From a virus, in the IMG/VR virus record IMGVR_UViG_3300037222_000046, positions 1 to 34,256 of that record: DNA of 34,256 nt; one strand, 5' to 3'. The position numbers and the translations under genes were made by a program. A model generated the notes under the pieces. The model had not been told where the DNA came from. It saw only the letters and a program-made list of their open reading frames with translations, and ran no database searches. Below, one piece after another: positions 1-34,256 of this stretch. Every line of letters starts with the position of its first letter. Position 1 is the stretch's first letter.

Positions 1-690
1 AAGATAACAGGCACCCTCTACATCAGCGCGGACGCGAAGCTCCCGGTGCTGACGAGCGTGGGCGGCTCCCTCTACATCAGCGCGGACGCGAAGCTCCCGG
101 TGCTGACGAGCGTGGGCGGCTCCCTCCACATCAGCGCGGACGCGAAGCTCCCGGTGCTGACGAGCGTGGGCGGCTCCCTCGACATCAGAGCGGACGGCAA
201 ACTGTTCGCCCCTAACGCAAAGAAAGAAGATTCAACCGCCACATCTAAATGCCGCGCTATGCTTCTCTCATCTTTCGCGGCGGCTGGATTCTCGTTCGCT
301 GACGGAGTGCTGGCGCGGGTAGTCTCCACTCGCGGCCCGGTGTCTCGCGTCATCATCTGCGGCAAGACCGAAGTGTCATACCTCGTCACGGACGGAGAGT
401 CGTACTCTCACGGCAAGACGTTGGCTGAGGCGCGGGACGGACTCCTGTTCAAGATCGGCAAGCGTGATCCTTCGGAGTTCAAGGCGTGGACGATGGATAA
501 AGTCGTGACGAAGCGTGACGCCATCCGGGCTTACCGTGTCATTACCGGAGCGTGTGAAGGCGGCGTCCGTTCTTGGCTGGAATCGCGGCAGACTCCCGAC
601 TCTCTGACGGTGAAGGAAATAATCGGTCTGACGGTCGGGGCCTACGGCGCGGATACGTTTAAGGGATTCTTTGCGGCGGTGGCGAAATGA
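1..690 (+). CDS. 18-residue-repeat protein with conserved phage C-terminal domain (3' part; 5' part at 34042-34256)
   Basis: The frame is open from base 1, so this is the continuation of the gene that begins at 34042 and runs off the right end. The N-terminal part here is a tandem array of 18-residue units (LYISADAKLPVLTSVGGS and variants H/D at position 2), which resemble leucine-rich or beta-solenoid repeats seen in many phage and bacterial proteins. After about base 200 a non-repetitive domain of about 160 residues follows, with the segments HGKTLAEARDGLLFKI, YRVITGACEGGVRSWLE and TVKEIIGLTVGAYG. I recognise these as a recurring phage-associated C-terminal domain of unknown function. The stop codon overlaps the next ATG (ATGA). 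An internal ATG at 46 is not the true start. A role in binding or recognition is only inferred from the repeat type. Confidence 0.85.
   Translation, partial: KITGTLYISADAKLPVLTSVGGSLYISADAKLPVLTSVGGSLHISADAKLPVLTSVGGSLDIRADGKLFAPNAKKEDSTATSKCRAMLLSSFAAAGFSFADGVLARVVSTRGPVSRVIICGKTEVSYLVTDGESYSHGKTLAEARDGLLFKIGKRDPSEFKAWTMDKVVTKRDAIRAYRVITGACEGGVRSWLESRQTPDSLTVKEIIGLTVGAYGADTFKGFFAAVAK
16..196 (+). repeat. 54-bp coding tandem repeat array (left end)
   Basis: Three full 54-bp units at 16-69, 70-123 and 124-177, then a partial unit to about 196. Units 1 and 2 are identical. Unit 3 has a His codon in place of Tyr, and unit 4 begins with Asp-Ile-Arg. The array is in frame and belongs to the gene split across the window ends. 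Confidence 0.95.
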
Positions 691-884
691 TACCTCACGA
701 AATCACAAAGACGCGGGAAGAACGGACCGAAGAACTGGCGCGGGTCAAGGCGCATTTATCGGCCATGGATGACAAGTACGACAAGGCTCTGGTAGAGATT
801 TCCATGCTCACCGAGAAACTGTCTGACTCCAAGCAGTTTTGCGAGACATTGAAATCCCGCATCAGGAACTTGGAGGGGCGATGA
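687..884 (+). CDS. small coiled-coil protein
   Basis: A 65-residue, highly charged protein with no recognised family. Almost the whole length is predicted helix: Leu, Met and Ile recur at heptad-like spacing through ELARVKAHLSAMDDKYDKAL and EISMLTEKLSDSKQF, which suggests a coiled coil. It has no signal peptide or membrane segment. The ATG overlaps the stop of the repeat gene (ATGA) and its own stop overlaps the next ATG, so it is translationally coupled in an early operon. The function is unknown. Codon use matches its neighbours. Confidence 0.7.
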   Translation: MIPHEITKTREERTEELARVKAHLSAMDDKYDKALVEISMLTEKLSDSKQFCETLKSRIRNLEGR

Positions 885-1270
885 TTTACACTTTCTGTTG
901 CGAAGGCGCATTAGTGGAGCATGAGCTAGAGGCGAAGCTGGACATTTGGCGCGGCGATCCTGGCGACCGCTGGACGCCCCCCTCTGGACCCGAAATCGAG
1001 ATTGACACCGTGAAAGTAGACAAGCCCTGCGACGACGGGAGTCGCCCATACTACTACAGGTGCCTCATCTATATGCTCCGCAGACGGAAGGACGGCAAGA
1101 TGATTAAACGGTTATTGCCCGCCCAGGTTGCGGACGAAGTGGACGATTACCTCCACGAAAATCGGGAGGACGATATCCTAGAGCAAGCCTCCGAGGACTA
1201 CGAGGATGACAAGGCTTGCGCGATGGAAGATGAGCGCGAACACGCCAGAGAGTGCCGGGAGGATCGCTAG
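881..1270 (+). CDS. hypothetical protein with acidic C-terminus
   Basis: A 129-residue protein read from the ATG at 881, which overlaps the upstream stop (ATGA) and is preceded by GGAGGGG. The frame extends upstream, but the longer start would lie inside the previous gene. The N-terminal half contains aromatic and Cys residues (YTFCCEGALVEHE, then PYYYRCLIYMLRR). The last 45 residues are strongly acidic and helical (repeated Glu/Asp with Arg). I recognise no domain. Acidic tails of this sort are common in small phage proteins that bind host or DNA-processing proteins, but that is conjecture. Confidence 0.65.
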   Translation: MIYTFCCEGALVEHELEAKLDIWRGDPGDRWTPPSGPEIEIDTVKVDKPCDDGSRPYYYRCLIYMLRRRKDGKMIKRLLPAQVADEVDDYLHENREDDILEQASEDYEDDKACAMEDEREHARECREDR

Positions 1271-1378
1271 ATGGAACACGAAGCCGCCGCTGACATAGCC
1301 GAAGATTGTCTCCTCGACGCCTCCAAGGATTGCCGGGACTGCTCTAACGCCCGACTGATCGCTAGGCAGGCGCGATGA
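1271..1378 (+). CDS. very small hypothetical protein (35 aa)
   Basis: ATG at 1271 follows the preceding stop directly and the frame ends in an ATGA overlap with the next start. It encodes 35 residues with four cysteines (C13, C21 and C24 among them), so a small metal- or disulfide-stabilised fold is possible. It has no clear Shine-Dalgarno of its own, and translational coupling would be needed. It is included because it fills the operon without a gap. It could also be a translated spacer. Confidence 0.4.
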   Translation: MEHEAAADIAEDCLLDASKDCRDCSNARLIARQAR

Positions 1379-1491
1379 TAAAAGCTCAGGACGAATCCAG
1401 GGCCATCAAGGATCAGAGGATCGCGTTTTTAGAGGCACAAGTCGCCGCGTTGAAGGAAGAAATCGCCGCGCATGTGAGAGGTTTAGCGTGA
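1375..1491 (+). CDS. very small coiled-coil protein (38 aa)
   Basis: ATG at 1375 overlaps the upstream TGA, and the TGA at 1489-1491 overlaps the GTG of the next gene (GTGA). The peptide is helical throughout, with Ile/Leu/Val heptad spacing (IAFLEAQVAALKEEIAA), which is typical of a short coiled coil. Similar Rz- or Gp-like leader helices are common in phages, but no function can be assigned. The overlaps on both sides support its being translated. Confidence 0.5.
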   Translation: MIKAQDESRAIKDQRIAFLEAQVAALKEEIAAHVRGLA

Positions 1492-1859
1492 GCTTAGAAA
1501 TAAAAGACCTGAAGCCAGGTGACAAGGTTATTGGATCGTTCCAATGGTCTATCGGGCGAGACGATGTGCGCCAACTTGGGGTCGTTAAATCAGTTGGTAA
1601 GATTTCCGTAACTTGCGTCTTTGCGAATGATACTCCATATCGATTCGACAAAAATGGACGAGGGACAGGACAATCCTATCACGCACCCAGGATTGAGCCC
1701 GCTACCGACGCGCTAATTGAAGAAGTCCGCGAGGAAAACAGACGCCGACGAATCCATAAAACGCTCATAGACATAAAGTGGGGATTATTTAGCGCGGAGC
1801 AGAGAGATATGGCCTATGACGCCTTGCACCAGGTCGGCATCATTCAGAGGAAGCCATGA
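1488..1859 (+). CDS. hypothetical protein, beta-barrel-like N-terminus
   Basis: A 123-residue protein with a GTG start that overlaps the upstream stop. The first 70 residues (DLKPGDKVIGSFQW, then LGVVKSVGKISVTCVF) have the strand pattern of a small SH3/KOW-like barrel. The rest is a basic helical region (EEVREENRRRRIHKTL) ending in a small alpha domain. It has no catalytic motif. The stop overlaps the next ATG (ATGA). Its position just upstream of the recombination genes fits an accessory nucleic-acid-binding role, but that is inference. Confidence 0.65.
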   Translation: MSLEIKDLKPGDKVIGSFQWSIGRDDVRQLGVVKSVGKISVTCVFANDTPYRFDKNGRGTGQSYHAPRIEPATDALIEEVREENRRRRIHKTLIDIKWGLFSAEQRDMAYDALHQVGIIQRKP

Positions 1860-2050
1860 CCACGGCCCGAACCAAGATACTCCAACGCCTTGCGCTGGCC
1901 GACTTGCCTTTACCGCTACATCAGCTTGATTTAGACGGGGTAAGTCAGGCGGCGGCGAGTGCCAGACTGAGAGAGCTAAAAAAAGAGGGGCTTGTCGTAT
2001 CGGTCCCGGTCAAAGGAAAGAAGTTCACGGCCTGGATGCTCACGCCGTAG
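1856..2050 (+). CDS. small winged-helix DNA-binding protein
   Basis: A 64-residue protein. The segment SQAAASARLRELKKEGLV is a typical recognition helix, followed by a beta-wing (VSVPVKGKKFTAWML), as in winged helix-turn-helix regulators and phage replication or transposition accessory proteins. It starts in an ATGA overlap with the previous gene and lies 48 bp before the exonuclease gene. It is one of only two plausible sequence-specific DNA-binding regulators in the window, the other being the ribbon-helix-helix protein at 8293. Its targets are unknown. Confidence 0.6.
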   Translation: MTTARTKILQRLALADLPLPLHQLDLDGVSQAAASARLRELKKEGLVVSVPVKGKKFTAWMLTP

Positions 2051-2098
2051 AGTGATTACCGATGGGAACAGCAGTTCATGAAGGTCTGAGGGGGAATA

Positions 2099-3022
2099 AT
2101 GGCGATTTCAGAAATTAAGGCGAAGGAACGGACTGGCTACCTGGGCGGCTCCGACATTGCCGCTGTCTTGGGCTTGTCGCGCTGGCGCACTCCGCTTCAA
2201 CTGTGGGGAGAGAAAACGGGGAACATCATTCCAGAGGACATTTCCGGCAAGCTCCATGTTCGCTTGGGGAATAAGTTGGAACAGACGGTTTGTGACCTGT
2301 TCCAAGAGGAAACGGGAAAGAAGGTTGCGCGGGTCAATGATACCTTGATTCATCCGGTCCATTCATTCTTGCGCGGGAACATAGATCGTCGAATCGTCGG
2401 GGAGAAAGCCGTCCTAGAGGCCAAGACGACGAGCGCATGGAACGCGAAGCAATGGGAAGGCGAGGAAATCCCCCAGGAGTATTTGATTCAGACGTATTTC
2501 TACATGGAGTTGATGGGCGCGGATCGCGGCTACGTCGCTTGCCTAATCGGGAATCAGGACTTCCGCGTCAAGGTCTTAGAGCGCGATGACGTTCTCCAAA
2601 AGCAGATGATCGAGAAGGCGGTAGACTTCTGGACGCGCTACATCGTCCCGAAGGTCATGCCGTCTTTCATTACGTCGAAGGACGCCGACACTTTGTATAA
2701 TTTGTTTCCCCTCGGAGAAGAAGGCGAACCCATCGAGCTAGGCGACGAGGCAAACGCGCTTATCGAATCCATCCAGGCCGCGAAAGAGGACGCCAAGGCC
2801 ATCGAGACGCTGAAAGACAAGCAAGAGAATGAGTTGCGCGTCTTGCTCAAGGAACACGCCGAAGGCTTCACTGATAAGTTCAAGGTTACATGGAAGAACC
2901 AAAAGACTCGCCGCATGGACCTCCCGAAAATGCGTATCGAGGTTCCCGAGATTTGCGCCAAGTACGCCGAAACGACGGAGAGCCGAGTCCTCCGAATCGC
3001 CCCCTTAAAAAAAACGAAGTAA
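2099..3022 (+). CDS. YqaJ-type phage recombination exonuclease
   Basis: A 307-residue protein of the YqaJ/lambda-exonuclease family (PD-(D/E)xK fold). It degrades one strand of linear duplex DNA to leave 3' overhangs for the annealing protein. Visible motifs are the N-terminal YqaJ signature LGGSDIAAVLGLSRWRTPLQ (residues 15-34), GNKLE near 57-61, the catalytic block GNIDRR with D96, and LEAKT with E107 and K109, then QEYLIQTYFYMELMG (126-140) with the conserved Gln. The C-terminal 90 residues are helical and coiled-coil-like. GAGGGGG lies just before the ATG. The gene immediately precedes recT, the standard pairing of these two activities. Confidence 0.93.
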   Translation: MAISEIKAKERTGYLGGSDIAAVLGLSRWRTPLQLWGEKTGNIIPEDISGKLHVRLGNKLEQTVCDLFQEETGKKVARVNDTLIHPVHSFLRGNIDRRIVGEKAVLEAKTTSAWNAKQWEGEEIPQEYLIQTYFYMELMGADRGYVACLIGNQDFRVKVLERDDVLQKQMIEKAVDFWTRYIVPKVMPSFITSKDADTLYNLFPLGEEGEPIELGDEANALIESIQAAKEDAKAIETLKDKQENELRVLLKEHAEGFTDKFKVTWKNQKTRRMDLPKMRIEVPEICAKYAETTESRVLRIAPLKKTK

Positions 3023-3031
3023 GGAGCCACC

Positions 3032-4090
3032 ATGTCTACCGCTGATTCCGTAAAGAACGCACTCGCAAAGCCGTCCGCGACCCCGACGCCGCTTCAAGAC
3101 TTGATCCAGTCCAGCGTCAAGGAGTTGGGCCGCGCCCTCCCGGCGCACTTGTCACCTGACCGTCTTGTCAGGATCGCGCTCACGAACATTCGGCTTAATC
3201 CAGGGCTGGCGAACTGTTCCCCGGCGTCTTTCCTGGGGGCTCTGTTCACGCTGGCGCAACTTGGACTTGAACCTGTCGCGGGGCGGGCCTACTTGCTCCC
3301 GTTCAAGAACAGCAAGAAGATGCCCAATGGTCAATGGGTTACGTCCCTTGAAGTCCAAGCCATCGTCGGATATAAGGGGCTTGTGGACCTGTTCTACCGA
3401 CATGAGAAGGCCGTCATGCTGACTTGGGGCGTCGTCAAGGAAGGCGATGACTTCGACTACCGCAAGGGAACGGGGCAGTTCCTTCACCACAAGCCGGGGC
3501 AGAAGCGCGGGGCCGTCCTGGGATATTGGGTCGCGGCCAAGCTGGCGAACGGTGGGGAGCCGTTCGAGTATATGAGCGCGGATGACTGTATGGCGCATGG
3601 ACGCTCACACTCGAAAACCTGGGACAAGACGAAGGGAGAATTTAACCCGTCGTCGCCGTGGTCCAAGGAACCGGAGGCAATGTGCCTCAAGACGGTTCTG
3701 ATTCAGTTGGCGAAGCTATTGCCTCTCTCCATGGAGCTACAGACGGCGATTGCGAACGACGAAACTTCCCGCGACTTCCGCAACGGCCTGGGGAGTGCCT
3801 TGGACATCCCTCCTACGACGAACTGGGAGGAACCGAAGCCGGGAGATATCATTGACGGGGAAGTCGAAGAAAACGCCGGGGCCGAGACGTTGCCTGACTC
3901 CACGGAAACGGAACGCTTCATCAACGCCAAGCAGCGCGGACTTGTCCACGGTAAGTTCAAGGCGACGGGCCAGCCCGAGACGGTCTTGCGCGACTACCTG
4001 ACGGACTCTTTCGGCAAGGAAAGCACCTCCGCGATTCCCGCCGACAAGATGGATCAGGTCTTAAAGTGGATCGAAGGACTCAAGGCTTAA
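3032..4090 (+). CDS. recT: RecT-family single-strand annealing protein
   Basis: A 352-residue RecT family protein that coats single-stranded DNA and anneals complementary strands, working with the exonuclease encoded 9 bp upstream. The conserved core is clear: SPDRLVRIALTNIRLNPGLA (41-60), SFLGALFTLAQLGLEP (66-81), RAYLLPF, then AIVGYKGLVDLFYRH and GVVKEGDDFDY. The C-terminal 90 residues are acidic and less conserved, and probably form the partner-interaction region. AAGGAG precedes the ATG. The length is slightly above the family norm (about 270-330) because of the tail. Confidence 0.95.
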   Translation: MSTADSVKNALAKPSATPTPLQDLIQSSVKELGRALPAHLSPDRLVRIALTNIRLNPGLANCSPASFLGALFTLAQLGLEPVAGRAYLLPFKNSKKMPNGQWVTSLEVQAIVGYKGLVDLFYRHEKAVMLTWGVVKEGDDFDYRKGTGQFLHHKPGQKRGAVLGYWVAAKLANGGEPFEYMSADDCMAHGRSHSKTWDKTKGEFNPSSPWSKEPEAMCLKTVLIQLAKLLPLSMELQTAIANDETSRDFRNGLGSALDIPPTTNWEEPKPGDIIDGEVEENAGAETLPDSTETERFINAKQRGLVHGKFKATGQPETVLRDYLTDSFGKESTSAIPADKMDQVLKWIEGLKA

Positions 4091-4134
4091 AGATTATGAA
4101 CGAGGGGCGCGGCTCGACAACGCGCAGGAAACAT

Positions 4135-4254
4135 ATGAACGAAGTCGGTAGAGCCTTCGAGGAAGCCGTGAACAGCAGCCATCGCGGGACGCGCATTGCG
4201 TTCTGGGTCGTCATGGCGTCCGTCTCGTATTTTTTCATCCGTCTATTTTTTTGA
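4135..4254 (+). CDS. small single-pass membrane protein (39 aa)
   Basis: I chose the ATG at 4135 because AGGAA lies at a suitable distance upstream. In-frame ATGs at 4096 and 4066 (the latter inside recT) would add 13 or 23 basic residues. The C-terminal half is a hydrophobic helix, AFWVVMASVSYFFIRLFF, that would span a membrane, with the N-terminus soluble and charged. Its last codons run into a T-rich stretch. Small membrane peptides after phage early operons are often host-takeover or superinfection-exclusion proteins, but nothing here identifies the function. Confidence 0.5.
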   Translation: MNEVGRAFEEAVNSSHRGTRIAFWVVMASVSYFFIRLFF

Positions 4255-4297
4255 CTTTCGAGTGTTGTTTGGTATCGCTGAGCTATTATCTTTTTTG

Positions 4298-4327
4298 TTG
4301 ACAAGTTGTGAACGAGTGTTGTAAAAT
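4298..4327 (+). promoter_or_regulatory. strong sigma70-type promoter, module A
   Basis: The -35 box TTGACA is at 4298-4303, followed by an 18-bp spacer and the -10 box TAAAAT at 4322-4327. The region is AT-rich against a GC-rich genome. Predicted transcription starts at 4334-4335, on an ATG that directly precedes a 12-bp inverted repeat. It reads toward the tRNA-like element and the gene at 4522. Confidence 0.8.
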
Positions 4328-4334
4328 TAAACCA

Positions 4335-4419
4335 ATGCACACCGCTAGAATGAAATCGTTATCGACGCTCAGGCAAAAACATCTAGCGGTGTGCTGCCTG
4401 GGCGTCCCTTTTTTGTTTT
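4335..4419 (+). ncRNA. structured RNA module A (12-bp stem with conserved tail)
   Basis: Immediately after the predicted +1, CACACCGCTAGA (4338-4349) pairs perfectly with TCTAGCGGTGTG (4382-4393), enclosing a 32-nt loop; G4337-C4394 extends the stem to 13 bp. Downstream come TGGGCGTC (4399-4406), a T6 run (4409-4414) and TTGTTTT (4413-4419). The same arrangement, with unrelated stem sequence but the same tail, occurs at 33563-33652. It could be a short RNA ending at the T run, or a leader that modifies transcription elongation. The T run is 15 nt after the stem, so a simple intrinsic terminator fits poorly. Confidence 0.6.
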
Positions 4420-4421
4420 CA

Positions 4422-4506
4422 TCGGACCTTGGTGAAATAATGGCCATCACACTCCGGGCCCATAAACCAGAGGGAGAGTTCCGGTTCAAGTCCGGGGGTC
4501 CGACCA
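4422..4506 (+). tRNA. atypical tRNA-like element, possibly anticodon CAU
   Basis: TCGGACC (4422-4428) pairs with GGTCCGA (4497-4503), directly followed by CCA (4504-4506). A good T arm is present: stem TCCGG/CCGGG around loop TTCAAGT (4485-4491). A D-like stem GGTG/CATC (4431-4434, 4445-4448) encloses a loop containing GG. The anticodon region CCCATAA (4459-4465) matches the tRNA-Met loop except C for U at position 33, but its stem has C.A and G.A mismatches and the connecting segments are too long. If the acceptor is 7 bp there is no separate discriminator base. It is therefore a degenerate or unusual tRNA, or a tRNA mimic. Confidence 0.5.
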
Positions 4507-4521
4507 ATTCAGGAGAACTCA

Positions 4522-5103
4522 ATGACCACTAAGACCGCCGCGAATCTCGACACTCTGATTACCGCCGATTGGTTGCGCGGACATTCTGCCTGTAACGACG
4601 GGTACAAATGGGCCTGCGGAGTGATCGTTGACGGAATGACGCTTGACGAGTTCCTCCCGGAGTTTGAACGCGCCGATTGGATGCTATGGATTTTGAAACG
4701 TGCGGCGACACTGGACAAGATTACTTATGTCCGAATCGCCATTAAGTGCGCGGAGTCTGTCATTGATATTTACGAGAAGAAGAACCCGAAAGATGAGCGT
4801 CCGAGGAAAGCGATTGAAGCGGCGATTGCATACGTCAAAGACCCGAGCGAGAAGAACCGTAAAGCCGCCGCCTACGCCTACGCCGACGCCGACGCCGCCG
4901 CCTACGCCTACGCCGACGCCGCCGCCGACGCCGCCGCCTACGCCGCCGACGCCGCCGCCGCCGCCTACGCCGCCGCCTACGCCGCCGCCGACGCCTACGC
5001 CGCCGCCTACGCCGCCGCCGACGCCTACGCCGCCGACGCCGCCGCCAAAAAAATGATTCACAAAAAACTGTGCGCGATGATTTTGAAGGAATTAGGACTT
5101 TAA
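4522..5103 (+). CDS. putative Imm5-like protein with Ala/Tyr/Asp repeat tail
   Basis: A 193-residue protein. The N-terminal 110 residues carry motifs common to a family often annotated as putative immunity protein: SACNDGYKWA near 22-31, then IAIKCAESVIDIYEKKNP and RPRKAIEAAIAYVKDPSEKN. From about residue 114 to 175 the protein is only Ala, Tyr and Asp, before a short basic helical end (KKMIHKKLCAMILKELGL). AGGAG lies 8 nt before the ATG. Family members frequently carry such alanine-rich helical repeats. The gene follows promoter module A and the tRNA-like element and may be co-transcribed with them. The family assignment is from memory of motifs; the function is unproven. Confidence 0.75.
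   Translation: MTTKTAANLDTLITADWLRGHSACNDGYKWACGVIVDGMTLDEFLPEFERADWMLWILKRAATLDKITYVRIAIKCAESVIDIYEKKNPKDERPRKAIEAAIAYVKDPSEKNRKAAAYAYADADAAAYAYADAAADAAAYAADAAAAAYAAAYAAADAYAAAYAAADAYAADAAAKKMIHKKLCAMILKELGL
4861..5046 (+). repeat. low-complexity GCC/TAC/GAC codon array
   Basis: About 62 consecutive codons that are almost exclusively GCC (Ala) interspersed with TAC (Tyr) or GAC (Asp). A 30-bp unit is tandemly duplicated at roughly 4969-5028. The uniform codon choice indicates nucleotide-level expansion (slippage or recombination) rather than protein-level selection alone. Confidence 0.9.
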
Positions 5104-5396
5104 CTCAATTCGATGCCGCTTTAGTCAGAGAGCAGCGGCCCCAAGTCGTAAGAAGAACTGACACCGTTCCTAACGGTCGAAAGCTAGGTCCGTGCTGATC
5201 GGAATAAATCTACAAGAGTTGTTTCCGGCCCAAAGTAAACAAGGGTACCTGATCTGGAAACGTGCGGCTCTCTTTAGTGGACGATGACAGGCTGGAATAG
5301 ACAGCTAACGTAGAATCAGCGGCTAGATTGGTTGCGAACGGTAAAGCCTAACGGCTATCGTCCAATCAAAATGCCGCTTATTTGTTGGGAGGATGA
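5104..5396 (+). ncRNA. 293-bp non-coding stretch with many potential stems
   Basis: No convincing ORF on either strand. Several perfect pairings are visible: GCCGCT/AGCGGC (5115-5120, 5134-5139), the compact hairpin ACCGTT-CCT-AACGGT (5163-5177), GTTTCC/GGAAAC (5221-5226, 5256-5261), AGCC/GGCT (5345-5356), and two alternatives that share CC at 5362-5363: GGACGAT/ATCGTCC (5279-5285, 5357-5363) or GATTGG/CCAATC (5326-5331, 5362-5367). TGCCGCTT is directly repeated near both ends (5114-5121 and 5372-5379). This looks like a folded RNA or leader of the gene at 5397. No known class was recognised. Confidence 0.5.
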
Positions 5397-5837
5397 ATGG
5401 AACAAGTTAAGACTGTTTTTGATGATTTGATAGGAAAAAGGATTGACGCGGTCCTGATGGACGACGAGAAGTTTAAGCTGTCTTTTAAGATCGGAGATGT
5501 TTTCGTTGATTACTATGCCGCTGGGGATTGTTGCTCATCCTCATGGTTCCAGAATTTCTCCGGTATCGAGGCATTGCTTGGTCAGGTTGTAAATGAAGTC
5601 CGAGAGATTGAATCCGAAACGCTTGATGACGGCGACAAGCGGAAGGGTGCGGAAACCGACTGTGAACAGGTATACGGATTTGTGTTCACTACCAATCGCG
5701 GACGAGCTGACCTCGATATGCGGAATGATTCCAACGGATACTACGGCGGTAGTGTGGAGCGGGTTGGGGAAAGAAGCTGGCGCATACAGGCTAAGGATTG
5801 GGTTCGTGGAGAAGTCGAAGTTAAGGAAGATTTTTAA
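5397..5837 (+). CDS. DUF7448-like hypothetical phage protein
   Basis: A 146-residue protein. The combination of an N-terminal 'LIGKRIDAVLMDDEKFKLSF' strand-rich start, AGDCCSSSWF (residues 42-51) with paired cysteines, and a late DMRNDSNGYYGG motif matches a family I associate with the DUF7448 label, whose function is unknown. It starts at the ATG at 5397, four bases after GGGAGG; an ATG at 5393 gives only a five-codon frame. It follows the structured stretch at 5104-5396, which would form its 5' leader. It is followed without a gap by the GTG of the next gene. Confidence 0.7.
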   Translation: MEQVKTVFDDLIGKRIDAVLMDDEKFKLSFKIGDVFVDYYAAGDCCSSSWFQNFSGIEALLGQVVNEVREIESETLDDGDKRKGAETDCEQVYGFVFTTNRGRADLDMRNDSNGYYGGSVERVGERSWRIQAKDWVRGEVEVKEDF

Positions 5838-6293
5838 GTGAGCGAATCCCTCCACCTAAAGGACTGTCCGGTATGCGCCAGCCGAATCTCTATCACGTTC
5901 GACAAGATAGACGAGACTGTGACTTTGAGGCCCGAGAACTTGCCGCCCCTTGCGCGAGATATGTCAGAAGTCGTAACGGCTTACAAGCGCATTAAAGGAC
6001 TTGGGGCAGCGTGGACGAAAAGCCACGGAGCGCGGGGAATGATTTCCGCGGGGGAGTTGCTTACTGCGGTCGGGGTTCACGGAGGCCAACTAGACCGCGC
6101 TATAGCCCTGCTAGGCTGGCTGAAAGACTCAGGGAAGGAGTTTGACCTATCGACGGCTCCGACGCATTACAAGGCTTTCCAAGCGCATTTGGAGGCCGTC
6201 ACGGTGAAGATGAAAGGCCGCTGTAACGTGTGCGGAGAATCGTACACGAAAGGATTTATGGACGATGCGGATAATTGCGGGCGTCACTCGTGA
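5838..6293 (+). CDS. zinc-binding-like hypothetical protein
   Basis: A 151-residue protein starting at a GTG directly after the upstream TAA. It has an N-terminal CPVC pair (C10, C13) and a C-terminal CNVC pair (C129, C132) with C147 and H150, so two separate or one assembled zinc site is likely. The middle is helical (MSEVVTAYKRIKGLGAAW, then LDRAIALLGWLKDSGKEF). It has no catalytic motif. The gene ends shortly before a second structured non-coding region. Confidence 0.65.
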   Translation: MSESLHLKDCPVCASRISITFDKIDETVTLRPENLPPLARDMSEVVTAYKRIKGLGAAWTKSHGARGMISAGELLTAVGVHGGQLDRAIALLGWLKDSGKEFDLSTAPTHYKAFQAHLEAVTVKMKGRCNVCGESYTKGFMDDADNCGRHS

Positions 6294-6550
6294 ATTTCTC
6301 ATCGCCTAAAGCGACAGGGAATAACCTAACCCGCCTTCCCTTCATCAGGATCGGGTGTGCCGGGCCGACGGCAAGAAGCGGGGACGCTTCATCGGCCAAT
6401 TTTGAGCGACAGGGGGAGTAAATCTAGCGGACAGTTCACCTTCGGGGAACCAGCCCAAAGGAATGACGCCAGTTTAAACCTTCATCGGGCTGGCGTGAAC
6501 CCCGTCCGGGGGGAACCTTGGGGACAAGGACCGGACAGATTTGGAGGACT
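6294..6550 (+). promoter_or_regulatory. 257-bp structured leader upstream of DNA methyltransferase
   Basis: A non-coding stretch with strong potential stems. GGCCGA/TCGGCC (6363-6368, 6392-6397) encloses GAAGCG-GGGA-CGCTTC (6375-6390), which has a GNRA-type tetraloop. TGCCG/CGGCA (6358-6362, 6369-6373) competes with it. Further on, CCAGCCC/GGGCTGG (6450-6456, 6487-6493) and ACGCCAG/CTGGCGT (6466-6472, 6490-6496) are both perfect 7-bp stems but mutually exclusive. GTTCAC/GTGAAC (6434-6439, 6495-6500) can close the first. The layout resembles a riboswitch or attenuator controlling the methyltransferase at 6551. No known class was identified. Confidence 0.5.
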
Positions 6551-7225
6551 ATGACGCCGGAACTGAACAAGATTTATCAGGGGGATTGCGTGGAGGTTAT
6601 GCGGTCTTGGCCTGATTCTTGCGTGGACGTTGTTATCACTGACCCGCCGTATGGAGAAAAGACCCATGCTGGCGCGAGGACCGGGGGGGGCAACGAAAAG
6701 CTGATTACGTTCGCCAGCGTTACGCCTGAGTACATGGTGGACCTGGCGCGGCGTCTTTGCGTCCTTTCTAAGCGGTGGGTTGTCATGACTTGCGATTGGC
6801 GGCATTGCGCGGAGATTGAGAAGAAATGCCCTGATATCTTTATCCGCGCCGGGGTATGGATTAAGCCGAACGGGATGCCCCAGTATACCGGGGACCGTCC
6901 CGCGACGGGATGGGAGGCTGTAGCGATTCTCCATAGGCCGGGAGTGAAGAAATGGAACGGCGGCGGCTCCCATGCGGTCTGGAATGTGCCAAAGGTATCC
7001 GGTGACCATCCTACTCAAAAGCCGCTAGATTTAATCGTGAAGTGGATGCACCTGTTTTCAAACGAAGGCGAGACTGTTTTAGATCCATTTTGCGGCTCTG
7101 GGACTACGCTTGTCGCGGCTGAGAAAATGGGGCGGTCGTATGTCGGAATTGAGATGGACGAGAAGTACATTGATTTGACGAAAGACCGACTCCGCGCCGA
7201 AAGTGATCAACCGAGGATGATATGA
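6551..7225 (+). CDS. DNA methyltransferase, beta class (N6-adenine or N4-cytosine)
   Basis: A 224-residue S-adenosylmethionine-dependent DNA amino-methyltransferase. Motif IV TDPPYG (DPPY at 31-34) comes before motif I LDPFCGSGT (about 177-185), which is the beta-class order. HPTQKPLDLI precedes motif I, and GRSYVGIEMDEKYI follows it as expected. I chose the ATG at 6551 because GGAGG lies 4 bp upstream; a longer GTG/TTG-type start at 6518 would sit in the structured leader. No cognate endonuclease gene is adjacent, so it is probably an orphan enzyme that protects phage DNA against host restriction. The target sequence cannot be read from the gene. Confidence 0.93.
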   Translation: MTPELNKIYQGDCVEVMRSWPDSCVDVVITDPPYGEKTHAGARTGGGNEKLITFASVTPEYMVDLARRLCVLSKRWVVMTCDWRHCAEIEKKCPDIFIRAGVWIKPNGMPQYTGDRPATGWEAVAILHRPGVKKWNGGGSHAVWNVPKVSGDHPTQKPLDLIVKWMHLFSNEGETVLDPFCGSGTTLVAAEKMGRSYVGIEMDEKYIDLTKDRLRAESDQPRMI

Positions 7226-7275
7226 CCCATTACCCCTACTTCAAAGCCTCCGTCAAGTCCCTCCCCAGGAGATAA
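7222..7275 (+). CDS. possible 17-residue coupling peptide
   Basis: ATG at 7222 overlaps the methyltransferase stop and encodes MTHYPYFKASVKSLPRR. Its last codons (CCC AGG AGA TAA) contain the Shine-Dalgarno of the next gene at 7277. Translation here could open that site. It may simply be spacer. Confidence 0.25.
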   Translation: MTHYPYFKASVKSLPRR

Positions 7276-7276
7276 C

Positions 7277-7456
7277 ATGAGCAAGGGTCCTTTTGCGCGT
7301 GGATTTTTGGCGAATCTTCTTTGCGGCCTAGACTTCCACAAAACAGAGTTTTCTTTCGGATGGATGGAATTTCTTGACGGGTCCGAGGCTCCTGGTTATG
7401 CCGGGGAGTTTTATTGCTCTCGATGCGGGGCGATTGTTTCAAAGGGACGAAAGTGA
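7277..7456 (+). CDS. small Cys-containing protein, DUF1660-like
   Basis: A 59-residue protein starting at an ATG five bases after AGGAG. It has LLCGLDFHKTEF near residues 14-25 and FYCSRCGAIVSKGRK at the end. This Cys-His plus C-x2-C arrangement is like the short zinc-binding phage proteins of the DUF1660 type. The assignment is by motif only. Its stop overlaps the GTG start of the next gene (GTGA), so the two are coupled. Confidence 0.6.
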   Translation: MSKGPFARGFLANLLCGLDFHKTEFSFGWMEFLDGSEAPGYAGEFYCSRCGAIVSKGRK

Positions 7457-8019
7457 AAACCGACTTAGCCCGTTCCCGCGCCCGCAAGGCCCGTAGGGTA
7501 GAAAAGGTGGCTGAGAACGCGGGTATTGCCGCCGCGATTGGCAAAGAGCCTCTAATCGCTTCAAAACAGGGCCTGGGACGCCCCAGGACGCGCCGGAAGG
7601 TGCTACCCCGCCGTATGGCCTTTAACCGCCTGGAAGCGGCCTGTAAGACGTTTGTGCTGCTCCGGGCCAAGCATCGGGGGGGAGTGTGCGAGATTGGGAT
7701 TGTTTGCGGCGGGAATGGGCCTATCGAGGTCTGGTATCACGTTACCCCCCAAGCCCTAGGGAACGCCTTGAAGTATGATGCCAGGAACATTCTCGGATCG
7801 TGCCATTCTTGCAACGGTGGGGAATACTTCGCCCGCAAGAGAGGGAGTCCGGTCTACGGTTCGCGGCATCGGACGATCCTGGGGAATGAGGCGGTTGACT
7901 GGCTCCAAGCGAACGCCGGGAGAAAACAAATCAGCACCCGCGAAGCTCTCGACATGGCAATTGAATACGAAAAGAAAATTGCGGCGGGAGAGTGGCGTGA
8001 CGGCGCGGTCCCGATGTAA
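7453..8019 (+). CDS. NinG/HNH-nuclease-like protein
   Basis: A 188-residue protein starting at the GTG that overlaps the upstream stop. An open ATG at 7414 lies inside the previous gene and is unlikely. The N-terminus is very basic (RSRARKARRVEKV). The core has paired cysteines (GGVCEIGIVCGG), then VWYHVTPQ, and NILGSCHSCNGGEYFARKR. This matches the zinc-bound N-x-x-x-C-x-x-C-N ending of NinG-type and HNH-like recombination nucleases, with the His of WYH in the place of the usual HY. NinG proteins act on branched recombination intermediates, which fits the RecT system. The expected upstream CxxC is here C-x5-C, so a diverged or inactive form is possible. Confidence 0.6.
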   Translation: MKTDLARSRARKARRVEKVAENAGIAAAIGKEPLIASKQGLGRPRTRRKVLPRRMAFNRLEAACKTFVLLRAKHRGGVCEIGIVCGGNGPIEVWYHVTPQALGNALKYDARNILGSCHSCNGGEYFARKRGSPVYGSRHRTILGNEAVDWLQANAGRKQISTREALDMAIEYEKKIAAGEWRDGAVPM

Positions 8020-8050
8020 AGGTGCGGTGAAAGAAAGGGCGCGAGGACCC

Positions 8051-8080
8051 TTGACAGCGGATAACCACTACTGCTATACT
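8051..8080 (+). promoter_or_regulatory. sigma70-type promoter giving a leaderless transcript
   Basis: TTGACA at 8051-8056, 18-bp spacer, TATACT at 8075-8080. Six bases later is the ATG at 8087, exactly where transcription should start. No usable Shine-Dalgarno can be present in such an RNA; GAGGG at 8081-8085 is only one base from the ATG. Confidence 0.75.
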
Positions 8081-8086
8081 GAGGGT

Positions 8087-8296
8087 ATGGGAAACATAAT
8101 CGGGCTTATCGAGTTGGAAGTTTGCCGAGTCGCGGCGAAGAAAAACATTTATCCGAATCCGTTGGAGCGCGACGGGCGCATTGTGAAGCGCGGGGAAGTC
8201 GGAGAGATTCAGGACGAGGCCGATGGATTCTTTTTCGTGGAGTTCTCGGACGGATATATTTCCATGTGCGACAAGTCTGAACTGAGGCCCGCATGA
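8087..8296 (+). CDS. small hypothetical protein with beta-barrel-like C-terminus (leaderless)
   Basis: A 69-residue protein read from the ATG at 8087; the frame is open far upstream but only through the previous gene's shadow. The N-terminal helix GLIELEVCRVAAKK is followed by VKRGEVGEIQDEADGFFFVEFSDGYISMCDKSEL. That strand pattern, with Gly and aromatic residues, recurs in small phage proteins and looks like an SH3-type fold. Its promoter places +1 on the start codon. It opens the accessory gene cluster, and its stop overlaps the next ATG (ATGA). Confidence 0.7.
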   Translation: MGNIIGLIELEVCRVAAKKNIYPNPLERDGRIVKRGEVGEIQDEADGFFFVEFSDGYISMCDKSELRPA

Positions 8297-8460
8297 CCGC
8301 TCTAACCCAAAAAGAAAAAGACTCCCGCCGTTCCTCAACCTTCATTCGGATAGAGATAGCCCTTCTCAACGTGATCCGTCGTTTCGCTGCCAAACGAAAC
8401 AGCACGGTCAAAAGCGAGATAGAGGCTGTCTTAAGGTCGGCGTTCAAGGTGAAGCCATGA
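8293..8460 (+). CDS. ribbon-helix-helix (CopG/Arc-like) DNA-binding protein
   Basis: A 55-residue protein with the expected size and layout of a ribbon-helix-helix domain: a short strand SSTFIRIE near residues 14-21, helix A around ALLNVIRRFAAKRN, and helix B from STVKSEIEAVLRSAF. Such proteins dimerise through the strand and bind operators; many phage regulators have this fold. The ATG overlaps the upstream stop and the stop overlaps the next ATG. It is a candidate regulator of the palindromic sites near 33500 or of its own cluster, which is an inference from its being one of only two likely DNA-binding regulators here. Confidence 0.6.
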   Translation: MTALTQKEKDSRRSSTFIRIEIALLNVIRRFAAKRNSTVKSEIEAVLRSAFKVKP

Positions 8461-8990
8461 GCGAAGGAATCAAAGTGGCGTTGAAGCGAATACAGGACAG
8501 AATAAACAGGTGCGACCTCGCCGCCGATTGGCTCGATTTTGCCCTGGAAGATTTGCCGACGAACGCGCTTGGGCAACGGTATAAACCGGAAACCGAGAAG
8601 GCCATCGCGGACGCCCAGGCCGCTGACCGGAGGGACTTCAATTATCTCATAGCCGAACTCCGCCGCCAGTCTCAGGAATTGGAGAGAGCGCGGGAGGCTA
8701 AAGATGGGGCATATTCTGAGCGCAATAAACTCGTCTCCGCCCTCTCCAAGCTATTCCCGGCCAGCCTTGAAAGGCACGAGGACAGCGACAAGACCTGGGA
8801 GGACGATTGGCGATGGATCGTCTTTATCAACCTCCCGACGGGTCAGGTGACTTGGCATATCCACGACTCAGAGCTTCCGAACTTCGCGCATCTGTTCCGC
8901 ATCTGCGGGCGCGTATGGGACGGCCACACGACGGAACAGAAATACGAACGTCTCGCCGCCCTCACCCAACCCGCACCGGAGAAACCGTGA
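8457..8990 (+). CDS. conserved phage hypothetical protein (WHIHDSELPNFAHL motif)
   Basis: A 177-residue protein. The N-terminal half is helical and coiled-coil-like (KRIQDRINRCDLAADWLDFA, ELRRQSQELERAREAKDGAY). The C-terminal half has WRWIVFINLPTGQVTWHIHDSE, then FAHLFRI and WDGHTTEQKYERL, a motif set I recognise as common in phage and prophage hypothetical proteins without known function. A 32-bp segment coding ELRRQSQELE (8653-8684) is duplicated in the gene at 9369. The last codons and stop lie in a 24-bp linker that is repeated at 9146-9169. Confidence 0.75.
   Translation: MSEGIKVALKRIQDRINRCDLAADWLDFALEDLPTNALGQRYKPETEKAIADAQAADRRDFNYLIAELRRQSQELERAREAKDGAYSERNKLVSALSKLFPASLERHEDSDKTWEDDWRWIVFINLPTGQVTWHIHDSELPNFAHLFRICGRVWDGHTTEQKYERLAALTQPAPEKP
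8653..8684 (+). repeat. 32-bp coding duplication, copy 1
   Basis: Identical to 9472-9503. In both places it encodes ELRRQSQELE within a predicted coiled coil, although the surrounding proteins are otherwise unrelated. Confidence 0.9.
8967..8990 (+). repeat. 24-bp gene-junction linker, copy 1
   Basis: Identical to 9146-9169. It encodes the final QPAPEKP residues of one gene, carries CCGGAG as the Shine-Dalgarno and ends in GTGA, which is both the stop and the next start. A 16-bp relative is at 9334-9349. Confidence 0.9.
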
Positions 8991-9169
8991 AAATAATTCC
9001 AATCGTATTCGTCGCGTTGCTGAGTGGATGCGGATTCTTCGGATGCCCCAAAGGAGCGAAGCGCGTATTCGTCGAGCAATGGATGGGATGGCCGCGAGTC
9101 ATCTATCTCATGCCCGACGGGACCGTGCGCTGGGCCCCCGCCGCTCAACCCGCACCGGAGAAACCGTGA
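8987..9169 (+). CDS. small lipoprotein
   Basis: A 60-residue protein with a GTG start overlapping the upstream stop. The N-terminus KIIPIVFVALLSGC is a short lipoprotein signal peptide with lipobox LLSGC, so lipidation at C15 and anchoring in a bacterial membrane are expected. The mature part is about 45 residues, including VFVEQWMGWPRVIYLMPDGTVRW. Phage lipoproteins of this size include spanin outer subunits and superinfection-exclusion proteins. The gene lies far from the lysis genes, which argues for the latter, but this is inference. Confidence 0.65.
   Translation: MKIIPIVFVALLSGCGFFGCPKGAKRVFVEQWMGWPRVIYLMPDGTVRWAPAAQPAPEKP
9146..9169 (+). repeat. 24-bp gene-junction linker, copy 2
   Basis: Second identical copy of the linker at 8967-8990, again forming a gene's last codons, the next ribosome binding site and the GTGA overlap. 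Together with the preceding bases it forms GCCGCTCAACCCGCAC (9140-9155), which recurs at 9334-9349. Confidence 0.9.
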
Positions 9170-9372
9170 GCGAAGAACTGAAGCCGTGCCCGTTCTGTGG
9201 TTCGATCCCCCGACTCACTTCTGGAGGATGTGAGGACCCGAGGAAGTTTGTTGAGTGTACGAATCTTTTTTGTTACGCAGAGGGTCCGCGTAAAGTGACA
9301 CGCTTGGAAGCAATAACGACTTGGAATAGCCGCGCCGCTCAACCCGCACAGAAGCAGGGTGTGGACCGATGA
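9166..9372 (+). CDS. Lar-like restriction-alleviation family zinc-ribbon protein
   Basis: A 68-residue protein starting at GTG in the repeated linker. It has the Lar family layout: LKPCPFCGS at the N-terminus, a second pair VECTNLFCYAEGP, and the ending EAITTWNSRA. Lar of the Rac prophage reduces restriction by host type I enzymes; many phage homologues are known only by similarity. An anti-restriction role would fit with the orphan methyltransferase at 6551. The C-terminal AAQPA comes from the junction repeat and is probably not part of the domain. Confidence 0.75.
   Translation: MSEELKPCPFCGSIPRLTSGGCEDPRKFVECTNLFCYAEGPRKVTRLEAITTWNSRAAQPAQKQGVDR
9334..9349 (+). repeat. 16-bp partial junction linker
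   Basis: GCCGCTCAACCCGCAC, identical to 9140-9155 and coding AAQPA at the end of a third consecutive gene. The sequence diverges before the Shine-Dalgarno part. Confidence 0.85.
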
Positions 9373-9701
9373 CGCCGCAAGAATACGTCGAAGAAAACTG
9401 GGAGACGTTCAACCAGGGCGGCGGGAATAGCGTCGAGGACATGACGCGGCTTATCGCCGCCTGGGACTCCTCCGAACTCCGCCGCCAGTCTCAGGAATTG
9501 GAGGCGAGGACAGAACTAATTATGGGCGTTCACCCATCGAGGTATTCCCTGTGCCTAGAATTGAAAGAGGGCCTGGAAAAGCGCGGCCATTGGTTCCCTC
9601 GCAAATGGGTAGGCCCCGACATCATCACGGCTGTTTTTATGGCCATCGAAAAAGAACACGCCGCCGCCCTCCGCTCTACGACCAGGGGGAAGGGGGCGTG
9701 A
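9369..9701 (+). CDS. hypothetical protein sharing a duplicated coiled-coil segment
   Basis: A 110-residue protein whose ATG overlaps the upstream TGA. It begins MTPQEYVEENWETFNQGGGN, then has the ELRRQSQELE segment shared at DNA level with the gene at 8457, and a C-terminal helical domain (LCLELKEGLEKRGHWFPRKW, ITAVFMAIEKEHAAALR). No family was recognised. The shared block with a different context suggests exchange of segments between neighbouring genes. The stop overlaps the next GTG. Confidence 0.6.
   Translation: MTPQEYVEENWETFNQGGGNSVEDMTRLIAAWDSSELRRQSQELEARTELIMGVHPSRYSLCLELKEGLEKRGHWFPRKWVGPDIITAVFMAIEKEHAAALRSTTRGKGA
9472..9503 (+). repeat. 32-bp coding duplication, copy 2
   Basis: Identical to 8653-8684 and in the same frame relative to the protein (ELRRQSQELE). 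Sequence identity stops abruptly on both sides. Confidence 0.9.
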
Positions 9702-9907
9702 GAGTAACGCGGGAGCAGAAGTCGGCCCGGATGATTCTGTCCGGGTTCAATATGGCCTACGATCACGTCAAGAGGCACACGCACACCGGGAATCGTATCA
9801 GCGAATTGCTTGGCTGGCTCGAAACCAGGCGAATGATTCTTGAAGAAATGGCGGGAATAAACACTGACCATCCCGCCCCACCCCCGCGCAGCGGGCGAGA
9901 GGAATAA
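9698..9907 (+). CDS. small hypothetical protein (69 aa)
   Basis: A GTG start overlaps the stop of the previous gene (GTGA). The product is basic and helical in its first 55 residues (SARMILSGFNMAYDHVKRHT, ISELLGWLETRRMILEEMAG), followed by a Pro-rich tail. No domain was recognised. Its last codons coincide with a 19-bp linker repeated at 10066-10084 in a different reading frame. It is followed directly by the next ATG. Confidence 0.5.
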   Translation: MRVTREQKSARMILSGFNMAYDHVKRHTHTGNRISELLGWLETRRMILEEMAGINTDHPAPPPRSGREE

Positions 9908-9908
9908 A
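9890..9908 (+). repeat. 19-bp ribosome-binding linker, copy 1
   Basis: AGCGGGCGAGAGGAATAAA, identical to 10066-10084. It contains the Shine-Dalgarno for the gene at 9908. The two copies are read in different frames by the upstream genes, so the identity is selected or copied at DNA level rather than protein level. Confidence 0.9.
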
Positions 9909-10090
9909 TGAAGATCACCGACAAGATGAGGATGGATTTTCTTAGCAAAGCTGTGGCGATGATAACGTCCACCTCGACCGATCATTTCGTTGTATATCCG
10001 GTTGGACCGAATGGAGAAGCCGAAGAAGGCATCACGCTACGCCAAGCCATCGACGCCGCCATCCGAGCGGGCGAGAGGAATAAAATATGA
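9908..10090 (+). CDS. small hypothetical protein (60 aa)
   Basis: The ATG follows the upstream TAA directly, with AGAGGAA at a suitable distance. It encodes KITDKMRMDFLSKAVAMI, then a strand-rich HFVVYPVGP and a C-terminal helix LRQAIDAAIRAGERN. Similar short proteins beginning 'MKITDKMRLDWL' occur in phage accessory regions with no known role. The stop overlaps the next ATG. Confidence 0.55.
   Translation: MKITDKMRMDFLSKAVAMITSTSTDHFVVYPVGPNGEAEEGITLRQAIDAAIRAGERNKI
10066..10084 (+). repeat. 19-bp ribosome-binding linker, copy 2
   Basis: Second copy of the linker at 9890-9908, now supplying the Shine-Dalgarno for the gene at 10087. A related sequence ending in AAAATATGA recurs at 10449-10467 before the gene at 10464. 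Confidence 0.9.
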
Positions 10091-10467
10091 GCATGGAACA
10101 ATGCCGCGAACACGATAAGTCCAGCCTGAACATTGCGCCGGAAGGATGGTGCCCGTCATGCCTCCGCGCCTCCACCGCCGCCCTCAAAGCGGAGAACGAG
10201 GCCGCAGTTAAGAATATGGCGGCTCTCCAATCAGAGCTTGCCGCCTTCAAGAACTGGCAACCCTCAGACCCTGGGACGAAGGAGGCGATGGAGATCGTTA
10301 AGGTGTGGGAGGAACGGGACTGGGTTCCGCTCCGCGCCAACTGTATGGACCACCTTGAAGCCCTCAAGGTCCTCGCCACGTCTTACCGCGCCGCGATGGT
10401 GCGGCTCGAAGAGGCGGAGAAGGAAATCAACCGACTTATGACTCTGATTCGCGAGGTTAAAATATGA
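10087..10467 (+). CDS. coiled-coil protein with N-terminal Cys-His cluster
   Basis: A 126-residue protein. The N-terminus has C6, H9, C22 and C25 (EQCREH, then WCPSCLRA), a possible zinc site. The remainder is mostly long helix with coiled-coil character (ALKAENEAAVKNMAALQSEL, VRLEEAEKEINRLMTLIREV). No family was recognised. The ATG overlaps the upstream TGA and the linker repeat supplies the ribosome binding site. The stop overlaps the next ATG. Confidence 0.6.
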   Translation: MSMEQCREHDKSSLNIAPEGWCPSCLRASTAALKAENEAAVKNMAALQSELAAFKNWQPSDPGTKEAMEIVKVWEERDWVPLRANCMDHLEALKVLATSYRAAMVRLEEAEKEINRLMTLIREVKI

Positions 10468-10952
10468 TGGAAGAAATCGACGAAGACTTGCTTGCGGCTG
10501 AAAACGATACGAAAAACACCGCGCTTGAAAAGCGGCTCGCGGCGGCGTATCGCGCCCTTGAATCGCTCCGTCAGTCCCAGGTCGCCGCCCTGACCGCCTC
10601 GCTGGCATCCGTTACCGCCTCTCTCGAATGGGAGAAGTCCCAACGCCGTGGAGCGGAAGCCTCGCTGGCCGAGCTTCGCAAGCGGATGGGGGAGTGGGGG
10701 GATTGGCTGAAAGTGGAGCGGGATTTGGCTAGGGGGTGTCACATCGAAGGGGTGTGCGCTTGTTGCTTGGATAAAATAAATTCGTACAACCGCAGGCTGG
10801 AACAAACCGCCCTCGCGTCCCCACCCTCGCCAGCCCCCGTCGAGAGCAAGCCGTGCGAGTGCGAGAACGAGGCCGACTTGTCCGACAGGCCGGGAGCGTA
10901 TATCGCGGGATGCCCTAATCACGATCCCGCCGCGCAGGGAGGTAAGCCGTGA
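10464..10952 (+). CDS. coiled-coil protein with Cys-rich C-terminus
   Basis: A 162-residue protein. Residues 20-90 are a coiled coil (EKRLAAAYRALESLRQSQVA, EKSQRRGAEASLAELRKRM). A Cys-rich part follows: GCHIEGVCACCLDKI, then a Pro-rich linker and CECENEADL ... GCPNH, so one or two metal sites are plausible. It resembles the neighbouring gene in plan (helix plus Cys cluster) but not in sequence. The stop overlaps the GTG of the next gene. Confidence 0.6.
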   Translation: MMEEIDEDLLAAENDTKNTALEKRLAAAYRALESLRQSQVAALTASLASVTASLEWEKSQRRGAEASLAELRKRMGEWGDWLKVERDLARGCHIEGVCACCLDKINSYNRRLEQTALASPPSPAPVESKPCECENEADLSDRPGAYIAGCPNHDPAAQGGKP

Positions 10953-11128
10953 GTTGGCTATGTAACTGCATGGCGATAAACCCGGAAGGCGCGTTCATCT
11001 GCCACAACTGCGGGCGCGAAGTTCAGCAGTATTTCGGGCCAGCGCAACAGGGGTCTGCCATCACCGCCGCGCCTCCCGCAAGCCACGACGCAAGGAGAAG
11101 CCTTGACAGAATCGAACGTGTGTACTAA
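10949..11128 (+). CDS. small zinc-ribbon-like protein (59 aa)
   Basis: A GTG start overlaps the upstream stop. The N-terminus WLCNCMAINPEGAFICHNCG has C-x-C and C-x2-C pairs 11 residues apart, a zinc-ribbon pattern. The C-terminal half is low-complexity and then basic. Its stop codon TAA (11126-11128) lies inside the -10 box of the next gene's promoter, so the genes are packed with overlapping coding and promoter functions. Confidence 0.6.
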   Translation: MSWLCNCMAINPEGAFICHNCGREVQQYFGPAQQGSAITAAPPASHDARRSLDRIERVY

Positions 11129-11131
11129 ACT
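11103..11131 (+). promoter_or_regulatory. sigma70-type promoter giving a leaderless transcript
   Basis: TTGACA at 11103-11108, 17-bp spacer, TAAACT at 11126-11131, then six bases and the ATG at 11138. No Shine-Dalgarno precedes that ATG, so initiation on a leaderless mRNA is likely. A hairpin GTCAAG-ATTC-CTTGAC (11151-11166) lies just inside the gene. Confidence 0.65.
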
Positions 11132-11137
11132 ACCGCC

Positions 11138-11398
11138 ATGCCCTTAGTCCGTCAAGATTCCTTGACACGCCCGAGCCCTTTTCATTTGTTTATTTGCGAC
11201 GGCTGCGGCAAGCCTCTCGGCAAGCATTGGCTCTTTCGACCGGAGAAACTGCGGGACGTTATGTACATCGCGGACACGAAAGGCCGCGCCCCGAACGGTC
11301 GGTATTACTGCAACAGATCGCAGACCGCATGGGCCGGATCGTATCATCAGCGGGAGCTTCGCCGCACGATGGACGCGGGCTACTCCCATTCCTCATAG
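11138..11398 (+). CDS. hypothetical Cys-containing protein (leaderless)
   Basis: An 86-residue protein just before the terminase genes. HLFICDGCGKPLGKHW near residues 17-32 gives a C-x2-C pair with a nearby His, and a further Cys lies in GRYYCNRSQ, so a metal-binding fold is possible. No family was recognised. The promoter at 11103 places +1 on its ATG. It may be the first gene of the late operon; small HNH proteins often occupy this position before terminase, but the HNH signature is absent. Confidence 0.6.
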   Translation: MPLVRQDSLTRPSPFHLFICDGCGKPLGKHWLFRPEKLRDVMYIADTKGRAPNGRYYCNRSQTAWAGSYHQRELRRTMDAGYSHSS

Positions 11399-11432
11399 CA
11401 TGGATATTTAGGTCCAGCTAGGTAAAATCAAT

Positions 11433-11747
11433 ATGCCATTCAAGCCAGGGGAAGGCGGACGAAAGGCCGGGAGCAAGAATCGCAAAACGATTGCCCTGGA
11501 AAGGGTCTATCAGCGTTGCGACTCGAAGGACTTCCATCCGGTCGATGTCATCATCGAACTTGCCCTTGGCTCCGAGGACGATGACACCCGCCTTGACGCC
11601 GCAAAGACCCTCTTGAGCTACATCGAAGGCAAGCAACCCGACGGCAAGCCGTTGACTCCTGAACTGCCTAGCGACTCGGTAGAGAACGCCAAGGCCATGA
11701 TGGACGAGCTTGCCGCGCTATCGAGCCCGCTTGAGCCTAAAGCCTGA
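11433..11747 (+). CDS. putative terminase small subunit
   Basis: A 104-residue protein immediately upstream of the large terminase and overlapping it. The N-terminus FKPGEGGRKAGSKNRKT is the basic segment seen in many phage small terminase or DNA-binding proteins ('FKPGQSGNPAGR' type). The middle VDVIIELALGSEDDDTRLDAAKTLLSYIEGKQP is helical. Small terminase recognises the packaging start on concatemeric DNA. The assignment rests mainly on position and N-terminal motif. A weak AGGT and the AT-rich TAAAAT precede the ATG. Confidence 0.65.
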   Translation: MPFKPGEGGRKAGSKNRKTIALERVYQRCDSKDFHPVDVIIELALGSEDDDTRLDAAKTLLSYIEGKQPDGKPLTPELPSDSVENAKAMMDELAALSSPLEPKA

Positions 11748-13233
11748 GACGGTTCGCTTCGCCTGGAAGCATGGCGAACTGAGCTACCGACTTAGGAATG
11801 GCCAGAAGAAAGCCCGCCTAGCCGTCGCCGCCGCGCATGAGAAGTTCCTAAAGTTCTACCTGGAATGTACCAGGCGTTTCGGGAAGTCAACTTATGGGCT
11901 TGTGTGGCTGTCCGAGGACTGCATCAAGAACCCCGGCAGCGTGTCGGCGTTCTTCGCCCCGGTCAAGGAAGGTCTAAGGGATTACGTCCTTCCGATCATC
12001 TCGCAGACGTTCAGCGACTGCCCTGACGACTTGAGGCCAACGCTTGACGCGACCTTGACTCTGACCTTCCCCAACGGTTCCAAGATCATGTTTCGCGGGA
12101 GCAACAATCAGCAGCACCGCGTTCGCCGTGGCAATGCCTTCCGGCGTGTGTTCGTGGACGAGGGGCGCGACGTTGACGACCTGGACAACCTAGTCGATTC
12201 GGTTATCATCCCGTCGCTGTTCTCGACCATGGGGCGGCTCTTGATAAGCTCGACCCCGGCAGACACAGAGGATCACCCGCTACACGCCATCAAGCAGGCG
12301 GCAGAGCGCGAGGGATGGTACTTCCGCTTCACGATCCTGGACGCGCACCGCTACGACCCCCTGGACTTCCCGCTGGCCCGCATCGAGACTTGGGAGAGGG
12401 AAACGTCGGACAAGGTGGCATGGCAACGGGAGTACATGGCCCTCTGGGTAAAGGACCCGACCAAGACCGTCATCCCCGAGTGGGACGATTCCTACATTCA
12501 GACTATCGAGCGCGACGAGTTCTTCCCGTATTACCAGAAATACGTCTCGATGGATTTGGGCGTGAGGGACAAGACGGCGGCGATCTTCGGCTACTACGAC
12601 TTCAAGCGGGCGAAGCTCATAATCGAATCCGAGTTCACCATGAAGGACGCGGAAGTTCTGACTGACAACATCGCGGCGAAGATCAAAGAGACTGAGCGCG
12701 CCTTGGGCTATCAGTTGATCCACGACCGCGATCATGAGAAGTGGCGTTCCCTGCAAACCCATGAGAAGGTCTACCGCCGAGTGGCCGACAACAATAACCC
12801 GCTGCTCGTCCAAGACCTCAACTCAAAGCATGGCATGGATTTCTTCGGCACGCGCAAAGACGAACTGCCCGCGATGATTAACCTATGTAGAGAATTTGTG
12901 AAGGATGGAAGAATAATTGTTGACAGCAAATGCGTTGAGTTGATAGGATGCCTGCGCAATGGAGTCTGGGACAAACACAAACGAGAGCTTGCCCGATCAA
13001 AAGTCTACGGACATTTTGACGCCCTCATGTCCCTCGTCTACCTTGTCAGGAACGTGGACACTGGGACAAATCCTATCCCAAAGTTCTTCGGCAAAACGTG
13101 GGCCACGCACTCCGGTGTGCCGATGAACGCCAGCGATCCGATGACGGGGCATGAAGTCCTCTCCAAGATATTCCAGGTCAAGACTCAGCGCGATTCTGCC
13201 CGCGAGTCTTTCGCGAAGGGGCAAGTCGGATGA
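11710..13233 (+). CDS. terL: terminase large subunit
   Basis: About 507 residues. The ATPase domain has Walker A TRRFGKST (54-61), Walker B RRVFVDE (145-151) and coupling motif ISSTP (179-183). The RNase-H-like nuclease domain has acidic residues in VSMDLG (D282), near HDRDHE (about 339-341) and in GHFDALMSL (D437). It drives DNA into the prohead and cuts concatemers. The start is uncertain: the frame opens at 11701 after a TGA and has no ATG, so TTG at 11710 or TTG at 11731, both inside the upstream gene, are the choices, and neither has a good Shine-Dalgarno. Coupling to the upstream gene is likely. Confidence 0.95.
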   Translation: MPRYRARLSLKPETVRFAWKHGELSYRLRNGQKKARLAVAAAHEKFLKFYLECTRRFGKSTYGLVWLSEDCIKNPGSVSAFFAPVKEGLRDYVLPIISQTFSDCPDDLRPTLDATLTLTFPNGSKIMFRGSNNQQHRVRRGNAFRRVFVDEGRDVDDLDNLVDSVIIPSLFSTMGRLLISSTPADTEDHPLHAIKQAAEREGWYFRFTILDAHRYDPLDFPLARIETWERETSDKVAWQREYMALWVKDPTKTVIPEWDDSYIQTIERDEFFPYYQKYVSMDLGVRDKTAAIFGYYDFKRAKLIIESEFTMKDAEVLTDNIAAKIKETERALGYQLIHDRDHEKWRSLQTHEKVYRRVADNNNPLLVQDLNSKHGMDFFGTRKDELPAMINLCREFVKDGRIIVDSKCVELIGCLRNGVWDKHKRELARSKVYGHFDALMSLVYLVRNVDTGTNPIPKFFGKTWATHSGVPMNASDPMTGHEVLSKIFQVKTQRDSARESFAKGQVG

Positions 13234-13254
13234 CCTTTTTTTTAAGCTGCCAGT

Positions 13255-13275
13255 CGAACAAATGTTCGCGCGAAC
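13255..13275. promoter_or_regulatory. alternating palindromic half-sites between terL and next gene
   Basis: CGAAC-aaat-GTTCG (13255-13268) overlaps the palindrome GTTCGCGCGAAC (13264-13275), giving three alternately oriented half-sites in the 51-bp gap after terL. A T8 run lies at 13236-13243. It may be an operator or a weak hairpin affecting expression of the gene at 13285. Confidence 0.4.
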
Positions 13276-13284
13276 GGGTGTACG

Positions 13285-13584
13285 ATGGCCAGCATTAACT
13301 CCCCAGTCGCACCCGCCGCAACGCCGGGGATCGTGACGATGCCCGCCATGTCCAGCTTCATCGCCGCCTTCGAGTACGATCAAAACAATCTCACGCTCGT
13401 ATCGCATTTCAAGTCCGGCGCGATCTACGAAGCGAAATTCTTTTTGCCGATGGAATGGACCGACTTGCAGACCTCGCAGAACCACTCGAAGCATTGGGCG
13501 AACAACGTGAAGGGGAAGCACCTGACCGTCAAGGTCAAGAGCGCGAAATCCCCGAAGTCGGAAATCAAACGGAGAACAAAATGA
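13285..13584 (+). CDS. KTSC-like domain protein
   Basis: A 99-residue protein. FIAAFEYDQNNLTLVSHFKSGAIYEA ending in NNVKGKHLTVKV matches the plan of the small KTSC domain (beta-strands around 'YD..n..L.v.F.sG.iY' and a final 'IKg'). KTSC domains occur alone in phages or at the end of lysyl-tRNA synthetase-like proteins, with unknown function. The basic C-terminal tail (SAKSPKSEIKRRTK) may contact nucleic acid. It lies between terminase and portal, where small head accessory genes are usual. The stop overlaps the next ATG. Confidence 0.55.
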   Translation: MASINSPVAPAATPGIVTMPAMSSFIAAFEYDQNNLTLVSHFKSGAIYEAKFFLPMEWTDLQTSQNHSKHWANNVKGKHLTVKVKSAKSPKSEIKRRTK

Positions 13585-13892
13585 GCAAGGAAGGCATCGG
13601 AGCTATGGCCGAACGATTAGGAAACGCGAACCCAGCCGCTGAACTGACGCTGACTCGCGGCCAGATGGAGAACAACATCAAAGCGGCCCACAACTGGCGC
13701 ACGGCTGTAGCGGCCGGGACGTTCAAGGGGCACGAGTGCATCCACATCGCCACTCTCCTGGACTTCCTGAACGTCCAGCACAAGATATCGACCGAGCAGT
13801 ACGAAGCGGCGTTCACGAAGGACGTTTCTTTCGAGCGTCCTCTGTCCAAGGATGTCCCGGTCAAGTCCGATACGGTCGGACAGGCGGCGTAA
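13581..13892 (+). CDS. hypothetical protein between terminase and portal
   Basis: A 103-residue protein starting at the ATG that overlaps the upstream stop (ATGA), with GGAG nearby; the frame is open further upstream only as a shadow of the previous gene. It is mainly helical, including GQMENNIKAAHNWRTAVAAG and CIHIATLLDFLNVQHKISTE. No family was recognised. Location in the packaging module suggests a head or packaging accessory role, which is unproven. Confidence 0.6.
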   Translation: MSKEGIGAMAERLGNANPAAELTLTRGQMENNIKAAHNWRTAVAAGTFKGHECIHIATLLDFLNVQHKISTEQYEAAFTKDVSFERPLSKDVPVKSDTVGQAA

Positions 13893-14215
13893 TGGCTGGC
13901 CCAAAGTTCAAGACACAGCAGGAGATGGACATCATCCGAGAGGCTGACGCCATCCTGCGCCAGAAGCAAGCGAAGGATTTTGTACCGGAGCCGAACGTCG
14001 CGGAGCCGTGGGCCTACTTCCAGATCGACCGCTACGTCAAGGGCTCATTCCGTGGGCTGTTCACCGTCTCCCAGGTCATCACCGAGGACGATCACGGACG
14101 GACGCTCAAGAAGCCTGTCCGCAAGGTGCTGAAAGAGGGGACTGACATGGCCTCTTGCGGGGATTGCGTGAGGGACGCTCTGCGGTCCAGGCTTAACCGG
14201 ATGCCCCGTGATTAA
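13892..14215 (+). CDS. hypothetical protein between terminase and portal
   Basis: A 107-residue protein. The ATG shares its A with the upstream TAA. The N-terminus is a charged helix (QQEMDIIREADAILRQKQAK), the middle is strand-rich (PWAYFQIDRYVKGSFRGLFT), and the C-terminus holds CGDCVRDALRSRLNRMP with a C-x2-C pair. No family was recognised. The stop overlaps the next GTG start, so the three small genes and the portal form a coupled series. Confidence 0.6.
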   Translation: MAGPKFKTQQEMDIIREADAILRQKQAKDFVPEPNVAEPWAYFQIDRYVKGSFRGLFTVSQVITEDDHGRTLKKPVRKVLKEGTDMASCGDCVRDALRSRLNRMPRD

Positions 14216-14489
14216 GCTCCTGGTCCGGTTCGCGGCTTGGCTCGACGCCAGATTCCCGGCCAAGGTGACCGTTACGCTTGAGGACTATGGCCGCATCGCT
14301 GACAGGCTCAACCGGATCGGCAATGATGCGTCTGGATTCAATGCCGACTTCATGCTTGCGACGGCACGCATAGCCGCGCTTGAGGAGTCGGTAAAGGCCC
14401 TCAAAGAAGCCCTGACCAAGGCCAGCCAGCCCGCCGTCGTCGCTGACAAGCGCAGGGCTGACTTCGTGGCGACCGGGAGGTTTGACTAA
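14208..14489 (+). CDS. small coiled-coil protein before portal
   Basis: A 93-residue protein with a GTG start inside the end of the previous gene. The N-terminus MIKLLVRFAAWLDARF is an amphipathic or weakly hydrophobic helix; residues 50-75 (ATARIAALEESVKALKEALT) are a clear coiled coil. It ends two bases into the portal start (TAATG). A virion or assembly role is possible from position alone. Confidence 0.55.
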   Translation: MIKLLVRFAAWLDARFPAKVTVTLEDYGRIADRLNRIGNDASGFNADFMLATARIAALEESVKALKEALTKASQPAVVADKRRADFVATGRFD

Positions 14490-16576
14490 TGCCTCTCGTC
14501 GGGTCAAAGAGTCCAACGCAGAGCATCGACGATTACTTCGCCCGCCTGCCGTCGTCGGAGTGCGCCCAACGCTGCATAGAGATTGCCGACAACTTCTATA
14601 CGGACGCCTTGCGGTCGGGGAGAATCTCTCTCTACCGGACCTCGTTCTACGACTACTACGAATCCTTCCTGGTCCGTGGCCAGCTTTACCGCAAAGGTTC
14701 TCAGGGTGAGCAGGTCGGCATCACGATCAACAACTACCACAACCTGATTAAACATCGGGTGACGATGGCCTGCCAGCAGAAGATTGCCTACGACCCGCAG
14801 GCGATTGACGGTTCGCACTCCGCGATGGAGCAAGTCAGGCTTGCTAAGGGCCTCCTGAACCTCTACACCGAACGCCCGGACATCGACCTGGACGGAAACC
14901 TCCGTCAAACGACTCTGTTCTCTCAGCTGTTCGCGGAAGGCTACCTCTCGGCTCTGTGGGATGAGACGAAGGGCAAGCCCGTGGCCATGGACACCGAGAC
15001 GGATAGCCTGGTGCCAGAGGGAGACGTTGTTCTCTCCGTCCATGACCCTCTGGACGTTGTGCGGGACGTCTACAGGTCCAACTCCAAGAAAGACCAGTGG
15101 TACATCCTCAAAGAGGAGTGCAACAAGGTTGATTTGGCCGTCCAGTATCCACAGTTCGAGAAGGACATCATGGCCGACTCGATGGACGCGATCTACAAAG
15201 ACCGCCAGATTTATCCCTGCTACTCGCCTCTCTCGGACATCATTTGGAAGTGGACGCTGTTCCATGACCGGACTATCGCCGTCCCGCAAGGCCGGATGCT
15301 CGTCTACGTCTCTGACCGCCTGGTACTGAGTGACGGGCCGCTGCCCGAGGAGTACGACGGCATACCCGTTCACCGGATGGCCTCCGAGGACCTGGCCGGA
15401 TCGCCGTGGGGCTATACCGACTCATGGGACGCCCTGCCGATTTGCAACGCCATTTCCCGGCTCCATTCCACGGTCCTAACCAATAACGTGACCTTCGGCC
15501 TACAGCACATCATCGGCCCGAACGATTCGAACGTGACAGAGGCTCAGCTTGGAATTGGCCTTACGTACATCGGTTATGACGCCTCAAAGGGTCCGAATTA
15601 CAAGATCGAAGCCTTGCAGTTGACCAAGAGTGCCCCCGAAACATACGAGTACATCAACACCCTGACGCAGACAGCCGGGACGCTCATGGGCATCAATGAG
15701 GTGACGCGGGGCAACCCTGACTTGGTTCTCAAAGGGGCACAGTCCGGCGCGGCCCTCGCTCTGATGTCAACTCAGTCGATACAGTTCAACTCAGATTTGG
15801 GTAAGGCGTACCAATCCATAGCGGAGCGAGTCGGGACAGCCATAATTAAGATGCTGGCGAAGCGCTCCGTCGTGCCGCGCCAAGGCCGGATGCTTGGAAT
15901 GTCGGGGAAGCCTTACTCAAAATCTTTCCAAGGCTCGGACTTGTCGATGATCGACAAGGTGACGGTCAAGACCGGCAATCCTCTGGCGCAGACGACCTCT
16001 GGACGCCTTCAAATCGCGGACAGCCTGCTACAGGGCGGCTTCATCAAGAATCGCCAGGATTACATGATGGTGATTGAGACTGGAACCCTCGACCCTCTCC
16101 TTGAGTCCTACGACATGGAAATCAGCCTCATCAAGGATGAAAACGACGCCATGGGCCAGGGGCCGATTCCCGACGCCATCGTGTTCGATACGCATACCGA
16201 CCACATCGCGGAGCATAAGACGCTTCTAGCCTCCGTTGAAGCCCGCAGGAATCCGCAGCTTATCCAGACGGTCACGAAGCACATTCAGAGTCATTTGGAC
16301 TTCCTGGCCGGGAACGCTCAGCACGGCCCGATGAATCCCATCCTGGCGACGATTGGTAATCAGCCAAGCCTGCCTCCTGGGACGCCTGACGCTATCGTCT
16401 TGCCGAAGATGGCCGCACCGCCACCAGCTGGACCTCCTGGGACGCCTCCAAAGCCGCCCACGATTCCCGCCAGACCGCCTATCGGACCCAAGCCGCCCAT
16501 GCCTAAGCCGGGGGCTGTTCCTGTCCCTGGCGGGCAAGTCGCTTTGCCGAAATCTCCCGTAGCCATGCCGCAATAA
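14489..16576 (+). CDS. portal protein
   Basis: A 695-residue protein following terminase, with the size and features of podovirus-type portals: SISLYRTSFYDYYESF-like N-terminal helices, NNYHNLIKHRVTMACQQ, a central WKWTLFHDRTIAVPQGRM region, and the C-terminal helical domain including EVTRGNPDLVLKGAQSGAAL, which is typical of portal proteins. Twelve copies would form the DNA entry channel. The last 70 residues are extraordinarily Pro-rich (PPPAGPPGTPPKPPTIP) and probably disordered. GGGAGG precedes the ATG. The assignment is from context and motif style rather than any active site. Confidence 0.85.
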   Translation: MPLVGSKSPTQSIDDYFARLPSSECAQRCIEIADNFYTDALRSGRISLYRTSFYDYYESFLVRGQLYRKGSQGEQVGITINNYHNLIKHRVTMACQQKIAYDPQAIDGSHSAMEQVRLAKGLLNLYTERPDIDLDGNLRQTTLFSQLFAEGYLSALWDETKGKPVAMDTETDSLVPEGDVVLSVHDPLDVVRDVYRSNSKKDQWYILKEECNKVDLAVQYPQFEKDIMADSMDAIYKDRQIYPCYSPLSDIIWKWTLFHDRTIAVPQGRMLVYVSDRLVLSDGPLPEEYDGIPVHRMASEDLAGSPWGYTDSWDALPICNAISRLHSTVLTNNVTFGLQHIIGPNDSNVTEAQLGIGLTYIGYDASKGPNYKIEALQLTKSAPETYEYINTLTQTAGTLMGINEVTRGNPDLVLKGAQSGAALALMSTQSIQFNSDLGKAYQSIAERVGTAIIKMLAKRSVVPRQGRMLGMSGKPYSKSFQGSDLSMIDKVTVKTGNPLAQTTSGRLQIADSLLQGGFIKNRQDYMMVIETGTLDPLLESYDMEISLIKDENDAMGQGPIPDAIVFDTHTDHIAEHKTLLASVEARRNPQLIQTVTKHIQSHLDFLAGNAQHGPMNPILATIGNQPSLPPGTPDAIVLPKMAAPPPAGPPGTPPKPPTIPARPPIGPKPPMPKPGAVPVPGGQVALPKSPVAMPQ

Positions 16577-16586
16577 CCGAGGCCCT

Positions 16587-17612
16587 ATGACCAAGATACT
16601 GACGCTTCTCCTCCTGACCCTGGCTTCGACCGCTTTTTCACAGGTTATACCCGCTGGGGATAACTCCTACAACGGCCTTCTCGTCAATGAGGCTGGCCTG
16701 TCCTACAACAACACCTACGTCATGGACCTGTCCAAGTACGACGCCTCCAAGGTATCGGCGCAGGTTCTCTACGGTTCGACCACGTTCTCAGCCTCGACCT
16801 TCACTGACGGGGCGCAATCGACCGGGAGCATCACCATTTCGAGCTTCTCGGCCATCACCGGGAAAACCCTGACGATTGGAACGCTTGTCCTGAAAGGCGG
16901 TACGAGCTTCGCCACGATCACGAGCAACAACGCCACGGCTACGGCTCTCGCGGCGGCGATCCAGGGCGCGGGGCTTGGCCTTACGGCTTCGGCTTCGGGG
17001 GCCGTCGTGTACGCGACCTCGACCATCAACGGGGCTTCCTTCAACTACTCCGTGGTTTCCTCGACCCCTGCGGCGATGACCGTCTCTGCCGGGGCGATGA
17101 CGGGCGGGGTTACTCCTTCCTTCGCGCTCAATGGCTCGGCTATCAGCATCACCGGACATGGCTACACGCTCGGCCTTCCCCTGCTCTACACCGCCAATAG
17201 CGCGTCCATCGGCGGGCTGACGGATCAGACGACCTACTACGCCATCCCGCTTGGGGCGAACCGCGTCGAACTCGCTACGACCTCGGCAAGAGCCGTCGCA
17301 ATCCAGCCGCTTGTCTTTACGTCTACGACGACCCAGCTTGTCGCTGACGCCCCGGCGTTCTCAGTCCCGGCCATCACCGGAACGCCGACTTTCACCTGGC
17401 AGGCGTCAAACGATAACGTTAATTGGGCGACGACTCTCACGACCGGGACAGTCACCGTGGGGTCGTACACGAGCGGGAACGCTGACGGACTGTTTGACTT
17501 CGGAGTGTTCAATTTCCGATGGCTGCGGCTCAACGTGGTTTCCCCGACTCAGGGCGGGTTATTCTTGCAGGTTCCGGTCACGGTAAAACAAGACGGCATC
17601 GGTCGGTTTTAA
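16587..17612 (+). CDS. beta-rich fibre-like structural protein with Sec signal peptide
   Basis: A 341-residue protein. It begins with a textbook signal peptide (KILTLLLLTLASTAFSQ, cleavage expected after the Ser/Gln near residue 19). The rest is Ser/Thr/Gly/Ala-rich beta structure with phage structural motifs such as GHGYTLGLPLLYTANSASIG followed by LTDQTTYYAIPLGANRVEL, which are common in virion proteins. A signal peptide on an apparent virion protein is unusual: it could be a secreted or surface-displayed product, or an adaptation for periplasmic assembly. The gene sits between portal and capsid genes. The next gene follows in the same frame after TAA. Confidence 0.7.
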   Translation: MTKILTLLLLTLASTAFSQVIPAGDNSYNGLLVNEAGLSYNNTYVMDLSKYDASKVSAQVLYGSTTFSASTFTDGAQSTGSITISSFSAITGKTLTIGTLVLKGGTSFATITSNNATATALAAAIQGAGLGLTASASGAVVYATSTINGASFNYSVVSSTPAAMTVSAGAMTGGVTPSFALNGSAISITGHGYTLGLPLLYTANSASIGGLTDQTTYYAIPLGANRVELATTSARAVAIQPLVFTSTTTQLVADAPAFSVPAITGTPTFTWQASNDNVNWATTLTTGTVTVGSYTSGNADGLFDFGVFNFRWLRLNVVSPTQGGLFLQVPVTVKQDGIGRF

Positions 17613-17624
17613 GGGGGTAGTGTT

Positions 17625-18224
17625 ATCGCTACCGCAATAACGTTCAACGGCGCGTCATACTCGGTCCCTGCCTATAACGACTCGGGCTGGGCGCAAGGCG
17701 CAGGCAACCTCTCGTCTTACCTTGTGGCGATAGCCGCTGGAACGCTACAGACGACCGGGGGAACCTTCACGCTGTCCGCGAACGTGAATTTCGGGGCTAC
17801 CTATGGCATCCTCGCGGCCTACCTGACCTCGGTTACTGCCTCCCCCGCGACCGCTGGCGTCATCCGCTTGGCCCTGACCGATGAGATAGCCTGGGGAGCG
17901 TCAAACCTCGCTTTGACCGTCGCCAGTTCGCGCCTTAAGTTCAACGGGAATACTCTGCTCATCGCCTCGGACCTCCCCGGCTCGGTGACGGGGAATCGGG
18001 AAGTCTACATCGCGGGAACGGCCCTGAACAACTACACCGGAAGCCTCACCGTCGTCAACATGGTCGGCACCTACGTTGCCAACGGCGTCAACCTCAACGT
18101 GTTCGTCAACGGCCTCTGTCAGGATGTGACCTCGGACTATACCGAGACAAGCACGACGAGCTTCACGTTCACCGGGAACCTGAACGTCGGAGACAGAATT
18201 TCCGTCCGTTGGACCACATACTAG
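17625..18224 (+). CDS. fibre-like structural protein with apparent ATC start
   Basis: Read as 199 residues from ATC at 17625, six bases after AGGGGGT (17612-17618). The frame from there is MATAITFNGASYSVPAYNDS followed by GWAQGAGNLSSYL. I recognise this as the normal N-terminus of a common phage beta-structured virion protein, which usually begins at ATG. The first conventional start, GTG at 17724, would remove 33 conserved residues and has no Shine-Dalgarno. GTT at 17622 is the only other nearby candidate. The C-terminus (LNVFVNGLCQDVTSDYTETS, then VGDRISVRWTTY) is a classic fibre-tip repeat motif. Confidence 0.7.
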   Translation: MATAITFNGASYSVPAYNDSGWAQGAGNLSSYLVAIAAGTLQTTGGTFTLSANVNFGATYGILAAYLTSVTASPATAGVIRLALTDEIAWGASNLALTVASSRLKFNGNTLLIASDLPGSVTGNREVYIAGTALNNYTGSLTVVNMVGTYVANGVNLNVFVNGLCQDVTSDYTETSTTSFTFTGNLNVGDRISVRWTTY

Positions 18225-18232
18225 AGGACAAA

Positions 18233-19159
18233 ATGAAAATCATCCTCGCTCTTTTCCTGACGGCATCGGCCAACGCGGCGGGCGTCCTCATCAATGGCAA
18301 CCAGATCAACCCGCAGACGGCGATCTCGATCTCGTCGCTCACCGTGACCGGGGCGACCGGGGCCGTCGTGACGAGCACCGTAAATGCGGCCCTGTTTATC
18401 GGAGCTGGCACAAACTTGACCGGAACCGCCGCCGCCCTTACGGCCGGGCACGTCACGACGAACGCCAACCTGACGGGCGACGTGACCTCTTCGGGGTCGA
18501 ACGCGACGACCGCCGCCGCGACCCAGGCGAACATCAAGGTTCTGTCGGGCCTGACGACGATTAGCAACCCGTACACCGCTACGTCCAGCATGACGAACAC
18601 GAGCGCGGGCGGCATCCTCGCCTCGTCCAGCATTACGGCCAGCGCGTTCTTCGGGGATGGGTCGCATCTGAGCGGCGTCGCGGCCAACTCGACGACGACA
18701 TGGACTGGTAGCAATACGTTCACGGGCGCGGTCCATATCTCGACGGGGTTCACGATCAATTTCGCGTACAACCTCGGCTATACGACGACGCAGAGTTCGT
18801 TACTGCTGGCCGTCACGGGGTCAACCGGGAGTTTCGTCGTACAAGGTACGACGGTTGCCTGCTGGTTCGCAGGCGATATCCAAGACAGCCTACTCAACCA
18901 AAGAGTATTTATGAGCGCCGGAGTGGATGGGGGGCCGCCAGCAGGAACGACGGTAGCACACGGATTCATCGCTGATGACGCCCCCGATGCTGGAAGCGAT
19001 TTTAATATGAGTTTCAACAGAGAGTTCCAGGTAACAGCGGGAGTTTCGCACACCTTCTATTTTGTGATCGCCGCCAATGGCGGAACGGTCACGCTTGGAG
19101 AAGGCGGGGCAAACAGTTCTGTCTCTCAATTCGGATGCCGCGAGGTCCCGTCAAGATGA
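18233..19159 (+). CDS. fibre-like protein with signal peptide
   Basis: 308 residues from the ATG at 18233, which is preceded by AGAGGA; an in-frame TTG at 18209 lies within the previous gene. The N-terminus KIILALFLTASANAA is a Sec signal peptide, cleaved near residue 16. The body is low-complexity Thr/Ser/Ala beta structure with ASSSITASAFFGDGSHLSGV, a pattern found in fibre and surface proteins. The C-terminal domain is less repetitive (HTFYFVIAANGGTVTLGEGG, ending in QFGCREVPSR). Host-surface recognition is a reasonable but unproven role. Bases 1-4 of a tiny frame overlap its stop. Confidence 0.65.
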   Translation: MKIILALFLTASANAAGVLINGNQINPQTAISISSLTVTGATGAVVTSTVNAALFIGAGTNLTGTAAALTAGHVTTNANLTGDVTSSGSNATTAAATQANIKVLSGLTTISNPYTATSSMTNTSAGGILASSSITASAFFGDGSHLSGVAANSTTTWTGSNTFTGAVHISTGFTINFAYNLGYTTTQSSLLLAVTGSTGSFVVQGTTVACWFAGDIQDSLLNQRVFMSAGVDGGPPAGTTVAHGFIADDAPDAGSDFNMSFNREFQVTAGVSHTFYFVIAANGGTVTLGEGGANSSVSQFGCREVPSR

Positions 19160-19203
19160 CCACCCGCATCCTCGCCGTCGCGATTTGGAAAGGAGGCGTA
19201 TGA
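19156..19203 (+). CDS. possible 15-residue coupling peptide
   Basis: ATG at 19156 overlaps the upstream stop and the frame ends in a TGA that overlaps the ATG at 19200. It encodes MTTRILAVAIWKGGV and contains the next gene's AAAGGAGG. Termination here would deliver ribosomes to that start. It may also be the relic of a longer gene. Confidence 0.25.
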   Translation: MTTRILAVAIWKGGV

Positions 19204-19724
19204 AACAAGTCCTCGTCTTGATGCTGTTGGCCGCGCCGTCGTTCGCCGTACCGTATGTCCAGGGTCTTTGGACGAAGGGGAATCCTGTTTATATGACTGG
19301 CGGCATGACCTTCACGACTGACAAGCTGAGCGCGGACGCGGCGGTTACTTCCGTCGCCGTCGCCTATCATCCGCTTTCTGCGGGGTCTTTTTGGGACCTC
19401 CCTTCCGTGGCATCGCATGAGCCAGACTGGATCAAGCCAATACTACCCCGCGAGTCCTGGGCCTGCTCCATCGGCGGGGCTTGGAACTCAAGCGCGAAGG
19501 CTGGCGTCATCGGTTGCGGCCTCAACTTGCTTGACACCGTTCGTCAGTGGGCCTCTACCGCTCTATTGCAATCCAGCAATGGAAGCGTTAGCGGGCTCGG
19601 TGCTGCCATCGCCCCAGGCAAAGGCCCCGTCAACCTCTACGCTGCCCGCATTGAGCAGAACTCGGCAGACAGGCCTCTCGTTTTAGTTCCGCGATGGATG
19701 TTCGCGGCCTCATACGGATTCTGA
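19200..19724 (+). CDS. secreted or virion-associated protein with signal peptide
   Basis: 174 residues from the ATG at 19200, with a strong AAAGGAGG seven bases upstream. KQVLVLMLLAAPSFA is a short Sec signal peptide. The mature protein has a YVQGLWTKGNPVYMTGG start, two Cys residues (ESWACSIGG, VIGCGLNLL) that could form a disulfide, and a C-terminus VNLYAARIEQNSADRPLVLV. No family was recognised. It is the third signal-peptide protein in this block, so export of the whole set is suggested. Confidence 0.6.
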   Translation: MKQVLVLMLLAAPSFAVPYVQGLWTKGNPVYMTGGMTFTTDKLSADAAVTSVAVAYHPLSAGSFWDLPSVASHEPDWIKPILPRESWACSIGGAWNSSAKAGVIGCGLNLLDTVRQWASTALLQSSNGSVSGLGAAIAPGKGPVNLYAARIEQNSADRPLVLVPRWMFAASYGF

Positions 19725-19728
19725 ACTA

Positions 19729-19757
19729 TTGCTTTAATCGAACGTCCGTTCTATAAT
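19729..19757 (+). promoter_or_regulatory. likely promoter for scaffold and capsid genes
   Basis: TTGCTT at 19729-19734, 17-bp spacer and a perfect TATAAT at 19752-19757, in the short gap before the scaffold-like gene. GGGAG follows at 19760-19764. Expected +1 is close to 19764, so the leader would be very short. Confidence 0.55.
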
Positions 19758-19772
19758 AAGGGAGAACACAAA

Positions 19773-20714
19773 ATGGCACTAGAAGCTACGCAAGCAGCAC
19801 CTACCGGACAAACGGCTGACCCCAAGGCCGCGCCTGCCGTTGCGGGAGCCGCCGCGAACGCGGAGCCCACGCAGGATTTCGTCGTTAATGGAAAGACGGT
19901 CAAGCTGACCGCCGCGCAGGTAAAGACCGCCGTGCAGAAAGGGCTGTTTGCGGACGGCAAGCTCAAGAGCATGGACGTTCTGGCCAAGTCCAGCCAGGGC
20001 ATCATCAACGCCCTCAAGACCCCGCAGGGCCTCCTTGGACTTCTCAAAGACCCGTCGCTCGGCAACTCGCCCAAGGAAGTCTTTAAGGCCCTCATGGCCT
20101 CCGATGTCATCGACGACGAACTGAAGGAAACCATGAGCCAGTGGGTCTATCAGAACGTCGTCCAGAAAGCGAAACTGACTCCCGAGGAAATCGAGCGGGA
20201 CAAGAAGCTCTCCGATTACGAGCGGCTGAAGAAAGCCGAAGAGGACCGCAAGCAGAAAGACATGACGGCCCAGCAGCAGGCGCAGGTCAATCAGGTCTAC
20301 CAAGCCGTCCGTGCCGAAGTGACGAAGCAAGTCCTCGCTGACAAGACCTTCCCGCAGACGGAGGGCTCCATCCGTGCGGTCGTCGAGAAGCTCCGCGTGA
20401 TGAACAAGCAGGGGGCTCCGATCACGGCTGAAACCGTGACAAAGGCCCTGGGGCTGGTCAAGAAGGATCACATCCTCCATCAGCAGACCATGCTCGACGC
20501 CATCGTTGACCCCGAGGAGCTTATCGCTTTGGTCGGTGAAGCCCGCGCCCTCAAGATCAGTAAGGCCCTCGTCGCTCGAATCCAGGCCAAGCAGAAAGGC
20601 AAGGCCAAGACCGAGACGAAGGAAGTGGAAGGCGAGCCGCGCAAGAAGATAACCGAGGTGCTTGAGGAAAAGTACGGGCGCAACAAGCACGGCTATCGGA
20701 CGATGGAACTGTAA
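19773..20714 (+). CDS. putative scaffolding protein
   Basis: A 313-residue, Ala/Lys/Glu-rich helical protein directly upstream of the major capsid gene, where scaffolds lie. The N-terminal 35 residues are Ala/Pro/Thr-rich and disordered; DFVVNGKTVKLTAAQVKTAV is a recurring phage scaffold-like start. Residues 130-190 (EEIERDKKLSDYERLKKAEE, DMTAQQQAQVNQVYQAVRAE) are long charged helices. The C-terminus is strongly basic (RIQAKQKGKAKTETKE, then YGRNKHGYRTMEL), as in scaffold domains that bind coat protein. The SD is GGGAG and a promoter precedes it. Confidence 0.75.
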   Translation: MALEATQAAPTGQTADPKAAPAVAGAAANAEPTQDFVVNGKTVKLTAAQVKTAVQKGLFADGKLKSMDVLAKSSQGIINALKTPQGLLGLLKDPSLGNSPKEVFKALMASDVIDDELKETMSQWVYQNVVQKAKLTPEEIERDKKLSDYERLKKAEEDRKQKDMTAQQQAQVNQVYQAVRAEVTKQVLADKTFPQTEGSIRAVVEKLRVMNKQGAPITAETVTKALGLVKKDHILHQQTMLDAIVDPEELIALVGEARALKISKALVARIQAKQKGKAKTETKEVEGEPRKKITEVLEEKYGRNKHGYRTMEL

Positions 20715-20861
20715 AACGATTTTACGGAGATCGTTGGCCGCGATTCTACGCGATACCAAAGCCAACGATAACGGACACGATAATGGTACGCCTACTTGAG
20801 TGTCTTGCTGGGAATGTAAACCGCTACGGCGGTAAATTCTTGACAAGGACGGTACACTCAT
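20715..20861 (+). promoter_or_regulatory. 147-bp gap before major capsid gene with hairpins
   Basis: AACGAT/ATCGTT (20715-20720, 20730-20735) directly follows the scaffold stop, and CGCG-ATTCTA-CGCG lies at 20739-20752. CGATA occurs three times between 20751 and 20783. TTGACA at 20840 has no -10 at the right distance. AAGGA (20845-20849) is 12 bases from the capsid ATG, an unusually long spacing. The stretch probably holds leader structure controlling capsid synthesis. Confidence 0.35.
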
Positions 20862-22166
20862 ATGGCCGCAACTTCGATAGAGTCGGTGACGGGAAGCCTT
20901 AATGGAAATTTTAAGAACACCTACGGCAGCAAGATCCAGGACCTGGTGCCCGAGTCTGACATTCTCTACCGCAACGACCGCATCAAGTTCGTTGACAAGA
21001 AAGGCCGAGAGGGTTTGCAGTTCAACCAGCCCGTTCTCTTGTCTCTCCCGTCGTCCGCGACTTGGGGCCTGAACGGCCCCACGCTGAACGCGGTCATCGG
21101 GATGCAGATGGGCAACGCGACCGTGACCGGCTCGGCCATCACGATGCGCGATGTGCTGTCCTACGACTCGGCGGCTCGTGCGGCTGGGTCTGACGCGGCG
21201 TTCGAGGCGACCGTCGGGCTCGTCCTCAAGACGCTGTTCAAGGCTCACGCGAAGTTCGCGGAAATCGACCTCCTGTACGGCAACGGCGGGATCACCTACG
21301 GCAACAACGTGGCGATCTTCCAGTCCTCGGCGGTCGTGACTTCCTCGGCCAACGCGGCGATTACCGTCTCATATGGAACTTGGGCTCCCGCCCTCCTGTC
21401 CGGCTTCGAGAACGCCAAGCTCGACGCTTACGAAACCGGAGTCGGTCAGATCAACACGAACGCGGCGTTGCAGATCGTCTCCGTGAACGTGGTTCCGGCG
21501 TCCAGCACGGTCGGCGGCGTCGTCACCGTCTCCGGCAACAGCTCGGACATCACCGCGCTCGTCGCCACGAACGGCACGAACGTGGACTACTACTGGTACG
21601 GTGCCTACGGCAACAACATGGTCGGCATCAAGGGAATCCTGGCGAACACCGGGACGCTGTTCGGGATCAGCGCGGCGTCGTACTCCCTGTGGCAGAGCAA
21701 CACGTTCGATTGCGCTTCCACGCAGTTGACTTTCAGCAAGTTGCAGCTGGCGGCGGCTTTGGCCGTCTCTCGCGGACTCGATGAGAGCCTCCTGTCCCTC
21801 GTCTCCCCGGCGACGTTCGCGGACCTCGTGAACGAGCAGGCGGGTGCGCGACGGTACGACTCGTCCTACTCGTCCAAGAAGAACGAGAACGGCTCGGAAG
21901 CCCTGACGTATTGGGGACCGAACGGAAAGATCGAGGTTGTGCCTCACATGTTCGTCCACCAGGGCGAGGCTTTCCTCGTCCCGCCGTCGGACCTCATGAA
22001 GGTCGGACCTCTGGACCACATCAGCCCGACGCTTCCGGGCATCGATGGGGATATCTTCTTCCAGAGCCCGACTCAGGCGTCGTATGAAATCCGGCTGTTC
22101 TCGGACTTCGGCCTGATCAACATGAGCCCGGCCAAGTCGGTGCTGGTGAAGAGCATCACCAACTAA
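20862..22166 (+). CDS. major capsid protein
   Basis: A 434-residue protein following the scaffold. It has the composition and layout of an HK97-fold coat protein: N-terminal arm SLNGNFKNTYGSKIQDLVPE, a helical E-loop/spine region (AAFEATVGLVLKTLFKAHAK, FAEIDLLYG), a long inserted Ser/Thr/Val-rich beta domain (about residues 190-270, probably surface-exposed), and a C-terminal P-domain with LSLVSPATFADLVNEQAG, EVVPHMFVHQGEAFLVPPSD and DFGLINMSPAKSVLV. The family was inferred from position and pattern. Its upstream ribosome binding site is weak in spacing for so abundant a protein. Confidence 0.88.
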   Translation: MAATSIESVTGSLNGNFKNTYGSKIQDLVPESDILYRNDRIKFVDKKGREGLQFNQPVLLSLPSSATWGLNGPTLNAVIGMQMGNATVTGSAITMRDVLSYDSAARAAGSDAAFEATVGLVLKTLFKAHAKFAEIDLLYGNGGITYGNNVAIFQSSAVVTSSANAAITVSYGTWAPALLSGFENAKLDAYETGVGQINTNAALQIVSVNVVPASSTVGGVVTVSGNSSDITALVATNGTNVDYYWYGAYGNNMVGIKGILANTGTLFGISAASYSLWQSNTFDCASTQLTFSKLQLAAALAVSRGLDESLLSLVSPATFADLVNEQAGARRYDSSYSSKKNENGSEALTYWGPNGKIEVVPHMFVHQGEAFLVPPSDLMKVGPLDHISPTLPGIDGDIFFQSPTQASYEIRLFSDFGLINMSPAKSVLVKSITN

Positions 22167-22170
22167 GCAA

Positions 22171-22275
22171 ATGACCAAGATTCCGATGTTTCGCCATCGG
22201 GGCCGGGGAGTCTTACCGTTGCATCTCCCTTCGGGTTTCATCCGGCACTTTTTTAATCAGGAGTCAAACAAATGA
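22171..22275 (+). CDS. possible 34-residue protein after capsid
   Basis: ATG at 22171 begins four bases after the capsid stop and ends in an ATGA overlap with the gene at 22272, which supports translation. The peptide is basic and aromatic (MFRHRGRGVLPLHLPSGF). The same bases contain the hairpin CCGATG-TTTCGC-CATCGG (22183-22200) and a T6 run near 22247, so the region could instead be an untranslated attenuator after the capsid gene. Confidence 0.4.
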   Translation: MTKIPMFRHRGRGVLPLHLPSGFIRHFFNQESNK

Positions 22276-22805
22276 GCAGCATCAACCGCTGGGTTATTTC
22301 AGACGACACGAACGGAGTCTCGCCCGTTGGACTTAGCCAGTCGGACGCGGCCCTAGTCCTCCGTAAGGCGGAAGATCACCTTGGGCGATGCGCTCAGGGC
22401 GCGGCCAGTTCCAACCTCTCGCTGGCATGGAACCCCGTCGCGGCTCAGGCCACGGTCACGGCGACCGGGACCGGGACCAACGGCGACACGCTGACTATCG
22501 CGGGCGTCGTCATCACCATGGAAACCTCGGGGGCTACCGGGAACCAGATCAATATCGGCGGCTCGGTCACGGCCCTTATGAATCAGGTCACGGCCCTGGT
22601 CAATGCCGCAGGCTCGTCTTGGGCGGGGATTTGCACGGCCAAGAACGTGGCCGGAGTCCTGACGCTGACGGCGGCGATTCCTGGCACCATCGGCAACGGC
22701 TTGGCCCTGGCGATCAGTTCCACGGCCCTGACGATTACTCACGCCTGGGGCGCGTCCGTCGCCGGAACCGAAGGAACCGCCGCTGTTTTCTCGATGGGCA
22801 AGTAA
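22272..22805 (+). CDS. virion structural or decoration-like protein
   Basis: A 177-residue protein after the capsid gene. Residues 55-130 have the beta motif NGDTLTIAGVVITMETSGAT followed by NQINIGGSVTALMNQVTALVN, widespread in phage structural proteins. The N-terminus SSINRWVISDDTNGVSPVGL is less typical. Position suggests head decoration or completion. CAGGAG precedes the ATG at 22272. Confidence 0.65.
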   Translation: MSSINRWVISDDTNGVSPVGLSQSDAALVLRKAEDHLGRCAQGAASSNLSLAWNPVAAQATVTATGTGTNGDTLTIAGVVITMETSGATGNQINIGGSVTALMNQVTALVNAAGSSWAGICTAKNVAGVLTLTAAIPGTIGNGLALAISSTALTITHAWGASVAGTEGTAAVFSMGK

Positions 22806-22814
22806 GGGGGAATC

Positions 22815-23129
22815 ATGGACCGCGCATCAATGTTCGATAAAGCCTTGGCTCGGATGGCTGACGACCTCGACGACGTTGAGGGGTCCTCGGCCATGTCTCA
22901 CTCCATGGACGAATGTCCCGACCCGCTTACTTGCACTCAGCACGACAGCGAAGCGGGGGATGCTCTCTCGGGCGATAAGCCTGCTGTTTCTATCGAGATT
23001 CACAAGCTCGGTATGCCGACTCTCGACGGGGCCAAAGAGGACAAGCCGAGTCTAGACGACAAGGGCGAGGAAGGACAGGAACTGAGCTCCGAGGACGCGG
23101 ACATACTTCGCAAGCTGCTCAAAGCGTAA
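22815..23129 (+). CDS. acidic hypothetical protein in head module
   Basis: A 104-residue, very acidic protein (DDLDDVEGSSAM, KGEEGQELSSEDADILRKLL) with three Met-Asp rich turns and two Cys (DECPDPLTCTQHD). No domain was recognised. AAGGGGG precedes the ATG. Small acidic proteins in this position can be head-completion chaperones, but nothing in the sequence shows it. Confidence 0.6.
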   Translation: MDRASMFDKALARMADDLDDVEGSSAMSHSMDECPDPLTCTQHDSEAGDALSGDKPAVSIEIHKLGMPTLDGAKEDKPSLDDKGEEGQELSSEDADILRKLLKA

Positions 23130-23138
23130 GGGGGCCGC

Positions 23139-24077
23139 ATGGCATCGTTCGCGGGAAACTGCCTCGTAGACTACTTGGCAAGCCAGGTGAGTCTAAAATG
23201 CTTGAACCCGTCCAGCCAGAACACATATGCCCCGGCTGACGTTGTTACGCTCATGGATGGGGAATTGTCGGCAGGCGTCATTCCACTTCTAAAACGTTGT
23301 CAGCAAGAGTACTTCGTATACAACGTTGACGTTACCATCGTCCAAGGACAGTCCTCCTACACGATGCCGACGCGGGCCATCGGCAACGCCGTCCGCGATG
23401 TCGTCTTGGTCGATTCAAACGGGAACGAAGTCGCCTTGAATAACTTGATGCGCGAGTACATCAAGGTTCAGTTTCCGTTTACCTACGTCCCGGCGATTTG
23501 GGCCTTCGGGATGTACACGACCGCAAATGAAATAAACCTGTACAACACGATGATCCAGAGCTACACCGCCTACAAGCTCCGATTCATCACCGAACGTAGA
23601 CCTGGCGGCTTGACGCTCTCGACGAACTGCGGGCAGGTCACGGCGATAACCGGGAATGTCGTCACGTTGTCCTACGTCGATCCGGCCTGGACCACGGCGA
23701 CGACGTTTGACGTAATCAATCCCCTGCCCCCGTTCCAGTCGATAGCGGATGACGTTTCGATCACGCTGATTTCCGGCTTCAACGTGACGTTTACGACCAT
23801 CCCCATGGGTCTTGCAAAGGGACAATGGGTTTGCCCCGCGATGCTCTCCTGCATCCCGCAGATTCCGTATGAATGGTTCCCTCTGCTCACGGAAATGACC
23901 GTGGCGACTCTCGCGGAAGGGCTCGACCAAAGCCAACTCCTCGCTTCCGCAAAGGCCAAGATCGAGAAGTTCGAAGCGAATGCCTTGGCTTTGGTTCGAC
24001 CTCGCGTGACGGGCTCGCCGAGGGTCATCAAAAATAGAGATTGGGGCGGCGAAGGCCGCTGGCTTGGGTCCCGGTAA
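23139..24077 (+). CDS. head-tail connector-like structural protein
   Basis: A 312-residue protein with the plan of podovirus adaptor proteins: an N-terminal helical part with DGELSAGVIPLLKRCQQEYF, a beta insertion (residues 75-220), and the C-terminal helices PYEWFPLLTEMTVATLAEGL and LLASAKAKIEKFEANALALV, which end near VTGSPRVIKNRD. This C-terminal pattern is typical of proteins that join the portal to the tail hub. The stop shares a base with the next ATG (TAATG), and AAGGGGG precedes its own start. Confidence 0.65.
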   Translation: MASFAGNCLVDYLASQVSLKCLNPSSQNTYAPADVVTLMDGELSAGVIPLLKRCQQEYFVYNVDVTIVQGQSSYTMPTRAIGNAVRDVVLVDSNGNEVALNNLMREYIKVQFPFTYVPAIWAFGMYTTANEINLYNTMIQSYTAYKLRFITERRPGGLTLSTNCGQVTAITGNVVTLSYVDPAWTTATTFDVINPLPPFQSIADDVSITLISGFNVTFTTIPMGLAKGQWVCPAMLSCIPQIPYEWFPLLTEMTVATLAEGLDQSQLLASAKAKIEKFEANALALVRPRVTGSPRVIKNRDWGGEGRWLGSR

Positions 24078-26626
24078 TGTACTACGGAGTCCTTGACTTC
24101 AAGGGCCTCTACACATACGCCAATAATCTTGGCACCCAAGCCCCCCCTGGTTCTGCCTCCGTCGCCAACAACGTGAACGCAAACGAAATCGGCAACGCCA
24201 CGACTCGCCGGGGGAATGATTTTTACTCGGCGCAGCAGTTCGCCGTCACCAATGGCTTTATCACTAAGTTATGGTGCTATGAAAACGTCCTGTTCGCCTC
24301 TTTCAACGGCGGGCAGTTCGCTCAAGACAACGGCTCGGGAACGTGGACTACTTACGGCAGCGGATTTCTCATGCTCCCGCCCGTCGGCGGGAAACTCCAT
24401 CAGATGCTGGCCGGGGGAAATTCCTACTTCACCACCTCCAACGGGATGTACAAGCTTAGCGGGATCAACTCGACGCCCCCTATGCCAGCCGGGGCACCGC
24501 CCGCCCTCGATACCGTCATCACCGTCGGGTCTATGATTTCCTCGGGCTTCCTCAACGCGCAGAGTCAGTGTGCCTACTCCATCGTTTGGGGGTATACGGA
24601 TGAATCGAATCTGCAGATCATCGGTGCGCCGTCAAACGCCGCCTATGCGTCCAACACGCAGACCGCAGGGCCATCCAACAACGCAAATACCACCGTGGTA
24701 TTCAGTATCCCCCCATTCGTGGAGCAAAATTCTGCTCTGCCATGGTTTTATCAGATTTACAGAACCCCGAACACCGGGAGCCTGACTGTCCCGCCGGGGA
24801 ATAACTATCAACTCGTCGCGCAGTTGAATGTCGCGGCTGGCGACCTGACGAATCACTACATTTCCTACGCCGATTCTGTCCTCGATTCACTCTTGGGCGC
24901 GGACCTCTACACCGACGCGGGACAGCCGAACGTGGGGAATCCTTTTAACCAACCCCCTCTTGCCCAAGATGCGGCGTACTTCTCCTCGATGGCTTTCTAC
25001 GCCAACTACTCGACGATGCAGAGCGTATTCCTGACGCTCGATGCGGTAGGGGCTACGTCCGGTATCCAATCCGGCGACACGATCACGATCACGGACAGCG
25101 GTTCAGCGACTTCATACGTCTACACCGCAGGCTCGTCCAATGTCCCTTCGACTCGTCATTTCGCCGTCTACACTTCCGGCACTCCGTCGGTCAATATCCA
25201 GACCACGGCTCAAAACCTTGTCTCCGTCATCAACCAGGACCCGAACAACACGCTTTTCACGATCCAGTATGTCTCTGGATACTCAAACCTCCCCGGCCAG
25301 ATGCAGATTTTCGCGCAGAACCTCTCTCAAGCCTTTTTCTCCGTCGTTTCCTCGCGGACTACTTGCTGGACGCCTGCACTCCCGTCCTCTGGAACGGCTT
25401 ACGCCTCCTCAAACGTCACGGTTCAGAACGGACTCGCTATCTCCGTCATCGCCCAGCCGGAATCCTGCCCGCCCTCTTTCCTTTTGCCCGTCGGCTCTCC
25501 AAATTTCCCGATCAAAAGGCTCATCCCGGTCAGAACTGCCCTCATCGTCGTCAAGCCAGAGGAAGGCGTCTTTGAAGTCACCGGGACCTCGCCTAGCACC
25601 TTGACAGTGACTGCCCTTGATACGACGGCCTTCATCAACGGTTCAGAAACCCTCGCGGCTCTCAACAACTCGGGCTATTTCTTCACGACCCAGGGCGTCA
25701 TGCTCGTCAATGAGTCGGGATGTGAGATCATGAGCCGGAATATCCAAGGGGATATCCTGGCCCTGTCCTCCTACTCGTATCCGAACTTCGCTTCTCTCTC
25801 TTTTGGGCTCGGCTATCAGTCGGACAATGCGTATATCCTTTTCTGCCAAGCCCTGCCGACGGACAACTACTCGACGATTCAGTACCGTTACAACTGGATC
25901 ACGCAAGCCTGGACCACTTGGGACATCCCATGTACTGCCGCCGTCATCAACACCGCAGATGACCGAATGTACCTCGCAACCCCGCAAGGCTACATCTTGC
26001 GCGAGAGAAAGACTTTCACGAACCAGGACTACGCTGACGAAGTGATTGCCGTTACCATTTCCAGCATCGGGACCGGGACCATGACGCTGGCCAGTTCCCT
26101 CAACGTGAGCGTCGGGGATCAACTCAGCCAAGTCAACGGGGGGATCACCTATACCTGTTTCGTCACCGCGAACAACGTGGCGACCAACGTGGTAAATGTC
26201 GATTCAACGACTGGGTTTGTCACCGGAGCGGCAAGTGACACCACGGCGATCAATTCTACGATCACCTTCATGCCGACCTCTTGCGGCTACCCCGCGTTCA
26301 TAAAGAAATTCACGACCTGGAATTTCGAGTTTGCAAAAGTCTCCTTCACGAACTGCACGGCTTCATTCTCGACCGATTTCTACCCAAATTCCGAATCCGT
26401 GCAGATCGTCCCGCATATCTCTGGACTGTGGGGCACGTTCCCATGGGGCACTAATCCCTGGGGCGTCACTCAGCAGAATCTACAGCCGATCACGACCTAC
26501 GCGACGAAGAATACGAGCATCGGCCATTGGGTCAACCTCACGCTTAATCTACAGCAGGCTTTCAGCGGATTCAGCTTGAGCGGCTATCAAATCTTTTTCA
26601 GCTTCCTCGGGGAACGGTCAAGATGA
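24077..26626 (+). CDS. large tail hub or nozzle-like protein
   Basis: An 849-residue protein from the ATG at 24077; upstream in-frame codons lie within the previous gene. It is strand-rich with NNVNANEIGNATTRRGNDFY, MLPPVGGKLHQMLAGGNSYF, LIPVRTALIVVKPEEGVFEV and SFGLGYQSDNAYILFC. The repeated aromatic blades suggest a beta-propeller, as in the T7 gp12 / P22 gp10 nozzle proteins of short-tailed phages. The size also fits. The identification is by architecture and position, not by an established signature. Its stop overlaps the next ATG. Confidence 0.65.
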   Translation: MYYGVLDFKGLYTYANNLGTQAPPGSASVANNVNANEIGNATTRRGNDFYSAQQFAVTNGFITKLWCYENVLFASFNGGQFAQDNGSGTWTTYGSGFLMLPPVGGKLHQMLAGGNSYFTTSNGMYKLSGINSTPPMPAGAPPALDTVITVGSMISSGFLNAQSQCAYSIVWGYTDESNLQIIGAPSNAAYASNTQTAGPSNNANTTVVFSIPPFVEQNSALPWFYQIYRTPNTGSLTVPPGNNYQLVAQLNVAAGDLTNHYISYADSVLDSLLGADLYTDAGQPNVGNPFNQPPLAQDAAYFSSMAFYANYSTMQSVFLTLDAVGATSGIQSGDTITITDSGSATSYVYTAGSSNVPSTRHFAVYTSGTPSVNIQTTAQNLVSVINQDPNNTLFTIQYVSGYSNLPGQMQIFAQNLSQAFFSVVSSRTTCWTPALPSSGTAYASSNVTVQNGLAISVIAQPESCPPSFLLPVGSPNFPIKRLIPVRTALIVVKPEEGVFEVTGTSPSTLTVTALDTTAFINGSETLAALNNSGYFFTTQGVMLVNESGCEIMSRNIQGDILALSSYSYPNFASLSFGLGYQSDNAYILFCQALPTDNYSTIQYRYNWITQAWTTWDIPCTAAVINTADDRMYLATPQGYILRERKTFTNQDYADEVIAVTISSIGTGTMTLASSLNVSVGDQLSQVNGGITYTCFVTANNVATNVVNVDSTTGFVTGAASDTTAINSTITFMPTSCGYPAFIKKFTTWNFEFAKVSFTNCTASFSTDFYPNSESVQIVPHISGLWGTFPWGTNPWGVTQQNLQPITTYATKNTSIGHWVNLTLNLQQAFSGFSLSGYQIFFSFLGERSR

Positions 26627-27024
26627 GCGCGAACAATTTACCGCCTTCCTACAGGTTCGACTTCGGAGACTACACTTCTCTTGGGGACACGTTCCAGAAA
26701 TTCCTATCGAATCTCAATGTCTACACATTGGCCGTCTACAACATCCTCAACAAGGGCATCGGCTTCCAGAACCTACAGAGAGTCGTCTACACCGTCAAAG
26801 TCACGGCGGGGACCACGACCCCCGTTGTTTTCGTGAACCCTCTGCCCATAACGCCGTCCGGCGTCGTCGTTTGCAATGTCCAGCTTGTCGGAAAGACCAC
26901 TGTGGCGATAACGAGCGCGGTATCGGCGGCGAACTGGACCTTCGATGGCCGATCGATCACGGTGCTTGATGTGACCGGACTGACTTCGGGGAGCGTCTAT
27001 ATGCTTTCGATGGAAATTTTCTGA
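26623..27024 (+). CDS. tail-associated structural protein
   Basis: A 133-residue protein. The N-terminus NLPPSYRFDFGDYTSLGDTF leads to a helix (LSNLNVYTLAVYNILNKGIG), and the C-terminal half is a beta domain (VVYTVKVTAGTTTPVVF, TVAITSAVSAANWTFDGRSI). Similar small proteins follow nozzle genes in short-tailed phages. Its function is unknown. It overlaps the previous gene by ATGA and ends just before the Shine-Dalgarno of the ATC-start gene. Confidence 0.6.
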   Translation: MSANNLPPSYRFDFGDYTSLGDTFQKFLSNLNVYTLAVYNILNKGIGFQNLQRVVYTVKVTAGTTTPVVFVNPLPITPSGVVVCNVQLVGKTTVAITSAVSAANWTFDGRSITVLDVTGLTSGSVYMLSMEIF

Positions 27025-27040
27025 GCAGGAGGACAACCAT

Positions 27041-28498
27041 ATCGCTTTCCTACAGCCCAACGACGTAACCCCGGCCCCTCTCGCTCCCCAGGCCAATCAA
27101 GCCCCCATCGCGGCGGGAGGTGCGGGAGTCGCTGGCGCAAAGGCGGCGGCTACCCCCGGACAAAATACCCCGGCTCAACCCTCGGCGCAACTCTCGGCTT
27201 ACCTCGGAGCCAACCAACCCCAAGCGGCGGCTCTCGGTCAGAACGTGGCGGGAACTCTCAGCGCACAGACTCAGGCCGCTGGAAACGCGATCCAGCCCGC
27301 CGTCGATATCTACACTGGACAGCAGTACACCGTCCCGACCGATGCCGCGACCAATTCAGCCGTTGCGTCCTCTCCGTCATCTCTGACGCCAACCCAACAA
27401 GCCAGCTATAAGGCTGAACTAGGAGACGCGAACGCCGCGCCGAACTCGGCAAACACCTTTGAGGCTTCCGCTGTCTATCAGCCTGTCTCTGCCGGGATTC
27501 AAAACGCCGTCGAACAAGCGAATCTCTGGAACGCCGGGAACAACACCGCCGACCTCTCGACGGCCCTCTCCCCTTTCGAGGGGCCGAGTGCCACGACCGG
27601 AGACACGACCCTTGATTCCCTGCTCCTGTCTCAGTCGCCGGGGGCTTACGGCCAGATTCAGCAGGCCGTAGCACCTGCGGCGACCCTTCAAAGCCAACTC
27701 GCGGCTGGAACCTCGACCGCTGACGCCTCTTTGCAGAACGCGATAGCCCAAGATCAGGCGGCTACGGGGGCCGCGACCGGGGCGGCTCAGAACTACGCTA
27801 CCGGACTTACGAACTACCTGAACAATGCCGTAACGACAAACCAGGCGGCTCAGACCGCGCAAGAGAGCGCAAACTCGACGATTTACGCGGACGCTCAATC
27901 AGGGAACTTGACGGCGGCAGACGCTCAAGCCATGGGAATCCCGGCAAATCAGGCGGCGGCATGGGCGACGGCTTACAACTCCCTGAATCCGGCTATCTCG
28001 GCAGAAAACTCCCTGGCGATGTCTCCGACGCGCTCGATTGGTCCGACGGGGCTCACCCCGCTCAACCTCTCAAGCTACCTGACGCAGGGGGCCGCTGGAC
28101 CGACGATTGACGCGGCCAGCGTTGCGACTCCGCAGAATTATTCCGATGTCGCGGCCCTTCAAGCCCTGCTCGGACAAAACAGCAACGTCAATTTGCCGAT
28201 CAACGCTTCGACGGCGAACCTGGCCGGGACCGGACTTGGACAGAACGCCTCGGACACGTTCAACTCGACGGGGGCGGCTTCGGCCCTCAGTCCAGAGGAA
28301 GTCGCCGCGAATACTCTCCTCGGACATATTTCTGCGATGGCGAGTTACGATCCGTACCAAACCCAGGCGCAGGCCAACGTAGGATCACAGGACACAGCGA
28401 ACACGAATCAAATCATCGCCTATCTACAGCAGTTGCTTGGACAGCAGGGAACCGGGATCACCCCCCCTAGCGGCGGCGGCTATACGACCAACGTGTAA
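27041..28498 (+). CDS. Ala/Gln-rich internal virion-like protein with apparent ATC start
   Basis: 485 residues read from ATC at 27041, seven bases after CAGGAGG. The frame is open back to 26984 without ATG, GTG or TTG; the first conventional start is GTG at 27245, which would lose 68 residues and has no Shine-Dalgarno. The N-terminus reads MAFLQPNDVTPAPLAPQANQ when ATC is taken as Met, a normal phage style. The whole protein is Ala/Gln/Asn/Thr-rich and probably helical, with repeated NQAAQTAQESAN-like segments. Position before two further such proteins suggests an ejection or internal core protein. Confidence 0.7.
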   Translation: MAFLQPNDVTPAPLAPQANQAPIAAGGAGVAGAKAAATPGQNTPAQPSAQLSAYLGANQPQAAALGQNVAGTLSAQTQAAGNAIQPAVDIYTGQQYTVPTDAATNSAVASSPSSLTPTQQASYKAELGDANAAPNSANTFEASAVYQPVSAGIQNAVEQANLWNAGNNTADLSTALSPFEGPSATTGDTTLDSLLLSQSPGAYGQIQQAVAPAATLQSQLAAGTSTADASLQNAIAQDQAATGAATGAAQNYATGLTNYLNNAVTTNQAAQTAQESANSTIYADAQSGNLTAADAQAMGIPANQAAAWATAYNSLNPAISAENSLAMSPTRSIGPTGLTPLNLSSYLTQGAAGPTIDAASVATPQNYSDVAALQALLGQNSNVNLPINASTANLAGTGLGQNASDTFNSTGAASALSPEEVAANTLLGHISAMASYDPYQTQAQANVGSQDTANTNQIIAYLQQLLGQQGTGITPPSGGGYTTNV

Positions 28499-28508
28499 AG
28501 GAAAAACC

Positions 28509-29762
28509 ATGTCACTACTCGATGCTTTGACGGGCGGATCGAACGAGAACGCGCAGGGAGACTTAGCCGCTGCCCTCGCCGCGATCCAGGGCGTACAAAC
28601 CCCCACGGCGGCACAGCTACAGTTGAGCCCGCTGGCTCAGTATGAAAGCACCGGGACACTAACCCCGGCTCAGATGGCGGCGGCTCAGGCTGGACCGTCG
28701 GCCTACAACTCGGAGAACCTCTCAAGCGTTCCCATGGCCGCGATGCAACAGGCCCTAGGCTATGATCAGAACATCGCCTCAGCCAACGGGATGACGCCGC
28801 AAGAGCAGGCGGCTATCGCCCAGGCTGAACAGTCGGTCAACGAAAATACGGCAGGCCAGCGCGGGGCCATCGCTCAGAGCTTCGCTGGGATGGGCGTCCC
28901 TCAATCCCTCATCGCGGCGGCTCTGCAAAACGGAACGGTCGGCCAGAACGCTGAGCAGGCATACCAGGACGCGCTACAGGCTCAAGGCTCGGCGGCGAAC
29001 AACGCTCTTACCGCCAACCAGGACGCGGCCTCCACCGCCAGCACCATGTACGGCCAGCAGGCGGGGCAGGCAAACACCGTCGCGGCGGCACAAAATGCCC
29101 TCAATCAGTTCAACGCGGCCAATACCCAGCAGGCCAACGCGGCCAATCAAGCAACTCAGCAGGCGGCGAATACCTACAACACGACGAACGCTCAAACTCT
29201 GGCTAATCAGAACACCCAGGGCCAGCAGACCGTACAAGAGCAGAACCAGGTCCAGGCACCCCTCGAAGCGGCTGGACTTGCTCTACAGAAGGCCAACGCC
29301 GAAGCCGGGGTAGGTGAGAACCAGGCCAACCAACAGACGGCAGTTGGCCAGCAGAACGCGGGGCTTTTCGGCTCACTCCTGGGGGCCGGGGCGACAGTCG
29401 GGGCCGGGGCTCTTTCGGGCGGGAACACATATAACCTCGGTTCAGCGGTTCCGACCGGACACGCCGATGGCGGGGAGATCCCGGAGCCAACCGTCCCGGC
29501 GACGAACTTCAAAGCCGGTGGAATCGTCCCAGGACAAGCCCGCGTGGCGGGGGACTCGCCGTCCAACGACACGGTAAGGGCTAGATTGTCTCCGGGGGAA
29601 GTTGTCCTCCCTCGCTCCGTGACTCAGCACCCGTCACAGCTTGGCAAGTTCCTGGCGAACAAAGCCCCTAGCATGGCGTCGAAGATGGCCCCTGCGGCGG
29701 CTCACCCGTCGGATTTGGCCGCGATGATGCGGGCAATGGCCGCTCTCCGTGGGGAGGCGTGA
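28509..29762 (+). CDS. Ala/Gln-rich internal virion-like protein with LSPGEVVLP domain
   Basis: 417 residues from the ATG at 28509 after AAAGGAA; longer in-frame starts lie within the previous gene. Residues 60-280 are Ala/Gln/Asn repeats (NAANTQQANAANQATQQAAN). A Gly-rich hinge (LFGSLLGAGATVGAGALSGG) follows, then the conserved phage motif GGIVPGQARVAGDSPSNDTV with ARLSPGEVVLPRSV. That last motif is common in tape-measure-like and internal proteins of phages. The hinge could insert in a membrane during ejection. The role is inferred. Confidence 0.7.
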   Translation: MSLLDALTGGSNENAQGDLAAALAAIQGVQTPTAAQLQLSPLAQYESTGTLTPAQMAAAQAGPSAYNSENLSSVPMAAMQQALGYDQNIASANGMTPQEQAAIAQAEQSVNENTAGQRGAIAQSFAGMGVPQSLIAAALQNGTVGQNAEQAYQDALQAQGSAANNALTANQDAASTASTMYGQQAGQANTVAAAQNALNQFNAANTQQANAANQATQQAANTYNTTNAQTLANQNTQGQQTVQEQNQVQAPLEAAGLALQKANAEAGVGENQANQQTAVGQQNAGLFGSLLGAGATVGAGALSGGNTYNLGSAVPTGHADGGEIPEPTVPATNFKAGGIVPGQARVAGDSPSNDTVRARLSPGEVVLPRSVTQHPSQLGKFLANKAPSMASKMAPAAAHPSDLAAMMRAMAALRGEA

Positions 29763-29763
29763 T

Positions 29764-30846
29764 ATGGCTCTGACCTCGAAGCAAAAGGAATCCTTGCATG
29801 AGCATTTCCGTAACCGGGAATTGTACGACCCTTCCAAGGTGGCGCATCAAGAGGTTTCGACCTTCCTTCCCAAGACCATGGGGCACTCCAAGGATGATGA
29901 TGAATTGTGCGAAGGCGGCGACGTTAAAGGCTACGACGAAGGCGGCTCCGTCACTGGCGATGATTTCACCGTAGACGGCGGGGCCTCTGACACCGCCAAG
30001 GATAACGGCAACCCCCTGACGCTGGCGACCGACGGAGATCAAGGTGCAGTAGCGGCCCTCGTCAACAAGATGGGTCCTCCGCAGATTCCTCCGCAACTGC
30101 CTCCCGCAGCCCCTCCAATCCCCTCGACGATGCCCGCCACGCCTTCGCAGGCTGGCCCTGAGCCCATGGACCCCGAAGAGGAGCAAGCCGCTAACGCCGC
30201 CCTCCTCGCGGCTAATGATGGCTCTTCGCCTCAGCAGAAGAACCACGCAGGACTCGCTCCCGACCAATACGACCAGCTCGTCGCGGCCCTCTCCAAAGGC
30301 CCGAGCGGCGGTCAAATCGCGGCCTCTGGACTTGGAGCCTTGGCCGACGGGATCATGCAGGGAGTCGCTCGGGCTGGAAATCCCGGCTTCCAAAAGGGCA
30401 TAGACGAACGCGCCCAACAGCAGAAGCAGAACCTCATCAACGCGCTTCGGGAGAAGTACGAAGCCGGATTCAAGGGCCAGGAACTCGGCATCAATCAGCA
30501 GCGGGCCAATGACGAAAACACGCGGGCGAAGGCGGCTCTAAAGTCGGAAGAAGCCAGGGCGGCGGCAGAGCGGGCCGTCCAACTCTCTGGACAGCAGGCA
30601 GAAACGGCCAGAGCCAAAGCGGCCCTAGGCGTTCAGCAGGGGAAGGACGTTTCCGAGGAAAACAAGAACGTCCTCGACCAGGAAAACAAGGCCGGGACCT
30701 GGCTCGGGAAACTTCAAGGACTCGCGGCCCCCAATCCCGCCCTCGTCGCGCGAGCGCAAGGGAAAGGAGTATCGGCCCCGCAGGTCAAGGTGATCGGCGG
30801 CGTCACTTATCATCAAGTCGGCGGCAAGTGGTACAAGGGGCAATAG
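29764..30846 (+). CDS. internal virion-like protein
   Basis: 360 residues from the ATG at 29764, seven bases after GGGGAGG. Acidic Gly-rich part (CEGGDVKGYDEGGSVTGDDF), a Pro-rich linker near 105-135, a Gly/Ala helical stretch (GGQIAASGLGALADGIMQGV), and a long coiled coil (NENTRAKAALKSEEARAAAE, QQAETARAKAALGVQ) precede a compact tail with GVTYHQVGGKWYKGQ, a small beta motif often found at the end of virion proteins. The modular plan matches internal or ejection proteins of short-tailed phages. Confidence 0.65.
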   Translation: MALTSKQKESLHEHFRNRELYDPSKVAHQEVSTFLPKTMGHSKDDDELCEGGDVKGYDEGGSVTGDDFTVDGGASDTAKDNGNPLTLATDGDQGAVAALVNKMGPPQIPPQLPPAAPPIPSTMPATPSQAGPEPMDPEEEQAANAALLAANDGSSPQQKNHAGLAPDQYDQLVAALSKGPSGGQIAASGLGALADGIMQGVARAGNPGFQKGIDERAQQQKQNLINALREKYEAGFKGQELGINQQRANDENTRAKAALKSEEARAAAERAVQLSGQQAETARAKAALGVQQGKDVSEENKNVLDQENKAGTWLGKLQGLAAPNPALVARAQGKGVSAPQVKVIGGVTYHQVGGKWYKGQ

Positions 30847-30847
30847 C

Positions 30848-32275
30848 ATGGAAGAAGTCACCGACCCCGCCGTTCTGGCGCAGTTAAACTCGGGACCTTC
30901 CCAAGAGGTGACGGACCCGAAATTACTAGACGCCCTCAACTCGACTCAGAGCCCGATGGAAAGCGCAGGCCGCGCATTTGTAAGAAACTTCCCCATGGCC
31001 CAACAGGCGGCGGCGGCTATCGCGCCGATCAACCCACTATCGGATAAATCGAATTACTCCGACGAACTCCAACACCTGTCCGAAGCCGCCGAGCAGGGGA
31101 AAGAGCAGAACCCGATTTCATACGGGGCCGGCGCCGTCGCTGGGAGTCTTGCGCCGATGGCTATCCCCGTCGCAGGAGAAGCCCTGGGACTCGCTGGACC
31201 CGCTCTAGAGGCCGCTGGCGGGGCTGGCGTGGCAGGCGGGGCTCTTACCGGGGCAACGCAGGCCGTCTCTGACACGAACCTCGTCAAGAATCCAGGGCAG
31301 GCCGCAGGGCAGGCCGCTCTCGGGGCTGGGGTCGGCGGGATCATCGGGAAAATCGGCAATGGTATTCGGGCCATCGCTCCGAGTGAGGATGCTTTAGGCG
31401 CAAGCATGACCGGGACCGGCCTTGGATTTAACGCCAGAGGGGCGCAAAGGCTTATGTCTGGCGCGAATCCAGAGGCCGATGTAGCCACCCTCGGAAAGTG
31501 GGCCAATACCACGATGACGCCAGAGGGGAAGGCTCTCGCGGAATATGTCAGGCCCGGAGAAAAGCTCAAAGCCCTCGGAGACATTCACGACGCTGCCGGG
31601 AAGGAAATCGGGGCCGTCCTCGACAAGGTTGCGCCGGGGGCCTCGCTTCCGAAAGCGACCCTCACGAAAGACCTCTATCCTTTGGCCGATGAACTGGAAA
31701 CGCTGGCCCCCAAGGAACACTCAGACGTAATGGGCGTCATCAACAAAATAAACAAACTGAGCGACCAGGGCAGACTTGACCTCCCGGCCCTCAACAAGAT
31801 CAAGAGCTTCGTCGGGGCTGCGTCCGCTGACAATCCGACCATGCAGAGGGTCTATGGGGCTCTCTCAGATAGCGTCAACAACGTCATCGACGAATACGGC
31901 AGAGTGATTGGCGATCCGGCAGATCGCGCCGCCTTCGACGCGGCCAGGACGAACTACCGCAATTCCTCGCAACTGCTCCCGATTCTGAGGAAGGCAGAAG
32001 GCCGGGAAATCGCGCAGGGGCCTCTCGGCAACTCCGGTCTACTCGGCATGATAGGCGGGGCCGGGGCTCTCGCGGCAGGCCATCCCGTCGGAGCCGCCGC
32101 TACCATGGCGGGCTCAGCCGTCGGGCGTCCGATTGTCAACACCATCGGCAGAAGCGCGATGCTTCGCGCCGTCCCAAACGCCGGGGCAATCGCCGGGGCA
32201 GGGCGCGGGCTTAATCAGGCGGCTCAGACCGAACTCGAAAACTTCTTAGCGTCTAAATTCGGCAAAAAGGAATGA
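30848..32275 (+). CDS. Gly/Ala-rich ejection-like protein
   Basis: 475 residues. Residues 90-170 are an unusually hydrophobic Gly/Ala tract (AGAVAGSLAPMAIPVAGEAL, GGAGVAGGALTGATQAVSD, GAGVGGIIGKIGNG) and a second lies at 395-430, so membrane insertion is likely. The middle (LPALNKIKSFVGAASADNPT) is helical. The N-terminus repeats EVTDPAVLAQLNSG and EVTDPKLLDALNST, a tandem 'peptidase-like' motif seen in phage ejection proteins. It ends in a Lys-rich tail. It would be expelled into the host envelope to conduct DNA; this is inferred from composition and position. Confidence 0.65.
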   Translation: MEEVTDPAVLAQLNSGPSQEVTDPKLLDALNSTQSPMESAGRAFVRNFPMAQQAAAAIAPINPLSDKSNYSDELQHLSEAAEQGKEQNPISYGAGAVAGSLAPMAIPVAGEALGLAGPALEAAGGAGVAGGALTGATQAVSDTNLVKNPGQAAGQAALGAGVGGIIGKIGNGIRAIAPSEDALGASMTGTGLGFNARGAQRLMSGANPEADVATLGKWANTTMTPEGKALAEYVRPGEKLKALGDIHDAAGKEIGAVLDKVAPGASLPKATLTKDLYPLADELETLAPKEHSDVMGVINKINKLSDQGRLDLPALNKIKSFVGAASADNPTMQRVYGALSDSVNNVIDEYGRVIGDPADRAAFDAARTNYRNSSQLLPILRKAEGREIAQGPLGNSGLLGMIGGAGALAAGHPVGAAATMAGSAVGRPIVNTIGRSAMLRAVPNAGAIAGAGRGLNQAAQTELENFLASKFGKKE

Positions 32276-32277
32276 CC

Positions 32278-32472
32278 ATGGGGAAAGGATCAGAGGCTTT
32301 CGTGAGGGATGCCGTGATAGCGGCCGTCGTCGCTTTCGTCGGGGCTATCGCCTTGAAATACAACGACATCCCCGCCCGCGTCTCCGTCGTCGAATCAGAA
32401 ATAAACGGAGTGCAGGACACAGCCAAGAGCATGGATCACAAGATCGACATTCTTCTTGCGAGGACGAAATGA
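32278..32472 (+). CDS. small membrane protein, holin-like
   Basis: I chose ATG at 32278 since AAGGA is six bases upstream; the ATG at 32272 would be only one base from it. The 64-residue product has one hydrophobic segment (AVIAAVVAFVGAIALKY) followed by a short charged coiled coil (VVESEINGVQDTAKSMDHKI). This is the plan of haemolysin XhlA-like and other small holin or antiholin proteins. It starts the lysis cassette and its stop overlaps the next ATG. Confidence 0.6.
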   Translation: MGKGSEAFVRDAVIAAVVAFVGAIALKYNDIPARVSVVESEINGVQDTAKSMDHKIDILLARTK

Positions 32473-32927
32473 GCCCTATCGACATCCTGAAAACGTCTTG
32501 TGCCGAAGCCCTAGCTAATCCGGCGTTCGCGCCTAATCAGCCGACCGTCGGGGAGACGCATTGCAACGAGGCCGCTATGTTCATCGCGCAAGCCATGGGG
32601 TGCGGCGAACTGCAAGGGCTTATGGCCGACCAGCAGTACGCGAAAATGCTTGCCAACGTCGGCGGGCATTGGGCGAAAGTGACGGGCGCAGAAGCCTCGC
32701 AACACGCCATTGCCGGGGGGCTTGCGTTCGCGGCGGCATCGTCTGGGATGCTAGGGGAAACTCACGGGCATATTTGCGTCATCGAGCCTGAGCCCATGCG
32801 ATTCAGCGGGAGCCTAAATAAGCTTGTGCCGGAAGTCTGCAATGTCGGACGCGCAAATGCCGATGAGAAGGAAAGCGAAGCGTTCCCCGTTTCGATGGGG
32901 GAGCCGGACTACTTCACCTGGGGGTAA
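32469..32927 (+). CDS. putative endolysin, cysteine-peptidase fold (TxCN type)
   Basis: A 152-residue protein. THCNEAAMFIAQAMG (residues 30-44) places C32 at the start of a helix, and HGHICVIEPE (99-108) supplies the His on a strand. This Cys/His arrangement fits NlpC/P60- or CHAP-like peptidoglycan amidases, in which a 'TxCN' motif is known among phage endolysins. WAKVTGAEASQHAIAGGLAF lies between, as expected. It is flanked by membrane proteins, which supports a lysis role. It has no signal peptide or cell-wall-binding domain. Confidence 0.6.
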   Translation: MSPIDILKTSCAEALANPAFAPNQPTVGETHCNEAAMFIAQAMGCGELQGLMADQQYAKMLANVGGHWAKVTGAEASQHAIAGGLAFAAASSGMLGETHGHICVIEPEPMRFSGSLNKLVPEVCNVGRANADEKESEAFPVSMGEPDYFTWG

Positions 32928-32928
32928 T

Positions 32929-33141
32929 ATGGACATCATCAACAAGCTCGTTCTCGATCACGTTCTCGCCAGCCATGGGGTCGTCGTCTTGATTACCTTG
33001 TGTCTCGCCAAGCTCGACGCCGTGATCTTGTTCGCGCTCCGGTTTTTCAGCGCGGATACGATCAATGCGGAACTGGACCGACTCGACCGGGCCGCGAAAG
33101 CTCGGGTTTCGGCAGACGCGGCGCAACCTCCAAAGCCTTAG
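32929..33141 (+). CDS. small membrane protein of lysis cassette
   Basis: 70 residues from the ATG at 32929 after GGGGG and the upstream TAA. LASHGVVVLITLCLAKLDAVILFALRFF forms one or two hydrophobic helices, followed by a charged helix (AELDRLDRAAKARVSADAA) that ends in PKP. It could be the holin or a spanin-like subunit. Its 3' end overlaps, on the opposite strand, the end of the Cys-rich gene at 33062-33343. Confidence 0.6.
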   Translation: MDIINKLVLDHVLASHGVVVLITLCLAKLDAVILFALRFFSADTINAELDRLDRAAKARVSADAAQPPKP

Positions 33142-33343
33142 CAATCCGTCGGTCAATCGCCTTTGACACCGGCTTGGGCGGCTCTTGAAGGAAGCAACGC
33201 CTGGACTTTTCCTTGCTGAGTGCGGCCATCTTGCGGAGGCGTTCGCGGGCTTGGCATTTCGTGCGGCATAAGTGGGCACACGCTCCGCAGTAATCGCAGA
33301 CCGATAAGAGGCGATCCGCGCAACACTCCAAGCAAATCGCCAT
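33062..33343 (-). CDS. Cys-rich zinc-cluster protein (minus strand)
   Basis: 93 residues, read right to left from the ATG at 33343. Eight cysteines lie in the first 30 residues (ICLECCADRLLSVCDYCGAC followed by AHLCRTKC), in a cluster like a binuclear zinc or FYVE/RING-type site. The C-terminal half is basic and Pro-rich. Its ATG overlaps the TAA of the small gene upstream on the same strand (TAATG), and 80 bp at its 3' end overlap the plus-strand lysis gene. A promoter lies upstream of the pair. The function is unknown; a regulatory or anti-host role is possible. Confidence 0.55.
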   Translation of the reverse strand: MAICLECCADRLLSVCDYCGACAHLCRTKCQARERLRKMAALSKEKSRRCFLQEPPKPVSKAIDRRIAKALEVAPRLPKPELSRPGRVGPVPH

Positions 33344-33441
33344 TATTCAGCGTGGGCCCAGCCGCACGAAACGCAGAACGGGATATCCTTGTCTGCTCTT
33401 TCGTAGTTCGCGCAAGGTTCGGCGGCTCTGTCTCTTTCCAT
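33343..33441 (-). CDS. 32-residue Cys-rich protein (minus strand, leaderless)
   Basis: ATG at 33441 reading left. The peptide has C10 and a CVSC pair at 23-26 followed by GWAHAE, resembling short phage zinc-knuckle proteins ('PFCVNCGW'). A consensus promoter on the minus strand places +1 within a base of the ATG. There is no Shine-Dalgarno. It is coupled to the gene at 33343 by TAATG. The frame continues upstream to 33693 but not with a sensible start. Confidence 0.5.
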   Translation of the reverse strand: MERDRAAEPCANYERADKDIPFCVSCGWAHAE

Positions 33442-33448
33442 GACGGAT

Positions 33449-33477
33449 ATTGTAATTTTGTGACGCCGGATTGTCAA
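33449..33477 (-). promoter_or_regulatory. consensus minus-strand promoter
   Basis: On the minus strand TTGACA (33477-33472), 17-bp spacer and TACAAT (33454-33449), then seven bases to the ATG at 33441. It is divergent from the promoter at 33528 and separated from it by the palindromic region 33486-33523. Confidence 0.7.
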
Positions 33478-33485
33478 TCCTCCGC

Positions 33486-33523
33486 GCCGATTTCGGCTGT
33501 TTTCTCGACGAGAAACAAAACAG
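33486..33523. promoter_or_regulatory. nested palindromes between divergent promoters (candidate operators)
   Basis: GCCGA-TT-TCGGC at 33486-33497 abuts CTGTTTT (33497-33503) ... AAAACAG (33517-33523), which brackets the near-perfect TTTCTCG-A-CGAGAAA (33501-33515). The block ends five bases before the -35 box at 33528. It could bind a dimeric regulator that controls both directions, or form a bidirectional terminator-like hairpin. Confidence 0.55.
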
Positions 33524-33527
33524 GCCC

Positions 33528-33556
33528 TTGACAAGCGGTTAACCATCTGATATATT
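33528..33556 (+). promoter_or_regulatory. strong sigma70-type promoter, module B
   Basis: TTGACA at 33528-33533, exactly 17 bp, TATATT at 33551-33556. Six bases later is an ATG (33563) that directly precedes a 12-bp inverted repeat, as in module A at 4298. It is the likely main early promoter for the operon running through the window junction. Confidence 0.82.
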
Positions 33557-33562
33557 TCTAGC

Positions 33563-33652
33563 ATGATCCCGGCAAAGGACAAAAGGCAAAGCAACTCTGG
33601 CGGCTCGCGCTCTCCTCTCTTTGCCGGGATAGAGCGTGGGCCGTCTTGTTTT
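33563..33652 (+). ncRNA. structured RNA module B (12-bp stem with conserved tail)
   Basis: ATCCCGGCAAAG (33566-33577) pairs perfectly with CTTTGCCGGGAT (33619-33630), loop 41 nt, starting three bases after the predicted +1. The tail TGGGCCGTC (33637-33645) and TTGTTTT (33646-33652) match those of module A while the stems differ completely, so the architecture rather than the stem sequence is conserved. It would form the 5' leader of the gene at 33671. Confidence 0.6.
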
Positions 33653-33670
33653 AAGGCAAAGGAGACTAAC

Positions 33671-34018
33671 ATGAAAACCAAAACTACGCACACGCCGGGG
33701 CCGTGGCAGTTCGGAGGGTTCGGCGCGATTTACGGACCCGGTACGACGCCGAACGTTCTACCCAATTCGCTCCCGACGGCTACGCACATCGCTACTGCCG
33801 AACAGGGAACGGGACTCACTCAGGTCCACTCGAAAGAGGAACGACGGGCGAATTGCCTTCTCATCGCCGCCGCGCCCGATATGTACGATGCCCTGCGATG
33901 GGCGCATGATGGATTCATCCGCGCTCTTGGCGATTGCGGACTGACTGGAAAGGAAATAGACGGACACGCTACCATCGTGGCGATGCGGGCGGCGATTTCT
34001 AAAGCGGATGGCAAGTAA
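33671..34018 (+). CDS. conserved HTPGPW-type phage protein
   Basis: 115 residues from the ATG at 33671, which has AAAGGAG nine bases upstream. The protein has the diagnostic opening HTPGPW and a later ANCLLIAAAPDMYDALRW, matching the very common phage family with 'HTPGPW ... NARLIAAAPELLEAL' whose function is unknown. An in-frame leaderless start at 33563 would add 36 residues encoded by the hairpin module; that extension is not typical of the family. It is the first gene of the early operon. Confidence 0.8.
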   Translation: MKTKTTHTPGPWQFGGFGAIYGPGTTPNVLPNSLPTATHIATAEQGTGLTQVHSKEERRANCLLIAAAPDMYDALRWAHDGFIRALGDCGLTGKEIDGHATIVAMRAAISKADGK

Positions 34019-34041
34019 CCATGGAATCTAAGGGGGACTCA

Positions 34042-34256
34042 GTGGAAAATGTATTCGAAGGCGACTTAACGACGAAGGCAGGAGAGGTTTATCCGTACAC
34101 GAAGATAACAGGCACCCTCTACATCAGCGCGGACGCGAAGCTCCCGGTGCTGACGAGCGTGGGCGGCTCCCTCTACATCAGCGCGGACGCGAAGCTCCCG
34201 GTGCTGACGAGCGTGGGCGGCTCCCTCGACATCAGAGCGGACGCGAAGCTCCCGGT
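34042..34256 (+). CDS. 18-residue-repeat protein (5' part; continues at base 1)
   Basis: I chose GTG at 34042 because AGGGGG (34031-34036) is five bases upstream; the in-frame ATG at 34021 has no good Shine-Dalgarno. The N-terminus ENVFEGDLTTKAGEVYPYTK leads straight into 18-residue repeats, and the frame is open to the window end. It joins in frame to bases 1-690 when the ends are overlapped. The total product, with the repeats visible here, is about 260 residues or longer, depending on the true repeat number. Confidence 0.85.
   Translation, partial: MENVFEGDLTTKAGEVYPYTKITGTLYISADAKLPVLTSVGGSLYISADAKLPVLTSVGGSLDIRADAKLP
34117..34256 (+). repeat. 54-bp coding tandem repeat array (right end)
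   Basis: Two full units (34117-34170, 34171-34224) identical to units 1-2 at the left end, then 32 bases of a third unit that encodes DIRADAKLP. The corresponding left-end bases (124-155) differ at two positions, so the end copies are not a simple exact redundancy. Confidence 0.92.

Follow-up and report, generated by a model that had tools for sequence, protein, structure and literature searches.

Two genes in the virion module of a phage contig probably begin at ATC codons preceded by strong Shine-Dalgarno sequences

Results

Two virion-module frames without a conventional start codon

The window, that is, the whole stretch of DNA analyzed here, is a single contig of 34,256 bases from an uncultured phage (IMGVR_UViG_3300037222_000046). 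Its right half forms a virion module, which reaches ~32275 and shares its order of genes with one relative, IMGVR_UViG_3300047462_000043 (referred to as G001). The other relatives compared were G003 (also labelled L010), G004 (L011; IMGVR_UViG_3300043313_001413) and G005 (L012). The closest cultured phage, as judged by the terminase, the portal-position gene and the gene at 24077, is MWH-Nonnen-W8red at 24-27% identity; in the stretch compared it lacks both of the genes described below. The features relevant to this study are as follows.

11710: terminase, virion module
14489: portal-position gene, virion module
16587-19159: cluster of tail-fibre-like genes, virion module
17611-17618, plus strand: Shine-Dalgarno sequence AAGGGGGT of gene 1, 6 nt before the ATC and overlapping the upstream stop TAA (17610-17612)
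17625-18224, plus strand: gene 1, virion module, 199-aa tail-fibre/spike-like protein when the frame is read from ATC
17625-17627, plus strand: ATC start codon of gene 1; the relatives have ATG (G001, G003 and G005) or ATT (G004) at this codon
17724-17726, plus strand: GTG, first in-frame conventional start of gene 1, 33 codons after the ATC; Shine-Dalgarno pairing of -1.0 kcal/mol, unusable
20862: SU10-like major capsid protein (weak Pfam/PHROG matches)
23139: adaptor-like gene, virion module
27027-27032, plus strand: Shine-Dalgarno sequence AGGAGG of gene 2, 8 nt before the ATC and just past the upstream stop TGA (27022-27024)
27041-28498, plus strand: gene 2, virion module, 485-aa Ala/Gln/Thr-rich protein, 57% identical to its G001 homologue and in the same gene order
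27041-27043, plus strand: ATC start codon of gene 2; the relatives have GTG (G001) or ATG (G004 and G005) at this codon
27245-27247, plus strand: GTG, first conventional start in frame 2, 68 codons after the ATC; Shine-Dalgarno pairing of -6.5 kcal/mol

Outside the virion module, the window carries a gene cut by the contig edge (1-690) with tandem LPVLTSVGGSLxIxADAK repeats, and G001 has a homologous repeat gene at the corresponding end. A recombination module with a YqaJ exonuclease and RecT recombinase pair occupies 2099-4090. The gene at 4522-5103 has an Imm5-like immunity-protein match (E 1e-5), and in its 3' part, a low-complexity repeat, alternative frames give long Pro/Thr or Arg runs. 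The 849-aa gene at 24077 starts with ATG in the window and with TTG in its G001 homologue (L002 1927), a further start-codon switch in this group.

Both flagged frames lie inside the virion module. Neither has an ATG, GTG or TTG near the point where its protein begins, as the original prediction held, and the ATC-GCT codons are exactly where it placed them; it was also right that conventional initiation would cost 33 and 68 residues. Its estimate of 6-7 bases between the Shine-Dalgarno sequence and the ATC holds for gene 1 and is too short for gene 2. Frame 1 opens past the in-frame TAA of the upstream gene, with only GGG GGT AGT GTT preceding the ATC, and frame 2 opens at 26984. When the window was screened for coding signal extending well before any conventional start, only gene 1, gene 2 and a gene truncated by the contig edge were found.

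The gene 1 protein is 71% identical to its G001 homologue over the full length, and the C-terminal part of the G003 homologue has a weak match to a Bacillus phage tail spike (E 2e-3). The AlphaFold model of gene 1 is of low confidence (pLDDT 42) and was left out of the argument. A degenerate-pattern search with the DSGWAQG block of the family returned the known members, two unrelated proteins and nothing further. Gene 2 matched no family in Pfam, PHROG or NCBIfam. No match to either protein was found by tblastn against GenBank phages, and protein searches of genome contigs returned no relative. An exact DNA pattern for a near-identical contig gave nothing at the 27041 site; at 17625 its sole match, L007, was rejected as a chance agreement with the leader (TAAGGGGGTAGTGTTATGGCT) of an unrelated phage.

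The ATC codons occupy the start position of homologous genes

In alignments with the relatives, ATG or GTG falls on exactly the two ATC codons. For gene 1 the aligned codon is ATG in three relatives and ATT in the fourth, and the alignment with G001 is free of gaps ([ATC]ATAITFNG and MPTNVTFNG). The gene 2 N-terminus, [ATC]AFLQPND, corresponds to MAFVDPSD in G001, MAFVNP in G004 and MAFVTP in G005. The non-standard start is mostly not kept among the relatives of either gene, the closest of which have ATG or GTG.

Codon-level conservation changes at these positions. Across codons 2-33 of gene 1, differences from G001 number 8, 4 and 17 at codon positions 1, 2 and 3 (11 synonymous, 8 not), whereas the 11 codons upstream of the ATC show 7, 9 and 7 with none synonymous. 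The equivalent comparison for codons 2-68 of gene 2 gives 24, 18 and 45 (25 synonymous, 28 not), a weaker but still coding-like pattern; the boundary of coding constraint is less sharp than in gene 1, and the N-terminus of gene 2 diverges faster.

The ATT-starting homologue of gene 1 comes from G004, a distant relative assembled independently of the window. This gene has no in-frame conventional codon upstream of the ATT, and the next one lies 61 codons later. Compared with G005, differences after the ATT are 23, 9 and 43 at the three codon positions (29 synonymous) and before it 9, 5 and 7 (none synonymous). Its Shine-Dalgarno sequence, AGAGGTGG, lies at the same distance from the start as in G005. 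Because gene 1 and the ATT homologue both show this codon-level step in conservation, translation would be expected to begin at or next to their ATC and ATT codons. On G004 itself (~2400-2999, plus strand), an inserted ORF resembling HNH/endonuclease VII separates the adaptor gene from the tail-gene homologue and extends across the leader in which the Shine-Dalgarno sequence lies.

This arrangement invites the reading that a missing start is the trace of an intron or of a mobile endonuclease whose insertion displaced the initial codon, since the ATT follows the stop of the inserted HNH-type ORF by one base. However, no endonuclease ORF lies upstream of either ATC in the window, an Rfam search of the window gave no match to an intron family or any other, and even after the insertion in G004 the SD-like AGAGGTG and its spacing still match G005. 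We regard such an origin as the least probable of the readings weighed here.

Conventional starts further downstream and fusion to the upstream gene were judged against the same alignments. The GTGs at 17724 and 27245 are the first canonical in-frame codons and the ones that gene callers would pick, but starting there would drop the most conserved block of the gene 1 family (YSVPAYxDSGWAQGxGNLSSYL) and the conserved MAF[LV]xP N-terminus of gene 2, both of which are under coding constraint. Their Shine-Dalgarno pairing is weak or absent and their surroundings are structured, and we therefore consider initiation at these codons very unlikely. Equally doubtful, if not slightly more so, is the production of fusion proteins by read-through of the TAA at 17610 (gene 1) or by a frameshift near 27000 (gene 2). 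Gene 1 is indeed in frame with its upstream gene, and frame 2 overlaps its upstream gene by ~40 nt. In G001, though, the gene 1 homologue has its own ATG in a frame that differs from that of its upstream gene, gene 2 starts at a GTG directly past a stop, and both window genes have a strong Shine-Dalgarno sequence of their own. That both proteins begin at their ATC codons, as originally proposed, is well supported by homologous sequences, Shine-Dalgarno position and codon-level conservation.

The non-standard starts have strong ribosome-binding sites

Shine-Dalgarno strength was calculated as pairing with the 3' end of 16S rRNA and compared across 40 starts in the window, taken from our own gene list. 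Gene 1 ranked first of the 40 (-12.6 kcal/mol) and gene 2 ninth (-10.3 kcal/mol), while the ATT start in G004 ranked sixth of 21 (-10.5 kcal/mol). Taken together, the two ATC starts and the ATT start have stronger Shine-Dalgarno sequences than conventional starts (one-sided p ~0.02, from small numbers). Strong sites are not exclusive to non-standard starts, as members of G005 and G001 with ATG or GTG have them too, and the spacing in front of gene 2 in G005, where the start is ATG, is also 8 nt. The RNA around 17625 has a fair degree of structure (-21.6 kcal/mol; mean, -14.0). Weaker start codons have been reported alongside stronger Shine-Dalgarno sequences (PMC5622118, PMC13009471), and the strong sites at the ATC and ATT starts fit these reports.

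Sequence error is a less likely explanation of the ATC codons

The main competitor to genuine ATC initiation is that the phage has ATG, or that the assembly mixes strains, with ATC being a consensus error or minor variant in this one contig. Most relatives do have ATG at the start, both sites differ by an identical G-to-C substitution within ATGGCT, and a genuine ATG-to-ATC switch is extremely rare: among 61,358 ancestral AUG starts in bacteria, as judged from annotated starts, one changed to AUU and none is listed as changing to AUC (PMC5622118). Random error should nevertheless also create nonsense codons, and none was found in the 23 genes with a G001 orthologue (5,689 codons). In this gene set 1,733 single changes could produce a stop and 161 a start loss, which gives a probability of ~0.007 (~0.7%) that, out of two gene-breaking changes, both are start losses, assuming uniform substitution and independence. 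Systematic error is disfavored by the persistence of ATGGCT, which occurs 10 times per strand, about as expected, and is intact at the starts at 29764 and 13892. An independently assembled relative has, moreover, ATT at the aligned codon of gene 1. The earlier argument against two independent base errors gains support from the conditional test and from this relative. Error in the contig is in our judgment a less probable explanation that still deserves weight, and real AUC initiation at both genes is the most likely reading, somewhat favored overall.

Discussion

The start positions and Shine-Dalgarno sequences are direct results of the analysis. We infer that the AUC is present in the phage population and that initiation would occur there with Met. 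The occurrence of ATC at the position where relatives have their normal start, together with ATT in G004, suggests that the phage probably initiates inefficiently at non-standard codons. Both genes would in this case be translated from ATC as a near-cognate start, with the strong Shine-Dalgarno sequence directly behind the upstream stop setting the initiator fMet-tRNA on the AUC. Codon and initiator anticodon would pair at two of three bases, and the mismatch at the third would be expected to make initiation slower and open to rejection by host IF3, a factor that disfavours weak codon pairs (PMC10158994). The ATC starts lie 12 nt (gene 1) and 16 nt (gene 2) past the upstream stop, and the ATT in G004 lies 1 nt past the stop preceding it; these short distances make delivery of ribosomes by translational coupling likely. 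No virus-encoded tRNA was found in the window, which excludes a special initiator tRNA.

The gene 1 and gene 2 proteins would presumably be made at a lower rate than from AUG. Output from AUC relative to AUG is 0.1-0.3% in E. coli and 5-20% in two clostridia (PMC9680021), and the strong Shine-Dalgarno sequences may partly offset the weak initiation. It is plausible that ATC limits the dose of virion proteins, as the original prediction suggested, and a minor virion protein would be in keeping with the tail-fibre-like character of gene 1. A reduced dose, control by or sensitivity to IF3 and an adaptive value are candidate properties of the two starts. The ATC changes could just as well reflect nearly neutral drift that a strong Shine-Dalgarno sequence makes tolerable. 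Three non-standard starts were found among ~100 genes on five contigs, with two in the gene 1 family; the rough chance of this is several percent, so the coincidence is suggestive only. The broader idea that this tail-protein family repeatedly drifts to AUC or AUU behind strong Shine-Dalgarno sequences, as a standing IF3-based valve that keeps virion proteins substoichiometric, is speculative and in our estimate unlikely.

If AUC initiation at these genes is real, phages are able to begin virion-region genes at codons that standard gene callers do not consider, and N-termini of such proteins in metagenomic phages would consequently be mis-annotated. The two genes would also allow a test, by a natural difference of a single base, of how AUC initiation behaves behind a strong Shine-Dalgarno sequence outside E. 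coli, and of the effect of IF3 level on phage assembly. Initiation at AUC and AUU is already known; what is noteworthy here is its probable presence in virion-region genes of a phage and probable recurrence in one tail-gene family. A limited literature search found no paper describing phage virion genes that start at ATC.

ATC initiation had originally been described as rare, with the ATT of infC as the known parallel. The start of infC, which encodes translation initiation factor IF3, is indeed ATT in E. coli, but in Streptomyces it is ATC (PMC5472188), so an ATC start is not unprecedented. The phage genes would share with infC a near-cognate AUH codon and the same kind of inefficient initiation, but infC is cellular and autoregulated, whereas these virion-module genes lie outside any IF3 feedback loop. 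In Streptomyces, IF3 represses the GTC start of sigR and thereby sets a stoichiometry (PMC5472188). The likeness is that of a rare start codon keeping one operon product low, although the codon there is GTC rather than AUC and the regulation is demonstrated, whereas here it is predicted. Near-cognate starts with extended Shine-Dalgarno sequences, a combination also seen at 17625, occur in S. aureus cvfC1 (AUU) and ccpN (AUA) (PMC13009471). In those genes use of the start has been measured and is conserved across species, whereas the starts described here are known from sequence and are mostly not conserved. Phage T4 baseplate gene 26 has an internal AUU start and thus resembles the present case as an example of near-cognate initiation in a virion gene of a phage. 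The internal start of gene 26, however, yields a shorter product, whereas gene 1 and gene 2 would have no start other than the ATC.
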